Positions 1-64,000 of a DNA stretch of 64,000 nt are shown in pieces. Within the stretch, counting starts at the first letter, position 1, and every line of letters starts with the position of its first letter. The DNA is taken from contig NZ_BSEV01000002.1 in NCBI RefSeq assembly GCF_027922005.1, positions 558,001 through 622,000 on the forward strand. The letters run 5' to 3'. The translations under genes and the position numbers were made by a program. The DNA is from Streptosporangium carneum (GTDB lineage Bacteria > Actinomycetota > Actinomycetes > Streptosporangiales > Streptosporangiaceae). Under the pieces are notes generated by a model. It did not search any database. It saw nothing but the letters and a program-made list of their open reading frames with translations, and had not been told where the DNA came from.

Positions 1-2
1 GC

Positions 3-500
3 GCCATCCAGACCTCGGCCGCGATCAATCCCGGCAACAGCGGCGGAGCCCTGGTCAACCTCGCCAACGAGGTCATCGGCATCCCGACCCTGACCGCCGT
101 CAATCCCGAGCTCGGCGGTGGCGCGGCCCCCGGCATCGGCTTCGCGATCCCATCCAACGCCGCGACCGACATCGCCAACCAGATCATCAAGAACGGCAGG
201 GTCGTCAACACCCACAGAGCCGCCCTCGGAGTGACCGTGCAGACGGTGGCCGGTTCCGACGGCAGAGCCGCGGGCGTCGGCGTCGTGCGGGTTGCTCCCG
301 GCGGAAGCGCCAGCAAGGTGGGCATCAGGCGCGGCGACGTGATCGTCGCGATCAACGACACCCCGGTCCCGAACACGCAGACCCTGTCGGAGGTCCTCGC
401 CGCCCTGCGCCCCGGAGACCGCGCCAAGATCGAGATCCTGCACCCGGACGGCTCGACGGCGACGGTGACCGTGCCCCTGGGCGAGCTTCCCGTCGGCTGA
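3..500 (+). CDS. HtrA/DegP-type trypsin-like serine protease, 3' part (5' end outside window)
   Basis: Only the last 165 residues are present; the frame is open to the window edge. The visible part begins just before the catalytic serine motif PGNSGGALVN of chymotrypsin-fold HtrA proteases, followed by GIGFAIPSNAA, the usual end of the protease domain. A PDZ domain follows from about residue 75 of the fragment, with the core GSASKVGIRRGDVIVAIND. HtrA proteases act outside the cytoplasmic membrane in protein quality control; the PDZ domain binds exposed C-termini of misfolded substrates. The N-terminal membrane anchor and the His and Asp of the triad would lie upstream and cannot be checked. 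The gene stops at TGA and is followed by a 9-bp-periodic intergenic repeat. An ATG- or GTG-initiated internal ORF from 231 is only part of this gene. Confidence 0.9.
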   Translation, partial: AIQTSAAINPGNSGGALVNLANEVIGIPTLTAVNPELGGGAAPGIGFAIPSNAATDIANQIIKNGRVVNTHRAALGVTVQTVAGSDGRAAGVGVVRVAPGGSASKVGIRRGDVIVAINDTPVPNTQTLSEVLAALRPGDRAKIEILHPDGSTATVTVPLGELPVG

Positions 501-581
501 CCGGTCCGCCGCCCCCTCCGACGCGGACCCGAAACCCGGCCCCGAGACGGCGGCCGGGCACCGCCGCCCCGCGCCGGGGGA

Positions 582-733
582 TTCCAGGTTTCCAGGCGCA
601 TCCAGGGGTTCCGGATGCTCCAGGGGACCAGGCGCTCCGGACACTCCGGATGCCCTAGACGCTCCCAGCCCCCCGACACTCCGGGTGTTCCAGACACTCC
701 GGTTGCTCCGGATGTTCCCGGCGATCCGGCGTC
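582..733. repeat. 9-bp periodic degenerate array (YTCC-N5)
   Basis: The tetranucleotide (T/C/A)TCC recurs at 582, 590, 600, 609, 618, 635, 644, 653, 662, 679, 688, 697, 706, 715 and 724, so nearly all steps are 9 bp or, where one unit is degenerate, 17 bp. A typical unit is CTCCGGATG. The array fills most of the gap between the HtrA gene and the convergent PEP mutase-family gene. In one plus-strand frame it reads as a proline-rich tripeptide repeat, but no credible gene structure goes with it. Confidence 0.75.
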
Positions 734-745
734 ACCGCGGCGGTC

Positions 746-1576
746 TCACCCTTCCAGGAGGGCGTTGAGCTCGCCGTGCCCCAGGCCTTCCTCCAGCGCG
801 GTGTAGGTGCCCGAGTCGAGCAACTCCCGCGTGGCGCGGCGGACCACGGCGTAGGCGGCCGACGCGATCGCGGAGCCCACGCTGACCCTGGCGACGCCGA
901 GCCCGGCCAGCTCGGCGACGGCGGGGTCTCCCGGCCCCACCAGGATGTTCAGGGGCGCGGCGACGCCCTTCACGAGGGCGGAGACGGTCACGGGGTCGAC
1001 GACCCCGGGGACGAAGACACCGCTGGCTCCGGCCTCGAGGTAGGCGGCGGCCCGCTCGAGGGCCGCCCCGAGGCGGTCCTCCCGTTCACCCGCGGCCCGC
1101 AGGTAGACGTCGACACGCGCGTTGACGTAGAGCGGGATCCCCGCCGCGTCCGCCGCCTGCCTGGCCGCGGCGATCCGCTCGCACTGCTCCTCGACCGGCC
1201 GCAACGGCGAGACCCCGCCGCGGAAGGTGTCCTCGATGTTGACGCCGACGGCACCCGCCTCGATCACGCCCCTGACCGTCTCCGCAACCCCTTCGGGCTT
1301 GCTCGCGAAGCCGCTTTCGATGTCGGCGGTGACCGGGACGTCCACGGCGGCGGCGACCCGGGCGACGAGGTCGAGCGCGCGGTCCCGGTTGAGTCGGTCA
1401 CCGTCCGGCGCGCCGAGGCTCCAGGCGACACCGGCGCTGGTGGTGGCCACCGCCCTGGCCCCCGCCTCCCGGACCAGCAGCGCGCCGGCGACGTCCCAGG
1501 CGTTCGCCAGCACCAGCGGCTCGCCGCCCCTGTGCAGCGACTGGAACAACTCTGCCTTACCAGCAAGGTTCATCAT
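746..1576 (-). CDS. Isocitrate lyase/PEP mutase family protein
   Basis: A TIM-barrel enzyme of about 276 residues. The start LAGKAELFQSLHRGG is typical of the PEP mutase/methylisocitrate lyase-like subfamily. The metal-binding segment VTADIESGF (D and E residues) and the following GVNIEDTF are clear. The family cleaves or rearranges C-C or P-C bonds of oxaloacetate-like substrates; the exact substrate is not visible, and the lyase loop cysteine motif KKCGH of true isocitrate or methylisocitrate lyases is absent, so oxaloacetate hydrolase or carboxyphosphonoenolpyruvate-mutase-like activity is equally possible. Two adjacent ATG codons at 1571-1576 precede the conserved part; a GTG at 1606 would add ten unconserved residues. 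No good Shine-Dalgarno sequence is seen. It is convergent with the upstream protease gene and stands alone. Confidence 0.85.
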   Translation of the reverse strand: MMNLAGKAELFQSLHRGGEPLVLANAWDVAGALLVREAGARAVATTSAGVAWSLGAPDGDRLNRDRALDLVARVAAAVDVPVTADIESGFASKPEGVAETVRGVIEAGAVGVNIEDTFRGGVSPLRPVEEQCERIAAARQAADAAGIPLYVNARVDVYLRAAGEREDRLGAALERAAAYLEAGASGVFVPGVVDPVTVSALVKGVAAPLNILVGPGDPAVAELAGLGVARVSVGSAIASAAYAVVRRATRELLDSGTYTALEEGLGHGELNALLEG

Positions 1577-1872
1577 GCGAAGGAGTAAACCAGTTCGGAT
1601 CAGCACCGCCCCAGCCGTTTTCAGACATGGGCCCGCCTTCGGCCCGCGTCACCGGGCCGCTCGCGCTCACCCGTCACGCAGGGCCGTGGCGAACGCCGCG
1701 ACGAAGCCTTCGGGGGTGTCACGCCACATGATGTGCCCGGGCCTCGGGAACGAGGCGGGATGAGGCGGAGGAACGCGGCCGGACGACGCGAAAGGGCGGC
1801 CGGGCGGACGTTGTCGTCCGGCCGACCGCCCTTCGGCGATCTGTTCCGTGTGTTTCCGGCACGGAACGGGGG

Positions 1873-2255
1873 TGGAGGTGGCGGGAATCGAACCCGCGTC
1901 CTTCAACTCCAAGACAGGGCTTCTCCGGGCACAGCCTGCTTCGCTTTTCTCAGCCCCGGCGATCACGCAGGCAAGACGCCGACGGGCTCAGCCACTGTTA
2001 GATTTCCCGATCTTCCCCGTGGCCGGGTCGATCGGTTGAGCCTCCTAGCGATGCCGGATCCGGGCCGGAGGCGCTCCCGGGCCGGCAGAAGTCACTCGCT
2101 GCTTAGGCGGCGAGTGCCAGGCGAGCCTGGCTGACTTCGGAGTGCGTCTTATTGGCACTTATTGGTCGCGGTCACAGTGTTAACGAGGTTATGTCCGCAG
2201 TCCTCGACCCGCTTCCCCTGGCTTGCAAAGTCAAAGTCGAAACCAGTCACCCCCC
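1873..2255 (-). ncRNA. ssrA: Transfer-messenger RNA (tmRNA)
   Basis: The minus strand begins GGGGGTGACTGGTTTCGAC, the standard tmRNA 5' acceptor/D-like segment, and ends in the T-arm GCGGGTTCGATTCCCGC followed by CACCTCC and a discriminator A. The 5' GGGGGTG pairs with the 3' CACCTCC. CCA appears not to be encoded, since the genome reads CCC after the discriminator. The length, about 383 nt, is normal for one-piece tmRNA. The tag reading frame lies at 2103-2156. Its protein partner SmpB is encoded 2.4 kb upstream on the same strand, with a PBP homologue between. tmRNA-SmpB rescues stalled ribosomes and marks the nascent chain for proteolysis. Exact ends are accurate to within a few bases. Confidence 0.95.
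2103..2156 (-). other. tmRNA-encoded proteolysis tag reading frame
   Basis: Starting at the resume codon GCC (2154-2156) the frame reads ANKTHSEVSQARLALAA and then TAA (2103-2105). It begins AN and ends ALAA as in other actinobacterial tags, and the preceding GT before GCC matches the usual resume context. At 17 residues it is slightly longer than many known tags. The C-terminal LAA is the degron recognised by ClpXP-type proteases. Confidence 0.88.
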
Positions 2256-2776
2256 TGTTGAGTTGTCAACCCGGTCCCGAGGAACCGAGCCATCCGAAGA
2301 TACCCGTTACAACACCGGTAACGCCAACTCGATTCCCCATGACGGGGGCAAGGCCGCCCGGTGCCGGGTGCGCCGGCGACGACAGACGGACGGCGACGCC
2401 GTTCCCCTGGATCACGGTGTCGGAGAACCCCCTGGATCAGAGCGTCGGAGAACACCCCGCCGGTGATCTGGGGGAAGGTGTCACGTCCGCTCCTGCCCCC
2501 CACACCGCCATGACTGCCGTCACGGCCCCTGGAAGCGATCGCGCAAGCCCGTCGACCGGAACGGCGAAACCCCGGGAACGCGGCGTGATCGCGCACGTCC
2601 CCGGGGTCGACCGGCAGGGTCGAGCCGGTCCGGACGGCCAGGGCTTCCCCCGAGACGAAGCCCCGATCCCGTCGCGGCGACCGGGTCCGCAACCCCCCAA
2701 GCGGTGCCCGGTCACTTAGAAGGACGCAGACCGGGCACCCAATGGTTGCTCAGGGTGACGAGAATATTTCAGGTCG
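2256..2776. other. 521-bp intergenic stretch upstream of ssrA, no gene recognised
   Basis: No reading frame here has a convincing start, codon pattern or family match. Next to ssrA, on the minus strand, a possible promoter is TTGGCG (2322-2327) with TATCTT (2297-2302) 19 bp downstream; this would place the transcript start some 35-45 nt before the mature tmRNA 5' end, to be removed by RNase P. A CGTTAC/GTAACG inverted repeat (2305-2310 and 2318-2323) sits inside the spacer. The rest shows no clear structure. Confidence 0.4.
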
Positions 2777-4660
2777 TCACATTCCGGCGTGCAGGCTCTG
2801 GAAGAACCGGCCCGCGATGTTCGCCCCCGCCGTGGAGTCGGTGCTCTCCGTCAGCACCGCCACCGCTATGTCCCCCTGCCATCCGACGAACCACGCCAGC
2901 GACTTGCGGCCCTGCGTGGCGACGGCGGTGATGCCGTGGACCGGGTCGCCCGGGGTCGCGGCGGAACGGGCCGAGCCCGTGGTCACCCCGGCGCGCATGA
3001 GGGTGCGGAGCGTGGCGACGGTCCTTTCGTCGATCTTGATCGGATCGGGCGCCTTCGGAGGCCCTGCCTCCGCCGAGGGGTCCGGGCTCTGCGGGTCGGT
3101 GACCAGGACGGGCGGGCGCCAGGTTCCCGAGGAGATCGCTCCCGCGACCAGCGCCATGGACAGCGGGCTGACCGAGACGTTCTGCCCGGCGATCGCCCTG
3201 GCCGTGGCCGCGTCGGTCTTCGGGAGCTTCAGCGAGCCGCTGAAGGACTTCAGCGGCAGGGTCCACCGCGAGTCGATGCCGAACTTGGCGGCGCTCGCCG
3301 CCAGCTCCGCGCCGTCGATCCTGCGGGCCAGCGCGGCCAGCGCGGTCACACAGCCGTTGGCGAAGTCGCCCTGGAGGGTGGGCGCGGTCCCACCCGGCGG
3401 ATTCGCCTGGTGGAACCTCGCGCCTCCGACGCTGCGGTCGACGGGGCAGGCGAGCTTCTGCTTGGTGCTGACCTGGGCCTTGAGCAGCGCCTCGACGGAC
3501 ATGATCGAGAAGGTGGTGCCCGCCGGGAACCTTCCGGCGAGGGCGTCCTTCTCCTGGTTGTACTCCTTGGTGCTGCCGACGGCGCGCACCTCGCCGGTCG
3601 AGGCCTGGACCGCGACCAGCATGCCGGGCGTGCCGGCGAACAGCGCGCTGTCGGCGGCCTTCTGGGTCGGGCCGTCGATCGTGGTGCGCACCGGCGAGGT
3701 CGGCCGGCTGGGCCGCCACTTGCGGAGCTCGGCCACCTGCTCCTTCGTCTTGAGGTCCACGGTGATCACGCGGGTCTCGGTGGACCCGGTCAGGTGCTCC
3801 TGGTAGGCCTTCTGCAGCCCGCTCCTGCCCACCGTGTCGCCGGCCCGCTGCGGGCCGCCGAGCTGCTGCTCGCTCTCCGGGGTCACGGCGGTGACCGTGC
3901 CGACGATCTGGGCGGGAGAGTCGGGCGCGACCGGCTGCTTCTGCGGCGAGATGGTGATGCCCTGGATGGCCGTCAGCTGGTCGCGGAGCTGGGCGTACTT
4001 GGCGCGTCCGAAGGTGACCAGCGGCACCTGGACGTTGGGCCTGGCGGACCTGATCCGGCTCAGCAGGCGGTCCTGCGGGAAGCCGGTGATCTTCGACAGC
4101 TGCTCGCAGACCGCGACGTCGTCCTTCAGCGTGGCCGGGACGACGTTCGCCACGTACAGCGTGGCCTCCTGCTGGAGCGGATCGCCGTTGCGGTCGAGGA
4201 TCGGCTTGCGCCCCTCGGGAATGACGTCCACGGCGAAGCGCTGGCCCTCGCGCAGCTCGGGATGGAGCACGCTGGGCGACCAGTGCACCTTCCAGTGACC
4301 GTCCACCAGCTGGAGGGGGAGCTTGCCGGTGTACTCCCACAGGGGGTTGTTCTCCCCCAGGTCGACCTCGGCCGCGAAATCGGCCTCCGACTGGTCTCCC
4401 GTACGCCTGATCCCCTTGACCTGGAAGCGGAACGAGGCCGCGTCGAGCTGGATCTTGGCGTCCTCCAGGGCCTTGCTCACCGCCTTCTCGTCCCCGTCGG
4501 TACGGCGGGCTGCGGCGGCGTAGTCGCCCGTCTGCCAGCCGACCAGGAAGTCACGCACCGCCTCGTGGGCCGAAGGCTCCTCGAGGCAGGCGGACAACAT
4601 GGGGGCCGTCGCCGCCAGCGCGAGCGCCGCGGCGACGGTTCGCCGAGCCTTCCCCGTCAC
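2777..4660 (-). CDS. Penicillin-binding-protein homologue without catalytic motifs (pseudo-transpeptidase lipoprotein)
   Basis: A 627-residue predicted lipoprotein: the signal sequence ends in lipobox LSAC with Cys25. Next come an NTF2-like (MecA_N type) domain at about 30-150, a PBP dimerisation-like region and a C-terminal transpeptidase fold. It aligns along the whole transpeptidase domain with the intact paralogue at 26109-27638, but all three active-site motifs are changed: SxxK is T382-T-F-S385 (PAGTTFS), SxN is G436-C-V438, and KTG is I577-T-A579. Acylation by peptidoglycan or beta-lactams is therefore not expected. The reading frame is intact and long, so this is probably a retained pseudoenzyme with a binding or scaffold role at the envelope. 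The GTG start lies 2 nt after the smpB stop, with AGGAACAGG inside smpB as a likely ribosome site, suggesting translational coupling. Confidence 0.85.
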   Translation of the reverse strand: MTGKARRTVAAALALAATAPMLSACLEEPSAHEAVRDFLVGWQTGDYAAAARRTDGDEKAVSKALEDAKIQLDAASFRFQVKGIRRTGDQSEADFAAEVDLGENNPLWEYTGKLPLQLVDGHWKVHWSPSVLHPELREGQRFAVDVIPEGRKPILDRNGDPLQQEATLYVANVVPATLKDDVAVCEQLSKITGFPQDRLLSRIRSARPNVQVPLVTFGRAKYAQLRDQLTAIQGITISPQKQPVAPDSPAQIVGTVTAVTPESEQQLGGPQRAGDTVGRSGLQKAYQEHLTGSTETRVITVDLKTKEQVAELRKWRPSRPTSPVRTTIDGPTQKAADSALFAGTPGMLVAVQASTGEVRAVGSTKEYNQEKDALAGRFPAGTTFSIMSVEALLKAQVSTKQKLACPVDRSVGGARFHQANPPGGTAPTLQGDFANGCVTALAALARRIDGAELAASAAKFGIDSRWTLPLKSFSGSLKLPKTDAATARAIAGQNVSVSPLSMALVAGAISSGTWRPPVLVTDPQSPDPSAEAGPPKAPDPIKIDERTVATLRTLMRAGVTTGSARSAATPGDPVHGITAVATQGRKSLAWFVGWQGDIAVAVLTESTDSTAGANIAGRFFQSLHAGM

Positions 4661-4662
4661 GG

Positions 4663-5130
4663 TTACCTGTTCCTGTGCCGCAGAGCGCGAGCCATCTCAC
4701 GCTTGGCCTGGTTCTCGGCGAGGGTCTGCCGCTTGTCCCAGTCCTTCTTGCCCTTGGCGAGGCCGATCTCGATCTTGGCCTTGCCGTCCTTGAAGTAGAT
4801 CGCGAGCGGCACCAGTGTGAGGCCGCCCTCCTTCGTCTTGGAGACCAGCTTGTCGATCTCCTTGCGGTGGAGCAGAAGCTTGCGGGTGCGACGCGCCGCG
4901 TGGTTGGTCCACGTCCCCATGGTGTACTCGGGGATGTGGACGTTGATCAGCCAGGCCTCGCCGTCCTTGATGACGGCGTAGCCGTCGACGAGGGAGGCCC
5001 TGCCGAGGCGTAGCGACTTGACCTCCGTGCCCTGCAACACGAGACCAGCTTCGTAGGTGTCCTCGATGTGGTAGTCGTGCCAGGCACGCTTGTTCTGGGC
5101 GATGACCTTCCGCCCGGTCTCACGTGGCAT
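4663..5130 (-). CDS. smpB: SsrA-binding protein SmpB
   Basis: A 155-residue protein with the family's standard features throughout: N-terminal [23 protein letters not shown], the oligonucleotide-binding beta-barrel with [14 protein letters not shown], the HIPEYTMG segment, and a basic C-terminal tail ending RALRHRNR that sits in the ribosomal mRNA channel. It binds the tRNA-like part of tmRNA and delivers it to stalled ribosomes. It lies downstream of ftsE-ftsX and upstream of the PBP homologue on the same strand, with ssrA further along, the common actinobacterial order ftsE-ftsX-smpB-ssrA with one extra gene. Confidence 0.98.
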
Positions 5131-5210
5131 GCCCCCGAGCCTACCGGGGACCGGAGCGGCGAGCCGCTTCCGAGAGCGGGAGCACGCCCGGCGAACCCGC
5201 CGCGCGCCGC

Positions 5211-6119
5211 TCAGACACGCAGGTAGCGGCGGAGCGTGACGAACGAGGCGAGCACACAGATGAGCACACCGAAGATCATGGTGAGGCTGATCACCGAGGC
5301 GACGGTCTCCCAGGTGAGCGGACTGTTGTTGGCGAGGTACAGCTGCACGCCGTCGAAGAGGAAGACCTTGCTGACGATCAGCAGCACGGCGGCGACCACG
5401 CCGCCGATCAGGCCCGCGATGACGCCCTCCATCACGAAGGGAAGCTGGATGTAGAGGTTCGAGGCGCCGACGAGCCGCATGATGCCGGTCTCCCGCCTGC
5501 GGTTGTAGGCGGACAGGCGCACCGTGTTGCCGATCAGCAGCGTGGCCGCGAAGACCAGGATGATGGCCACGACCAGGGCCGCCCAGCGGAGCTTCTCCAG
5601 CAGCCCGAAGAACTTCTCCAGGATCTCCTTCTGGTTGACCACGTTGGAGACGCCGGGAGCGCCCTTGAGGGCCTCGATGACCGCCGCGTAGCTGTCGGGG
5701 TCCTTGAGCTTCACCCGGAAGGACTCGGGCATGTCACCGGGCTGCACCACCGACAGCATCACGGTGTCGTTCTTGAACTGCTCGCGGTAGTTGGCGTACG
5801 CCGTCGCCGCGTCCTCGAAGTCCACCTTCTGGACCTGGGGCATGGCCTCGATCTGCGCCCTGAGGGCGGCCCGCTCCGGCTCGTTGACTCCGCCGCTGCC
5901 CTTGCACTGCGGGAAGGGGTCGTTCTTCTTGCACAGGAAGACGGAGATCTCGACCTTGTCCGACCAGAAGTCCTTCATGGTGGAGATCTGAGAGTTGATC
6001 ATCAGGCCGACGCCCAGCAACGCCATGCCGATCGCCACGGTCACGATGACCGCGATGGTCATCGTGAGGTTACGGCGGAGGCCGATCCAGACCTCGGAGA
6101 AGATGAAGTTTGCCCGCAT
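5211..6119 (-). CDS. ftsX: Cell division ABC-transporter-like permease FtsX
   Basis: A 302-residue integral membrane protein with the FtsX layout: one N-terminal membrane segment at about 20-42, a large extracellular loop, then three C-terminal membrane segments from about 205 onward. The loop carries a Cys pair, C63 and C72, in [13 protein letters not shown], as found in actinobacterial FtsX, where it probably forms a disulfide. Together with FtsE it controls peptidoglycan hydrolases outside the membrane rather than transporting a solute. The start ATG is preceded by AGGAAGAG on the coding strand. The gene follows ftsE by 36 nt and precedes smpB by about 80 nt. Confidence 0.97.
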
Positions 6120-6155
6120 GCTCTTCCTGTCGCTTCGCTTCTTCTGGTCCTGGGG

Positions 6156-6845
6156 TCAGTACGCCTGGCCGTACACGCCACGCGACTGGTCTCGGACGAT
6201 CTTGCCGTCCTCCAGTTCCACTACGCGCTTGCGCATGGAGTCGACGATGGCCGCGTCGTGCGTGGCCATGACGACGGTGGTGCCGGTCCGGTTGATCCGG
6301 TCGAGCACCTTCATGATGCCGATGCTTGTGGCGGGGTCGATGTTTCCCGTCGGCTCGTCGGCCAGCAGGATCATCGGGCGGTTGACGAAGGCGCGGGCCA
6401 TGGCGACCCGCTGCTGCTCACCGCCGGACAGCTCGTCGGGCATCCGGTGGGCCTTGCCCTCGAGACCGACCAGCTCGACGACCTCGGGCACGACCTTGCG
6501 GATGAACCGGCGCGGCTTGCCGATGACCTCCAGGGCGAACGCGACGTTCTCGTAGACGTTCTTGTTCGGCAGCAGCCGGAAGTCCTGGAAGACGCAGCCG
6601 ATCCGGCGGCGCAGGTGCGGGATCTTGAAGTTGGACAGTCGGGCGAGATCCTTGCCGGCCACGTGGATCGCCCCGGAGTCGGGACGCTCCTCCTTCAGGA
6701 CCAGGCGGAGGAAGGTCGACTTCCCGGACCCCGAAGGGCCGACGAGGAACACGAACTCGCCCTTGTCGACATCGACGCTGACGTGGTCCAACGCGGGCCG
6801 GTTCTGGTTCGCGTAGACCTTGGTGACATTATCAAAATGGATCAC
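6156..6845 (-). CDS. ftsE: Cell division ATP-binding protein FtsE
   Basis: A 229-residue ABC ATPase with Walker [10 protein letters not shown], signature LSGGEQQR, Walker [11 protein letters not shown] and the switch histidine in MATHD. The N-terminus [11 protein letters not shown] is typical of FtsE. The start is GTG (6843-6845) with no obvious Shine-Dalgarno sequence; a TAGACT hexamer on the coding strand about 20 nt upstream could be a -10 element giving a very short leader. It acts with FtsX at the division or elongation site to activate cell-wall hydrolases. Confidence 0.97.
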
Positions 6846-7080
6846 GGGCGCATCACGGCATGCCAGTCTAGGGGTTAGGACGGTCGCGGTGGTGGCAGAG
6901 GTTCACTTCCGCCTCTCGCCGGCCGGGGGGCGCCGGTCTTTACTCTTGATCGACGTTCCGGTTGGCCGGAGCCCAGTCTAGGGGGAAGACTGGCATGGAA
7001 CGTCCATAACGGAAACAAAACGATTCGGCGCCCGGTAACGACCGCATAAAGTAGTTCTGACCTAGGAGACGGAGGCTCTC

Positions 7081-7272
7081 ATGAGCTGTGAAGACCTCGT
7101 CTGCGCCCGGTGCGCCCACCCTGTCGCGGAGGGCCGCTGCCCCCAGTGCAGGGCCTATCGTGATCGGATGCACCAGCACGGGCTGGGCGGGTTGACGCCC
7201 GCGATGCTCTCGCTGCTGCTGATCGCGCTGTTCTTCCTCACCCTCGCCCTGAGGCACCTCACGGGCGTCTGA
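7081..7272 (+). CDS. Small zinc-ribbon-like membrane protein
   Basis: A 63-residue protein preceded by a good ribosome site (GGAG, spacing about 8). The N-terminal 30 residues hold four cysteines in two CxxC pairs, CARC and CPQC, separated by eleven residues, which suggests a small zinc ribbon. Residues about 38-58 form one hydrophobic membrane span (SLLLIALFFLTLAL). It lies on the opposite strand between ftsE and prfB, a position where small hypothetical proteins are often found in actinomycetes. Function unknown. The codon pattern and ribosome site support expression. Confidence 0.72.
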   Translation: MSCEDLVCARCAHPVAEGRCPQCRAYRDRMHQHGLGGLTPAMLSLLLIALFFLTLALRHLTGV

Positions 7273-7458
7273 GGATCGGCGAAGGCCCCGAGACGGCCCC
7301 GGGGCGGCCCTGAGAAGCCGGGCAGGCGGCGAAGGGCCGAACGCGCGAGGGCGAGCGGCCAGGACCGGTCGCCGTCGCGAGAGGCGGGCGTGACCGGACC
7401 GCCGGGCCCCGGGAGCACCCCGGGACACCCGCGAGCGCCCAGGGGCGTCCCCGGACGC

Positions 7459-8577
7459 CTACGCCTCGCCGTCCGCCTCCTGGCGGCGGGTCCAGCGGAT
7501 CTCCGACTCGATGAACTCGTCGAGGTCGCCGTCGAGCACCGCGCCGGGGTTGCCCGCCTCCGTGCCCGTCCGCAGGTCCTTGACGATCTGGTAGGGGTGC
7601 AGCACGTAGTTGCGGATCTGCGTGCCCCACGAGGTGGTGGCCTCGCCCCTGATCTCGTTGAGCGCCGCGGCCTCCTCCTGCCGCTTGCGCTCCAGCAGCT
7701 TGGACTGCAGGACCGCCATCGCGGTCGCCTTGTTCTGCAGCTGCGAGCGCTCGTTCTGGCAGGAGACCACGATGCCGGTCGGCAGGTGGGTCAGCCGGAC
7801 CGCGGAGTCGGTGGTGTTGACGCCCTGGCCGCCGGGGCCGGAGGAGCGGTAGACGTCGACCCGCAGGTCGTCCTCGTTGATGTCGATGTGGTCGGTCGTC
7901 TCGACGACCGGCACCACGTCGACCCCGGCGAAGGAGGTCTGGCGGCGGCCCTGGTTGTCGAAGGGGCTGATCCGCACCAGGCGGTGCGTGCCGTGCTCAC
8001 CGCGCAGGGTGCCGTAGGCGTAGGGCGCCTTGACCGTGAAGGTGGCCGACTTGATGCCCGCCTCCTCCGCGTAGGAGGTCTCGTAGACCTCCGTCGGGTA
8101 GCCCTTGCGCTCGGCCCACCGGATGTACATCCGCAGGAGCATCTGCGCCCAGTCGGCCGCGTCCACGCCGCCGGCCTGGGAGTTGATCGTGACGACCGCC
8201 TCACGGGAGTCGTACTCGCCCGACAGGAGGGTGCGGACCTCCAGAGCGCCGATGTCGCTCCTGAGGGAGGCGAGCTCGCGGTCGGCCTCCTCGCGGGTGT
8301 CCTCGTCGTCCTCGGCCGCGGCGAGCTCGTACAGGACTCCCAGGTCCTCCAGACGCTGCCCGAGCGCCTCGACCTTGTTGACCTCACCCTGCAGGTAGGA
8401 GAGCTTGCTGGTGACCTTCTGGGCCCGCTCCTGGTCGTTCCACAGGTCGGGCGCGGCCGCCTGCTCACCGAGCTCCTCGATCTGCTTGCGCATCGCGTCG
8501 AGGTCGAGCACGTCCTGAATGCTGTTCAGCGTGCCGACGAGCTCGTTGATCTCTTCTGCCGGATCGATGAGTGCCAC
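7459..8577 (-). CDS. prfB: Peptide chain release factor 2
   Basis: A 372-residue class I release factor. The SPF tripeptide in [15 protein letters not shown] marks RF2, which reads UGA and UAA, and [14 protein letters not shown] carries the GGQ motif that triggers peptidyl-tRNA hydrolysis. The frame is continuous, so the E. coli type of programmed +1 frameshift is absent. I chose the GTG at 8575-8577 because the protein there begins [14 protein letters not shown], as in other actinobacterial RF2. The open frame runs on upstream without conservation. The coding strand reads TACCCT, eight bases, then GTG, with no Shine-Dalgarno sequence, which suggests a leaderless mRNA. Confidence 0.97.
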
Positions 8578-8591
8578 GTCTGTAAAGGGTA
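8578..8591 (-). promoter_or_regulatory. Possible -10 element of a leaderless prfB transcript
   Basis: On the minus strand the TANNNT-type hexamer TACCCT (8586-8591) is followed by eight bases and the prfB GTG start, and there is no purine-rich ribosome site. This is the geometry of leaderless actinobacterial mRNAs. No clear -35 box was found. Confidence 0.45.
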
Positions 8592-8685
8592 CGCGACCGG
8601 CGCACCCCGTTGTGTCCGGCGTTGTGCACGGCCCGCGCCGTGCCATGGCTAGCATGGGCGCCGAGGGGACCATGAGGAGGCGGAC

Positions 8686-9735
8686 GTGCGGGGTCGTGGG
8701 CGACGGGGTCTGCTCGTGTTCGCCCTTGCCCTGTTGGCCGGGACCGCGGCGTGCTCCGGCTCGGGCGCGGGGAACAGCGTGCCGAAGCGCGAGGCGCGGG
8801 CGACGGGCGCGACCTCGTCCCCTGCCCCCGCCGCGCTGCGGACGCCCGCCGTCACGCTGGCCGAGGCGGGCAGGGCGCTGTCCGGGATCCTGGGCGCGGG
8901 GGCGGTGCTGGAGGGCGCGACCCCGCATCTGGAGGCCGACCGCAGAAACATCCTGGAGCAGACCCGTGACGCCCAGGAGGCGCTCACCATGGCCGCCTTC
9001 AACAGCTCGGCGGGGGCGCTGCCCCACTACACATGGGGCAGGCCGGAGCTGCTGGTGCCGAGGGAGCAGCAGGCCCCCCTCTGGTTCGCCGCGATCGTCG
9101 ACCGCGAGGACAGCGCGGGCGACGTGCGCTCCGCCGTGCTCACCCTGACCAAGTACGGCGAGCACGCGTGGTACCTCAGCTCGACCTCGCTGCTCGAGCG
9201 GGACGCGCCCGTGCCGGAGATCGCCAAGGACGCGGAGGGGTACGCCGTCGCGCTGGCCGAGGACGACCCGACCACGGCGATCAGCCCGCGGCTCATGGCC
9301 CCGCTGCACGCCACCTCCGCCGAGGAGGGAAGCGCGGGGTTCGCCGCCGGGCTGATCGAGAAGGGGCCGCACACCACCGGCTACGCCGAGGAGATCGCGG
9401 GCAAGCGGCCGAAGTACAAGAGCGACTGCCTCGGCTACGACTCGATCTTCGGCGCGAGCAACTACCCGGTGCGCGCGCTGCGCACCGCCGACGGCGGGGC
9501 CATGGTCATGTACTCGCTGATCAGGACCACCAGTGTGACGGCCAAGATCGAGCCGTGCGCCGACATCAGGGTTCCGAGGGACGCCGAGAGGCTGGCCTCG
9601 GCCCCCGGAGCGCGCAAGGAACTGCGCACCGTGGAGACGCAGCAGTACGTCAGCACGGTCCCCGCGAAGAACAGCCGCACCCTGGCCAGGGTCATCGGCT
9701 ACCTGGGCGGCGTCACCAAGGTGATGGCCAACTGA
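8686..9735 (+). CDS. Predicted secreted lipoprotein, function unknown
   Basis: A 349-residue protein starting at GTG with a strong GAGGAGG ribosome site. The first 22 residues are a lipoprotein signal peptide (RR-rich n-region, hydrophobic [11 protein letters not shown], lipobox TAAC with Cys23), followed by a low-complexity G/S/P/T linker to about residue 50. The mature part is soluble and contains two further cysteines (KSDCLGY and EPCADI) that may form a disulfide. I do not recognise a catalytic motif. It is divergent from prfB and convergent with the glutamate dehydrogenase gene, from which a terminator hairpin separates it. Confidence 0.8.
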
Positions 9736-9750
9736 CCGAGGCCCGGCGCG

Positions 9751-9781
9751 GCCGGGCCCGTGGTGGTCGCACGGGCCCGGC
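9751..9781. terminator. Bidirectional hairpin terminator between lipoprotein and gdh genes
   Basis: A perfect 12-bp stem, GCCGGGCCCGTG at 9751-9762 pairing with 9770-9781, with a 7-nt loop, in the gap between two convergent genes. There is no U-tract, as is usual for actinomycete terminators. Confidence 0.7.
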
Positions 9782-9790
9782 TCAGGCGGC

Positions 9791-12700
9791 TCAGGCCTCG
9801 GTGTGCGGGAGACTGGTCGCGGCCACCAGCGTGCGGATGGCCCGCAGCGCCACCGACAGCGTCGCGAGGTCGAAGTTGTCGCTCTCCCAGATCTCCGACA
9901 GGGTCTGCCGGGACCTGGCGACCGCCGCCGAGTTCGCCTCGGTCCAGCGTGCGAGGCGCTCCTCCGGCGTCAGGCCCGGTGTGCTGTGGACCAGGACGTC
10001 ACGGGTGAGCGAGGCGTGCGCGGCGTAGAGGTCGTCACGGAGCGCGGCCCGCGCCATGGAGTTCCACCGGCTGTCACGGGGCAGCGCGACCACGCGCTCG
10101 CGCAGCCTGGACAGCTGGAGCCGGTCGGCCAGGTCGAAGTAGACCTCGGCCACCTCGTTCACCGGACGCCCCGTCTGCGAGGCCACCTCGACGAGGTCGA
10201 AGGTGGAGTAGGCCGGGACCATCGCGGCGACCCGCTCGGCCAGCTCCGCGGGCACCCCGCGGGCGACGAAGGAGTCGCGACGCTCCTCGAAGCCCGCCAG
10301 GTCGGAACCGGTGAGCAGCTTGGGCAGGTGCGGCAGCAGGCCGTTCATCCCCTTGGCGAAGAAGCTCACCGTCGAGGCCAGGTCGAGCGGCGCGCGCCGG
10401 TTGCCGAGCAGCCAGCGGGTGCCGCGCTCGCCGAGCTTGCGCGCCTCCAGCTCCATGGCGATCTGAGTGGAGGTGTCCACCTTGTTGTCCAGCTCCTCGA
10501 CCTGCCGCCAGAAGCTCGGCAGGTCGAAGACCTCGCGCGTGACCAGGTAGGCGCGGACGATGTCCGGGGTGGACGCGCCGCTCTCCTCGCCAAGGCGGAA
10601 CATGAAGGTGGTGCCGCTGGAGTTGACCAGGTCGTTCACCACACCGGTCGTGATGATCTCCCTGCGGAGCGGGTGGGCGTCCATGTAGGAGCGCAGGCGC
10701 TCGCGCAGCGCGGACGGGAAGTAGGACACCAGCCACGAGGCGAGGTACGGGTCGTCGGGCAGGTCCGAGGCGAGGATCTCGGCGTCCGTGACCAGCTTGG
10801 TGTAGGCCAGCAGCACGGAGAACTCCGGCGCGGTCAGCCCGAGCCCGGCCTGACGCCGTTCGGCGAGGGCCTTGTCCGACGGCAGGAACTCCAGCTCCCG
10901 GTTGACCAGCCCGGCCCGCTCCAGCTTGCGCAGCTGACGCGCGTGGATGTGCAGCATGTCGGGTGCCTGCGCGCGGGCGGCGGCCAGCACCACGTTCTGG
11001 TCGTAGTTGTCCCGCAGGACCAGCTTGGCGACCTCGTCGGTCATGTCGAGGAAGATCTGGTTGCGCTGCTTGTCGGTCAGCTCGCCGTCGCGGACCGCCC
11101 GGTCCAGCAGGATCTTGATGTTCACCTCGTGGTCGGAGGTGTCGACCCCGGCGGAGTTGTCGATGAAGTCGGTGTTGACGAGCCCGCCCTCGCGGGCGAA
11201 CTCGATGCGGGCGAGCTGGGTGAAGCCCAGGTTCCCGCCCTCGCCGATCACCTTGCAGCGCAGTTCTGAGGCGTTGACCCGGAGGCCGTCGTTGGCCTTG
11301 TCCCCGACGTCGACGTGCGACTCGCTCGACGCCTTGACGTAGGTGCCGATGCCGCCGTTCCACAGCAGGTCGACAGGAGCCCGCAGGATGGCGCTGATCA
11401 GGTCGTTGGGGGCCAGGGACGTCACGCCGTCCGCGATGCCGAGCGCGCTCCGCATCTGCGGGGTGACCGGGATCGACTTGGCGGTGCGCGGCCAGACGCC
11501 GCCGCCCTGCGAGATGAGCGAGGCGTCGTAGTCGGCCCACGAGCTGCGCGGCAGCGCGAAGAGCCGGGCCCGCTCCGCGTAGCCGCGCGCGGCGTCCGGG
11601 TCGGGGTCGACGAAGACGTGCCGGTGGTCGAAGGCCGCGACCAGCCTGATGTGCTGCGACAGCAGCATGCCGTTGCCGAACACGTCGCCGGACATGTCGC
11701 CGATCCCGGCCACGGTGAAGTCGGTGGTCTGGATGTCGACGCCGGTCGTGCGGAAGTGGTACTTGACCGACTCCCACGCGCCCCGGGCGGTGATGCCCAT
11801 GGCCTTGTGGTCGTAGCCGATCGAGCCGCCGGAGGCGAAGGCGTCGCCGAGCCAGAAGCCGTACTGCTTGGAGACCTCGTTGGCGATGTCGGAGAAGGTC
11901 GCGGTGCCCTTGTCCGCGGCGACCACGAGGTAGGTGTCGTCCTCGTCGTTCCTGACCACGTCGGCGGGCGGGACCACCTTGCCGTCGACGAGGTTGTCCG
12001 TGATGTCCAGCAGGCCGGAGATGAACACCCGGTAGCAGGCGATGCCCTCGGCCAGCACGTCCTCGCGCGCACCCGACTTCGGCGGATTTTTCACCACGAA
12101 GCCGCCCTTGGAACCGGTGGGGACGATGACGGTGTTCTTCACCATCTGCGCCTTCACCAGCCCGAGCACCTCGGTGCGGAAGTCCTCCATCCGGTCCGAC
12201 CAGCGCAGGCCGCCTCGCGCGACCTTGCCGAAGCGCAGGTGCACGCCCTCGACCCGCGGGGAGTAGACGAAGACCTCGAACCTGGGCCTCGGCAGCGGCA
12301 GCACGCTGATCGACGGCGAGTCGAACTTCAGGCTGATGTACGGCTTGCGTTCGCCGTCGACCGTCTGGAAGTAGTTCGTCCGCAGCGTGGCGTCGATCAT
12401 CTCCAGGTAGGCCCGCAGGATGCGGTCCTCGTCCAGGGAGGCGACGTCGTCCAGCGCGCCGAGGATCTCCTCGTTCAGCGCCTCCGCCAGGTCGGAGCGG
12501 ACCTCCTGGTCGCGCCTGGGGTCGAGCCTGGCCTCGAACAGCCGCACCAGCAGCCGCGCGAGCCGTACGTTGCCCAGCAGCACCCGCTCGATGTAGTCCT
12601 GGCTGAACGTGCTCCCCGCCTGACGCAGGTACTTGGCGTAGACCCGCAGGATCTCGGCCTGCTCCCAGGTCAGCCCCGCGGCCAGCACCAGGGCGTTGAA

Positions 12701-14671
12701 CCCGTCGCTTTCGACCCTGCCCCGCCACAGCGCGTCGAAGGCGTCCTGGAAGAGGCGCTTGAACTCGTCCCTGTCCACCTCGGGCGACAGGGTGTAGCGC
12801 AGCCCGAAGTCGTAGATCCAGGCGTCGTTGGTCGCCGGGTCGTTGTCGCGGTCGATCTCGTAGGGACGCTCGTCGACCACCTCGACGCCGAGGCGCTGCA
12901 GCAGCGGCAGCACGTGCGACAGGGAGATGGGCGCGCCGATCCGGTAGAGCTTGAAGCGGCGCTCGCCCTCCGAGGCGTCGTACGGCTCGTAGAGGTTCAT
13001 CCCGATCTCATCGGGCGAACCGCCCGCCAGCGCCTCGAGACGGCGCAGGTCGGCCACGGCCAGGCGGGGCGGGAAGTCGGCCTTGTAGCCCTCGGGGAAC
13101 GCCGCGGCGTACCGGCGCGTGAGCCGGGGGCCCTCCTCCTCCGAGCTCAGCTCGGCGATGGCGGTGGCCAGGTCGTCGTCCCACGAGCGGGTCGCGGCGG
13201 CCAGCCTGCCCTCCAGCTCCTCCACGTTCAGCGCGTCGGCGCTCAGCGGCCTGCCCCGCTCTCCGCGTACGACCACGTGCAGCCGGGCGAGCGCCGACTC
13301 CCCGATCATCGCGCTGTAGTCGAAGGAGGTGCCGCCGACCGCCTTGAGCAGGATCTCCTGCATCCTGACGCGGATCTTGGTGGTGTAGCGGTCACGCGGC
13401 AGGTAGATCAGGAAGGAGATGTAGCGGCCGTAGTCGTCGGGCCGCAGGAAGACCTTGACCTGCTTGCGCTCGCGCAGCCTGAGCACGCCGAGCGCGATCG
13501 GCAGCAGCTGCTCGACCGAGGTCTGGAAGAGCTCGTCCCTGGGGAAGGTCTCCAGGATCTCGATGAGGTCCTTGCCGTCGTGGCTGTCCGGTTCGAGCTC
13601 GGCCAGGTCGATCACCTCGGCCAGCTTGCGCCGCAGCACCGGGATCCGGGAGATCGACTCGTTGTACGCCACGTGGGTGAACAGGCCGAGGAAACGCCGC
13701 TCGCCGACGACCTCGCCCGTCTCGTCGAAGAGCTTGACGCCCACGTAGTCGAGGTAGGCGGGGCGGTGCACGGTCGCGCGGGTGTTGGCCTTCGTGATGA
13801 TCAGCATCTGCTGCCGGTCCCTGGCCTTGGCGCGCAGCTCGGGCGGGAGCGCGGCGAAGCTCCCCGAGCCCGCCTTGTCATGGCGCAGGATGCCGAGGCC
13901 GGTGCCCGGCACCGGGCGCAGCGTGTCGCCCTGCTCGCCCTCCTCAAGGCGGTACTCCCGGTAGCCGAGGAAGGTGAAGTGCCCGTCGGCCAGCCAGCGC
14001 ATCAGCTCCAGGCTGTCCTCGACCCCGGCGAGGTCCAGCGGCGGCGGGTTGACCGAGACGTCCTCCGCGGTCCGCACGGCCAGGGCCCGCATCTTGGCGA
14101 AGTCCTCGACGGCGTAGCGCACGTCCTCCAGGACCCGCTGCAGGTCCGACTCCAGCTGCTTGAGCACCGCGGAGTCGGCCTGCCTGTCGATCTCGAAGTG
14201 CATCCAGGACTCGGTGATCGTCTGACCGCCGTCGTCCTGGCCGCCCCTGCCCAGCAACTTGCCGGTGACGTCCCGGTGCACCCGCACCTGCGGGTGCACC
14301 ACCAGGTGGGTGGTGATCTCATGACGGCCGAGCTCCATCGTCACGGAGTCGACCAGGAAGGGCATGTCGTCGGTGACCACCTCGACGACCGAACGGCCGG
14401 GATCCCAGCCGTGCTCCTCCAGACTCGGAGTGTAGGCCCGCACCAGGGCCCGCCCCTGGGGGCGCTTCTCCGCGAGCTGTCGCTGGGCCATCGCGGGGCC
14501 GTACACGTCGACCGGGTTGCGGCCCAGCAGATCCTCCGGCGCGACATGCCGATAGTAGAGCCTGAGAAAGGCGAGTGCCTCCTCATCACTCACGTGGTCG
14601 CTGCCAGGCGTGTGCGCGCAGGTCTCCGCGGCACTCCTCAGCAGCTCGTCCTTCGCCTCGTCGAGCGGCAT
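9791..14671 (-). CDS. gdh: NAD-specific glutamate dehydrogenase, long (about 180 kDa) type
   Basis: A 1626-residue protein of the large NAD-dependent glutamate dehydrogenase class, which oxidatively deaminates glutamate to 2-oxoglutarate and ammonia (EC 1.4.1.2). The long N-terminal regulatory part holds ACT-like segments, and the C-terminal half holds the catalytic region with [26 protein letters not shown] and the nucleotide-binding [18 protein letters not shown] chose ATG 14671 because an AAGGAG ribosome site stands about 10 nt upstream and the sequence [14 protein letters not shown] follows; the open frame continues 53 residues further without conservation. The gene stands alone, convergent with the lipoprotein gene. 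An AT-rich segment with a 14-bp inverted repeat lies just upstream. Very long open frames on the opposite strand are shadows of this gene. Confidence 0.95.
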
Positions 14672-15617
14672 GTCGCTCTCACTCCTTTGTGAGGGGTTTT
14701 TCGTATTAGATAGGGATCTACGATTAAAATCGTCGTTCCCTCGGCGGGGGAAGTAATGCGGGCGCGCGCCGCACCGGGCGGTGGGGCCCCCGTCGTCTCG
14801 CCCCTGCCCGGCCTCATGTGAATCCGTCACCCGGCCGCCACGCGAGGGGCCTGCCGTAAGGCGACGGTCCCGTGACGGTGATCCGGTCCTCGGACACGGG
14901 CGACGAGATGGACTCGTCCACCGCTCACCTCACCGAAACCCCACCCGTCGGGCACGGCCCGTGGCACAACACCTCCAGCGGCCACCTGTCCCGATCCCCG
15001 TTGACCGAGGCATGCCGCCGCTCCTGATACCACCCGAAAAGCTGTGAAACGTCAATGTGGCTTCCGGCTAACAACGGGAGAACTGGAGCGCTCCAGCCCG
15101 ATAGGGCACCACGATCCGGACGCTCCCCAATCTCCGGGAGCATGACCGAAACCCCGAGCGCGTGGCACGGGCCCAGCCCGCCACCCGGGCTCAGGCGCGC
15201 CGCGGAACCGGGATCCGATCCCGCGCGCCGACCTCCTCGGCCCTGCCCCGCGGGGTCCGGGTTCTCCGCCGCCCGCCGGGCACACGAGCCCGGACAGGCC
15301 GCACCCGATGACTCCGCAGTGTCCCACGGACGGCCCGCGTCGCGCCCGCCGTCTCGGAATTACCTCTCATGACTGCCACGATCCAGCGGTCCCGGCACGG
15401 CGAATCTCGGCGCGCCCCTCCCCCCCGGCGCGATCAGCCCGGCGCGGCGGGCTCGGCGCCGAACTCCCGACGCCGACCCCCGACAGGAGAACGCCCGTTC
15501 GATCCGATGCTCCAGCAAGCACCCCGTACATCCACGAAGTGATGCGAATGTGACCAACCACGCGGGCTTTCCCGCCGTCTCACCGGGCAGGTGACACGCA
15601 AGCATCGGAGAAAGATC
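14672..15617. other. 0.95-kb region without a recognised gene between gdh and the FAD oxidase
   Basis: None of the short open frames here has a convincing start or known family. The gdh-proximal part is unusually AT-rich for this genome (about 14696-14735) and probably holds the gdh promoter on the minus strand, with TATCTAATAC as a possible -10 region. A perfect 14-bp palindrome CTGGAGCGCTCCAG lies at 15082-15095. The remainder shows no clear structure. Confidence 0.5.
14720..14733. promoter_or_regulatory. 14-bp inverted repeat in the gdh promoter region
   Basis: ACGATT-AA-AATCGT is a perfect inverted repeat about 50 bp upstream of the gdh start, beside AT-rich promoter-like sequence. It could be an operator; no regulator can be named. 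Confidence 0.35.
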
Positions 15618-17081
15618 ATGCAACCCGCTCAGGACCGGCGGACATTCCTCAGACTCGGCGGCATGGCCGCCCTGACCCTGGGAGCCGGATTGCCCACATC
15701 CACCACAGCGGCCCCCGCGGAGTGGAACGCTCTGGGCCGGGGCCTGGACGGCAAGCTCATCCGGCCCGGCGACGCCTCCTACGACGCGGCCCGCCGCCTG
15801 TTCAACCCGGCCTTCGACGCGACGCGGCCCGCGGGCGTCGCCTACTGCGCCTCCCCCTCCGACGTGGTCGAATGCGTGAACTTCGCCCGCAAGATGAAGG
15901 TGCCGCTGGCCGTGCGGTCGGGAGGGCACTCCTACGGAGGCTGGTCGACGGGCAGCGGCCTGGTCGTCGACGTCTCCCGGATGAACACGGTCAGGCAGGC
16001 GTCGGGGCGGGCGACCGTGGGGGCGGGGGCCAAACTGGTCGACGTCTACGACAAGCTCGCCGCCCGCGGGGTCAGCATCCCGGCCGGAACCTGCCCCACG
16101 GTCGGGGTGAGCGGGCTGACGCTCGGCGGCGGGATCGGCGTGGTGTCCAGGAAGTACGGCCTGACGTGCGACGTGATGGAGTCGGTCCAGATGGTCACGG
16201 CCGACGGGCGGCTGCTGACCTGCGACGCCGACCACAACCCCGACCTCTACTGGGCCTCGCGCGGCGGGGGCGGCGGCAACCTGGGCGTCGCGGTCTCCTT
16301 CGGCTTCAGGACCCACCCCACGCGCGACGTCACGGTGTTCTTCCTGCACTGGCCGTGGGCGAAGGCCGCCAAGGCGGTCAGGGCGTGGCAGGCATGGGCC
16401 CCGGCCGCGCCGGACGAGATGTGGTCCACGCTGCACCTGAGCAGCGAGGGCGGGATGGACGTGCAGATCGGCGGCCTCTACCTGGGCGGCAGGGCGGGCT
16501 GCGAACGGCTGCTCGACCGGCTGACGAGCGGGATCGGCCCGGTCTCGAGGACGTTCGTCAAGCAGACGTCCTACAGCCACGCGATGATGATCATGGGAGG
16601 CTGCTCGACGCTGTCGGTCTCCCAGTGCCACCAACCCGGCTCCCTGCCGGGGCAGACCCGCGACGGCAGGCTGTCGCGGGACAACTTCAAGGGCAAGTCG
16701 CACATGGCCTACCGCCCGCTCTCCGAGGCGGGCGCCAGGGCACTGGTCGCCCAGATCGCCAGGCCCGGCAGCCACACCGTGCTCCTGGACGCCCTCGGCG
16801 GAGCCGTGGGACGGGTGCGTCCCGAGGCGACGGCCTTCCCGCACCGGGCCGCCCTCTACAGCGTCCAGTACTACGCCCACCACGTCGGCGCCGCCGCCTG
16901 GACCAGGAACGCGCACGCCGCGATGCGCCCCCACTTCGGCGACCACGCCTACGTCAACTACGTCGATCCCGAGCTCAGCGGCTGGCGCACGGCCTACTAC
17001 GGGGCGAACGCCGACAGGCTCGCCCGGATCAAGGCCGCCTACGACCCCGGCCGCCTCTTCCGCCTGCCCCAGGGTTTCTGA
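15618..17081 (+). CDS. Tat-exported FAD-linked oxidase of the berberine-bridge-enzyme family
   Basis: A 487-residue protein. The N-terminus MQPAQDRRTFLRLGG carries a twin-arginine signal followed by a hydrophobic stretch and TTAAPA, so the enzyme is probably exported folded with its cofactor. The FAD-binding domain has RSGGHSYGGWS, whose His normally binds FAD covalently, and PAGTCPTVGVSGLTLGGG, whose Cys is at the second covalent attachment position of bicovalent enzymes. A berberine-bridge C-terminal segment (HAYVNYVDPEL) follows. The family oxidises sugars, alkaloids or polyketide intermediates; the substrate is not evident. ATG 15618 has GGAG at a spacing of 7. An ATG-like start nine codons earlier lacks one. 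Neighbouring genes give no pathway. Confidence 0.9.
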   Translation: MQPAQDRRTFLRLGGMAALTLGAGLPTSTTAAPAEWNALGRGLDGKLIRPGDASYDAARRLFNPAFDATRPAGVAYCASPSDVVECVNFARKMKVPLAVRSGGHSYGGWSTGSGLVVDVSRMNTVRQASGRATVGAGAKLVDVYDKLAARGVSIPAGTCPTVGVSGLTLGGGIGVVSRKYGLTCDVMESVQMVTADGRLLTCDADHNPDLYWASRGGGGGNLGVAVSFGFRTHPTRDVTVFFLHWPWAKAAKAVRAWQAWAPAAPDEMWSTLHLSSEGGMDVQIGGLYLGGRAGCERLLDRLTSGIGPVSRTFVKQTSYSHAMMIMGGCSTLSVSQCHQPGSLPGQTRDGRLSRDNFKGKSHMAYRPLSEAGARALVAQIARPGSHTVLLDALGGAVGRVRPEATAFPHRAALYSVQYYAHHVGAAAWTRNAHAAMRPHFGDHAYVNYVDPELSGWRTAYYGANADRLARIKAAYDPGRLFRLPQGF

Positions 17082-17160
17082 CATTCGCGTCCTGGGACAC
17101 TGCCTCTCCTTTTCCGGGCGAAAGCACCTATACGGTGTGTCAATCGGTCAGGGAGGGACA

Positions 17161-19389
17161 GTGGCGGCAGCGACGCGCATCGCGTGGTCGTGCTGCGCGC
17201 TGACGCTGTCCATGGTGGCGATCGCCGTCACCCTGGCGTCGCTCAACGGAGTCAGCCCGCTCGGCCTCGGCCACCTGCTCTTCGTGATCGCCTGCGCGCT
17301 GGCGGGCGGTCTGATCGGCTCACGGCGGCCCGAACACCGGGTCGGACTGTCGCTCGCGATCAGCGGGTTCTGCTTCGCGCTCATGGAGGCCTGCGGCCAG
17401 TACGCCGTCTACGGCCTGGTCACCCGCCCCGGCCTGCCGCTCGCCCAGGCCATGGCATGGCCGCAGACCTGGCTCTGGGTACCGGCGAACCTGTCCATCG
17501 CGGTGATACCGATGATCTTCCCGGGCGGCAGGGTGTCCTCGCCCTGGCTGCGCCCCCTCATCCGTCTCGCGCTCGTCGCGGCCGCGTCGACCATGGCGGT
17601 GAGCGCGCTGCGGCCCGGCGAGAACGAGCAGGTCGGATCGCACACCGGGGTGGTCAACCCGCTCGGGGTCGCCTGGGCGGCCCACCTGGCGCCGCCGGTC
17701 GAGACCGCGATGACGGTCCTCACGGCGGTGGTCTTCCTCGCGGGCGGGGCCGACCTGTCCTTCCGGGCGCTGCGCAGCTCGGGCGAGGAGCGCCGCCAGA
17801 CCAAGTGGCTGGCCTACGCCGTCGGGATCGAGATGCTGGTCGTCGCCGCCCGCCTCGCGGCAGGACTGACCGACGACCTCCCCGGCCGCGTCTGGCCGAC
17901 GACCACCTCCGTCTGGGAGCTCGGCTCGGCGACGACCGCTCTGCTGCCGGTCGCCGTCTGCGTCGCCGTCCTGCGCCACCGGCTCTTCGACATCGACCTC
18001 GTGATCAACAGGACGCTGGTCTACACGCTGCTCTCCGGCTGTGTGACCGCGGGATACGTGGCCGTCGTCGCCTACCTCGGCGCGATCTTCCCCAGCGGGG
18101 ACCTGCCGGTCCCGGTGCTGGCCGCCGGGCTCGTCGCACTGGTCTTCGAGCCGTTGCGGCAGCGGCTGCAGGGCTGGGTGAACCTGCTGACGTACGGCGA
18201 GCGGGACGACCCCTACGCGGCGCTCACCCGCCTGGGCAGGCGCCTTGAGAACACCGGGGAGCCGGACGCCGTGCTGCCGGGGGTCGCGCGCTCCGTGGCG
18301 GAGGCGTTGCGGCTGCCGTACGCGGCGGTCGAGACCGCCTCCGGCTCGCGGCACGCCTTCGGCGCCCCGACCGGCGACCCGGTGCGGCTGCCGCTGACGC
18401 ACAACGGCGCCCGGGTCGGCGACCTGATCCTGTCGCCCAGGGCGGGCGAGACCGGATTCGGCCGCCGTGACCTGCGCGTGCTGACGGACCTGGCCAGGCA
18501 GGTCGCGGTGGCCGTGCACGCCACCCGCCTCTCCGCGGACCTGCGGCGCTCACGGGAAAGGCTCGTGATGGCCCGCGAGGAGGAGCGCCGCCGCCTCAGA
18601 CGCGACCTCCACGACGGGCTCGGCCCCACCCTGGCCGCGCTGACCATGCGGGCCGAGGCCGCCCACGACCTGGTCGAGGAGGAGCACGCGCGACGACTGC
18701 TCACCGACATCATCGGCGACGCCGAGGCGGCGGTCGCCGACGTGCGGACCCTGGTCGAGGGGCTGCGGCCCCCCGCGCTCGACACCCTCGGCCTGCTCGG
18801 CTCCCTGCGCGCCCACGCCGTCCGGCAGCCGCCCGGTCTGCGCGTGGCCGTACACGCCCCGGACGGCCTCCCCCCGCTGCCCGCCGCGACGGAGGTCGCC
18901 GCCTACCGCATCGCGGCCGAGGCGCTGGCCAACGTGCGCAGACACGCCGGAGCGACCCGTGCGGAGCTGCGGGTCGAGGTGGGCGACGGCATGCTCAGGC
19001 TTGAGGTGTCCGACGACGGCGACGGGCCGCGGCGGTCCGGGGACGGCGACCGGACGGAGCCTGACGGAAACGGCGACCGGGCGGGGGCGGACGGGAACGG
19101 CGACCGGGCGGGGGCGGACGGAGACGGAGACGCGCGGCCGGAAAGGGACCACGGCGGGACACCGCCGGACGGGAACGACGGGGCGCGGACGACGCCCCTG
19201 GACGGCCCGGGCCCTGCCGGAGTGGGAGTGACGTCGATGCGCGAGCGGGCCCTGGAACTGGGGGGATCGTTCACGCTCGAGAGGCGTCCCGGAGGCGGGA
19301 CCAGGGTCAGGGTCACGCTTCCCGCACACGAGACAGAGCTCCCCACACGTGGAGGAGAGGAGTCCGATGATCCGGATCCTGCTGGTTGA
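17161..19389 (+). CDS. Membrane sensor histidine kinase, NarL/LiaS type
   Basis: A 742-residue kinase with about eight N-terminal membrane segments (to about 325), a GAF-like region, then a HisKA_3 dimerisation domain with REEERRRLRRDLHDGLGP, His484 being the phosphorylation site, and a HATPase domain. The ATPase domain is interrupted between its DDGDG box and the GVGVTSMRERA box by an Asp/Gly/Asn-rich insert of about 60 residues containing three 27-bp DNA repeats. I chose GTG 17161 because GGAGG stands 4-5 nt upstream; GTG 17137 is an alternative adding eight residues. The 3' end overlaps the response regulator start by 23 nt, so the two are translationally coupled. Confidence 0.92.
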   Translation: MAAATRIAWSCCALTLSMVAIAVTLASLNGVSPLGLGHLLFVIACALAGGLIGSRRPEHRVGLSLAISGFCFALMEACGQYAVYGLVTRPGLPLAQAMAWPQTWLWVPANLSIAVIPMIFPGGRVSSPWLRPLIRLALVAAASTMAVSALRPGENEQVGSHTGVVNPLGVAWAAHLAPPVETAMTVLTAVVFLAGGADLSFRALRSSGEERRQTKWLAYAVGIEMLVVAARLAAGLTDDLPGRVWPTTTSVWELGSATTALLPVAVCVAVLRHRLFDIDLVINRTLVYTLLSGCVTAGYVAVVAYLGAIFPSGDLPVPVLAAGLVALVFEPLRQRLQGWVNLLTYGERDDPYAALTRLGRRLENTGEPDAVLPGVARSVAEALRLPYAAVETASGSRHAFGAPTGDPVRLPLTHNGARVGDLILSPRAGETGFGRRDLRVLTDLARQVAVAVHATRLSADLRRSRERLVMAREEERRRLRRDLHDGLGPTLAALTMRAEAAHDLVEEEHARRLLTDIIGDAEAAVADVRTLVEGLRPPALDTLGLLGSLRAHAVRQPPGLRVAVHAPDGLPPLPAATEVAAYRIAAEALANVRRHAGATRAELRVEVGDGMLRLEVSDDGDGPRRSGDGDRTEPDGNGDRAGADGNGDRAGADGDGDARPERDHGGTPPDGNDGARTTPLDGPGPAGVGVTSMRERALELGGSFTLERRPGGGTRVRVTLPAHETELPTRGGEESDDPDPAG
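19044..19124 (+). repeat. Three in-frame 27-bp repeats inside the kinase ATPase domain
   Basis: Units begin at 19044, 19071 and 19098 and encode GDRTEPDGN, GDRAGADGN and GDRAGADGD; the last two are nearly identical in DNA. They fall in the lid region of the HATPase domain. A partial fourth unit (GDARPERDH) follows. Confidence 0.88.
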
Positions 19390-20002
19390 CGACCACCCCG
19401 GATTCCGCGCCGGGCTGCGGACCCTGCTGTCGGCGGCCGAGGAGGTCGACGTCGTCGAGGACGTGGCGAGCGGGGAGCAGGCGCTGGCCGTGGTCGGGCG
19501 CGTGCAGCCCGACGTGGTCCTGATGGATCTGGCGATGCCCGGCATGGGCGGGATCGCGGCGACCGAGCGGCTCGTCCGCGACCATCCCCACATCCGGGTG
19601 ATCGTGCTCAGCATGTCGGACGACGACGACTCGGTGTTCGCCGCCATCCGGGCCGGGGCCAGAGGCTACGTCCTCAAGGGCGCGCGCAGAGCGGAGATCG
19701 TACGGTCGGTGCAGGCGGCGGCCGAGGGGGAGGCCATCTTCGGCCCGGCCATCGCCGCCAGGCTGGTCGGCTACTTCACCGAGAGGGAGCGCGGCGAGCC
19801 CGCGCCCGCGCTGCCCGAGCTGACGCGGCGGGAGAAGGAGATCCTCGGGCTGGTCGCGGAGCACCTGACGAACCCGCAGATCGCGGCCAGGCTCGGGCTG
19901 AGCCAGAAGACCGTGCGCAACCACGTCTCGGCCGTCTTCGCCAAGCTCCAGGTGACCGACCGCGCTCAGGCGATCATGCGGGCGAGGGAGGCGGGGCTGT
20001 GA
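19367..20002 (+). CDS. NarL/LuxR-family response regulator
   Basis: A 211-residue response regulator. The receiver domain begins MIRILLVDDHPGFR, has the acidic pair DD, the phosphoacceptor Asp in VVLMDLAMPGMGG and Lys in YVLKG. The C-terminal LuxR helix-turn-helix is LTRREKEILGLVAEHLTNPQIAARLGLSQKTVRNHVSAVFAKL. ATG 19367 follows a GGAGGAGAGG ribosome site located within the end of the kinase gene. It is the partner of the upstream kinase; the signal and targets are unknown. Its last 29 bp overlap the end of the convergent membrane protein gene. Confidence 0.95.
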   Translation: MIRILLVDDHPGFRAGLRTLLSAAEEVDVVEDVASGEQALAVVGRVQPDVVLMDLAMPGMGGIAATERLVRDHPHIRVIVLSMSDDDDSVFAAIRAGARGYVLKGARRAEIVRSVQAAAEGEAIFGPAIAARLVGYFTERERGEPAPALPELTRREKEILGLVAEHLTNPQIAARLGLSQKTVRNHVSAVFAKLQVTDRAQAIMRAREAGL

Positions 20003-20681
20003 CGCCCGTCCGCCACTCGGCGTCCGAGGTCCGCAGCACGCGCAGCGCGATCCAGCCGTAGGCGGCCAGGTGGAGCAGGGAGCCCACCGACTGCACGGCC
20101 GTGGACTGCTCCATGGTCACGAACGGCACGACCGTGCCGGCGAGCGCGACGACCGGCACCCACCAGGGAGCCACCCCGGCCACGACGAGTCCGATGAGCA
20201 GGGTGAACAACCCGACGTGGGCGAGAAAGCCGGGAAGCAGCATGCCGTACAGGAAGCCCCACAGCTCCCCCACCCGAGCCGTGACCGCCTCGGCCTGCGC
20301 GTCGGGGAGGATCTGGGCCAGGGCCAGGTCGTAGAAGTCGGTGGTGAAGAGCGTCAGCGCGTGCCCCGCGCCGAGCAGGCCGAGCGCGGCGCCGATGTTG
20401 CCGACCAGCGGGGCGCGCCGGCGGAGCAGGTGGGCCAGGCCTAGGATCACCGGGATGAGGCTGAGCGCCGTCCAGAGAAAGAGCAGCCCGCTGACCTGGA
20501 CGAGACCGGGATGCTCACGGAAGACGGCGGGGTCGTGCTCGGAGGACGGGGGCGAGGTCAGGAAGGCCAGGAACTCCAGCACCGGCCAGGCGAGCAGGGC
20601 GACGCCGGTGACGATCCGGCGAAACGCGTCAGGGTTTTTCAGCACCCGCCCACCGAAACCTACGGGTGTCCCACCGCGCAT
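19974..20681 (-). CDS. Hypothetical membrane protein, about six spans
   Basis: A 235-residue protein with hydrophobic segments at roughly 23-42, 62-82, 92-112, 140-160, 165-190 and 200-218. No catalytic motif is recognised. Codon use and the long continuous frame support a real gene. No clear ribosome site precedes ATG 20681. The 3' end overlaps the convergent response regulator by 29 bp, so antisense interference between the two 3' ends is possible. The upstream side is a long pyrimidine-rich tract. Confidence 0.72.
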   Translation of the reverse strand: MRGGTPVGFGGRVLKNPDAFRRIVTGVALLAWPVLEFLAFLTSPPSSEHDPAVFREHPGLVQVSGLLFLWTALSLIPVILGLAHLLRRRAPLVGNIGAALGLLGAGHALTLFTTDFYDLALAQILPDAQAEAVTARVGELWGFLYGMLLPGFLAHVGLFTLLIGLVVAGVAPWWVPVVALAGTVVPFVTMEQSTAVQSVGSLLHLAAYGWIALRVLRTSDAEWRTGVTAPPPSPA

Positions 20682-21122
20682 GGCCGTTTGTCCGCACCCC
20701 TCCGGGAAAATGTCCCGATCCGCCCCCTTAACCCCCTACCCCTTGCCCCCTTTCCCCTCCGCGTCCCTGTCTCCCTCTCCCTCTCCCCCTCCGCCTCCCC
20801 GACCCCTTGTCCCCTCTATCCCTCTATCTCCTGCCTCCTGCCTCCTGCCTTCGGCTGATCCGCCTGACGCCCCACCGGCACGGCGCCCGCAGCTCCGCCG
20901 TTCCACCGTGTCCGTAGCCCTCCACCGCGCCGGTACGGCGAGCGGCGACGCGAACCCGACCGGCGCTCATGAGCGGTGCGCGTCTCGATGGGCGTCCTCG
21001 GCTGCGACACCGGCGAGGGGAACACGCCGACATTGGTCATGGGGAACCGGCATTGGTCGTGGGGAACACGTCGGCATTAATAGAGTGGACCTTTACGAAG
21101 TCAGGTCGGCAGGATCGAGGGC
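20682..21122. other. Intergenic region with a long pyrimidine-rich tract
   Basis: By my count positions 20721-20851 contain only 17 purines in 131 bases. The tract includes CTCCTGC repeated three times (20829-20849) and many CCCTCTC-like runs. It separates the divergent membrane protein and acetyltransferase genes. No gene is recognised; the plus strand just before 21123 should hold the acetyltransferase promoter. Confidence 0.7.
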
Positions 21123-21764
21123 ATGCGTAACTGGCCTCTCTTCCGACTCCGGCTGACCACCCCGCGCCTCGAACTCCGTCTCCCGTCCCTCGACGACCTC
21201 GACGACCTGGGCGACCGGGCCGCCGAGGGCGTCCACGACCCGGACGTCATGCCCTTCGTCTTCCCCTGGACACACGGCGAACCGGCGGACCGGGCGCGCA
21301 CCACCGTTCAGTACCACTTCCGGGCATGGGGCGAGTGGTCCCCGGAGAGCTGGAAGTGCCCCTTCGTCGTGGTCTTCGAGGGACAGGTCGTCGGCACCCA
21401 GGAGCTGGCCGGCACCGACTTCGGCGTCACACGCGAGGTCTTCAGCGGATCCTGGCTGGGCCGCCGCTTCCACGGCATGGGCATCGGCACCGAGATGCGG
21501 GCCGCCGTGCTTCACCTGGCCTTTCACGGGCTGGGAGCGCGTTACGCCACCTCGGGCGCGTTCACCGACAACCCCGCCTCTCTGGCGATCTCCCGCAAGC
21601 TCGGCTACGCCGCCGACGGCGTGCAGGTCCACAACCGGCTCGGCGAACCCGCCGAGACGCTCCGCCTGCGCCTGTCCCGCGACGACTGGACGACTCCGGC
21701 GGGATTCCTGATCCATGACCTGGAGCCCTGCCTTCCACTGTTCGGCGTCAGCCGTACGGCATAG
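21123..21764 (+). CDS. GNAT-family N-acetyltransferase, RimJ/RimL-like
   Basis: A 213-residue single-domain acetyltransferase. It begins LTTPRLELRLPSLDDL, the usual start of the RimJ/RimL-like group. The acetyl-CoA loop is GRRFHGMGIGTEMRAAVL and the C-terminal part has SGAFTDNPASLAISRKLGY. It transfers an acetyl group to an amine of a protein N-terminus, small molecule or antibiotic; which one cannot be said. It stands alone and converges with the acetoacetate-CoA ligase gene, with a hairpin between. Confidence 0.88.
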   Translation: MRNWPLFRLRLTTPRLELRLPSLDDLDDLGDRAAEGVHDPDVMPFVFPWTHGEPADRARTTVQYHFRAWGEWSPESWKCPFVVVFEGQVVGTQELAGTDFGVTREVFSGSWLGRRFHGMGIGTEMRAAVLHLAFHGLGARYATSGAFTDNPASLAISRKLGYAADGVQVHNRLGEPAETLRLRLSRDDWTTPAGFLIHDLEPCLPLFGVSRTA

Positions 21765-21808
21765 GGGCCTCCCCCGGCGCGGGGCCTTCGAGGACGGAGC
21801 GGTGGCGG

Positions 21809-21837
21809 CCCCCGCCGGGACGGTGTCCCGGCGGGGG
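21809..21837. terminator. Bidirectional hairpin terminator
   Basis: A perfect 13-bp stem, CCCCCGCCGGGAC at 21809-21821 pairing with 21825-21837, with a 3-nt loop GGT, lies between the convergent acetyltransferase and acetoacetate-CoA ligase genes. Confidence 0.75.
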
Positions 21838-21856
21838 AGCGCGCCCGGGGCTCAGG

Positions 21857-23968
21857 TCACCGCTGGGTGTCCGTCACCGGGGTGAAGTGGGACAGCACCT
21901 CGGGGTTGGCCATGGCGTCGAGGTTGGCGGCCTTCTCCGGAGGGGCGCCGAGGAGGATCTTGCGTACGGGGACCTCAAGCTTCTTGCCGCTGAGGGTGCG
22001 GGGGATGCCGGGCACCTCGATGATCTCGTTGGGCACGTGCCGGGGGGACAGCTCCTCCTTGAGCGCCTTGCGCAGCCGCATGATCAGCCTGTCGGAGAGG
22101 GGAACCCCCTCCGCCATGGTGACGTAGAGCAGCAGACGGCCCTCCTGGCCGAGCTGGCCGGTGTCGATCACCAGGCTGTCGGCGATCTCCTCGAAACGCT
22201 CGACCACCCGGTAGAACTCGCTGGTCCCCATCCTGACGCCGCCCCGGTTCAGGGTGGAGTCCGAACGACCGTAGATCACACAACCGCCGTCCGGAAGGAT
22301 CTTGATCCAGTCGCCGTGCCGCCAGACGCCGGGGTAGTCGGCGAAGTAGCTCTCCTGGTACCTCACCCCGTCGGGGTCGTTCCAGAACATGACGGGCATC
22401 GACGGCATCGGCACGGTCAGCACCAACTCCCCCACCTCGCCGACCACCGGCACGCCCGACGGATCGAAGGACTCGACCCTCGCCCCCAGGCAGCGGCACG
22501 GGATGACGCCCGCGCGGACCGGAAGCAGCGGGACCGCGCCGACGAAGCCGGTGCAGACGTCGGTGCCGCCGGAGAACGAGCCGAGCTGGACCTCCGGCAG
22601 CGCGTCGTGCACCCAGCCGAACCCCTCGGGCGGCAGCGGCGAGCCCGTCGATCCCAGGCCGCGCAGCGCGGTGAGCCCGGAAGGACGCAGGACCGCCTTC
22701 ATCGACGCGATGATGTACGGCGCGCCGGTCCCGAAGTAGGTGACCCCCTCCTCCTCGGCGAGGCGCCACAGCGCGTCCGTCCCCGGGTGGGTGGCCGACC
22801 CGTCGTACAGCACCACCGTGGAACCGGTCAGCAGGCCGCCGACGAGGTAGTTCCACATCATCCAGCCGGTGGTGGTGTACCAGAAGAAGACGTCGTCCTC
22901 CCCCAGGTCCTGGTGGAAGGAGAGCGCCTTGAGGTGCTCCAGCACCACACCGCCGTGGCCGTGCACGATCGGCTTGGGCAGCCCGGTGGTGCCGGAGGAG
23001 TAGACGATCCAGAGCGGGTGGGCGAAGGGCACCGGCTCGAAGTCGAGCGGTCCCTCGGTCGCCCGCAGATCCGCCCAGTCCAACGTACGGCCGCCGCCTC
23101 CTGCCCGTGCCACGTCCGAGACCTCAGCCGCGTCCGCGCCGTCCTCCGCCCGCGCCACGCCCGAGACGCCGGCCGCGTCCGCGTCACCGGAACCGCTCTC
23201 CGCCCGTGCCGCACCCGAGTCGCCGGCCGCGTCCGCGGCGGCGGAACCACCCCGAGCCTCACCCGCGTCCACGACGTCCGAGGCGTCCAAGGCGGGCATC
23301 CGCACCCGCGCAGCCAGGGTCGGCAGCCTGGCGGCGATGTCCTCGGCGACCCGGGCACGGTCGAACCACCTGCCGTTGTAGGCGTAGCCGTCGACGGTGA
23401 GGAGCACCTTCGGCTCGATCTGGGTGAAGCGGTCGATCACGCTGGAGGCGCCGAAGTCCGGTGAGCAGGAGGACCAGACGGCGCCCAGGGAGGCGGTGGC
23501 GAGGAAGGCGACGAGCGTCTCGGGCACGTTCGGCGCGTAGGCCGCGACCCGGTCCCCCCGTCCCACGCCCAGCCCCGCCAGTCCCGCGCGGACCCGCGCG
23601 ACCTCCTCGGCCAGTTCGCCCAGCGTGAGCGTCCGCCGCCCGCCCGTCTCGTCGCGGGAGATCACCGCGAGCCTGCCGGGCTCGGCGGCGGCCCTGCGCA
23701 GCGCGTTGGCGGCGTAGTTCAGCGTCGAGCCGGTGAACCACTCGACGCCGGGCATCGTCCCGGACAGGACGGGCCCCTCACCCCGCTCACCCACGACGCC
23801 GAAGTAGTCCCAGATCGACGTCCAGAACTCGGCCGGCGAGTCGACCGACCACCGCCACAGCTCCTGGTAGTCGCCGGACCTGCCGAGCCACTCCATGTAA
23901 CGAGTGACCTTGGCGGCTCCCACGATCTCCTGAGTGGGTTCCCAGAGCAGCGCACCTTCCTCAACCAT
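21857..23968 (-). CDS. Acetoacetate-CoA ligase (acetoacetyl-CoA synthetase)
   Basis: A 703-residue acyl-adenylate-forming enzyme that would activate acetoacetate with ATP and CoA (EC 6.2.1.16). The N-terminal acetyl-CoA-synthetase-like cap, the P-loop YSSGTTGLPKPIVHGHGG, the family-typical TTTGWMMWNYLVGGLLTGSTVVLYDGS, the WRHGDWIKI adenylation motif and a terminal SGKKLEVPVRK lysine are all present. ATG 23968 has GGAGAGG upstream; the open frame extends 27 residues further without conservation. Residues about 237-288 form an Ala/Gly/Asp/Ser-rich insert with repeated DAAG-SG-ARAE units that is not part of the conserved fold. The gene is monocistronic. Confidence 0.92.
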   Translation of the reverse strand: MVEEGALLWEPTQEIVGAAKVTRYMEWLGRSGDYQELWRWSVDSPAEFWTSIWDYFGVVGERGEGPVLSGTMPGVEWFTGSTLNYAANALRRAAAEPGRLAVISRDETGGRRTLTLGELAEEVARVRAGLAGLGVGRGDRVAAYAPNVPETLVAFLATASLGAVWSSCSPDFGASSVIDRFTQIEPKVLLTVDGYAYNGRWFDRARVAEDIAARLPTLAARVRMPALDASDVVDAGEARGGSAAADAAGDSGAARAESGSGDADAAGVSGVARAEDGADAAEVSDVARAGGGGRTLDWADLRATEGPLDFEPVPFAHPLWIVYSSGTTGLPKPIVHGHGGVVLEHLKALSFHQDLGEDDVFFWYTTTGWMMWNYLVGGLLTGSTVVLYDGSATHPGTDALWRLAEEEGVTYFGTGAPYIIASMKAVLRPSGLTALRGLGSTGSPLPPEGFGWVHDALPEVQLGSFSGGTDVCTGFVGAVPLLPVRAGVIPCRCLGARVESFDPSGVPVVGEVGELVLTVPMPSMPVMFWNDPDGVRYQESYFADYPGVWRHGDWIKILPDGGCVIYGRSDSTLNRGGVRMGTSEFYRVVERFEEIADSLVIDTGQLGQEGRLLLYVTMAEGVPLSDRLIMRLRKALKEELSPRHVPNEIIEVPGIPRTLSGKKLEVPVRKILLGAPPEKAANLDAMANPEVLSHFTPVTDTQR
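23103..23258 (-). repeat. Imperfect in-frame repeats encoding an Ala/Asp-rich linker in the ligase
   Basis: On the plus strand the motif GCCCGYGCC recurs at 23103, 23148 and 23202 (steps 45 and 54 bp), each followed by a CCGAG...GCCGCGTCCGCG segment. The repeats encode the variable linker of the acetoacetate-CoA ligase. Confidence 0.7.
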
Positions 23969-24098
23969 GGCCCCATCCTCTCCGGGGCCCACCGGAATGT
24001 CATCCCCCGTGAACACACACTCCCCAGCCACACGATGTGGCCCGCCCACGTGCTCCTTCCCCGTCCGTCACCCCTGCTCCCCGGAGTTGTCGGACCTC

Positions 24099-24950
24099 TC
24101 AGTCGCGCAGGCGCTCCACGGCCGCCCTGGCCGCGGTGCCGATCACCGCGTCGGCGCGGGGCTGGTTCTGGGCCGTGCCGTACGAGCGGGTGAAGACGGC
24201 GACGGCGTAGCGTCCGCCGTCGGGATACTCGACCACGCCGACCTCGTTGCGGACCGTGGGCAACGTGCCGGTCTTGCCGCTGACCGCCACGTCGTCGTAG
24301 GGGAACCCCGCGGCCAGCCGGTGCGGCCAGACCTGCAGGCCGAGCAGCCTGCGCATCGCGGCGCACGAGGCGGGGGACGCCGCCTCGTCACGCCAGATCA
24401 TGCCGAGCAGCCGGGTCATCTCGCGCGGGGTGCTCCGGTTGGTGCGCGCCGGGTCGAGCACCCGGAGCCTGGCGATCAGCGCGGGGTCCGTGGGCATCTC
24501 CTCCTGTCCCACGTCCTCGACGATGCTGGAGAACATGTCGCGGCAGTCGTGCTCGACCCACGTCCCGGCCAGGCCGAAGGAGGCGAGCATGGCGTTGATC
24601 TCCGGAAGGCCGACCCTGCCGATCAGGGTGTCGGCGGCGGTGTTGTCGCTCACCGCCATCATCAGATAGGCCAGGTCACGCAGGGAGATCGTCACGTCGT
24701 CGGCCATCACCGACACCCCCGTCGGTCCCGCGGTGTGGCGGTCCGCCATGACGGTGACGCGCTCGGTGGCGTCCAGCCGTCCCCTGTCGATCTGCCGGAA
24801 GAACTCGACCAGCAGGGCCACCTTGAACACCGAGGCCGTGACCACGGGGTCGTCTGCGCGGTGCGCGATCTCCGCCCCGGTGTCCACGTCGACCGCGTGC
24901 AGGAACCCGGTCACCCCCGCCGTCCGGAACAGGGCCTCCAGATCGGTCAT
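24099..24950 (-). CDS. Class A beta-lactamase-like serine hydrolase, no signal peptide
   Basis: A 283-residue protein with the class A beta-lactamase motifs: S40-V-F-K43 (SxxK), MMAVSDNTAAD (SDN) and AVSGKTGT (KTG), plus the STPREMTRLLG helix typical of the fold. Unlike secreted beta-lactamases it begins directly with MTDLEALFRTAGVTG and has no signal sequence; ATG 24950 has GAGAGG upstream, so a hidden longer start is unlikely. It is probably cytoplasmic, or exported by an unknown route. Such proteins can be esterases or amidases rather than true beta-lactamases. The LysR regulator lies 127 nt upstream on the same strand, and a PBP lies beyond it. Confidence 0.88.
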   Translation of the reverse strand: MTDLEALFRTAGVTGFLHAVDVDTGAEIAHRADDPVVTASVFKVALLVEFFRQIDRGRLDATERVTVMADRHTAGPTGVSVMADDVTISLRDLAYLMMAVSDNTAADTLIGRVGLPEINAMLASFGLAGTWVEHDCRDMFSSIVEDVGQEEMPTDPALIARLRVLDPARTNRSTPREMTRLLGMIWRDEAASPASCAAMRRLLGLQVWPHRLAAGFPYDDVAVSGKTGTLPTVRNEVGVVEYPDGGRYAVAVFTRSYGTAQNQPRADAVIGTAARAAVERLRD

Positions 24951-25077
24951 GCCGGGAACCTCTCACCGATCACCGCGGGCCCTCTTCTCGACCTGCCGGG
25001 CGAGCAGCCCTTCCAGACCCGTTCGCGTTCCCGCCGGGACTCCCGGCCCGGCACGCCCGCAATCCCGAACCCGCCGG

Positions 25078-25998
25078 TCATGCCAGGAATCCCGACGCGG
25101 GCCTGGTCCGCACCCGTCGTTCGGGGGCCGCCCCGTCGTCCGTCATCCCGGCGTTCTCCTTCAGCACTCGCACGGCCACCGCCCCGAAGGCTACGGCAGC
25201 CTCCCCCGCCTGTCCTCGCCAGGCGGTGGAGATCCTCCAGGCCAGCGGGCTTCCCAGCAGCGGCCGCCAGCGCAGCCCCGGCAGCGCGACCTGGGGCCCG
25301 AAGGCGACGGCCGTACCGGCGAGAACCAGCCCGAGGGTCTGCGCCTCGTGCACCTCCTCGGGGACGAACCCCTGACGGCGGCACTCGGCGAGCGTCTCCT
25401 CGTGCAGGCCCGGCTCCCTGGGGAACAGGACGAGCCTGCGTCCCGCCAGGTCGGCCAGGTGCACCGACGACAGCCCGGCGAGCGGGTCGTCCTCGGCCAG
25501 CACCACTCCGGGCCGCTGGACGAGCACCGGACCGAAGCTGAGCCCGGGGGCGGTCACCGGGTGACGGACGACGCCGACGTCCAGGGTCCCGTCGAGGAGC
25601 GCGAGAACCTGGTCGGCGCTCCACATCTCGGCGGGCGCGGGCCGTACCTCCGGACTGCGCTCGCGGAACCCGGCGATCAGCGCCGCGATCACCGACGATC
25701 CCAGGTCGGGCGGGACGCCGACGCGCAGCACCTCGCTCTCGCCGCGTCCCGCCAGGTCGCGCAGCCGGTCGACCCTGGCGATGATCTCGCGGGCCTCGTC
25801 GAGCAGCAGCCGTCCCGGCTCGGTCAGCCGGACCTGACGGCTGGAACGGTCGAACAGCCGGACCCCGAGTTCCTCCTCGAGACGCCGGATGCGCTGGCTG
25901 AGCGGCGGCTGCGCCATGCCCAGCCGGATCGCCGCGTTGCCGAAGTGCAGTTCTTCGGCGACCACCGTGAAGTAGCGCAGGTGTCGCACGAGGTCCAT
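25078..25998 (-). CDS. LysR-family transcriptional regulator
   Basis: A 306-residue regulator. The N-terminal winged helix reads LRYFTVVAEELHFGNAAIRLGMAQPPLSQRIRRLEEELGVRLFDRS, classic for LysR. The rest is a periplasmic-binding-like effector domain from about residue 90. ATG 25998 is preferred over a TTG three codons earlier. It is divergent from the PBP gene at 26109 and points toward the class A beta-lactamase-like gene, an arrangement reminiscent of AmpR beside its targets, although the effector cannot be inferred. Confidence 0.93.
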   Translation of the reverse strand: MDLVRHLRYFTVVAEELHFGNAAIRLGMAQPPLSQRIRRLEEELGVRLFDRSSRQVRLTEPGRLLLDEAREIIARVDRLRDLAGRGESEVLRVGVPPDLGSSVIAALIAGFRERSPEVRPAPAEMWSADQVLALLDGTLDVGVVRHPVTAPGLSFGPVLVQRPGVVLAEDDPLAGLSSVHLADLAGRRLVLFPREPGLHEETLAECRRQGFVPEEVHEAQTLGLVLAGTAVAFGPQVALPGLRWRPLLGSPLAWRISTAWRGQAGEAAVAFGAVAVRVLKENAGMTDDGAAPERRVRTRPASGFLA

Positions 25999-26018
25999 GA
26001 CCAGCAACTATATCCATT

Positions 26019-26060
26019 CCCTTATCAATCGGAGCTACATATCAATATTGGACATAAGGG
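26019..26060. promoter_or_regulatory. Candidate LysR operator in the lysR/PBP divergent promoter
   Basis: The 110-bp gap is AT-rich for this genome. It holds an inverted repeat CCCTTAT (26019-26025) and ATAAGGG (26054-26060), and between them the perfect palindrome CAATATTG (26043-26050) inside TATCAATATTGGACATA. LysR proteins usually bind such dyads between divergent genes. Which of these is used is inference. Confidence 0.5.
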
Positions 26061-26108
26061 ACACGCTTCTGGTCTCCTCTCCTCCGCAAGGACGAAGGGG
26101 GACAACTC

Positions 26109-27638
26109 ATGAAACGCAAGGGCTTGGTGGCGGTCGCGGTCCTGGTGCCGGTCGTCGCGGCCGGCGGGACCGCGTGGGCGCTGCGCACCCAGGGGTCGCC
26201 ACGGGAGACCGCACAGGAGTTCCTGGCCGCCTGGAGCAGGCAGGACTACCCGGCGATGCGGGCGCTCACCGTCGACGCGCCGGACGACTTCGACCAGCGG
26301 TACCGCCGTTTCAGGACCGATCTGAAGCTGTCGGGGGCCGGCTTCGAGGTCACCGGGACCTCCGAGTCCCGGGTCGCCTTCCACGCCAGCCTGCGGGGGC
26401 CGGTGAACTGGGCGTACGACGGGGCGCTCCAGCTCGTCGAGCACGACCGGTCATGGCGGGTCAAATGGACCCCCGCGGCCCTTCACCCGCGCCTGACGAC
26501 CGGGACACGGCTGCGGACCGTGCAGGTCAAGGCCGAGCAGGCACCCGTCCTCGCCGCCGACGGCACCCGCATCGACACCGCCTCCGCGCCCGGCTCGGTG
26601 CAGCAACTCGTCGAAGGGCTCAGGAAACGGTACGACTCCCGCCTCACCGGCGCCTCGTCCGCGCGGGTCGAGCTGCTTCGGGGCTCGGAACGGATCGCCA
26701 CGCTCGCCACGGCGGACGCGAAGGCGGGCACGGAGCTGCGGACCACGATCGACCTGCGCGTCCACCGCGCCGCCGCCAAGGCCCTCGAATCCGTGGACAA
26801 GCCCGCCTCACTGGTCGCGCTGCGGCCCTCGACCGGCGAGATCCTGGCGGTGGCCAACAAACCGGGCGGGTTCAACCGGGCGCTGCTCGGCCACTACCCG
26901 CCGGGCTCGACCTTCAAGGTGGTCACCGCCTCTGCCCTCGTCGCCGACGGCATGACGGCCGGCGAACGCGTCGCCTGCCCCGCCGAGCAGAACATCGGCG
27001 GCTTCCCCTTCCACAACGCCGGGTTCAAGGACTACGGGACGATCCCGCTGCGCGAGGCGTTCGCGCACTCGTGCAACACCACGTTCGGGCGGCTGAGCGT
27101 GGACAGGCTCGGCGGGAGGCGGTTGGCCGACGTGGCGCGGAGCTTCGGGTTCGACGGGCCCGTGGACCCCGGGGTGCCCGCCGTACGGGCCCGGTTCCCC
27201 GACACCAGGGACGACACCGACCTCGCCTCCGCCTCGATCGGCCAGGGCCGCGTCCTGACCAGCCCGCTGAACATGGCCACCGTCGCCGCCGCGATCGCCG
27301 ACGGCTCCTGGCGTCCGCCCCGCCTGGTGGAGACCGGCCTGCTGCCCCAGGCCGCCCAGCCGAGAAAGCTGGAACCCGCCGTGGTCAGGGCGCTGCGCAC
27401 GCTGATGCCCGCCGTGGTGGTCGAGGGCACGGCCAGCGCCGTCTCCTTCCCCGCGGGCACGGCGGGCAAGACGGGCACCGCCGAGTACGGCACCGGCAAG
27501 GAGCCCCCGTCGCACGCCTGGTTCATCGGCTACCGGGGCGACCTGGCCTTCTCGGTCATCGTCGAGGGCGGCGGCGCCGGCTCCAAGGTCGCCGCCCCCA
27601 TAGCCGGCCGCTTCCTCCAAGCCCTGTCCCGGCGATGA
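26109..27638 (+). CDS. Penicillin-binding protein with intact transpeptidase domain
   Basis: A 509-residue membrane-anchored protein: one N-terminal segment (about 5-25), an NTF2-like MecA_N-type domain (about 30-140), a short linker and a transpeptidase domain. The catalytic motifs are complete: S267-T-F-K270, S321-C-N323 and K454-T-G456. It should cross-link peptidoglycan outside the membrane and be acylated by beta-lactams. A GGGGGA ribosome site precedes ATG 26109. It aligns through the catalytic domain with the inactive homologue at 2777-4660 but is shorter in the middle part. Divergent from the LysR gene. Confidence 0.93.
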   Translation: MKRKGLVAVAVLVPVVAAGGTAWALRTQGSPRETAQEFLAAWSRQDYPAMRALTVDAPDDFDQRYRRFRTDLKLSGAGFEVTGTSESRVAFHASLRGPVNWAYDGALQLVEHDRSWRVKWTPAALHPRLTTGTRLRTVQVKAEQAPVLAADGTRIDTASAPGSVQQLVEGLRKRYDSRLTGASSARVELLRGSERIATLATADAKAGTELRTTIDLRVHRAAAKALESVDKPASLVALRPSTGEILAVANKPGGFNRALLGHYPPGSTFKVVTASALVADGMTAGERVACPAEQNIGGFPFHNAGFKDYGTIPLREAFAHSCNTTFGRLSVDRLGGRRLADVARSFGFDGPVDPGVPAVRARFPDTRDDTDLASASIGQGRVLTSPLNMATVAAAIADGSWRPPRLVETGLLPQAAQPRKLEPAVVRALRTLMPAVVVEGTASAVSFPAGTAGKTGTAEYGTGKEPPSHAWFIGYRGDLAFSVIVEGGGAGSKVAAPIAGRFLQALSRR

Positions 27639-27755
27639 CCGGCCACGGCCTCCCGGGTCACCCGCCAGAATGAAACGTCGCGTTGTCCGAGAGAACAAAC
27701 AAGTTTCTGGACTTCTCGGCCCCGCGCGCCCCCTGCCCTTCTGGAGTCGCCGGTC

Positions 27756-28493
27756 TCATTCCCGCGAGAATCCGGCTGGGGCTGCTTTACGGGTCGGGGT
27801 GGTGAGGCTCGCCACGGCGGCGACGACCTCTGAGGGGTTGGAGAGGTCGGGGAGGACGACGTCGGCGCCCGCCTCGTGGAGGTCGGCCGCCAGGGAGCGG
27901 CCAGAGGCCACGGCGATCATGGAGGCTCCGGCGATCTTGGCGGCCTGGACGTCCCTGGCCGAGTCGCCGATCAGCACGGTGTTCGTGCCGTCGAAGGTCG
28001 CGCCGTGCTTCTGCCTGGCCCGGCCCTGGGCGACCTGGAGCAGGGTGGCCTTGGGGTAGACCTCCTCGCCGTACCCGCCGACCTCGAAGTCGACGTAGCG
28101 GTCCAGCTTGAAGGCCTCCAGCTTGTGCACGGCGTTGCTCCTGATCGTGCCGGTGAGCACCGACTGGACCGTGCCGCCGAGCCTGCCCACGGCCTTGAGC
28201 GCCTCCGCCGCGCCGGGCATCATCCGGCCGTCCTTGGCCAGGCGCTTGCGGCGGGCCGCGAAGGCCTCGGCCAGGGCGTCGAGGAACCGGGGAAGGTGGG
28301 CGTCCTCGGCGACGATGCCGTTGATGGCGAGCGTCTCGAAGACGATCTCGGAGTCGGGGCGGCCGTTGTGCTGGGTCAGCTTGACCAGGGGCCGTCCGGT
28401 GACCTGCCGGAAGGCGTCGGCGTACGCCTCCCGGGTGACGATGGACACGTCGACCAGCGTGAGGTCGACGTTCCAGAGAACGAGACGGCTAAT
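27756..28493 (-). CDS. HAD-superfamily protein, probable ATT start, Asn in place of nucleophile Asp
   Basis: About 245 residues. The only ATG/GTG/TTG start in frame is GTG 28448, which would cut off motif I. Upstream in the same frame the protein reads ISRLVLWNVDLTLVDV, clearly HAD motif I, and an ATT codon at 28491-28493 stands 5 nt after a perfect GGAGG (28499-28503), so ATT is the likely start. Motif I is N-V-D-L-T: the first Asp, normally the phosphorylated nucleophile, is Asn. Motif II (SVLTGTIRSN), the lysine (YPKATLLQVA) and motif IV (VLIGDSARDVQAA) are present. Phosphatase activity by the usual mechanism is doubtful. A 79-residue cap follows motif I. Confidence 0.8.
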   Translation of the reverse strand: MSRLVLWNVDLTLVDVSIVTREAYADAFRQVTGRPLVKLTQHNGRPDSEIVFETLAINGIVAEDAHLPRFLDALAEAFAARRKRLAKDGRMMPGAAEALKAVGRLGGTVQSVLTGTIRSNAVHKLEAFKLDRYVDFEVGGYGEEVYPKATLLQVAQGRARQKHGATFDGTNTVLIGDSARDVQAAKIAGASMIAVASGRSLAADLHEAGADVVLPDLSNPSEVVAAVASLTTPTRKAAPAGFSRE

Positions 28494-28498
28494 CGTGG

Positions 28499-28503
28499 CC
28501 TCC
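28499..28503 (-). promoter_or_regulatory. GGAGG ribosome-binding site that decides an ATT start
   Basis: GGAGG on the minus strand, five bases before the ATT codon at 28491-28493. There is no in-frame ATG, GTG or TTG between the upstream TGA and GTG 28448. Confidence 0.65.
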
Positions 28504-28608
28504 GGCGTGGGGGGGTGGATGCCCAGATTACGGCCATCACCGACCGCTGATGGTCACCAATGGTGAAACCATCCCTAACCGCGCGGTGGTCGGCGTCGGA
28601 AGAGCGGG

Positions 28609-29241
28609 TCAGGCGTAGTCGATGGCGTCGGCGAGGGTGTCGACGACCGGGACGCCCAGGGCCTGCAGGTCGGCTCGGCTGGTCATGCCGCCGGTGTAGA
28701 GGACGGCCCGCGCCCCGACGTGCTGGGCGGCGTGCGCGTCGTCCAGGCTGTCGCCGATCACGAGCACGTCGGCGGGATCCACGCCGAGGGCCGCGATGTG
28801 GGCGACCATCGAGTCGGCCTTGGGCCCTCCGGCCGCGCTGCGCAGGCCGTCGACCCGGACGAAGTGGTGGTCGATGCCGAACTCGACGACCGTGGGCACC
28901 AGGCGGTCGTGCGTCCACATCGACAGCAGCGACTGCCTGCCGCCCGTCACGCCCCAGGCCTCCAGGGTGGTCAGCGCGTCGGCCGCGAGACCGCACTCCA
29001 GCATCAGCCGGTGGTAGTGGTCGTGATAGGCGATGTCCAGCCGCTCCCACTCGCCGTCGTCGAGGGCGCGGCCGAGCATCCGCTCGTAGGCCGTCCAGAT
29101 CGGGCGCGTGTAGACCGCCCGGAAACCGTCCGCGTCGTAGGCGGCGAGCCCGTAGGGCTCGAAGACGAGGTTCGTGGCGCCGACCACGGCGTCGATGTCG
29201 TGGAAGAGGGTGCCGTTCCAGTCCCAAACGATGTGTCTCAT
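28609..29241 (-). CDS. HAD-family hydrolase, phosphoglycolate-phosphatase-like
   Basis: A 210-residue HAD protein beginning MRHIVWDWNGTLFHD, in which the first Asp (nucleophile) is kept and the second is Asn (D-W-N-G-T), a substitution common in this subgroup. The helical cap occupies about residues 15-85. Motif IV is VLVIGDSLDDAHAA. The likely reaction is hydrolysis of a small phosphate ester. ATG 29241 has GAGGG upstream; the open frame continues 34 residues without conservation. It lies between another HAD gene and a small hypothetical, all on the minus strand. Confidence 0.87.
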   Translation of the reverse strand: MRHIVWDWNGTLFHDIDAVVGATNLVFEPYGLAAYDADGFRAVYTRPIWTAYERMLGRALDDGEWERLDIAYHDHYHRLMLECGLAADALTTLEAWGVTGGRQSLLSMWTHDRLVPTVVEFGIDHHFVRVDGLRSAAGGPKADSMVAHIAALGVDPADVLVIGDSLDDAHAAQHVGARAVLYTGGMTSRADLQALGVPVVDTLADAIDYA

Positions 29242-29311
29242 ATCGCCCTCAAGCGTAGCCATCCCTCTCGCGACGCGAGCACCCCGACAGACGCAGGCCC
29301 TCAGGCTTCCT

Positions 29312-29374
29312 CGACTGTTCAACCCGCCGAACCGACTGTTCAACCCACCGAACCGGCTGTTCAGCCCACAGGGT
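29312..29374. repeat. Three tandem 21-bp repeats, each with a GTTC-N8-GAAC dyad
   Basis: Units start at 29312, 29333 and 29354 and begin CGACTGTTCAACCC; the third is more divergent. The first two contain the inverted pair GTTC...GAAC with 8 bp between. They lie upstream of the HAD gene that starts at 29241. A cluster of operator sites or a slipped repeat are both possible. Confidence 0.8.
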
Positions 29375-29496
29375 CGGAAACCTCCCCGCGGAGCGGCCTC
29401 TTCTGATCACCCGCCCGGGAACCACCCGGCGCCGCGAGGCCCAGGCACGGTCACCGGGTGGGGTCAGGCCGCCGAAGGCGGGTGGGACGGTCGCGG

Positions 29497-30003
29497 TCAC
29501 CCGACCAGGTCGGGGATCTCCTGGGTGGCGTACCACAGCAGTTCGTTGGCCTCTGCGCCGTCCAGGACGAACTTGGCGTCGTCGTCGCCGAGGTCGGCGG
29601 CGGGCAGCGCGGCGAGGGCCGCCTCGACGTCGCCCGTCGCGGACTCGTCGTCCACGTGGACCGCGGCGATCCTGTCCAGCGGGACCGCGACGGCCAGCCG
29701 TACCCTGGCGCGTTCCTCCAGGTCGACTCCGGCGCTCACGTCGCCGTCCGGCACGTCGGCGGCGATCACCACCCGGCGGGCGGGCGCCTCGACTCCGTCG
29801 GTCCTGTCGGCGGCCAGCATCCGCAGGGACGCCCTGGCCGCCTCGGTCAGGGCGACGTACTCCAACTCCTCGGTGTCACCCGAGACGTACCACTCGATCA
29901 ACGCGGGGGTCACCGCGTAGCCGGTCAGCGGGGCCGGGCCGAGCTCCCCCACGGTGGCCACGCGAGCCAGCGCCGGAAGCGTGCACGGCAGGTAGACGCG
30001 CAT
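29497..30003 (-). CDS. Conserved actinobacterial hypothetical protein (resembles DUF6912)
   Basis: A 168-residue soluble protein starting MRVYLPCTLPALARVATVGELG and ending LLWYATQEIPDLVG. These N- and C-terminal signatures match, from memory, a widespread actinobacterial family listed as DUF6912; the assignment could not be checked. There is no membrane segment or catalytic motif that I recognise. The protein is acidic in its C-terminal half (DDESATGD, DLGDDDAKF). It lies among HAD-family genes on the same strand, with a repeat-rich gap upstream. Confidence 0.75.
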   Translation of the reverse strand: MRVYLPCTLPALARVATVGELGPAPLTGYAVTPALIEWYVSGDTEELEYVALTEAARASLRMLAADRTDGVEAPARRVVIAADVPDGDVSAGVDLEERARVRLAVAVPLDRIAAVHVDDESATGDVEAALAALPAADLGDDDAKFVLDGAEANELLWYATQEIPDLVG

Positions 30004-30311
30004 CGATGCCTCGATCTATCTCTCCGACATCGGCGCCGGTTCGGCGCCGATCACCCAACGAGTGTGCCAGCCCGGACGACCCGGTCGCGAGGTACGGCGC
30101 GATCCGGGCGTGACGCACGGCGTGTCCCGGTCGTGCGGGACACGGGAGGACGTCGTGCGGGAGGCGGGGAGCCGTGGTCCTGCGGGACGAGGGGACGTCA
30201 TGCGGGACATGGGGACGGAGGGGAGGACGCGGGGACGTCGTGCGGGACGCGGGAAGACGGCGGGGAGGGCGCGGGGACGAGGAGGCGGGCGGGGGTGGAG
30301 GCGGGCGCTCG
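30004..30311. repeat. Purine-rich gap with dispersed repeats around GACGTC
   Basis: The 308-bp gap is strongly purine-rich on the plus strand from about 30140. GACGTC(G/A)TGCGGGA occurs at 30149-30162, 30194-30207 and 30234-30247, and further partial copies (TCGTGCGGGACACG at 30131-30144, CCTGCGGGACGAGG near 30180) surround them. No gene is recognised. Confidence 0.7.
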
Positions 30312-30956
30312 TCAGCGCAGGGGCACGCCGAAGAGCCTCTCCAGTTCGGTGATGGTCTCCTCCGGATCCCGGTGGTGGACGCCGACGATGCCGAGGGCGC
30401 GGGCGGCGGCGACGTTGGCCTCGATGTCGTCGACGAACACGCACTCGGCCCCCGCCAGGCCCACCCTGCCGAGCGCGTGCTCGAAGATCCTCGACTCCGG
30501 CTTGCGCATGCCGACCTCCCCCGAGATCACGATCGCGTCGAAGAACTCCGCCCAGTCCTCGCGGGGATACTCGTTGGCCCAGGAGTTGGACAGCAGGCAG
30601 GTCCTCAGTCCGGCCGCGCGGGCCTCACGGAGCATGCCGTACATCGACTCGGCCCGGCGGAACCCGGCGAACATCCTGTTCAGCAGCCCCTCGGCGACCG
30701 GCGGCACGCCGTCCGCGGTGATCAGCCTGGCCGCCAGGTGCCGCTCGAACTCCAGCCCGGAGATCTCGCCCCGCTCCAGCGCGTGGATGACGTTCTCCCC
30801 GTCCACCCCACCCTCGTAGGCGTGCTCGATGAGCCCGCGCATGACCCCGCGGTAGTGGACGGCGTCGATCCGGTCGGCGGCGATCCACTCCGCGACCGCC
30901 TCGGTCATGCCCGTGGTGAGCACCCCAGCCCAGTCGATCAGCACACCCTTGAGCAT
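30312..30956 (-). CDS. HAD-IA family hydrolase
   Basis: A 214-residue HAD protein starting MLKGVLIDWAGVLTTGM, with D-W-A-G-V as motif I, so the second Asp is Ala-shifted as in some haloacid dehalogenase/epoxide hydrolase-type members. Motif II is TCLLSNSWAN, the lysine is in GMRKPESRIFEHAL, and motif IV is CVFVDDIEANVAAA. A clear AAGGAGG ribosome site at a spacing of 5 fixes ATG 30956. The substrate is unknown. This is the third HAD gene within 3.2 kb on the same strand. It is divergent from the acyl-CoA dehydrogenase. Confidence 0.88.
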   Translation of the reverse strand: MLKGVLIDWAGVLTTGMTEAVAEWIAADRIDAVHYRGVMRGLIEHAYEGGVDGENVIHALERGEISGLEFERHLAARLITADGVPPVAEGLLNRMFAGFRRAESMYGMLREARAAGLRTCLLSNSWANEYPREDWAEFFDAIVISGEVGMRKPESRIFEHALGRVGLAGAECVFVDDIEANVAAARALGIVGVHHRDPEETITELERLFGVPLR

Positions 30957-31038
30957 CCGGCCTCCTTCGTGAAACCCGTTCCAGATTAGGCGTGCCCTGC
31001 GAGGGGGCCCGGAAAGGGGTGGTGCGAAACTGGCGGCC

Positions 31039-32241
31039 ATGGACTTCGCGCTCAGCACCAAGGCGGAGGAATACTTCGCCAACCTGACCGATTTCATGGC
31101 ATCGCATGTGTATCCAGCCGAGTCGGTCTACCACGGATGGCGGCTCGCCAGAGGCCACGACGACCACACCCTGCCCCCGGTCGTCGAGGAGCTCAAGGCC
31201 GAGGCCCGCTCACGTGGTCTGTGGAACCTGTTCCTGCCTGACGTCTCGGGCATGTCGGTGCTCGACTACGCCAGCCTCGCCGAAGTCACGGGCCGCTCCC
31301 CCGACCTCGCCCCCGAGGCGCTGAACTGCGCCGCCCCGGACACCGGGAACATGGAGGTGCTGCACATGTTCGGCTCGCCCGAGCAGCGGGCCCGCTGGCT
31401 CGACCCGCTGCTCGCCGGGGAGATCCGCTCGGCGTTCGCGATGACCGAGCCCGGGGTCGCCTCCAGCGACGCGACGAACATCACGACCTCCATCACCCGC
31501 GACGGCGACGAGTACGTGGTCAACGGCCGCAAGTGGTTCATCACCGGCGCGGCGGACCCGCGCTGCGAGATCATGATCGTGATGGGCAAGACCGACCCTG
31601 AAGCGCCCGCGCACCGCCGGCAGTCGATGATCCTGGTCCCGGTGGACACCCCCGGCGTCGAGGTGGTCCGCCACCTGCCGGTGTTCGGCTACCAGGAACA
31701 GCACGGCCACTCCGAGATCGTCTTCACCGACGCCCGGGTGCCCGCCGCCAATCTGATCGCCGAGGAGGGCGACGGCTTCCGCATCGCCCAGGCCCGTCTG
31801 GGTCCCGGCCGCATCCACCACTGCATGCGCGCCGTCGGCATGGCAGAGCGCGCCCTGGAGCTGATGTGCGCCCGCGCCGCCAACCGTGTGGCCTTCGGCC
31901 AGACCCTCGCCCAGCAGGGCGTGGTGCAGCAGCAGATCGCCGAGTCGCGCCTGGCCATCGAGCAGGCCCGGCTGCTCACCCTCAAGGCCGCCTGGCTGAT
32001 CGACACCGTCGGCGCCAGGGCCGCCGCCGCCGAGATCTCCGCCATCAAGGTCGTCGCCCCCAGGATGGCCTGCGAGGTGATAGACCGCGCCATCCAGGTT
32101 CACGGCGGCATGGGCGTCTCCGACGACGTCCCGCTCGCCGCGATGTACGCCCAGGCCCGCGCGATGCGCATCTTCGACGGTCCCGACGAGGTGCACATCC
32201 GGACCGTCGCCCGCCGGGAGCTCAAGCCCTACCTCTCCTGA
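31039..32241 (+). CDS. Acyl-CoA dehydrogenase (ACAD10/11-like)
   Basis: A 400-residue flavoenzyme with the usual acyl-CoA dehydrogenase plan: helical N-domain, a middle beta-domain with SAFAMTEPGVASSDATNI and KWFITGA for FAD and substrate binding, and a C-terminal helical domain with RVAFGQTLAQQGVVQQQIA, QVHGGMGVSDDVPLA and the FDGPDEVH segment characteristic of the ACAD10/11-like group. It would introduce an alpha-beta double bond in an acyl-CoA and pass electrons to ETF. Chain length is not evident. It is monocistronic, and its stop codon lies at the edge of a CCCTCCCGA repeat array. Confidence 0.93.
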   Translation: MDFALSTKAEEYFANLTDFMASHVYPAESVYHGWRLARGHDDHTLPPVVEELKAEARSRGLWNLFLPDVSGMSVLDYASLAEVTGRSPDLAPEALNCAAPDTGNMEVLHMFGSPEQRARWLDPLLAGEIRSAFAMTEPGVASSDATNITTSITRDGDEYVVNGRKWFITGAADPRCEIMIVMGKTDPEAPAHRRQSMILVPVDTPGVEVVRHLPVFGYQEQHGHSEIVFTDARVPAANLIAEEGDGFRIAQARLGPGRIHHCMRAVGMAERALELMCARAANRVAFGQTLAQQGVVQQQIAESRLAIEQARLLTLKAAWLIDTVGARAAAAEISAIKVVAPRMACEVIDRAIQVHGGMGVSDDVPLAAMYAQARAMRIFDGPDEVHIRTVARRELKPYLS

Positions 32242-32320
32242 TCCCTCCCGAATGCGTCCCTCCCGAATGCGTCCCTCCCGACTCCTGATCCCTCCCGACG
32301 CCTGATCCCTCCCGACGCCG
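32239..32320. repeat. Tandem CCCTCCCGA array starting at the acyl-CoA dehydrogenase stop codon
   Basis: CCCTCCCGA occurs at 32243, 32258, 32273, 32290 and 32307 (steps 15, 15, 17, 17). Two of the later units repeat TGATCCCTCCCGACGCC, so the stop-codon context TGATCCCTCCCGA itself is the repeat unit. The remaining bases to 32607, before the next gene, hold no recognised gene. Confidence 0.82.
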
Positions 32321-32607
32321 CCGAACCCCGATCTCTCCCACGCCTCGGTCCCGATCTCCTTCCTGCCGCTCCCTGCCACTCCGGACCCTCTCGACGCCCC
32401 CGCGCTCCTGCCGCGCCGAACGAACGCCGCCACCCTGAATATTCATGACCAGATGTCCGTTTTGTAATTAAAGGGGCGTTTCGGGAACGTGGGTCGAGGA
32501 AGGTTATGAGGATGGCCCCAAAGCCAGAGAACCGCGGGTGAGAGGCGTTCTCGCCTCTCGCGCGCACCACCTTCGAACCGATCCCTCGACTCCTGTGAGG
32601 AGGGGCC

Positions 32608-33501
32608 ATGACCGTAAGCCAGACAGGCGGCGGAGCGCGCGGCCGTAGCACGGCGTCGAAATCCACCACGCCCGCCGAGCGGAAACCCGCGGCGGGGAAA
32701 GGCGCGGCGCGGACCTCGGCGGAGACATCCGCGGGCACGGGAGCCGGCGCGAAGGCCGCCACGACGACCACGCCGGGCACCGCCACGGACACCACCGGGG
32801 CCAGCGGCCTGCACCCCGGCAGGACAGACGAGCAGACCGCCGCAGAGGTCACCGAGCCCGCCATCACGGGGACGACCTCGACGGAGGATCCCACCGCGCA
32901 GGCGAGCGTGGCGCGCAGGAGCAGGGCGCGGACCGCGGCGGAGAAGGCCATGGCGGAGACGAATGTGGCGGAGAAGGCCACAGCCCGCAAGAGCGCCACG
33001 ACGCGGACCGCCGCCCAGCGGACCGCCACGACGCAACGCGCCACCGCCACCCGGCGGACCGCCACGACGCAACGCGCCACGACCGCGCAACGGAGGAACA
33101 CCGCGCAGAAGCTCGCGGAACAGCCGCCGACGGAGCAGGAGCCCCTCTCGCGCCCGGTCGCCGCGCACACGGCGCCGGAGCAGCCGCCCTCGGCACTCGG
33201 GCACGACGGCGGCGAGAAGACGCTGAACCTGCCCATGATGACCGTGCGGTTCCACCGCCCCAGCCTCCCCAACCTCCACCTGCCGCGCGTCAGCAGGCAG
33301 GAGGCGGGCCACGCCGTCGACGCGGCCAGGTCGTTCCTGCCTCCGCCCGAACGCATCGTCTACTACGGAGGACTCGGCGCGCTCGCCGTGGCGGGGGTGC
33401 TCGAGTGGCCGGTCGCCGCCGCCATCGGGGTGGGCACGGTGATCGCCCAGCGCGCCCGCAGGAGGGACCAGCGCACGGGGCCCGGCCCGGTGCACCGATG
33501 A
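32608..33501 (+). CDS. Basic Ala/Thr/Arg-rich repeat protein with hydrophobic C-terminus, partner of the P-type ATPase
   Basis: A 297-residue protein with GAGGAGG ribosome site. Residues 1-170 are low-complexity Ala/Thr/Arg/Lys sequence, including repeated RTATTQRAT units; the DNA has a 27-bp block repeated with period 36 (from 33018 and 33054). The conserved part seems to be the C-terminal about 90 residues: VRFHRPSLPNLHLPRVSRQEAGHAVDAA is followed by LPPPERIVYYGGLGALAVAGVLEWPVAAAIGVG with one or two membrane spans and a basic end. It precedes the P-type ATPase gene by 66 bp and is probably co-transcribed, so a regulatory or membrane-adaptor role for the pump is likely. Biochemical function unknown. 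Confidence 0.75.
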   Translation: MTVSQTGGGARGRSTASKSTTPAERKPAAGKGAARTSAETSAGTGAGAKAATTTTPGTATDTTGASGLHPGRTDEQTAAEVTEPAITGTTSTEDPTAQASVARRSRARTAAEKAMAETNVAEKATARKSATTRTAAQRTATTQRATATRRTATTQRATTAQRRNTAQKLAEQPPTEQEPLSRPVAAHTAPEQPPSALGHDGGEKTLNLPMMTVRFHRPSLPNLHLPRVSRQEAGHAVDAARSFLPPPERIVYYGGLGALAVAGVLEWPVAAAIGVGTVIAQRARRRDQRTGPGPVHR

Positions 33502-33567
33502 CCTGATGACCCGTTGAAGGACGCTACGGCCGGTCGGCCCGAGCATTCCCGTCCGGTGGAGGGCCGA

Positions 33568-36500
33568 ATGTCGCTGTCGCGTGTGCTCACGCTTTCCGCG
33601 GAAACGGTGTGGGGGGTCCTGCCCGCCCCCCTCAGGAACGCGCTGCCGCGCGCTCGCGCGGTACGGGCGACCTCCGGCGGGTTCCACGTCGACCTGCGCG
33701 CGATCGGCGGTCCGGGCACCGAGCGGCTGGCCCGGCGGCTGGAGGCGCTGCTGCTCGTGCTCGACGGAGTCGAGCGGGCGGAGGTCAACGGCGCCCTCGG
33801 CGCCGTCTTCGTCGGAGGCGACAGTGAGGCGGTCGACCTGGAGAGGCTGCTGTCGATCGTCGAGGAGCTCGACGGCGGGGAGGAAGGGGAGGACGAGGAG
33901 CCGGACGAGCTCGGGGAACCCGGCGAGGAAGCGGAGGAACAGGGGCCGGGGCCGTCGATGTCCCGGGTGGTCGAGCAGCACACCCGTGCGGGCATCCGGC
34001 TGGGCGCGAGCCTCCTCGGCGCCGGTCTGGCGCTCGCCGGGCGCGCCGCCCGCGTCCCGCCGCTCTCGCCCGTCGTTCCCACCCTGCTGCACCTGGCCGA
34101 GTCCACCCCGGCGATCCGCGCGGAAATGGAACGCCGTTTCGGCCACCACACCGCCTCCGCCCTGTTCACGACCGCGAACGTCGTCACCAACACGCTCGCG
34201 TTGCGCCCGCTGGGGCTGCTGGTGCACTCGGTCTCCGCGGCGAGCCGGTACGCGGAGGCGCGCGACGCGCGGAGGGCCTGGGAACTGCACGCCCAGGAGC
34301 TGTCCTCCAGGGAGGGGACCTACCGGCACACCCGCACGACCAGGAGACCGCGCCCGGTCCCCCCTGCCGCCAGTCCCGTGGAGCGGTTCGAGCGCCTGGT
34401 GAGCCCGGCGGCTCTGGGCGCCTCCGCGCTGACGCGCGTGGTCAGCGACAGCCGCAGGCGGGGGCTCGCCATGATGATCGCGACGACGCCGAAGGCGGCG
34501 AGGGCGGGCCGCGAGACCTTCGCCTGCGCGGTCGGGCGCGCCCTGGCGCGGCGCGGCGCGGTCGTCGTCGACAGCGCCGCGCTGCGGCGCATGGACGGCG
34601 TCGACACGGTGATCCTCGACGCGGCCCTGCTCGGCACGGGCTCGTGGACGGTCGAGCGGGTCGTGCCGCTGGCGGAGGGCGTGACCGCCGACGAGGTGCG
34701 CGCGCTGCTCCCCGGCCTGATCGACGTCACCGCCCCCGTGGCACGCGGGGAGCGCGACCTGTGGGCGGCGGAGCCGCTGGCCAGGTCCGCCGACCTGGCC
34801 GCTCTCATTCCCGCGGACGCCCCTGAGTGGAGGTCCCTCGGCCTGCGTCCGGTGCGCGTGACAAGACAGGGCGTCCCGGTCGCCGTGGCCGGTCTGGCGC
34901 CGGAGCTTCATCCTCTGGCCGAGGCGCTCGTCGCGACGGCCGCGAAGACGTGCGCCGTGACGGTCGCGGGCGGCGACCGGGAGATCGGCAGACGGCTGGC
35001 CGCCGACAGGGTCGTGTCCGACGGGCGCAGGCTGGCCGCCCGGGTCCGCGCGCTTCAGGCGGGCGGTCACGGGGTCGCGGTGGTCTCCGGACGTCACGCG
35101 GCCGCGCTGGCCCAGGCCGACCTGGGCGTCGGCGTGCTGGACGGCCCGGAGCGCGTGCCGTGGGACGCGGATGTGATCGGCGACCTCGACGCCGCCCGCC
35201 TGCTGCTGAGCTGCCTGGAACCCGCGAGGAGGACGAGCGAGCGGTGCGTGAGGCTCAGCGTGGCGGGAGCGGTGGCCGGGGCCGTGCTGACGGCCACGGC
35301 CCCCAGGAGGGCGTCCGTGCACAGCGCCCAGATGGTGAGCGACGGCACGGCGCTGGCCGCGATCGCCGTCGGCGAGTGGGCCGGCCGTGACGCGGGACGC
35401 CTGACGCCCGTGATCCGCGTCGATCCCACCCCCTGGCACGCCATGCCGGTCGAGGACGTCCTGTCCAGACTGGGTTCCTCACCGGACGGGATCACCGTGG
35501 CCGAAGCCGCAGGCCGCAGGCCCCCGCCGCCTCCCGGGACGCCCGACGAGGCCGATTCGCTGCTCCGCGCGTCCGTGGAGGAGCTGTCCAACCCGCTGAC
35601 CCCGGTGCTGGCGGCCGGGGCGGGCGTGTCGGCCGTGCTCGGATCGCTCTCCGACGGGGTGCTGATAGCCGCCGTCATGGTGGTCGACGCGCTCATCGGC
35701 GGAGGCCAGCGGTTCGCCGCGAACCGGGCGGTGCACCGCCTGACCGAGACCGTGACGGAGCGCGTACGGCTCCGCCGCCCCGGCCGGACCGCCTCCTCTC
35801 CGCCCCGTCGTGACGCGCCCGACGCCGGGGCCGTCGGCTCCCCCACCGCCGAGGCGACCACCGCGGGCGAACTCGTGCCCGGCGACGTCATCGAGCTGCG
35901 GGCGGGCGACGCCGTGCCCGCCGACTGCCGCGTGCTCACGGCCGTGGGCCTGGAGGTCGACGAGGCGGGGCTGACGGGCGAGTCGCTGCTGGTCACGAAG
36001 GCGCCCGAGCCGGTCGACGCCTCCGCGGTCGCCGACCGGAGCTCGATGGTCTACCAGGGCACGACGGTGGCGGCCGGTCACGGGCTCGCCGTGGTCGTGG
36101 CGGCGGGTGAGGAGACGGAGGCCGCGCGTACCGCCAGGCTGTCGGCACAGGAGCCGCCGCCTGGCGGGGTGCAGCTCAGGCTCAGGGCGCTGAGCCGCAG
36201 GATCCTCCCCGTGGTGATCGGCTCAGGCCTGGTGCTGCTGGTCGCCGACCTGCTCCGGGGACGATCGTTCTCGCAGGCGATCGCCCCCGCCGTGAGTCTC
36301 GCCGTCGCCTCGGTGCCCGAGGGGCTGCCCTTCGTCGCCTCCGCCGCCGAACTCGCCGCCGCCAGGCGGCTGTCGACCCGCGAGACCCTGGTGCCCAACC
36401 CCTCCACGATCGAGGCCCTCGGCCGGGTGAACGTGCTCTGCTTCGACAAGACGGGCACGCTGACCGAGGGACGCATCAGCCTGCGGCGCGTCTCCGACGG

Positions 36501-38043
36501 GCGCACGGAACGCCCCGTCGAGACGTTGACCCCCGAGCTGAGGCGGATCGTGGCCGCCGGGCTGCGCGCGAGTCCCCGGCACGACGCCGGAAGGCCCATC
36601 CCCCACCCCACGGACCGGGCCGTGGTCGACGGGGCCCGCCTGCTGGGGGTGACGCAGGAGGCGGGACCGGACGGCTGGAAACGGATCGACGAGCTCCCCT
36701 TCGAGCCCGGGCGCGGCTACCACGCCGTCCTCGGCCTGGACGCCTCCGGACACGTGCTGAGCGTCAAGGGCGCGCCGGAGGCGGTGCTCACCGGCTGCGC
36801 GAACCTCCTGCGCGACGGCGAGACCGTCCCCCTCACCGATTCCGCCAGAAGGCGGCTCGAGGAGGAGGTCGACAGGCTCGCCCTGCAGGGCTACCGGGTG
36901 CTCGCGGTGGCCGAGCGTCCCGCCTCCGACCGCCGTGACCTCGACGAGTCCCGTGTCGAGGGCCTGACCTTCCTGGGCTTCCTCTGCCTCGCCGATCCCG
37001 TACGGCCGACGGCGGCGGAGAGCGTCCGGCGGCTGGCGCTGGCGGGCGTCAGGATCGTCATGATCACCGGCGACCATCCGAGCACCGCGGAGGCGATCGC
37101 CGCGGAGCTCGACGTGCTGGACGGCGGACGGGTCATGACCGGCCCCGAACTGGACGAGCTGGACGACGAGGCTCTGACGCGGGCGCTGCCCGGCGTGGCG
37201 GTCTTCGCCAGGACGACCCCCGCCCACAAGGTCAGGATCGTCGGCTGCCTGCGCCGTTCGGGAATGGTCGTGGCGGTGACCGGCGACGGCGCGAACGACG
37301 CCCCCGCCATCCGCGCGGCGGACGTGGGGATCGCCCTGGGGTCCCGTGCCACGCCCGCGGCCAGGGCGGCGGCCGACGTCGTGGTGACCGACGACCGCAT
37401 CGAGACGATCGTCGACGCCATCACCGAGGGCAGGGCCATGTGGAGCTCGGTCCGCGACGCCCTGAGCATCCTGCTCGGCGGGAACATCGGCGAGGTCGTC
37501 TTCGCGGTCGGGTCGAGCCTGCTCACCGGCGGGAACGCGCTGAACGCCCGCCAGCTGCTGCTGGTCAACCTGTTGACCGACATGCTGCCCGCGATGGCGG
37601 TGGCCGTCAGGCCTCCGGCGGCGGCCAGTCCGGAGAGGCTGCTCGCCGAGGGACCGGAGGCCTCGCTCGGCGCGTCCCTGACCCGCGACATCTACCTGCG
37701 CGCCACGACGACCGCGGCGGCGGCGTGCGCCGCCTGGGTGATAGGGCGGATGACCGGCACGCGGGGGCGGGCCAACACGATCGGGCTGGTCGCCCTGGTG
37801 TCCACGCAGCTGTTCCAGACCCTGGCCGCGGGGGGCAGGGACCGGCTGGTCGCGCTGGCCGTGCTCGTCTCACTCGCCGTCCTGGGGGCGAGCGTCTCCC
37901 TTCCCGGACTGTGCGGGTTCTTCGGCTGCCGCCCTCTCGGACCTGTGGGGTGGGGCGTCGCCCTCGGCAGCGCCGCGGCCGCCACCCTCGTCGGGACGGC
38001 GATCGAGCGACGCCCCCGCGCCGCTTCACCGACTGTTCGCTGA
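33568..38043 (+). CDS. Large P-type cation ATPase with degenerate N-terminal duplicate, CtpI-like
   Basis: A 1491-residue membrane pump. The C-terminal half is a complete P2-like ATPase: TGES in EAGLTGESLLVTK, PEGLP membrane motif, phosphorylation site D960-KTGTLTEG, nucleotide site KGAPEAVL, and hinge TGDGANDAPAIRAADVGIALG. The N-terminal half contains an acidic linker and a second, decayed copy: VDTVILDAALLGTG at D351 mirrors the DKTGT site but lacks KTGT, and VAVVSGRHAAALAQADLGVGVL near residue 505 mirrors the hinge but lacks its Asp residues. Mycobacterial CtpI has a similar oversized form. There is no CPC motif, so a heavy-metal pump is unlikely; the cation is unknown. ATG 33568 has GGAGGG upstream; TTG 33514 is an alternative. 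Confidence 0.92.
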   Translation: MSLSRVLTLSAETVWGVLPAPLRNALPRARAVRATSGGFHVDLRAIGGPGTERLARRLEALLLVLDGVERAEVNGALGAVFVGGDSEAVDLERLLSIVEELDGGEEGEDEEPDELGEPGEEAEEQGPGPSMSRVVEQHTRAGIRLGASLLGAGLALAGRAARVPPLSPVVPTLLHLAESTPAIRAEMERRFGHHTASALFTTANVVTNTLALRPLGLLVHSVSAASRYAEARDARRAWELHAQELSSREGTYRHTRTTRRPRPVPPAASPVERFERLVSPAALGASALTRVVSDSRRRGLAMMIATTPKAARAGRETFACAVGRALARRGAVVVDSAALRRMDGVDTVILDAALLGTGSWTVERVVPLAEGVTADEVRALLPGLIDVTAPVARGERDLWAAEPLARSADLAALIPADAPEWRSLGLRPVRVTRQGVPVAVAGLAPELHPLAEALVATAAKTCAVTVAGGDREIGRRLAADRVVSDGRRLAARVRALQAGGHGVAVVSGRHAAALAQADLGVGVLDGPERVPWDADVIGDLDAARLLLSCLEPARRTSERCVRLSVAGAVAGAVLTATAPRRASVHSAQMVSDGTALAAIAVGEWAGRDAGRLTPVIRVDPTPWHAMPVEDVLSRLGSSPDGITVAEAAGRRPPPPPGTPDEADSLLRASVEELSNPLTPVLAAGAGVSAVLGSLSDGVLIAAVMVVDALIGGGQRFAANRAVHRLTETVTERVRLRRPGRTASSPPRRDAPDAGAVGSPTAEATTAGELVPGDVIELRAGDAVPADCRVLTAVGLEVDEAGLTGESLLVTKAPEPVDASAVADRSSMVYQGTTVAAGHGLAVVVAAGEETEAARTARLSAQEPPPGGVQLRLRALSRRILPVVIGSGLVLLVADLLRGRSFSQAIAPAVSLAVASVPEGLPFVASAAELAAARRLSTRETLVPNPSTIEALGRVNVLCFDKTGTLTEGRISLRRVSDGRTERPVETLTPELRRIVAAGLRASPRHDAGRPIPHPTDRAVVDGARLLGVTQEAGPDGWKRIDELPFEPGRGYHAVLGLDASGHVLSVKGAPEAVLTGCANLLRDGETVPLTDSARRRLEEEVDRLALQGYRVLAVAERPASDRRDLDESRVEGLTFLGFLCLADPVRPTAAESVRRLALAGVRIVMITGDHPSTAEAIAAELDVLDGGRVMTGPELDELDDEALTRALPGVAVFARTTPAHKVRIVGCLRRSGMVVAVTGDGANDAPAIRAADVGIALGSRATPAARAAADVVVTDDRIETIVDAITEGRAMWSSVRDALSILLGGNIGEVVFAVGSSLLTGGNALNARQLLLVNLLTDMLPAMAVAVRPPAAASPERLLAEGPEASLGASLTRDIYLRATTTAAAACAAWVIGRMTGTRGRANTIGLVALVSTQLFQTLAAGGRDRLVALAVLVSLAVLGASVSLPGLCGFFGCRPLGPVGWGVALGSAAAATLVGTAIERRPRAASPTVR

Positions 38044-38123
38044 ACGGCAACCGCAGAGTATTGCCTTACGAAGATTTGTCAGCAATTATCACCACAAGTC
38101 CGTTTTATTGATTTGAGGTATCC

Positions 38124-38249
38124 ATGTCCGGATTCCTGGTGTCGGTTCTCGCCAAGGCCGTAGCCCTCCTGCTCGAGGCGCTCGTCATGCGCATCGTCCA
38201 GTCCCTGACCCTCGCGATGATCCGGCGCGGCGGTCTCCTGCCCGCCTGA
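38124..38249 (+). CDS. 41-residue hydrophobic peptide downstream of the P-type ATPase
   Basis: A small open frame from ATG 38124 to TGA 38249. The peptide starts MSGFLVSVLAKAVALLLEAL and ends RRGGLLPA; it is hydrophobic or amphipathic with single Glu, Arg and Lys residues, consistent with one membrane helix. GAGG stands 6-7 nt before the ATG. It follows the ATPase by 80 bp of AT-rich DNA on the same strand. Small hydrophobic peptides often modulate P-type ATPases; here this is inference from position only. Confidence 0.6.
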   Translation: MSGFLVSVLAKAVALLLEALVMRIVQSLTLAMIRRGGLLPA

Positions 38250-38393
38250 CACCCCGGCGCGCCCGTACGGCGGCCCCGGGGCCCAGGTCGTGGCGGAGGT
38301 CCCGGCGGCCGGGCGCCCGCGCCTCCCCCCTCACCGGCCGGACGGTTCCCGACCCGCTCCGGACAGGATCTCCCCGCCCAGCCGCGCCCGCGG

Positions 38394-39749
38394 TCAGCGG
38401 GCCCGGCTGTTGATGAGCTGGGCGACCTTGCGGTGCTCCGCGGAGCGCAGCACCCGTTCCGCCTCGTCAGGGTCGGCGACCGGCGCCTTCACCAGCACCC
38501 CCCTGGCGGCCTTCAGCTTCAGCAGCCGCCGCACCGACTGGTCGAGCCGCTCCTGGGAGATCTTCCCCGACCTCACGGCGGCCAGCACCGAGTCGTAGGC
38601 CTTGGAGTAGTTCGGCGGCATCAGCAGCAGGTCGGCCCCCGCCTGGATGGCCCGCACGGCCACCTGGCCGTCGCCGTACTTCTTGCGCACCCCGGCCATG
38701 TCCAGCGCGTCGGTCGAGACGACCCCGTCGAAGCCGAGCTTCTTGCGCAGCAGCCCGGTCAGGATCGGCTTGGACAGGGTGGCCGGGTCGCCGGACGGGT
38801 CGAGCTTGGGCATGACCACGTGGGCGCTCATGATCGCGTCGATGTTCTTGCCGATGGCGGCGGCGAACGGCGGAGCGTCCAGCCTCTCCCACTGGGACAG
38901 GGAGTGCTGGATCACCGGCAGCCCGGTGTGGCTGTCGACGTTGGTGTCGCCGTGGCCGGGGAAGTGCTTGGCCGTCGAGGCGATCCCCGCGTCGTGGAAG
39001 CCCTGGACCGCGGCGGCGACCATCGGCGCGACCTTCCTGGGGTCGGAGCCGTAGGCGCGGGGACCGATCACCGGGTTGCGCGGGTTGATGTTCACGTCGG
39101 CGACCGGGGAGAAGTCGAGGTTGACGCCCAGGGCCTTCAACTCGGTTCCCGTCACCTTCGCGGCCTTGCGCGCCAGCGAGGGATCGCCGGTCGAACCGAT
39201 CACCGAGGCCCCCGGCATGTCGGTGACCAGCGGCGCGAGCCGGGAGACCCTGCCGTTCTCCTGGTCGGCGCCGATCAGGAGCGGAACCTTCGGGGACGCC
39301 TTCTGCAGCCCGTTGGTGAGCGCGACGACCTGCCGGACGCTCTTGACGTTGTTCGCCCAGGGGAACAGGATCACCCCGCCGGGCTGGTACTTCGCGATCG
39401 CCTTGGCGGGGGTGTCGACGCCGAAACGAGCCCGGTTCTCCCCGGAGACCGTGTCCGCCGCGGGGCCGTAGACCACCGGCATGAAGAGCTGGCCGACCTT
39501 CTCCTCCACGCTCATCTTGGCGAGGACGGCCTCCACCTCGGACGAGGCGGGGGTCGAGGACGCCGCGGGCGTGCCGGGGGCCTCGGGCGTGCCCGACGCC
39601 TCGGGCGTGCCGGACGCCGCCGACGCCGGAGACGCGCTCTCCGCCGCCTGACCCGCGGGCCGGGCGGGCGCGGACGCCCCCGTGGCGGCACACCCGGCCA
39701 CCATCGTCGCGATCACTGCGAGACCAGTCGTACGAATACACCGAACCAT
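38394..39749 (-). CDS. NagZ-type glycoside hydrolase family 3 lipoprotein
   Basis: A 451-residue predicted lipoprotein (lipobox VAGC, Cys20) with a Ser/Ala/Pro/Thr linker containing repeated EASGTP units, then a GH3 beta-N-acetylhexosaminidase or beta-glucosidase barrel. KHFPGHGDTNVDSH is the NagZ signature carrying the His/Asp acid-base loop. VVSTDALDMAG contains the nucleophile Asp. It would release terminal GlcNAc from chitooligomers or muropeptides outside the membrane. It lies 120 nt downstream of ptsI on the same strand, at the tail of the PTS gene run, which fits a role in supplying the sugar that the PTS imports. Confidence 0.9.
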   Translation of the reverse strand: MVRCIRTTGLAVIATMVAGCAATGASAPARPAGQAAESASPASAASGTPEASGTPEAPGTPAASSTPASSEVEAVLAKMSVEEKVGQLFMPVVYGPAADTVSGENRARFGVDTPAKAIAKYQPGGVILFPWANNVKSVRQVVALTNGLQKASPKVPLLIGADQENGRVSRLAPLVTDMPGASVIGSTGDPSLARKAAKVTGTELKALGVNLDFSPVADVNINPRNPVIGPRAYGSDPRKVAPMVAAAVQGFHDAGIASTAKHFPGHGDTNVDSHTGLPVIQHSLSQWERLDAPPFAAAIGKNIDAIMSAHVVMPKLDPSGDPATLSKPILTGLLRKKLGFDGVVSTDALDMAGVRKKYGDGQVAVRAIQAGADLLLMPPNYSKAYDSVLAAVRSGKISQERLDQSVRRLLKLKAARGVLVKAPVADPDEAERVLRSAEHRKVAQLINSRAR

Positions 39750-39869
39750 GGGTTCCACGCTATCCGCGCGGGCGAGCGGACACGCCGTACCCCCTTCCGC
39801 CTCGCCGTGCCTTCCCCCCGCAAGCCCCCCTCCGACCTCCATGCCCCCTTCGGAGCCGCGATCCCCAGC

Positions 39870-41552
39870 TCAGAGGGCCAGTCCGGCCAGTCCCGGCAGG
39901 TGGGCGCGGGCCGCGCCACGAGCCTCCTGCGGGGTGGTCGTGGCCAGCGCCGCCTGCGCGGCCAGCAGGCACTGCTCACGGCTGTGCAGCGACAGCGCGG
40001 CCCGTACGGCGGGCAGCGCGGGAGGGGCCATCGACAGTGAGGTGACGCCGATGCCGACGAGCACGCAGGCCAGCACCGGGTCCCCCGCCGCCTCCCCGCA
40101 GACCCCGCACGGCTTGCCCTGCTCCAGGGCGCCGCTCACCGCCATCAGGACGAGGTCGAGCAGCGCGGGCTGCCACGGGTCGTGCAGCGCGGTGAGCGTG
40201 CCGACCTCCCGGTCGGCGGCGAAGGTGTACTGGGCCAGGTCGTTGGTCCCGATCGAGATGAAGTCCACCTCGGCCGCCAGGTCGGAGGCCCTGAGGGCGG
40301 CCGACGGGATCTCGATCATCACTCCGGCGGAGGGCAGTCCCGCGTCCCTGCAGGCCGCCACGTAGCGGGCGGCCTCCTCCTGGGTGGCCACCATCGGGGC
40401 CATCACCTGGAGCTTGGCCGTCGACTGGAGCGAGGCCCTGGCCAGCGCCCGGAGCTGGGCGTTCATGATCTCCGGATGTTTTTCGTAGAGTCGCAGCCCG
40501 CGCTGCCCGAGCGCCGGGTTGGGCTCCCTGCCCCACGGCGGCAGGAAGGCCAGTGGCTTGTCCGCCCCCGCGTCGAGTGTCCGCACGGTCACCCTCCCAC
40601 CGGGAAAGGCGTTGAGCACCTCCAGGTAGGCCGCCGTCTGCTCCTCCTCCGCGGGCGCCGACGCCCGGTCGAGGAAGAGGAACTCGGTGCGGTAGAGCCC
40701 GATGCCCTCGGCGCCGTACCGCAACGCGCCGTCCACGTCGCGCGGCCCGCCGATGTTGGCCAGCAGCGGCACGGCGTGCCCGTCCGAGGTCGCCCCCGGC
40801 CCCGTGACCGCCGCGAGCACCGACTGCCTGGCGGCCGAGGCCTTGGTCGCCGTGACCACCTCGTCGTCGGACGGCGCGAGCCGTACCAGGCCGGAGAAGC
40901 CGTCGACCAGCACCGGCGTGCCCGCGGCGATCGAGGCGGCTCCCCCGCAGGCGACGACGGCGGGGACGCCCATCGCGCGGGCCAGGATCGCGGTGTGGCT
41001 GGTCGGCCCGCCGTGCTCGGTGACGAAGGCGGCCACCACGTCCCTGGACAGCGCCGCGGTGTCCGCGGGCGCCAGGTCGCGGGCGACGAGAACGTACGGC
41101 TGCGCCGCCCTGGCGGGCAGGCCGGGCGCGGGCAGCCCCTCCAGCACCGCGACGACCCGGTCGCGCACGTCGTCCAGGTCGGCGGCGCGCTCCCCGAGAT
41201 ATCCTCCGGCGCCGACGATGATCTCGCGGTACTTGCCGAATCCCTCGTAGACCGCCCTGGCCGCCGTGACGCCGGCGTCGACCAGCCCGGCCACCCCGAC
41301 CGCCAGACCGGGGTCGCGCGCCATCAGCGCCTGGGCCTTGAGGATCTCCTGGGCCTGGCCTCCCGCCCTCGCTCCCCGCTCCTCCAGGTCCGCGGCGACC
41401 TGCTCCAGCGCCCTCGTGGCCCTGGCGCGCTCGGCCGCGGCGTCCCCGTCGTGCCGGGCGTCAGGGTCGGGCACGGGGATGTCACGTGAGAAGACGTACG
41501 CGGGTCCGAACCCGACGCCTGGACTCACGCCCATCCCCGTCAGCGCGTTCAT
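39870..41552 (-). CDS. ptsI: Phosphoenolpyruvate-protein phosphotransferase, PTS enzyme I
   Basis: A 560-residue enzyme I. The phospho-histidine is in GGPTSHTAILARAMG, the PEP-binding barrel has GIGLYRTEFLF, GADKPL, GQRGLRLYEKHP, the metal site MIEIPSAAL and FISIGTNDLAQYTFAADR, and the active cysteine is in GVCGEAAGDP. It takes phosphate from PEP and hands it to HPr. The ATG overlaps the ptsH stop codon by 4 nt (ATGA), so the two are translationally coupled. Confidence 0.97.
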   Translation of the reverse strand: MNALTGMGVSPGVGFGPAYVFSRDIPVPDPDARHDGDAAAERARATRALEQVAADLEERGARAGGQAQEILKAQALMARDPGLAVGVAGLVDAGVTAARAVYEGFGKYREIIVGAGGYLGERAADLDDVRDRVVAVLEGLPAPGLPARAAQPYVLVARDLAPADTAALSRDVVAAFVTEHGGPTSHTAILARAMGVPAVVACGGAASIAAGTPVLVDGFSGLVRLAPSDDEVVTATKASAARQSVLAAVTGPGATSDGHAVPLLANIGGPRDVDGALRYGAEGIGLYRTEFLFLDRASAPAEEEQTAAYLEVLNAFPGGRVTVRTLDAGADKPLAFLPPWGREPNPALGQRGLRLYEKHPEIMNAQLRALARASLQSTAKLQVMAPMVATQEEAARYVAACRDAGLPSAGVMIEIPSAALRASDLAAEVDFISIGTNDLAQYTFAADREVGTLTALHDPWQPALLDLVLMAVSGALEQGKPCGVCGEAAGDPVLACVLVGIGVTSLSMAPPALPAVRAALSLHSREQCLLAAQAALATTTPQEARGAARAHLPGLAGLAL

Positions 41553-41806
41553 GGAGCCGATGCGATGAGTGCAAGCTCGTCCAACAGCTCGTCGGCCCCT
41601 TCGCCCTCCGCTTTGATCACTACGGTGTCCCCCTGCCGGACGTCCAGGGACAGGACCGCGAGGATGCTCTTGGCGTTCACCGGCTCGCCGTTCCCCTTCG
41701 CGACGGTGACGCCCAGGGCGGCCTTGGCCGCGGTCTGCACGAACGTCGCGGCGGGGCGGGCGTGCAGACCGACCTCGGACTCGACGGTGACTTTGCGCTC
41801 GGGCAC
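41549..41806 (-). CDS. ptsH: Phosphocarrier protein HPr
   Basis: An 85-residue HPr with the phosphorylatable His15 in SEVGLHARPAATFV and a serine (Ser47) in NAKSILAVLSL at the position of the regulatory serine of low-GC Gram-positives. GTG 41806 is chosen because AGGAGGAG lies about 5 nt upstream and the mature sequence MPERKVTVESEVG starts there; an ATG five codons earlier overlaps that ribosome site. A 22-bp palindrome sits 23-44 nt upstream of the start. Confidence 0.95.
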   Translation of the reverse strand: MPERKVTVESEVGLHARPAATFVQTAAKAALGVTVAKGNGEPVNAKSILAVLSLDVRQGDTVVIKAEGEGADELLDELALIASAP

Positions 41807-41828
41807 GTGCTCCTCCTGCAAGGGTCGA

Positions 41829-41850
41829 CCGGGCGGTCTAGACCGCCCGG
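41829..41850. promoter_or_regulatory. Perfect 22-bp palindrome with dre-like core upstream of ptsH
   Basis: The left half is CCGGGCGGTCT and the right half its exact complement, so the centre reads GGTCTAGACC, the core of the DasR-responsive element. It lies between the stop codon of the HAD gene and the ptsH start, 23 bp before the latter. As a loopless palindrome with a conserved CTAG centre it looks like an operator more than a terminator. Confidence 0.72.
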
Positions 41851-41851
41851 C

Positions 41852-42490
41852 TCATCGGATGGTGGATGGAGGCCAGTCGACCCTGGTCAGGTCGGTGACC
41901 ACGAGGTCCGCCTCGGCCAGCTCCGTGCCCGCGTGGGTCGTCGCTATGCCCACGCATGTCATACCCGCCGCCTTGGCCGCCGCAATCCCGGCGATCGAAT
42001 CCTCGAAGGCGACGCAACGCGCCGGGTCGACGGCCAGCAGGCGCGCGGCCAGCAGGAACCCCTCGGGATCCGGCTTGCCCACGGCGACGTCCTGGGCGGA
42101 GACGATCGTCCGCACGAGATCGCTCACCCCGACCTCGGCGAGCCTTTTCTCCGCCGTCCCCCGGGAGGCGGAGGTGACGACGGCGACCGGCGAGCCGTAC
42201 TCGGCGATCCTGCGCACCAGGTCGGCGGCGCCGGGCACCGGCATGACGCCGGGAAGGTCGGGATGGTCCTGGAAGGAGAGGACCTCGCCGATGAGGTCGT
42301 CGATCCGTTTGCCAGGAAAAAGGTGAGCCCGTTCCGCCAGGACGTCTCGGCCCCGCCGCCCGATGAACCCGCGGAGCACGCCCTCGTCGTGACTCACCCC
42401 GTGCCGGTCGAGCAGCATGGCCCACATCGCCTGGCTCCGGCGTTCGGTGTTGATGAGGGTGCCGTCCAGGTCGAACAGCGCAGCGTTCAT
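41852..42490 (-). CDS. HAD-family sugar-phosphate phosphatase/mutase-like protein
   Basis: A 212-residue HAD-IA protein with standard motifs: MNAALFDLDGTLINTE (both aspartates present), VAVVTSASRG, VGKPDPEGFLLAA and CVAFEDSIAGIAAAKAAGM. The cap region resembles beta-phosphoglucomutase-like and sugar phosphatase members. Being embedded between crr and ptsH, 79 and 45 nt from its neighbours, it probably acts on a phosphosugar delivered by the PTS, perhaps to relieve sugar-phosphate stress. Confidence 0.9.
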   Translation of the reverse strand: MNAALFDLDGTLINTERRSQAMWAMLLDRHGVSHDEGVLRGFIGRRGRDVLAERAHLFPGKRIDDLIGEVLSFQDHPDLPGVMPVPGAADLVRRIAEYGSPVAVVTSASRGTAEKRLAEVGVSDLVRTIVSAQDVAVGKPDPEGFLLAARLLAVDPARCVAFEDSIAGIAAAKAAGMTCVGIATTHAGTELAEADLVVTDLTRVDWPPSTIR

Positions 42491-42569
42491 GATCGCCCCC
42501 GCCTTGAGATCGTCTTCACCTCCACCGGCCACGTGCCGCGTGGAGAACCCTCGCGCCCGCCTGAGGGGC

Positions 42570-43016
42570 TCATGTCCACCGGAAGAGCTCGTCTCCCGCG
42601 TTCACCGGACCCTCGGCGATCCTGGTGACGGCCTCCTTGACCGCGTCCAGTGCCACGACCGGGCAGACGGGACAGCGCCCGCCCGCCTCGACCTCGACCG
42701 GGTTCCAGGCGACCACGGGCTGACCCGCGCCCACCCGGTCCCCCTCGGACGCGAGCAACTCGAAACCCTCGCCCTTGAGCTGGACGGTGTCGATGCCCAG
42801 ATGGACCAGGACGCCCCGGCCGTCGTCGCCGACGACGACGAAGGCGTGCGGGTGCAGCTTGACGATCTTACCGGCGATGGGCGCGACGGCCCTGCCCGGC
42901 TCCCTCAAGGGCTCGATCGCCAGTCCTGGCCCGACGAGGCCCTCGGAGAACACCGGGTCGGGAACGGCCCACAGACCTACGGCCGCCCCGGCGACCGGGG
43001 CAAGAACTGTGGTCAT
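42570..43016 (-). CDS. crr: PTS glucose-type EIIA component
   Basis: A 148-residue EIIA of the glucose/GlcNAc family. The active histidine pair is H57 in KLHPHAFVVV and H72 in GVLVHLGIDTVQL, matching the two histidines of E. coli EIIA-Glc. It receives phosphate from HPr and passes it to EIIB. ATG 43016, following GAGGGGG, is preferred over GTG one codon upstream. Being a free-standing domain, it could also serve as a regulator, as Crr does. Confidence 0.94.
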   Translation of the reverse strand: MTTVLAPVAGAAVGLWAVPDPVFSEGLVGPGLAIEPLREPGRAVAPIAGKIVKLHPHAFVVVGDDGRGVLVHLGIDTVQLKGEGFELLASEGDRVGAGQPVVAWNPVEVEAGGRCPVCPVVALDAVKEAVTRIAEGPVNAGDELFRWT

Positions 43017-43073
43017 CACACCCCCTCGGCATACCCCGCCCCTTCAGGGGGCGGGGACGGCCCGGCCGGCCTC

Positions 43074-43310
43074 TCAGCCGATGATGTCCTCGATGTCGCT
43101 GGCGATCGTGTCCGCCTCGGGGCCCACGACCACCTGGACGATGTTGCCCGCGGCCATCACGCCGTGCGCTCCGGCCGCCCGCAGGGCGGCCTGGTCGACC
43201 TTGGCGGCGTCACGCACCTCGGTGCGAAGCCGTGTGATGCACGGTTCGATCTCGATGATGTTCTCCGCGCCACCGAGTCCCGCGATGATCGCGTCGGCGT
43301 CAGCCGCCAT
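43074..43310 (-). CDS. PTS EIIB component, glucose/N-acetylglucosamine type
   Basis: A 78-residue EIIB domain with the phosphorylated Cys24 in IEIEPCITRLRTEVRD, the family signature, and the typical VMAAGNIVQVVVG core. It resembles the free-standing NagF/PtsB type of streptomycetes, which serves separate EIIC permeases. It lies 52 nt downstream of the SIS gene and 57 nt upstream of crr. The two EIIC proteins on the opposite strand lack a B domain, so this is their probable common partner. Confidence 0.93.
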   Translation of the reverse strand: MAADADAIIAGLGGAENIIEIEPCITRLRTEVRDAAKVDQAALRAAGAHGVMAAGNIVQVVVGPEADTIASDIEDIIG

Positions 43311-43362
43311 GGCGTCCTCCAGTCCTCATCCGTCTTCGACCAGGCTAAACGACGCGAGAGGA

Positions 43363-44397
43363 TCAGTCGGTCTGGGTCACCTTGTTCAGCCCGCGGGGCG
43401 CGTCGGGGTCGATGCCGAGCCTGCGCGCGAGGGCCTCGGTCAGCAGCTGCCCGGGGACGATGAGGGCCAGCGGGGCGACCCACTCGGGCAGGTCGGGGCC
43501 GTTGAGGGCGGCGGTCGAGGCGGCGGACAGCGCGGTCCCGCCGCCGACGGTGAAGGCGGAGGCCCCCGCGCCGGTGACCCGCTCGGCGAGCGCCACGGTG
43601 CCGGCCAGGGTCGGGCCCTCGCCCGCCGCGACCAGGATGGCGGGGGTGTCCTCGTCGACCACGGCGATCGGGCCGTGCAGCAGGTCCGCGTACGACAGGC
43701 CCATGGCGTGCAGGTAGCACGCCTCCTTGAGCTTGAGCGCCAGCTCGAGCGCGGTGGAGAAGGCCAGTCCCCGGCCGGAGACCACGACGCCGGGCTTGTC
43801 CGCCAGGCCCTCGACGATCGCCTCCAGGTCACCCGGGTCGGAGATCAGCTTCTCCACCGCGTCCGGCACCCGCTGGAGGTCGGCCGGGTCGACGTCGGCG
43901 CCCAGGCCGAGGCCGAGGACGGCGAGCGCGGCGAGCTGGGTGGTGTAGGTCTTGGTCGCGGGGACGGCCTTCTCCTCGCCCGCGAGGGTGCACAGGGCCA
44001 GGTCGGCCGCCTGGGCGAGAGGGCTCTGCTCGCCGCCGTTGGTGATGGCCACGGTCTTGGCGCCGCAGTCCTTGGCCCAGGCGAGGGTCTCGACGATCTC
44101 CTCGGTCCTGCCGGACTGGGAGAGCGCCACCGCCAGCACCCCGTCGAGGTCCAGCTTGCGCTTGTAGGTGGTGGCGATCGAGGGCGCGGCGAGGGTGGAC
44201 AGACGGCCCGTGTGTGCCTCGGCGAGGTAACGGCCGTAGACTGCGGCATTGTCGGAGGTACCGCGGGCGATGAACAGCAACTGGCGAGTCTGCCCCGCGA
44301 GCTGCTCCACCTCCCCGACCCTGGGGAGGAGGGCGTCCAGCGTGGCTCGCAACGCAGCGGGCTGCTCGGCGATCTCGCTGCGCATCTTGGTCGTCAT
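43363..44397 (-). CDS. SIS-domain sugar-phosphate isomerase/deaminase-like protein
   Basis: A 344-residue protein with two SIS domains: LLFIARGTSDNAAVYGRYLAE and VALSQSGRTEEIVETL in the first, SGRGLAFSTALELALKLKEACYLHA and LLHGPIAVVDEDTPAILV in the second. It resembles the isomerase half of glucosamine-6-phosphate synthase and the NagB-II/AgaS-type deaminases, with no glutaminase domain. In a GlcNAc-PTS context, conversion of glucosamine-6-phosphate to fructose-6-phosphate is the best guess. No NagA deacetylase is seen in the window. ATG 44397 follows AAGGA; ATG 44385 is an alternative. It is the first gene of the minus-strand PTS run and shares its upstream region with the divergent GntR gene. 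Confidence 0.85.
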   Translation of the reverse strand: MTTKMRSEIAEQPAALRATLDALLPRVGEVEQLAGQTRQLLFIARGTSDNAAVYGRYLAEAHTGRLSTLAAPSIATTYKRKLDLDGVLAVALSQSGRTEEIVETLAWAKDCGAKTVAITNGGEQSPLAQAADLALCTLAGEEKAVPATKTYTTQLAALAVLGLGLGADVDPADLQRVPDAVEKLISDPGDLEAIVEGLADKPGVVVSGRGLAFSTALELALKLKEACYLHAMGLSYADLLHGPIAVVDEDTPAILVAAGEGPTLAGTVALAERVTGAGASAFTVGGGTALSAASTAALNGPDLPEWVAPLALIVPGQLLTEALARRLGIDPDAPRGLNKVTQTD

Positions 44398-44484
44398 CTC
44401 GCGCTCATCCTTCGTTCGGACTGACGAGATCGGGCCGTTATCGATCCGTCGCCGGTCCGTACATTGACACCCTTTTCCGGCCTG

Positions 44485-44506
44485 TGGTCTAGTCCGGACT
44501 AGACCA
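44485..44506. promoter_or_regulatory. Perfect 22-bp palindrome, probable DasR-type operator
   Basis: The left half is TGGTCTAGTCC and the right half its exact complement, so two dre-like half-sites TGGTCTAG and CTAGACCA face each other. It lies in the divergent gap between the SIS gene and the GntR gene. On the plus strand TTGACA (44464-44469) is followed 18 bp later by TCTAGT inside the palindrome, so the operator would cover a -10 region. Confidence 0.75.
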
Positions 44507-44556
44507 GTACGAACCATAACTCATCAGTACATCTCAGATCGAGAGGGGAGGATCCC

Positions 44557-45297
44557 GTGGCCCAGATCGATCCGGACAGTCCCGTACCCAAGTACTTCCA
44601 GCTTCGGGAGATCCTGCTCGACCTCATCGAGAGCAACGAACTGGCGATCGGCGCGGCGATCCCGTCCGAGCGCGAGCTCTGCCAGCGCTTCGAACTGTCC
44701 CGCATGACGGTGCGGCAGGCCGTCGACCACCTGGTCTCCGAGGGCAGGTTGCAGCGCGTCGCGGGCAAGGGCACCTTCGTGGCCCGCCCCAAGATAGAGA
44801 TGGCCCTGCGCCTGACCTCCTTCAGCGACGAGATGCGCGCCCGCGGCATGGAGCCGGGCTCACGCGACCTGGACCGCAGGATCGTCAGGGCCAGCGCGCA
44901 CCTCGCCAGGGAGCTGGGCATCCAGCCGGGAGACGAGGTCCACTTCATCGAACGGCTGCGCACCGCCGCCGACGAGCCCATGTGCATCGAGCGGGCCCAC
45001 ATCCCGGTGTCCCTCGCGCCCGACCTCGCCACCCACGACCTGACGGGCCGATCCCTGTACGCCCTGCTCGAAAGCCGGTACGGTCTCATCCTCGACGCCG
45101 GTGAGCTCACCATCGACGGCGGGATCGCCGACCCCGGCGACGCCGACCTGTTGAAGCTGCCGCGCGGCGGCGCCGTCCTGCTGCTCCAGCGGCGTTCGTT
45201 CGCCGGAGGCGTCTGCGCCGAACTTGGAGTCTCCACCTACCGGGCCGACCGCTACCAGCTCCGCACCATCCTGGAGATACCGGCCCGCCGCACCTGA
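44557..45297 (+). CDS. GntR/HutC-family regulator, DasR-like
   Basis: A 246-residue regulator. The winged helix contains PVPKYFQLREILLDLIESNELAIGAAIPSERELCQRFELSRMTVRQAVDHL, and the C-terminal part is a UTRA effector domain as in DasR and NagR, which bind glucosamine-6-phosphate or GlcNAc-6-phosphate. GTG 44557 follows GGGGAGG. It is the first gene of a plus-strand unit with two PTS permeases and lies next to a DasR-type palindrome, so autoregulation and control of both PTS units are likely. The symbol dasR is not given because orthology was not tested. Confidence 0.9.
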   Translation: MAQIDPDSPVPKYFQLREILLDLIESNELAIGAAIPSERELCQRFELSRMTVRQAVDHLVSEGRLQRVAGKGTFVARPKIEMALRLTSFSDEMRARGMEPGSRDLDRRIVRASAHLARELGIQPGDEVHFIERLRTAADEPMCIERAHIPVSLAPDLATHDLTGRSLYALLESRYGLILDAGELTIDGGIADPGDADLLKLPRGGAVLLLQRRSFAGGVCAELGVSTYRADRYQLRTILEIPARRT

Positions 45298-45333
45298 CCT
45301 CCTCCCGTCCCCCACCCCCAGGAGGAAAGTCCG

Positions 45334-46839
45334 ATGAGCTCCCCCTCAGCGGACGCGGGACTTCCCGCCGCGTCCCGGGCCGGATCCGCCGTGATGGGCG
45401 TGCTCCAGCGCCTGGGCCGTTCCCTCATGTTGCCGATCGCCATCCTGCCGGCCGCGGGTCTGCTGCAGCGGCTCGGACACGACGACCTCATCGGCCGCAC
45501 GGACAACGCCCTGCTCGACGACATCGCCCATGTCGTGGGCATCGCGGGCGGAACCCTCTTCGACAACCTGCCGCTGCTGTTCGCGGTCGGCGTCGCGATC
45601 GGGTTCGCCCGCAAGGCCGACGGCTCGACCGCGCTCGCCGCGCTCGTCGGCTACCTCGTCTTCCACGCGGTCAGCATGACGATGTTCTTCACCCTGTTCG
45701 GCCCCGAGCTGAAGAAGACGATCTCCAAGGAGCTCTTCAACGGGGCCCACCCCACCGTCCCCGACGTGGTGCTCGACCTGGGGTCGCAGAACCCCACCCG
45801 GGTGCTCGGCGGCATCGTCATGGGTCTGGCCTCCGCGTTGCTCTGGCAGCGCTTCTACCGGACCAAGCTGCCGACCTGGCTGGCCTTCTTCAGCGGCCGC
45901 CGCCTGGTGCCCATCATCACCGCCTTCGCGGGTCTGGTCATCGGTGTGTTCTTCGGCTTCGTCTGGCCGGTCCTCGGCGACCTGATAGGCGCGTTCGGCA
46001 GCTGGCTCGGCGCCCACAGCGTGGTGGGCGCCGGGGTCTACGGCATGCTCAACCGCGCGCTGCTGCCGCTGGGGCTTCACCACATCGTCAACAACGTGGT
46101 CTGGACGCAGGTCCCGACCTGTGTGGTGGACGGCAAGCAGCTCGCCGGGGACCTGGTCTGCTTCAGCAACGGCGCGCAGGGCTACGGCGGCTTCGAGGCC
46201 GGGCTCTACCCCATCCTCATGTTCGGCCTGCCCGCCGCGGCGATCGCCATCTGGCGGGCCGCGCCGCCGCACCGCCGCACCGCGGTCGGCTCGATCATGA
46301 TCTCCGCGGCGCTCACCGCCTTCCTGACCGGGATCACCGAGCCGATCGAGTTCGCCTTCGTCTTCGTGGCCCCGATCCTGTTCGTGGTGCACATCGTCCT
46401 GACCGGCGTCTCCCTCGCGGTCGCCTCCGCCCTGGGCGCCAAGGTCGGCTTCAGCTTCTCCTCCGGGCTGATCGACCTCGGTCTGTACGGCACCGCCCCG
46501 AACGCCAGGGGGCTCCCGATCGTCATCGTGATGGGCCTGATCTACGCGGTGGTCTACTACACCGTCTTCAGCTTCCTGATCAGGAAGCTGAACATCATGA
46601 CGCCCGGCCGCGAGCCCGAACCCGACGTCGAGTCAGGCGGCTCCGGCGAGCCCGCGGGGGCCACGGGGACAGCCGGGGACGCGGAACCCGCGGCCCGCGC
46701 CGTACCGGTGGAGTCCACGGAGGCCGCGGAAGCCGCGGAGGCCGCAGAGCCCGTGAAACCCGCAGAGGCCGTGGAGCCCGCAGAGCCCGTGAAACCCGCA
46801 GAGGCCGTGGAGCCCGCCAGGCCGGACAAGCCCGCCTGA
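45334..46839 (+). CDS. PTS EIIC permease, glucose/N-acetylglucosamine family, with repeat-rich tail
   Basis: A 501-residue permease with about ten membrane segments. It starts with an EIIC-typical LQRLGRSLMLPIAILPAAGLL and carries FDNLPLLFAVGVAIGFARKADGSTALAALVGYL, GLHHIVNNVVW and FLTGITEPIEFAFVFVAP, which hold the sugar-site residues His and Glu of this family. The tail beyond about residue 430 is a Glu/Pro/Ala/Val-rich repeat not found in the second permease. It follows the regulator gene by 36 nt with a strong AGGAGG site. It imports and phosphorylates a sugar using phosphate from the separate EIIB. Confidence 0.94.
   Translation: MSSPSADAGLPAASRAGSAVMGVLQRLGRSLMLPIAILPAAGLLQRLGHDDLIGRTDNALLDDIAHVVGIAGGTLFDNLPLLFAVGVAIGFARKADGSTALAALVGYLVFHAVSMTMFFTLFGPELKKTISKELFNGAHPTVPDVVLDLGSQNPTRVLGGIVMGLASALLWQRFYRTKLPTWLAFFSGRRLVPIITAFAGLVIGVFFGFVWPVLGDLIGAFGSWLGAHSVVGAGVYGMLNRALLPLGLHHIVNNVVWTQVPTCVVDGKQLAGDLVCFSNGAQGYGGFEAGLYPILMFGLPAAAIAIWRAAPPHRRTAVGSIMISAALTAFLTGITEPIEFAFVFVAPILFVVHIVLTGVSLAVASALGAKVGFSFSSGLIDLGLYGTAPNARGLPIVIVMGLIYAVVYYTVFSFLIRKLNIMTPGREPEPDVESGGSGEPAGATGTAGDAEPAARAVPVESTEAAEAAEAAEPVKPAEAVEPAEPVKPAEAVEPARPDKPA
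46750..46821 (+). repeat. Two 36-bp in-frame repeats in the permease tail
   Basis: CCCGTGAAACCCGCAGAGG starts at 46750 and again at 46786 with identical following bases, encoding PVKPAEAVEPAE twice. Shorter GCGGAAGCCGCGGAGGCC units precede it. Confidence 0.85.
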
Positions 46840-46949
46840 TCGTCCACCCGGCCGCCGGACAGACGCCGAGCGGCCGCTCGTTGTGTATCCGCGACGTCCG
46901 GTGGTAGATACCAAGCATCCCCCTGCAGCGACACGCGGGGGGTTCGACG

Positions 46950-48266
46950 ATGAGCACGGCAGCCGTGGAGCACGGCCCTTCGAAGTGGTCGGCGGGCCTG
47001 GGGATCCTCCAGCGCGTCGGGCGCTCGCTCATGATGCCCATCGCGGTGCTGCCCGCCGCCGGACTGCTGTTCAGGTTCGGCCAGGAGGACCTGCTCGGCC
47101 GGACCGACAACCGCTTCCTCGACCAGGTGGCCGGCGTCTTCGCCGCCGCGGGCGGAGCGCTGTTCGACAACCTGCCGCTGCTGTTCGCGATCGGCGTCGC
47201 GATCGGGTTCGCCCGCAAGGCCGACGGCTCGACCGCGCTCGCCGCGCTCGTCGGCTACCTCGTCTTCGACCGGGTCAGCAAGACGCTGTTCTTCAGCGCC
47301 GCACCGGAGTCCCAGGTCTACAAGAAGATCGCGCTGAGCGTCGTCGGCCCCGACGGGCGACCGGCGCCCGCGCTCAACCTCGGCGTCCAGAACCCCACCG
47401 GAGTGCTGGGGGGCATCGTGATCGGCATCACCGCCGCCCTGCTCTGGGAACGGTACTACCGGATCAAGCTGCCCGCCTGGCTGGCCTTCTTCGGCGGCCG
47501 CAGGTTCGTCCCGATCGTCACCGCCGTCGCCGCGATGCTGCTCGGCGTGGTCTTCGGCCTGCTCTGGCGTCCGGTCGGAGACTGGCTCGCGAGCGTCGGC
47601 GACTGGCTGGCCGCCCACGGCACCGCGGGCGCGGGCGTGTACGGCGTGGCCAACCGGCTGCTCATCCCGATCGGCCTGCACCACTTCCTGAACACGATCG
47701 TCTGGTTCACCCTCCCTGAATGCCGCGCCGGGGTCGACGGCGCGACCAAGAACGCCTCGGGCGACCTGAACTGCTACTTCGCCGGCGAACAGGGGGCCGG
47801 GATCTTCATGACCGGCTTCTTCCCCGTCATGATGTTCGGCCTGCTCGGCGCGGCCATCGCGATGTGGCTCGCGGCGCCGAAGGAGAAGCGGGCCACCGTC
47901 GGCGGCATCATGCTCTCGGCGGGCCTCACGTCGTTCGTGACCGGCATCACCGAACCGCTGGAGTTCGCCTTCATCTTCGTGGCCCCGATCCTGTTCGGGG
48001 TGCACGCGCTGCTCACCGGCCTGTCGATGGCGCTGATGGCCGAGTTCGGAGCCAGGCTCGGGTTCACCTTCTCCGGGGGCGCCATCGACATGCTCCTCAA
48101 CGCGGGCAAGTCCAACACCCACAGACTCGGCCTGATCATCGTCTTCGGCCTGGTCTACTTCGTCGTCTACTACCTGCTGTTCACCGTCCTGATCAGGAAA
48201 CTGAACCTGGCGACCCCGGGACGCGAACCCGAGGACGCCGACGCCCCCGGCCCGGCCGCCCCCTGA
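46950..48266 (+). CDS. PTS EIIC permease, glucose/N-acetylglucosamine family (second copy)
   Basis: A 438-residue permease closely related to the preceding one: LQRVGRSLMMPIAVLPAAGLL, a nearly identical FDNLPLLFAIGVAIGFARKADGSTALAALVGYL, GLHHFLNTIVWF, and FVTGITEPLEFAFIFVAP. It lacks the repeat tail and ends shortly after the last span (RKLNLATPGREPED). It is a tandem duplicate 110 bp downstream, like the NagE1/NagE2 pair of streptomycetes, so the copies may differ in sugar or be expressed differently. A weak palindrome TGGTAGATACCA (46902-46913) precedes it. Confidence 0.94.
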   Translation: MSTAAVEHGPSKWSAGLGILQRVGRSLMMPIAVLPAAGLLFRFGQEDLLGRTDNRFLDQVAGVFAAAGGALFDNLPLLFAIGVAIGFARKADGSTALAALVGYLVFDRVSKTLFFSAAPESQVYKKIALSVVGPDGRPAPALNLGVQNPTGVLGGIVIGITAALLWERYYRIKLPAWLAFFGGRRFVPIVTAVAAMLLGVVFGLLWRPVGDWLASVGDWLAAHGTAGAGVYGVANRLLIPIGLHHFLNTIVWFTLPECRAGVDGATKNASGDLNCYFAGEQGAGIFMTGFFPVMMFGLLGAAIAMWLAAPKEKRATVGGIMLSAGLTSFVTGITEPLEFAFIFVAPILFGVHALLTGLSMALMAEFGARLGFTFSGGAIDMLLNAGKSNTHRLGLIIVFGLVYFVVYYLLFTVLIRKLNLATPGREPEDADAPGPAAP

Positions 48267-48473
48267 GAGACCGTACGGCGCGGCGGGGGCGTGCTGCCGG
48301 GAGCCCGGGTTTCGGTCTGACCGCCGGTGAGTGAGGACGACGCCGGAACCCTCCCCGTCCGGTCGGGGACCACTCCAACTTTGAGTGATCTTCTCCGCCC
48401 ACCCGGGCGAAACGCCGTGGATCACGGAAGAAGTTGGCGGCTCGCGTATCCCCTTGGACGACCGGAAACTCCT

Positions 48474-48511
48474 AGTGCTGTCATCCCCGACCAGTGCTGT
48501 CGTCCCCGACG
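48474..48511. repeat. Two 19-bp direct repeats upstream of the Rv3235-family gene
   Basis: AGTGCTGTCATCCCCGAC at 48474 and AGTGCTGTCGTCCCCGAC at 48493, period 19 bp, 49-86 bp before the GTG start. The rest of the 293-bp gap from 48267 shows no gene. Confidence 0.7.
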
Positions 48512-48559
48512 CCCCCCGTCGGTCCCCGAGTCAGTCCCCCGAGGAGAACCGGAGTCATC

Positions 48560-49063
48560 GTGTCGCGCCCCTCACGCCCTGTGCCGCTCCCCCGCATCGC
48601 CCCCTCCCCCACCGCCGAGCCTCCCTACGACGACGAGCGCGGCCCCTCGGACGTGCCCGCCGCGCCGCCGTACGTCCAGGGGACCCTCGCCCTCGCCCTC
48701 GACCCCGGCGAGCCCGAGGCGCGGCGGCCGCTGGTCTGGGGGCCGCCGGGCGCGGCTCCCGACGAGCGGCGGCTGCGGGCCCTCTGCCAGGCCGTCGCCG
48801 AGATCCTCGCGGGCAGGAGGCCGCCCTCGAGCGTCTTCCCCCACATGACCCGTCGTGCCCACGCCGAGCTGATCAGGAGCGGGAAGGTCATGAACTGCGC
48901 GCGTCCCCCGCTGGTCGGCACGCCCCACGTGTCCCAGCCGGACGACGGGGTGGTGGAGATGTGCGTCCTGGTGCACTGCGGCGACCGGTCGCGGGTGCTG
49001 GCGCTGAGGCTGGAGCGCAGGGGCGTGCAGTGGCTGTGCACGGACTTCGAGACGACCCCCTGA
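48560..49063 (+). CDS. Rv3235-family protein beside secA
   Basis: A 167-residue protein. GTG 48560 has GGAG five bases upstream. The first 60 residues are Pro-rich and variable; the conserved part starts at about DERRLRALCQAVAEILAGRRPPSSVFPHMTRRAHAELI and ends VQWLCTDFETT. This pattern is that of the actinobacterial Rv3235/DUF6459 family, recalled from memory, found next to secA. There is no signal sequence or membrane span, and its biochemical role is unknown. It converges with secA, separated by a strong hairpin. Confidence 0.82.
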   Translation: MSRPSRPVPLPRIAPSPTAEPPYDDERGPSDVPAAPPYVQGTLALALDPGEPEARRPLVWGPPGAAPDERRLRALCQAVAEILAGRRPPSSVFPHMTRRAHAELIRSGKVMNCARPPLVGTPHVSQPDDGVVEMCVLVHCGDRSRVLALRLERRGVQWLCTDFETTP

Positions 49064-49128
49064 TCCGCACACGCCGTCCCCGGGGAGGGGGCGCCCTGGG
49101 GCGTGCGGCGGAAGGGCCCCGGAACACG

Positions 49129-49162
49129 CCTGAGGGCCCGCACGGCTGTGCGGGCCCTCAGG
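49129..49162. terminator. Strong bidirectional terminator between Rv3235-family gene and secA
   Basis: A perfect 15-bp stem (CCTGAGGGCCCGCAC at 49129-49143 with 49148-49162) and a 4-nt GGCT loop, between convergent genes. Confidence 0.88.
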
Positions 49163-49231
49163 TGAGGCGCTTGCCTGCCGGGAGGTCCCTTCGGCCGCTC
49201 CGGCCTCCGGTGGGGCTCCTCGGCCCGGCTG

Positions 49232-52030
<2,799 letters not shown>

Positions 52031-52282
52031 TTTAGGTAAGGCTCCTCGCAGGTCTTCCGGTGCCGGGCGGCTCCGGATGAGGACGAGACATGGTTCTCCG
52101 CTGCCATCGTAGGCGGTTCTACCACCCGACACAGCCACCCTGAAAGACGCTCTTCGTGTCTGCGGAGTTCCCAGCGCCCTTTTCATAGAGACTAATGCTC
52201 ACCTTAAAGGGTATGTCGCTTTGCAGGCGCGTATGACGACGAGTAAGCCTCCGGCGCGTCGCGACCTGGGAGGAGAGCCGCC

Positions 52283-52738
52283 GTGGCGGATGACGGGTCT
52301 CGGACGGACAGCGACGTCCTGGCGGCCTCCGGCTCGCCGGCGGACCGTGGTCTCGCCTCTTCCGACGACGACGGACACGACTTCGGGGACCGGCGAATTC
52401 GCGGGGACCGGCGGGTCCACGAGGAGCACAGGGGTCGCGAGGGACGCGAAGACCTCGGAGACCTCGAAGACCTCGAAGGCCCCGGGAACCACCAGGACCA
52501 CGAGAACCACGGCGGCCACGGCAGCGCCTCGTCGTGGCTGGCCGTGACCGTGGTCGTGCTGGGGTTCGCCATCGGGGGCGTGGGCCTGTGCGCCGGTCCC
52601 GACTGGTTCCTGTTCTGCATGGGGGCGGCCGTCTGCGTCATGGGCGGGATCCTCCTGCTCGTCTTCCGGGTCTTCCGGGACGTCGTCCTCGACCATCCGC
52701 GTTCGCCGTTCGACCCCGACGACCCCGACGGGACCTGA
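52283..52738 (+). CDS. Small membrane protein with acidic/His-rich N-terminus (HGxxPAAW-like)
   Basis: A 151-residue protein. GTG 52283 follows GGAGGAG. The first 80 residues are very polar, full of Asp, Glu, Arg and His (EDLGDLEDLEGPGNHQDHEN, HGGHG), and two membrane spans follow (about 84-103 and 108-128). The motif HG..SSW before the first span resembles the small HGxxPAAW family found beside secA or other core genes in actinomycetes, with a long N-terminal extension here; this is from memory. The polar part could bind divalent metal. Confidence 0.68.
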   Translation: MADDGSRTDSDVLAASGSPADRGLASSDDDGHDFGDRRIRGDRRVHEEHRGREGREDLGDLEDLEGPGNHQDHENHGGHGSASSWLAVTVVVLGFAIGGVGLCAGPDWFLFCMGAAVCVMGGILLLVFRVFRDVVLDHPRSPFDPDDPDGT

Positions 52739-52924
52739 CAGGACCGGGAGCGGACAGGCAGGTCCGGGGCCCGGGGACCTGGCGGGACGCACGGGGCGTC
52801 GGGCGGCCCCATGGCGCCCTGACACCGGCATAGTGTTTTTGTCGGTGTGGAGCGCTAGCCTCTGCGGCATGCTGACGTGTTCCCTGTCCCCGACTTTCCC
52901 GGCCGCCCTTCCCCTGGTCCGGTC

Positions 52925-54106
52925 ATGACGCTCACGCTCTCCCCCGACGAGGCCCGCCGGATCATCCTGCGCGCCCAGGGCTTCCTCGGCTCCGACGGCC
53001 GCAGGGGCGGCGCCGCGGCCGCCCTGCGTCGCCTCGGGGCGGTCCAGCTCGACACGATCTCCGTCCTGGCCCGCTCCCACGAGCTCGTCGCCTACGCCCG
53101 CCTCGGCGCCGTCGACAGGCGTGAGGTGGAGCGTGCCTACTGGGACGATCCGGCCCGCGCCTTCGAATACTGGTGTCACGCCGCCTGCATCCTGCCGATC
53201 GACGACTGGCCCCTCTACGCCTTCCGCAGGAGGCGTCTGCGCGCCTGGAAGCACCGCGGCGCCGACATCCCCGCCACCATGGACAAGGTGCTCGCGCAGG
53301 TCCGCGAGACGGGGCCCGTGACCAGCGCGGACATCGGGGGCAGCAAGAAGGGCGGCGCCTGGTGGGACCGGTCCGACGCGAAGGTCGCCATCGAGTGGCT
53401 GCTGAACGTCGGCGACGTCGTGTGCACCCGCCGTACCGGCTGGCGCCGCGTCTACGAGCTGACGGAGCGGGCGGTCCCGGCCCACCTGCTGGCCGAGGAC
53501 CTCTCGGACGCCGAGTGCGTCACCCGGCTGGCCGGGATCGCGGGCCGCGCCCTCGGCGTCGCCACGCGCGCCGACCTGATCGACTTCCTGCGCCTGAGGG
53601 CGCCGGAGGCCGCTCTCATGGACAGGTCGCTGCTCGACGGCTCCTGCGGTCTCGTGCCCGTCCACGTCTCCGGCTGGCCCGAGCGCGCGGCGAACGCCTG
53701 GGCCGACCCCGCCGCCCTCGAGTCCGAGCCCAGGGGACGGCACCGCACGACGCCGCTGTCGCCCTTCGACTCCCTCGTCTGGGACCGCGCCCGCACCGCC
53801 CGCGTGTTCGGCTTCAACCACCGCCTGGAGGCCTACGTGCCCAAGGCCCAGCGTGTCCACGGCTACTTCACCATGCCGGTTCTCGCGGGAGGGCACCTGG
53901 TGGGGCGGATCGACCCCGCACGCGAGGGATCCACCCTGGTCGCCCGCCAGGTCGGCGTGGAGGCGGGCGTCAGCCTGCACAAGGCGGCGCAGGGGGTGGC
54001 CGACGCGCTCTGGGAGGCCGCGAGCTGGGTGGGCTGCGACGACGTCCGCGTCGAGCGCCTGGAGCCTCACCTGGCCGGGCCCCTGCGCGACGCGCTGGCC
54101 CGCTGA
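52925..54106 (+). CDS. YcaQ/AlkX-type winged-helix DNA glycosylase
   Basis: A 393-residue protein of the HTH_42 family (E. coli YcaQ, Streptomyces AlkX/AZL), which removes interstrand crosslinks and bulky alkylated bases. The tandem winged-helix N-terminus includes the catalytic motif QLD in LGAVQLDTISVLARSHELVAYARLG; the middle part has the R/K-rich hinge and the C-terminal beta part has SPFDSLVWDRARTARVFGFNHRLEAYVPKAQRVHGYFTMPVL, the best-conserved segment. ATG 52925 is chosen as MTLTLSPDEARRIIL is the family start; no strong ribosome site is seen. Confidence 0.9.
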   Translation: MTLTLSPDEARRIILRAQGFLGSDGRRGGAAAALRRLGAVQLDTISVLARSHELVAYARLGAVDRREVERAYWDDPARAFEYWCHAACILPIDDWPLYAFRRRRLRAWKHRGADIPATMDKVLAQVRETGPVTSADIGGSKKGGAWWDRSDAKVAIEWLLNVGDVVCTRRTGWRRVYELTERAVPAHLLAEDLSDAECVTRLAGIAGRALGVATRADLIDFLRLRAPEAALMDRSLLDGSCGLVPVHVSGWPERAANAWADPAALESEPRGRHRTTPLSPFDSLVWDRARTARVFGFNHRLEAYVPKAQRVHGYFTMPVLAGGHLVGRIDPAREGSTLVARQVGVEAGVSLHKAAQGVADALWEAASWVGCDDVRVERLEPHLAGPLRDALAR

Positions 54107-54247
54107 GGCCCCTGAGCCCGGCGGTGCGAACCTGCCCGGGTGTACGAGCGCGTTGGACGCCGCTCCCGGCGCGCGAAGCTCGTCGTGGACGCGTGAAGCT
54201 CGTCGGACACGCGGGACTCGCGCCTGAGCTGACAGGCGGGACTCATG

Positions 54248-54278
54248 CCTCAGGACACGCGAGACACGTGTCCTGAGG
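54248..54278. terminator. Hairpin terminator, first of two in tandem
   Basis: CCTCAGGACAC (54248-54258) pairs perfectly with 54268-54278, an 11-bp stem with a 9-nt loop. It is downstream of the YcaQ-type gene. Confidence 0.7.
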
Positions 54279-54288
54279 TGAGAGGTCC

Positions 54289-54321
54289 GGGTGGGTGAGC
54301 CGGGGTGCCGGTCACCCACCC
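54289..54321. terminator. Hairpin terminator, second of two in tandem
   Basis: GGGTGGGTGA (54289-54298) pairs with TCACCCACCC (54312-54321), a 10-bp stem with a 13-nt loop, immediately downstream of the minus-strand response regulator. Confidence 0.65.
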
Positions 54322-54328
54322 TGGCCTG

Positions 54329-55033
54329 TCAGGTGATCTCGAGCATCCGCTCGCGGACCGCGTAGACCACCGCTTCCATCCTGGAGTGGAGCTGCAGCTT
54401 GTCCAGGATGTTGCGGACGTGGTTCTTCACGGTGTTCTCCGAGATGAACAACTGTTTGGCGATCTCACGGTTGTTCATGCCCTTCGCGACCAGGCGGAGC
54501 ACCTCCATCTCTCTGTCCGTCAAGCGGGGGACGGGGAGCTGGGGAGGTCGCTCGGCCTCCTTGCGGCTCATGTTGGCGAACTCGGTGATCAACTTGGCGG
54601 CCATCGCCGGGTTGATCAGCGACTGCCCTTCGTGGACACCGCGCACTGCCTCGGGAACCTCGTCCAGCTGCACGTTCTTCAGCAGATAGCCGGTGGCGCC
54701 CGCCTTGATCGCCTCGAAGAGGTCCTCCTCCTCGTCGCTCACCGTGAGCATGATGATCCGTGTGCTCGGCACCGAGGCCTTGATCTCACGAGCGGCCTCG
54801 ATGCCACTCCTGCGTGGCATCCGGACGTCCATGAGCATGACGTCCGGCGTGAGGCGGTCGGCGAGCTCGACCGCCTCCTGGCCGTCGCTCGCCTCACCGA
54901 CCACCTCGATGTCCGCCTCCGCGGCCAACGCCATCTCCAGGCTTCGACGGATCAGCGCGTGGTCGTCGACGATCAGCACGCGGATCGGGTCGCCTCGCCT
55001 GGCAGGGCGGGTCGCCTCGTCGGATTCAGTCAC
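54329..55033 (-). CDS. Orphan NarL/LuxR-family response regulator
   Basis: A 234-residue response regulator: receiver IRVLIVDDHALIRRSLEMAL, phospho-Asp in DVMLMDVRMPRRSG, Lys in YLLKN; LuxR helix-turn-helix LTDREMEVLRLVAKGMNNREIAKQLFISENTVKNHVRNILDKL. No kinase gene is adjacent, so its partner is elsewhere or it acts unphosphorylated. It lies downstream of hpf on the same strand, an arrangement kept in other actinomycetes between secA and mtrAB. Control of ribosome hibernation or stationary phase genes is plausible but not shown. Confidence 0.94.
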   Translation of the reverse strand: MTESDEATRPARRGDPIRVLIVDDHALIRRSLEMALAAEADIEVVGEASDGQEAVELADRLTPDVMLMDVRMPRRSGIEAAREIKASVPSTRIIMLTVSDEEEDLFEAIKAGATGYLLKNVQLDEVPEAVRGVHEGQSLINPAMAAKLITEFANMSRKEAERPPQLPVPRLTDREMEVLRLVAKGMNNREIAKQLFISENTVKNHVRNILDKLQLHSRMEAVVYAVRERMLEIT

Positions 55034-55127
55034 GCCTCCTCCTCGGGGGGCCAGAGCCGTTGGACCGCCATGATTTCATGGGTTTCGGGTCCGAGGGTTG
55101 GTCGGAGAGGATCTTCGAGCGGGCTCG

Positions 55128-55799
55128 TCAGGATTCGACGAGCCGCAACACACCGTAGTTGTAGCCCTGCCGGAGATACACGACGCTGGGCTGGCCGCTC
55201 TCCTTGTCGCGGAACAGGTAGAAGTCGTGCCCGACCAGTTCCATCTCCAGGAGTGCCTGGTCGATGGTCATCGGGTCGGCCTCGTGATACTTCTCACGGA
55301 CCACCAGCGGGCCGTCACCGTCCATCTTGATGGGGACGATGCTCTTGTCCTCGGAGTGATCTACGTCGGCGGCCCCTGCCGCGGTCTCGTGGACGGGTTC
55401 GAGGCGGACCTGCATGGCGTCGGCCTCGAACGTGTCGGCGAGCGCGGTCGCGGTGGCGGTGAGCTCTGCGACGGAAGGGGGACAGTGGTTGCCGTGGTGG
55501 ATCTTGCGCCGGTCGGCGAGGCGCCGGAGTCTTCCCTCGAGCTTCCCTAGCGCTATGTCGAGTGCGGCGAAACGGTCGTCCGCGGCGGCCTCCGCACGCA
55601 CGGCGGGACCTCGCGAGTGGATGGTGAGCTCGACCCGCTCACGCGGTCCGTTGATGCGCCCGTTGGTCTCCCTGGTCACCTCCACATCGACGCTGATGAG
55701 TTTGTGGTCCAGACGCTCGATCCTGGCCAGCTTGGTAGTCACGTGGTCTCGGAATCGGTCACTCACTCCGGTGTGCCGACCCTTGACGATGATTTCCAT
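55128..55799 (-). CDS. hpf: Ribosome hibernation promoting factor, long form
   Basis: A 223-residue long HPF. The N-terminal domain (MEIIVKGRHTGVSDRFRDHVTTKLARIERL to about 105) binds the 30S decoding site; a Glu/Ala-rich linker follows; the C-terminal domain IVPIKMDGDGPLVVREKYHEADPMTIDQALLEMELVGHDFYLFRDKESGQPSVVYLRQGYNYGVLRL dimerises ribosomes into 100S particles. GGGGGG stands about 5 nt before ATG 55799. It precedes the orphan response regulator by about 95 nt. Confidence 0.97.
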   Translation of the reverse strand: MEIIVKGRHTGVSDRFRDHVTTKLARIERLDHKLISVDVEVTRETNGRINGPRERVELTIHSRGPAVRAEAAADDRFAALDIALGKLEGRLRRLADRRKIHHGNHCPPSVAELTATATALADTFEADAMQVRLEPVHETAAGAADVDHSEDKSIVPIKMDGDGPLVVREKYHEADPMTIDQALLEMELVGHDFYLFRDKESGQPSVVYLRQGYNYGVLRLVES

Positions 55800-56319
55800 G
55801 CACAGCCCCCCTTCGAACCTCGACGGTGGTACAGCGGCACCCGCTCGGCCGACCTGGTCTTCGTCCCCACATCCGCCTGCTGAGGGTTTCGCAGCTCTTT
55901 GCCACTACATGCCCTTCTCTTCTGGCAAGGAACATCTGGCTCCTTGGGAAGGCAGGACTTACCTCTAAGCCGCACCGTGATCGATCGACGAAAAGTCGTC
56001 TTACGTGGACCGTTTAGCCTGCGGCTGGCATCGGCTAGCCAGGCCGGCCCCCCTGCGGGGGTCGGTCCGGCGCAACCACGGACCCGAGCGGGTGCCATGG
56101 CTCAGACGCTATCCGCATCCCGGCCGAATGTCAGCCTGGAGACGGGTCGAAGGATCACTTTGCGTGATCCTCACAAGATGTGTCAGGAGACGGGGAGCGC
56201 CTCTACGGCGGGACGATATCCCTATATATGAACGCTTCTCATATCCGTCGAGCAGCCGTAAAACCTCAATCAGGACAGGGAGGTGTGACCCCGCGGTGAC
56301 GGTTCTCCGCACCGCCCCC
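55800..56319. other. 520-bp gap between comF and hpf with a hairpin
   Basis: No gene is recognised. The minus strand near 55800-55950 should hold the hpf promoter. A hairpin AGGATCAC/GTGATCCT (56151-56158 and 56164-56171, 5-nt loop) and an AT-rich spot TATCCCTATATATG (56218-56231) lie between; either could mark the end of comF transcription or an hpf promoter. Confidence 0.45.
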
Positions 56320-57024
56320 TCACCCTGGGTGACCGTGGAGAATCCTGTCCCTTCGGCGTGTCGCGGCGATCGTGGCGGCGAGCGGGACCGTCACGCCCGC
56401 CGCCCTGAGCGCCCTGGCGGCCTCGGCCAGCGTCGCCCCCGTGGTGACGATGTCGTCGACCAGCACAACCACCCCTGGGTCGTCCCAGGATCCCGGCACA
56501 GCGCCGTTCCGGTCGGCCGCAACCCTGAATGCCCCGGCGAGATTCTCGCCTCTCTGGAGCGAGCTCAGCCCCGCCTGATCGGCGACACGGCGGCGGTGGA
56601 GGAGCATCCTGTCCACCGTCGCGGGCCATCCGGCGGCCCGGAGATAGGCGGCCGCCAGCTCCGCGAGGCGGTTCACCGGGTCGTGCCCGCGGTGCCTGCG
56701 CGCCGGGCGCGCGCTCGGCACGGGGACGAGGGTGACCGCCGTGCTCCCCGCGGCGGCCGCGACGGTGAGCGCCAGCGCCCCGGCCAGCGGATGGGCCAGG
56801 GCCGTACGGCCCCGCTCCTTGTAGGCGACGATCGCCCGGCGCGCGACGCTCGCGTAGGCGGTCGCCGACCAGCACTCGGGCAGGTCCGGCGGGGACGGAT
56901 CGGGCATCCTGCGCTCGGGCTCCCCGTGGAGCTCCGCCGCGCACCGGGAGCAGACGAGGGCGCCCGGCGCGTCGCATCCGGCGCAGCGGGACGGCAGGAC
57001 CAGGTCGAGCAGAGCTGTCGGCAC
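56320..57024 (-). CDS. comF: ComF-family phosphoribosyltransferase-like protein
   Basis: A 234-residue ComF homologue. The N-terminal zinc ribbon is LPSRCAGCDAPGALVCSRCAAEL; the C-terminal type I phosphoribosyltransferase fold ends in VVVLVDDIVTTGATLAEAARAL, the PRPP-binding loop. The family is needed for DNA uptake in competent bacteria but occurs widely without known competence. GTG 57024 is chosen because PTALLDLVLPSRCAGC is the usual start; 19 more upstream codons are open. It follows lpqB by about 100 nt on the same strand. Confidence 0.9.
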   Translation of the reverse strand: MPTALLDLVLPSRCAGCDAPGALVCSRCAAELHGEPERRMPDPSPPDLPECWSATAYASVARRAIVAYKERGRTALAHPLAGALALTVAAAAGSTAVTLVPVPSARPARRHRGHDPVNRLAELAAAYLRAAGWPATVDRMLLHRRRVADQAGLSSLQRGENLAGAFRVAADRNGAVPGSWDDPGVVVLVDDIVTTGATLAEAARALRAAGVTVPLAATIAATRRRDRILHGHPG

Positions 57025-57124
57025 AGGTCCACGGTGCCAGCAGCCACCGACAAACAGCCCTGCGGACAACCCGGCGGGCAACCCGGCGACCCGGCCGGCG
57101 CCCCCGCCGGGGTCCGGCCGGGGC

Positions 57125-58879
57125 TCAGCCCAGCGGGTAGGCCGGCATGGAGGGGCCGTCGTCGGCGAAGTCCGTGGACCCGTTCTCGTTCTTGACGAAG
57201 GGCTCCCACTTGGCGGAGGTCCAGTGAAGGATCTGCTGCTTGCCCTCGTCGTCCGTGGCCCCCGCCAGCAGCGAGCCGTTCAGGGCGGTGATGTTCTGGA
57301 TGCGGGAGTCGGAGGCCAGCGACTTGGCCTCGTCGGTGAGCGAGGCCTCGAGCAGGTCGGACTTGCCGGTCAGGACGTAGAGGGTCTTGCCGTCCTTCCA
57401 GGCGATGTCCCTGATCGTCTGCTTGTCCTCCGTGGGCACGACCACCTGGAGGTTGGCGATGCGGGTCTCGTTCCCCTGGCCGATCACCGTGCCGATCTTG
57501 ACCTGCTCGCCGAGCCCGTCCCTGACGACGACCGCGACGTGCACCCCGTCCCGTGCGACCTTGAGCGAGCTGACGTAGACCGTGTCCAGGTCGGGGGCGG
57601 AGACCGGGTGGCGCTGCCCGTTGCGGAGCCGCATGACCTTCGAGGTGTGGTCGTTGAGCCGGTCGACCGTCCACAGCGTCTGGTAGCGGTCCCAGCACGG
57701 CGGCGCGAGGGACTCCCCGGTGACCCACTGCTGCCAGTCGCCGCCCGTGGTGAGCGACGCGACGGAGACGCCCTTGCCGTTCTTCGACAGCGCCGCCACC
57801 TGCGCGTGGGCGCTGATCGCCGGGTGGGTCCTGACGGCGTCCTTCTTGCCCGCCGCGCCGAGCACGGGCTGGCCGGTGTTCTCCTTGCCCAGCAGCCACA
57901 GCGCGTCGTCCGCCACGTAGTACGGAGGGATCTCCCCGGGGGCGATCCAGGGGTCGAACGCCGCCTGCTCCTGGGCGTCGACCGTGAGCGGGCTGTCGGT
58001 GTAGTACGGCTCGCCCCCCACCCTGACCTCGAAGTCCCAGCCGCCCTTGGTGAGCCCGGCGAGCGTCGCGGCGAGCTGGGCCGACATCGGCTCGACGAGC
58101 TCGGGGGCGACCCGCCTGGTCAGGTCGACGACGACGCGGTTGTCCTCGGTGGTGACGTCGATGAGCTCGGTGCCGTCGAAGGCGGAGCTCACCGCGCCCT
58201 TGAGCGAGCTGCTCGGCCCCTGGAGCAGCCGCCCGACCGTCGTCTTCGCGAAGTTGGAGGTGGGGTCGATCGGCACCCTGACCTGGTCGGCCACCAGGCC
58301 CTTGCGTTCCGCGTCGAGGAAGTACAGGTCGGCCTTGAGGTAGGCGCGTTCCGCGTCGGCCTCGGACAGCAGCAGGCCGGGCGGCGCGCTGTCGATCCGC
58401 CAGCCGTTCGGCTGCTTGACGAGGACGAAGGGCTCGTTCAGCGGGCCGCCGCTGGGCCGGTAGCGGCCGTCCTTGTCGATGAGCGCCGTGACGGTGCCCT
58501 TCAGCGTCACCCGGGTGTCCTTCTCCCCCGCCTGCAGGGCGGGGAGCTCGGTCTGCCGGTAGACCGTCACCCCGCTCCGCGGGTCCCACGTCCTGGCGAA
58601 GGCGTCGGTGAGGTACTGGCGCGCCACCTCGCGCCTGGGGTCGTCGACGCTCGCCATGGCGGCCCTGAACCCGCTGACGACCTGCTGGGCCGACCAGTCG
58701 GGGTTGGGCGGCACGGCGATCACCCGGGCGTACGGGTCGCCGAGCGGGTTGCCCTTGCTCGTGTTCTCTCCGACGATGGACCTGCCGCCGATGGGTATGA
58801 CGGAGCACGCCGCCGACCCGCAGGCCAGCGCGACCATCAGGGCCGCGGCGCTCGCGCGCCTTCCCGCCCTAGTCCGCAT
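57125..58879 (-). CDS. lpqB: Lipoprotein LpqB, MtrAB accessory
   Basis: A 584-residue lipoprotein with Cys25 after ACGSAAC. It has a GerMN domain (about 50-300, AFARTWDPRSGV and LLQGPSSSLKGAVSSAF) and a C-terminal beta-propeller-like part with repeated bladed segments. In mycobacteria LpqB binds the extracellular part of MtrB and modulates MtrA phosphorylation. Its start overlaps the mtrB stop by 11 nt, so it is translationally coupled with mtrB in the order mtrA-mtrB-lpqB. Confidence 0.95.
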   Translation of the reverse strand: MRTRAGRRASAAALMVALACGSAACSVIPIGGRSIVGENTSKGNPLGDPYARVIAVPPNPDWSAQQVVSGFRAAMASVDDPRREVARQYLTDAFARTWDPRSGVTVYRQTELPALQAGEKDTRVTLKGTVTALIDKDGRYRPSGGPLNEPFVLVKQPNGWRIDSAPPGLLLSEADAERAYLKADLYFLDAERKGLVADQVRVPIDPTSNFAKTTVGRLLQGPSSSLKGAVSSAFDGTELIDVTTEDNRVVVDLTRRVAPELVEPMSAQLAATLAGLTKGGWDFEVRVGGEPYYTDSPLTVDAQEQAAFDPWIAPGEIPPYYVADDALWLLGKENTGQPVLGAAGKKDAVRTHPAISAHAQVAALSKNGKGVSVASLTTGGDWQQWVTGESLAPPCWDRYQTLWTVDRLNDHTSKVMRLRNGQRHPVSAPDLDTVYVSSLKVARDGVHVAVVVRDGLGEQVKIGTVIGQGNETRIANLQVVVPTEDKQTIRDIAWKDGKTLYVLTGKSDLLEASLTDEAKSLASDSRIQNITALNGSLLAGATDDEGKQQILHWTSAKWEPFVKNENGSTDFADDGPSMPAYPLG

Positions 58880-60602
58880 CGCGTCCTCCGTCGGCCGCCG
58901 CCGGTGACAGCACGGGCGTCATGTGTCCCCGCCACGTGCGGCGCATCTCCACCTCCGGCGGGACGAGCGGCAGCGGCGAGCCCCGCAGCGGCGCCCCCGC
59001 GGCCCTGGGCAGCGAGAGCCTGAACTGCGAGCCCTCCCCGTGCGCGCCCCACGCCTGGAGCCAACCGCCGTGCAGCATCGCGTCCTCTCGGGAGATCGCC
59101 AGCCCAAGTCCCGTGCCGCCGATCGTCCGCGCGCGGGAGGGGTCGGCCCGCCAGAACCGGTCGAAGACCATGTTCTCCTCCCCCGGTTTCAGGCCGACGC
59201 CGTGGTCCCGCACGGCCACCGCGACCGCGTCGCGGTCCGCGCCGACGGAGACGACGATGTCGCGGCCCTCGCCGTGCTCGATCGCGTTGAACAGCAGGTT
59301 CCGCAGGATGCGCTCGACCCTGCGGCTGTCCATCTCCGCCATGCACGGCTCGCCGGGAAGGCGCAGGTCGAAGCGGGTCGAGTGGCGCTCGGCCAGCGCC
59401 TCCGAGTCGGCGACCGCGCGCAGCACGACGTCCCTGACGTCGACCGGCTCGACGTCCAGCTCCGCCGCGCCCGCGTCGTAGCGGCTGATCTCCAGCAGGT
59501 CGGCGAGCATCGACTCGAACCGGTTGAGCTGGTTCTGCATCAGCTCGGCCGAGCGCGCCGCCATGGGGTCGAAGTCCTCGCGGGCGTCGTAGAGCAGGTC
59601 GGCGGCCATCCGCACGGTGGTCAGCGGGGTGCGAAGCTCGTGTGAGACGTCGGAGACGAACTGCCTCTGCACGTGGGAGAGCTCCTCCAGCTGGTGGATC
59701 TTCAGGGCCAGGGTCGTGGCCATCTCGTTGAACGAGGCGGCCAGGCGGGCCAGGTCGTCCTCCCCCCTGACCTTCAGCCGCTCGTCCAGGTGCCCCGAGG
59801 CGAGCCGCTCCGCGGCCTGGCGGGCCAGCCGCACCGGGGTGACGACCTGACGGGTGACCAGCGAGGAGATGGCCGCCAGCAGCAGCACGAGCGCGGCGCC
59901 GACGAGGATGAGCATCTGCCTGACCGAGGTGAGGTTCTTCTCCTCCTCCTCGAGCGGGATCAGGTGGTAGATCTCGTATCCGTCGTCCAGCCCGGTCCCG
60001 TACGTGTCGAGGCGGGTGCCGATCACCAGTCCCGGCACCGTCTGCGGCCTGTCCTTGTAACGCAGGTTCCAGTACTGGGTGCTGTCCTCGTCCGCCGGCT
60101 TCCTCAGCACGTCCTCGCGCAGCTTCTGCGGGATGCTCGTCTCGTCGATGTTCGTGGTGGCGTAGAACTCCCCGGGCAGGTTCTCGTTACGGATGACCAC
60201 CGAGTATCTGACCGCGGGCCCCGCCCGTCCCGCGAGCGAAGCGAGCGCCGCGAGCGGGTTGTCCTCGCCCCGCCCGGCTCCCTGCCCCGGGTCGGCGGAC
60301 TGCTTGGAGGCGTCGCCGTCATGCTGGTTCAGGGAGACGAGCACCGCCTTGCGGTCGGCCTGCGCCTCACTCCTGGCCGCGCGGTCCCTGGCCCCGAGGA
60401 TGGTCGTACTGATCGACTGCATGAGGAAGACGCCGAGCACGGCGACCACGACGATGGAGATGACCATCGTGCTGGTGACCACGCGCAGCTGCAGGGAACG
60501 CCGCCAGACCCTGCGCACGCCGCCGACGGCGCGCCGGGCCCGCCGCCGGATCCCCCGCATCACCTGCGAGAGGGTACGACGGCGCTTCTTCGGTGTAGGC
60601 AT
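58869..60602 (-). CDS. mtrB: Sensor histidine kinase MtrB
   Basis: A 577-residue membrane kinase: basic N-terminus RRTLSQVMRGIRRRARR, first span at about 39-61, an extracellular domain, a second span, HAMP (about 240-290), the H-box FVSDVSHELRTPLTTVRMA and HATPase boxes NLLFNAIEHG, DHGVGLKPGE and GGTGLGLAISRE. It phosphorylates MtrA and controls cell-wall and division genes. It follows mtrA by 25 nt and overlaps lpqB. Confidence 0.97.
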   Translation of the reverse strand: MPTPKKRRRTLSQVMRGIRRRARRAVGGVRRVWRRSLQLRVVTSTMVISIVVVAVLGVFLMQSISTTILGARDRAARSEAQADRKAVLVSLNQHDGDASKQSADPGQGAGRGEDNPLAALASLAGRAGPAVRYSVVIRNENLPGEFYATTNIDETSIPQKLREDVLRKPADEDSTQYWNLRYKDRPQTVPGLVIGTRLDTYGTGLDDGYEIYHLIPLEEEEKNLTSVRQMLILVGAALVLLLAAISSLVTRQVVTPVRLARQAAERLASGHLDERLKVRGEDDLARLAASFNEMATTLALKIHQLEELSHVQRQFVSDVSHELRTPLTTVRMAADLLYDAREDFDPMAARSAELMQNQLNRFESMLADLLEISRYDAGAAELDVEPVDVRDVVLRAVADSEALAERHSTRFDLRLPGEPCMAEMDSRRVERILRNLLFNAIEHGEGRDIVVSVGADRDAVAVAVRDHGVGLKPGEENMVFDRFWRADPSRARTIGGTGLGLAISREDAMLHGGWLQAWGAHGEGSQFRLSLPRAAGAPLRGSPLPLVPPEVEMRRTWRGHMTPVLSPAAADGGRDAD

Positions 60603-60627
60603 GTCGAGGTCCCGGGGGCCCGCAGGC

Positions 60628-61305
60628 TCAGGCCGGGCCGGCCTTGTAGCCGACTCCGCGAACGGTCACCACGATCTCGGGGTGTTCGGGATCCTTTTCG
60701 ATCTTGGCGCGGAGACGCTGGACGTGCACGTTGACCAGGCGGGTGTCGGCCGCGTGGCGGTACCCCCAGACCTGCTCGAGCAGCACCTCCCGGGTGAAGA
60801 CCTGGCGCGGCTTGCGGGCGAGGGCGACCAGCAGGTCGAACTCCAGCGGGGTGAGGTTGATGGTCTCCTCCTCCCGCTTGACCGAGTGGCCCGCCACGTC
60901 GATGGTGATGTCGCCGATCTGCAGGATCTCCGGGGTCGGCTCGTCCGTGCGGCGCAGCCGCGCGCGGACGCGGGCCACGAGCTCCTTGGGCTTGAAGGGC
61001 TTGACGATGTAGTCGTCGGCTCCGGACTCGAGGCCGAGCACCACGTCGATGGTGTCGCTCTTGGCCGTCAGCATGACGATCGGCACGCCGGACTCGGCGC
61101 GGATGCGGCGGCACACGTCGATGCCGTCGGCGCCGGGCAGCATCAGGTCGAGCAGCACCAGGTCCGGGCGGGTGTCACGGAACGCGTCAAGTGCCTTGTC
61201 CCCATCGGAGACGAAGGAAGGCTCGAAGCCCTCCCCGCGTAGCACGATGCCGAGCATCTCGGCGAGAGCGGCGTCGTCGTCGACGACCAGCACGCGTCCT
61301 TTCAT
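60628..61305 (-). CDS. mtrA: Response regulator MtrA
   Basis: A 225-residue OmpR-family regulator. The receiver domain MKGRVLVVDDDAALAEML has the phospho-Asp in LVLLDLMLPGADG and Lys in YIVKPFKPKEL; the winged helix is INLTPLEFDLLVALARKPRQVFTREVLLEQVWGYRHAADTRLVNVHVQRLRAKI. It is essential in mycobacteria and represses or activates cell division and peptidoglycan genes. It is the first gene of mtrA-mtrB-lpqB-comF and is divergent from the membrane protein operon. Confidence 0.98.
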   Translation of the reverse strand: MKGRVLVVDDDAALAEMLGIVLRGEGFEPSFVSDGDKALDAFRDTRPDLVLLDLMLPGADGIDVCRRIRAESGVPIVMLTAKSDTIDVVLGLESGADDYIVKPFKPKELVARVRARLRRTDEPTPEILQIGDITIDVAGHSVKREEETINLTPLEFDLLVALARKPRQVFTREVLLEQVWGYRHAADTRLVNVHVQRLRAKIEKDPEHPEIVVTVRGVGYKAGPA

Positions 61306-61647
61306 GGCCCCTCATTCGTTTTACGCAGTTTGGGAGTTTTTGGGGTAAACGGCACGGCTGTCGAAGATTACCCTCGTCGAGCCACCGGATGACACAGCCC
61401 GACCACCGGACATCCGAATGCCGAATTTTAGGCGCACACGACGTAAAGCGAGTAGTAGCACCCCCGCGCGTCCACATCCGGCCCCGGCGACTGCGGACGC
61501 CAAGCGGAGGTGGTCGCGTTCCCAGTCTGAGGTAAACGACGGCGTCTCGGCCATCCCTCGGGCATCTCCGTCGGTCTCGCCGCGACGAAACCTCGACGTG
61601 ATCTCCCGATCAGCGCAACCGGTGTGTCCACATGTCAGGATTGGGAT
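61306..61647. other. Divergent promoter region between mtrA and the membrane/DUF4129 operon
   Basis: A 342-bp non-coding gap. Near mtrA it holds CGTTTTACG (61317-61325) and GTAAACG (61345-61351), an imperfect inverted pair around an unusually T- and G-rich stretch, possibly for autoregulation. The remainder holds a C/G-rich region with no recognisable gene. Confidence 0.4.
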
Positions 61648-63000
61648 ATGTCAGACGGTCACGGCTCCACTCCCGACACGCCACCCGGCTGGGCGTCCAA
61701 CCAACCGCCGCCGTACGGCGACGTCCAGGGGTCGCCGTGGGCCGCGCCCGGCCCCGGCCCCGACGCGCCGTCACCGTCCCAGCCTCCTCCGCCGTACGGC
61801 TCGCAGGGCGCGCCGCCGTACCAGGGGCCCCCGCACGCCCCCCACGGCCAGCCCCAGTACGGCGGCCAGCCCCAGCACGGGCCGCAGTACGGGCCCCAGT
61901 ACGGGCCCCAGTACGGCCAGCCGCCCTACGGCCACCGCCCGCCGCCCACCGCGCTGCGGCCCGGGATCATCCCGCTGCGCCCGCTCGGACTCGGCGACAT
62001 CATCGACGGCTCGATCAAACTGATCCGCTCGAACCCCAAGGCCGTCCTGGGCCTGTCGGCGATCGCCGCCGCGCTGAGCGCCATCCCGGTGGCGATCGGC
62101 CAGGCGTTGGTGCTGGGCAGGCTCGGCCAGAGCCTGGAGAGCGGGGAGGACCCGATCGCCGGCTCCGCCCAGACCGACTACGTCGGCCAGTACGCGGGCC
62201 CCTTCACCTCCTACGCCGTGCAGTTCGTCGTGGTGACCCTGCTCAGCGGCGTGCTGACCCGGATCCTCGGCCGCGCCGTCTTCGGCGGCAAGATAACGGC
62301 GGGCGAGGCCTGGCGGCTGACCAGGGGCCGGGTGCCCACGCTGTTCGGGGTGGTGGCCCTCGAGGCGCTGATCGTGGTGATCCCGATCGGCATCGTGTTC
62401 GGGCTGATCTACCTGGTGGCGCTGGCGTCGAGCGACGGCGCGACGGTCGGCGTGCTGGCCCTGCTGGCGACACTGGCCGTCATCGCCTACGCCGCGTTCC
62501 TCACCACGCGCCTGGTGCTCGCCGCGCCCGCCGCGGTGCTGGAGCGCACCGGCGTCCTCGCCTCCCTGAGCAGGTCGTGGCAGCTGACGCGCGGCAGCTT
62601 CTGGCGGGCGTTCGGCATCCTGCTGCTCACCGGGATCATCGCGAGCCTGGTGGCCATGGTGATCTCCCTCCCCTTCACCTTCGCGGGGGCCTTCGCGGGC
62701 ATCTTCGGCCAGGGAGGCACGCGCGCGCAGATCATCGCCGCGGTCCTGATCGCGATCGGCGGCACCATCGGGTCGATGATCACCTTCCCGTTCCAGGCGG
62801 GGGTCTCCGGTCTGCTCTACGCCGACCGCAGGATGCGCGCGGAGGCCTTCGACCTGGTGCTGCAGACCGCGGCGATCGAGCAGCAGCGCCAGGGGTGGGT
62901 GCACGCGTCCGCCGACGACCTGTGGACCCCCTCCGCCACCCCGGGCGGCTCAGGGCAGCCGGGCCAGCCGGGGCAGGGAGCTCCGTGGTCCGGTCACTGA
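61648..63000 (+). CDS. Multispan membrane protein with Pro/Gln/Tyr/Gly-rich N-terminal tail
   Basis: A 450-residue protein. The N-terminal 100 residues are cytoplasmic and disordered, with repeats QYGPQYGPQYGQPPYGH. From about residue 105, PLRPLGLGDIIDGSIKLIRSNPKAVLGLSAIAAAL is the family start for the glycerophosphodiester phosphodiesterase-like membrane domain proteins of actinomycetes, followed by about six spans. ATG 61648 follows AGGATTGGGAT. It is divergent from mtrA, and the next gene begins inside its last codons (16-nt overlap), indicating an operon. Function unknown. Confidence 0.85.
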   Translation: MSDGHGSTPDTPPGWASNQPPPYGDVQGSPWAAPGPGPDAPSPSQPPPPYGSQGAPPYQGPPHAPHGQPQYGGQPQHGPQYGPQYGPQYGQPPYGHRPPPTALRPGIIPLRPLGLGDIIDGSIKLIRSNPKAVLGLSAIAAALSAIPVAIGQALVLGRLGQSLESGEDPIAGSAQTDYVGQYAGPFTSYAVQFVVVTLLSGVLTRILGRAVFGGKITAGEAWRLTRGRVPTLFGVVALEALIVVIPIGIVFGLIYLVALASSDGATVGVLALLATLAVIAYAAFLTTRLVLAAPAAVLERTGVLASLSRSWQLTRGSFWRAFGILLLTGIIASLVAMVISLPFTFAGAFAGIFGQGGTRAQIIAAVLIAIGGTIGSMITFPFQAGVSGLLYADRRMRAEAFDLVLQTAAIEQQRQGWVHASADDLWTPSATPGGSGQPGQPGQGAPWSGH

Positions 63001-63647
63001 CGGCCCAGGCGGCCCCGCTCCTCACGGTCCCGATCGACATCGACCGCGGCACGGCGAGCAGTGAGGCGGCCCAGGAGCTGCTCAAGCCGGAGTACGCCGG
63101 GGAGACCCTGATCGACCGCGTCATGCGGGGCGTGAACCAGTTCGTCGGCGACCTGCTCGACCAGGAGTCCGTAGGCGTCGTCGGCAGCGTGGCCGCGCGG
63201 ATCGTCCTCGTCGCGATCGTCGTCGCCGCCGCCGTCGCGCTGACCATGGTCGCGCGCAGGACCACCCGGAGCGGCGCCGCCCGACGGGAGGGCGTCTTCG
63301 GGGACGGCCGCCGCACCGCGGCCGAGCACCGCGACGCCGCCGAGCGGCTCGCCGCGCGGGAACAGTGGGCCGAGGCCATCCGCGAACGGCTCAGGGCCGT
63401 CGCCAGGGACCTGGAGGACCGCGTCATCGTCGACTCGACGCCCGGCCGTACCGCGGGGGAGCTCGCCGCGGAGGCCGGGCGCGCGCTGCCCGGCTTCGCG
63501 GCGGACCTGGCCACGGCGGCCAGGGTGTTCGACGACGTGACCTACGGCGAGGCGCCGGGCACCGCCGCCTCGTACGGGATCCTGCGCGACCTGGACGAAC
63601 GCCTGCGCACCGCCCGCCCCGCCCTCGCCTCGCGGGCGGCCTCGTGA
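62985..63647 (+). CDS. DUF4129 domain membrane protein
   Basis: A 220-residue protein. GTG 62985, with AGGGAG four bases upstream, lies inside the end of the preceding gene. A single membrane span is at about 63-85 (IVLVAIVVAAAVALTMV). The cytoplasmic C-terminal DUF4129 domain has HRDAAERLAAREQWAEAIRERLRAVARDLEDRVIVDSTPGRTAGELAAEAGRAL and ends FDDVTYGEAPGTAASY. In actinomycetes such genes sit with DUF4350 and MoxR AAA-ATPase genes; the role of the complex is not known. Confidence 0.88.
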   Translation: MVRSLTAQAAPLLTVPIDIDRGTASSEAAQELLKPEYAGETLIDRVMRGVNQFVGDLLDQESVGVVGSVAARIVLVAIVVAAAVALTMVARRTTRSGAARREGVFGDGRRTAAEHRDAAERLAAREQWAEAIRERLRAVARDLEDRVIVDSTPGRTAGELAAEAGRALPGFAADLATAARVFDDVTYGEAPGTAASYGILRDLDERLRTARPALASRAAS

Positions 63648-63771
63648 AGCCCGCGACCTGCCACGCGAAGCCCGCGGACCGTTGTGAGGACGGCTCCCCG
63701 GTGACACCTCGTTCGCGTCCGCGGCGCGGTCGCGCCGTGCGCCTCGCCCAGACCTCGGGGACGGCCCCGTC

Positions 63772-64000
63772 ATGAGCCTCGGAACCGTCAGGGGAGCGGG
63801 TCTGGCGCCCGCGGCCGAGGCCCGGACCGGGCCGACCTCGACGTCGCCGACCGCGAGGAGCCTGTGGCGCGGCGGCAGGGGCGCCCTCCTCGTCGCGCTC
63901 GTCGTGGTCCTCGTGGCCGTCGGCGGCGTGCTGCTCACCGGAGGCTCGGGCGGGGGCAGACCGCTCGACCCCGCGGACACCTCGCTGTCGGGCGGCAGGG
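63772..64000 (+). CDS. DUF4350 domain membrane protein, 5' part (cut by window end)
   Basis: The frame is open from ATG 63772 to the window edge (76 residues visible). It begins with a low-complexity segment, then LWRGGRGALLVALVVVLVAVGGVLLTGG as one membrane span, followed by GRPLDPADTSLSGG, which is how actinobacterial DUF4350 proteins begin after their anchor. It follows the DUF4129 gene by 124 bp on the same strand. The truncation is due to the window, not the genome. Confidence 0.72.
   Translation, partial: MSLGTVRGAGLAPAAEARTGPTSTSPTARSLWRGGRGALLVALVVVLVAVGGVLLTGGSGGGRPLDPADTSLSGGR

Follow-up and report, generated by a model that had tools for sequence, protein, structure and literature searches.

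The gene considered here occupies positions 2777..4660 (-) of the window, by which we mean the whole stretch of 64,000 nucleotides that was analysed, and encodes a putative lipoprotein of 627 amino acids which, judged from its open reading frame (ORF), its Pfam domains and its syntenic orthologues, is a pseudo class B penicillin-binding protein (PBP). The ORF begins with a GTG codon, and the stretch AGGAACAGG lies 5' of this start. Three domains were matched above the Pfam cut-off: an NTF2-like MecA_N domain (residues 30-140; 4241..4573, (-)), a dimerisation domain termed PBP_dimer (residues 151-304; 3749..4210, (-)), and a degenerate Transpeptidase domain (residues 346-622; 2795..3625, (-)), which is also apparent in a structure model. 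In its domain order the window protein has the MecA_N architecture of PBP2a and PBP5, and the same three models were matched in 14/14 members of set A1; Pfam gave no fourth domain in the window protein or the members of set A1, and thus no signalling domain was seen. A lipobox, LSAC25, is present at the N-terminus, and a simple pattern detected a lipobox-like stretch in 131/141 distinct orthologues. Some deep members of the motif-less clade described below are without it, and in these a membrane helix may serve as the anchor; several carry long N-terminal extensions (L057, L068, L073, L084, L085, L088, L089 and L090 were noted for one or the other).

Directly upstream, and separated from the start codon by 2 nt, lies smpB (4663..5130, (-); NF003843, TIGR00086), which is preceded by ftsX (5211..6119, (-); NF038346 FtsX_actino), ftsE (6156..6845, (-); TIGR02673) and an ORF at 7459..9372 (-), the C-terminal residues 276-625 of which represent prfB (TIGR00020). 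The tmRNA gene ssrA follows at 1871..2254 (-), so that the arrangement of smpB, PBP homologue and tmRNA reported in a first-pass annotation of this DNA holds.

A protein search gave a match in 150/150 sampled genomes of the family, a few of these matches being to paralogues or to fragments truncated at a contig end; 90 of these genomes were fetched and read, and the other 60 are known as search matches, some of them possibly to paralogues. Together with 80 named loci (Streptosporangium, Planobispora, Nonomuraea, Microbispora and others) they provided 170 loci, of which 141 are distinct. In 170/170 loci read, including 90/90 of the family genomes, smpB immediately precedes the PBP homologue in the same orientation; the frame of the latter is open at most 17 nt from the smpB stop codon in all 170, and a start codon lies within 100 nt of it in 169. 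The sequences of G056, G040 and G391 are truncated at contig ends, and G105 gave no smpB match. In 80/80 named loci all four genes prfB, ftsE, ftsX and smpB precede the PBP homologue in the same orientation, and the tmRNA gene lies downstream in 78/80, the remaining two loci ending too soon. The ftsX and smpB matches are 2.6 kb apart in one named locus. A gene for an S41 C-terminal processing peptidase is placed between ftsX and smpB in L242 (5446-6762; family f45), L247 (4388-5620; f35) and L248 (6053-7270; f18) and is absent from this position in the window.

Catalytic motifs in the window protein and its orthologues

Class B PBPs are generally taken to be transpeptidases. Active members carry the motifs SxxK, SxN and KTG, none of which is present in the window protein. 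The corresponding sites of this full-length homologue read TTFS (residues 382-385; 3506..3517, (-)), GCV (436-438; 3347..3355, (-)) and ITA (577-579; 2924..2932, (-)), exactly as in the first-pass annotation, which had called the alignment secure on account of a paralogue in the window. This paralogue (26109..27638, (+)), in which MecA_N and Transpeptidase domains were recognised, is 36% identical to the pseudo-PBP over 379 columns and does read STFK, SCN and KTG at the aligned sites. In an AlphaFold2 model of the window protein (mean pLDDT 86.8), residue 382 is located at the start of a helix (381-394) and residue 577 in a strand (574-583), positions which we take to be the sites of the catalytic motifs in active PBPs. 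The PBP/transpeptidase fold is intact in this model, although its best 50 Foldseek matches superpose at no more than TM 0.51-0.65; lipobox, NTF2-like domain and predicted fold thus agree with the anchor and domains that had been described as kept. The structure alignment comprises 46 of the 80 named loci and the window protein. The VIA-align rows span residues 142-627, with MecA_N outside the aligned part.

The same losses recur throughout the orthologues: an in-register SxxK, SxN or K[TS]G was found in 0/141 distinct sequences each. Single residues persist in some of them (Ser382 and Ser436 in 16 each, Asn438 in one), and Lys385 and Lys577 occur in none of the 141. The positions of the former cleft (382, 436, 438 and 577-579) are variable, residue 382 being T or S in 99/141 and otherwise E, M, Q, G, L, F, D or A, and the frame of the cleft is partly conserved (G381, F384, T439, SPL 498-500, W590). 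A sequencing error or a peculiarity of one allele was rejected as the cause, since the loss is seen in 141 distinct orthologues. We regard it as near certain that catalysis has been lost.

The protein might still be an enzyme that employs another nucleophile, either Thr/Ser382 or Cys437 (3350..3352, (-)), the latter being present, like Cys405 (3446..3448, (-)), in 141/141 distinct orthologues. The frequency of T or S at position 382 would fit this assumption, but Lys385 is missing throughout, residue 382 is replaced by eight other residues, and both cysteines occur equally in 34/34 relatives outside the motif-less clade, so that they look structural and possibly form a disulfide pair. Cys437 was rejected as a new nucleophile for the same reason, and we consider continued enzymatic activity of this kind very improbable.

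Selection and the shift of constraint

All 170 loci retain open frames of at least 580 amino acids, and the median dN/dS of the whole gene is 0.33 (NG86, 194 close pairs), compared with 0.16 for smpB (193 pairs); NG86 values in GC-rich DNA serve as a relative and not as an absolute guide. Decay into a pseudogene has some points in its favour, as the transpeptidase domain evolves faster than in active proteins (median omega within the genus 0.46, against 0.26 and 0.33 for the active paralogues, or 0.38 for the C27-type paralogue with other region borders) and as the match in G136 shows a TGA inside the aligned stretch. However, the frame of G136 is open as well (757 aa) and the median omega lies well below 1 in every domain; with open frames and a median dN/dS of 0.33 the decaying pseudogene was rejected, and we regard it as practically out of the question. 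The first-pass annotation had proposed a retained pseudoenzyme, naming as checks the conservation of the losses in smpB-linked orthologues and a dN/dS well below 1, and a decaying gene as contrary evidence; both checks favour its proposal, and no broken frame was encountered in the 170 loci read. As the catalytic residues are missing throughout while purifying selection maintains the gene, we are highly confident that the smpB-linked gene encodes a conserved pseudoenzyme.

The constraint is unevenly distributed along the protein. Among the 194 close pairs, the NG86 medians were 0.25 for MecA_N, with single pairs reaching 1.76, 0.30 for the dimerisation domain and 0.37 for the transpeptidase domain. 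The latter is thus constrained, though on these sequence comparisons more loosely than in active PBPs, and, since purifying selection continues to act on it (median omega 0.46 in the genus), it is more than a spacer. In the active relatives MecA_N evolves at about 1.4-1.9 times the rate of the transpeptidase domain, whereas in the motif-less clade this factor is 0.6-0.9, and distance comparisons identify MecA_N as the most strongly constrained part of the protein there. At matched transpeptidase-domain distances, the median MecA_N/transpeptidase distance ratios were 0.71, 0.77 and 0.88 for the motif-less clade (13, 214 and 990 pairs) and 1.61, 1.50 and 1.36 for the relatives outside it (6, 149 and 404 pairs, two exceptional sequences of family f13 included), the pairs not being independent of each other. 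A matched control within the same Streptosporangium genomes gave a dN ratio of 0.57 for the motif-less gene (36/36 pairs below 1), against 1.91 for the 26109-type paralogue (0/15 pairs below 1) and 1.81 for the C27-type paralogue (3/36 pairs below 1). Furthermore, conservation is confined to the clade at 23 positions, of which ten fall into MecA_N (residues 30-140; among them V35, G56, D73, D100 and G102), nine into residues 141-320 and four into the transpeptidase domain. By comparison of sequences, constraint has moved from the transpeptidase to the MecA_N domain in the motif-less clade, which is a new result. This shift and the clade-specific positions, the best evidence on function available here, therefore suggest that the working surface now lies mainly in the NTF2-like domain and that the protein probably plays a structural or regulatory part.

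The same data bear on the proposal that the protein is a sensor or decoy for peptidoglycan fragments or beta-lactams, in which the former cleft would bind muropeptides non-covalently and signal damage to the wall. Conservation of the fold and of parts of the cleft frame would be expected of such a sensor, as would the lipobox-like stretch of most orthologues, but the cleft positions themselves vary, the three Pfam domains include none for signalling, and MecA_N is under stronger constraint than the transpeptidase domain; we judge this role to be distinctly unlikely.

Active paralogues, same-slot relatives and origin of the loss

Both active paralogues of the window genome (26109-27638 and L249:1472-3100) have a shortened layout in which MecA_N and Transpeptidase were matched and PBP_dimer was not, the search of 26109-27638 giving no PBP_dimer match at E <= 0.001. 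In the window and in G123, G005, G403, G411, G096, G118, G064 and G009, the contig that carries the motif-less gene also has the active paralogue, about 15-24 kb away; the distance is about 67 kb in G119, and in G012 the two are not linked.

Such proteins could be the catalytic partners of the motif-less one if, after a duplication, catalysis was left to the paralogue (C27-type or 26109-27638) and the smpB-linked copy became a non-catalytic, allosteric or heteromeric subunit. In agreement with this, a C27-type match at E <= 1e-112 was obtained in 127/150 family genomes, three f46 genomes with an intact smpB-linked copy have this copy as their sole match at both E <= 1e-60 and E <= 1e-40, and the active paralogues of the window genome branch beside the smpB-linked PBP of f46 (see below). 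Yet 23/150 family genomes lack a C27-type match at E <= 1e-112, several of them having weaker matches that may be divergent copies, and among nine family genomes picked because they looked poor in such proteins, seven gave no match at E <= 1e-40 besides the motif-less gene, including G140, which is a single contig and 100% complete. The idea that all genomes depend on a C27-type partner was rejected on these counts; partnership with this type is possible but probably not a general rule, and we regard the partner hypothesis as a whole as unlikely.

A search of the order covered 121 genomes, 117 of family f1, one of f45 and three of f46. The f45 locus is also motif-less, and the three f46 genomes (3/3) carry a PBP with intact motifs in the same slot after smpB. 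Of 29 class loci outside the order, 3/29 have smpB within the stretch that was fetched, and in the remaining 26 it was not found there. In G155 and G231 it is immediately followed by a PBP with intact motifs, and in G365 347 nt separate it from the opening of such a PBP frame. Among the 34 relatives outside the clade, which were chosen by best full-length matches and not at random and include the two paralogues of the window genome, 32 keep all three motifs, and five of these abut smpB. The first-pass annotation had held that same-position relatives with intact motifs would speak against its reading; they exist (L243-L247), but only outside the motif-less clade. Because an intact PBP in this slot is common to f46, f7 and f35, the slot appears to be older than the loss, and the link to smpB would predate it. 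The suggested tie to ribosome rescue did not hold up, as intact-motif PBPs occupy the same slot elsewhere and the block includes the cell-division pair ftsE-ftsX; a rescue role deduced from synteny alone was rejected on the former ground, and we see no evidence of such a function, which the position of the gene does not require.

The origin of the loss was addressed with unrooted trees from which the motif columns had been dropped. In the first (84 rows) a single branch (SH-aLRT 100) divides all 50 motif-less rows from the others, and the second (50 rows; 27 motif-less and seven other rows of the first set omitted) likewise separates its 23 motif-less rows (100/100); a further tree with all columns gives the same split. 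A single loss therefore suffices. In these trees the smpB-linked PBP of f46 is not the nearest relative of the motif-less clade and groups with the intact paralogues of the window genome, C27:96471-98099 and 26109-27638, with moderate support (90/84, the tool's mark being 95/80). Orthology within the slot consequently rests on position, direct descent there is a positional argument, and an old duplication followed by differing losses is possible.

The two exceptions among the 34 relatives, L204 and L205 (G183 and G161; family f13), are PBPs of the MecA_N type which read TAFK, SCN and TTG. Both genomes also carry a full-motif copy (L198, L199), and from their sequences these variants may represent a second, independent and partial loss.

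Candidate function and comparison with known systems

The explanation which we prefer, with somewhat better than even confidence, is a lipid-anchored pseudo-transpeptidase that works through its NTF2-like domain by binding. Its ancestor, as the intact-motif relatives in the slot suggest, would have been a working class B PBP of the PBP2a/PBP5 layout located after ftsE-ftsX-smpB. Comparison supports a loss of all three motifs before this family and a neighbouring one in the same order diversified, as well as retention of the product as a lipid-anchored pseudo-transpeptidase; selection would then have acted most heavily on the N-terminal NTF2-like domain, as the comparison shows, and the transpeptidase domain would have kept its fold and cysteine pair while its former active site relaxed. 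Displayed outside the membrane, the NTF2-like domain may contact peptidoglycan or a divisome partner, the likeliest candidates being FtsX, which has an extracellular domain and is encoded in the same gene block, or an active PBP. In this way the protein could act as a tether or regulator of wall remodelling and would itself form no cross-links, the dead transpeptidase domain serving as scaffold or docking surface. The FtsEX gene order is also seen with intact-motif PBPs, and because the same block carries these elsewhere the case for an FtsEX partnership is weak. In its broader form, the proposal is that one conversion near the base of an actinobacterial order turned a class B PBP into a universally kept, non-enzymatic envelope adaptor with the NTF2-like domain as functional unit and the transpeptidase domain as scaffold, possibly a partner of FtsEX or of wall synthases; this we put forward tentatively, at slightly less than even chances.

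This large group of soil actinobacteria, sampled over nearly a whole order, thus conserves a pseudoenzyme with the fold of class B PBPs, and we found no earlier description of it; in the literature searches made, no title or beginning of an abstract described a PBP of this motif-less kind next to smpB. One article names class A PBPs of Streptomyces that lack SxxK; its class B part, as far as the excerpt extends, reports no motif loss (PMC6273383). Annotation by domains would label the motif-less genes transpeptidases, which this clade-wide conserved member very probably cannot be. The intact-motif relatives in the same slot offer a before-and-after comparison for non-catalytic roles of PBPs, and the constraint points to a function in the NTF2-like domain, which PBP2a and PBP5 share.

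For an accessory NTF2-like domain on a wall protein, Campylobacter Pgp2 provides a parallel: according to the excerpt, a pocket of its NTF2 domain binds peptidoglycan, but Pgp2 is an active LD-carboxypeptidase with demonstrated binding, which in the pseudo-PBP would be presumed by analogy (PMC8038945). Closer in layout are PBP2a (MecA) of Staphylococcus aureus and PBP5 of Enterococcus faecium, which rank among the top matches both by sequence and by full-length fold. Both have the order MecA_N, PBP_dimer, Transpeptidase; in contrast to them, the pseudo-PBP has lost all three catalytic motifs, is not known to bind beta-lactams, and its constraint peaks in MecA_N. PbpA of Mycobacterium tuberculosis and PBP3 of Pseudomonas aeruginosa, aligned over residues 142-627 of the model and hence outside MecA_N, are, unlike the pseudo-PBP, active class B PBPs. 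The smpB-linked class B PBPs of other actinobacterial families (L243-L247) share with it the slot after ftsE-ftsX-smpB, with the S41 peptidase gene interposed between ftsX and smpB in L247, and the pair Cys405/Cys437; they differ in having kept SxxK, SCN and KTG, and MecA_N is the faster-evolving domain in the intact-motif relatives, unlike in the motif-less clade.
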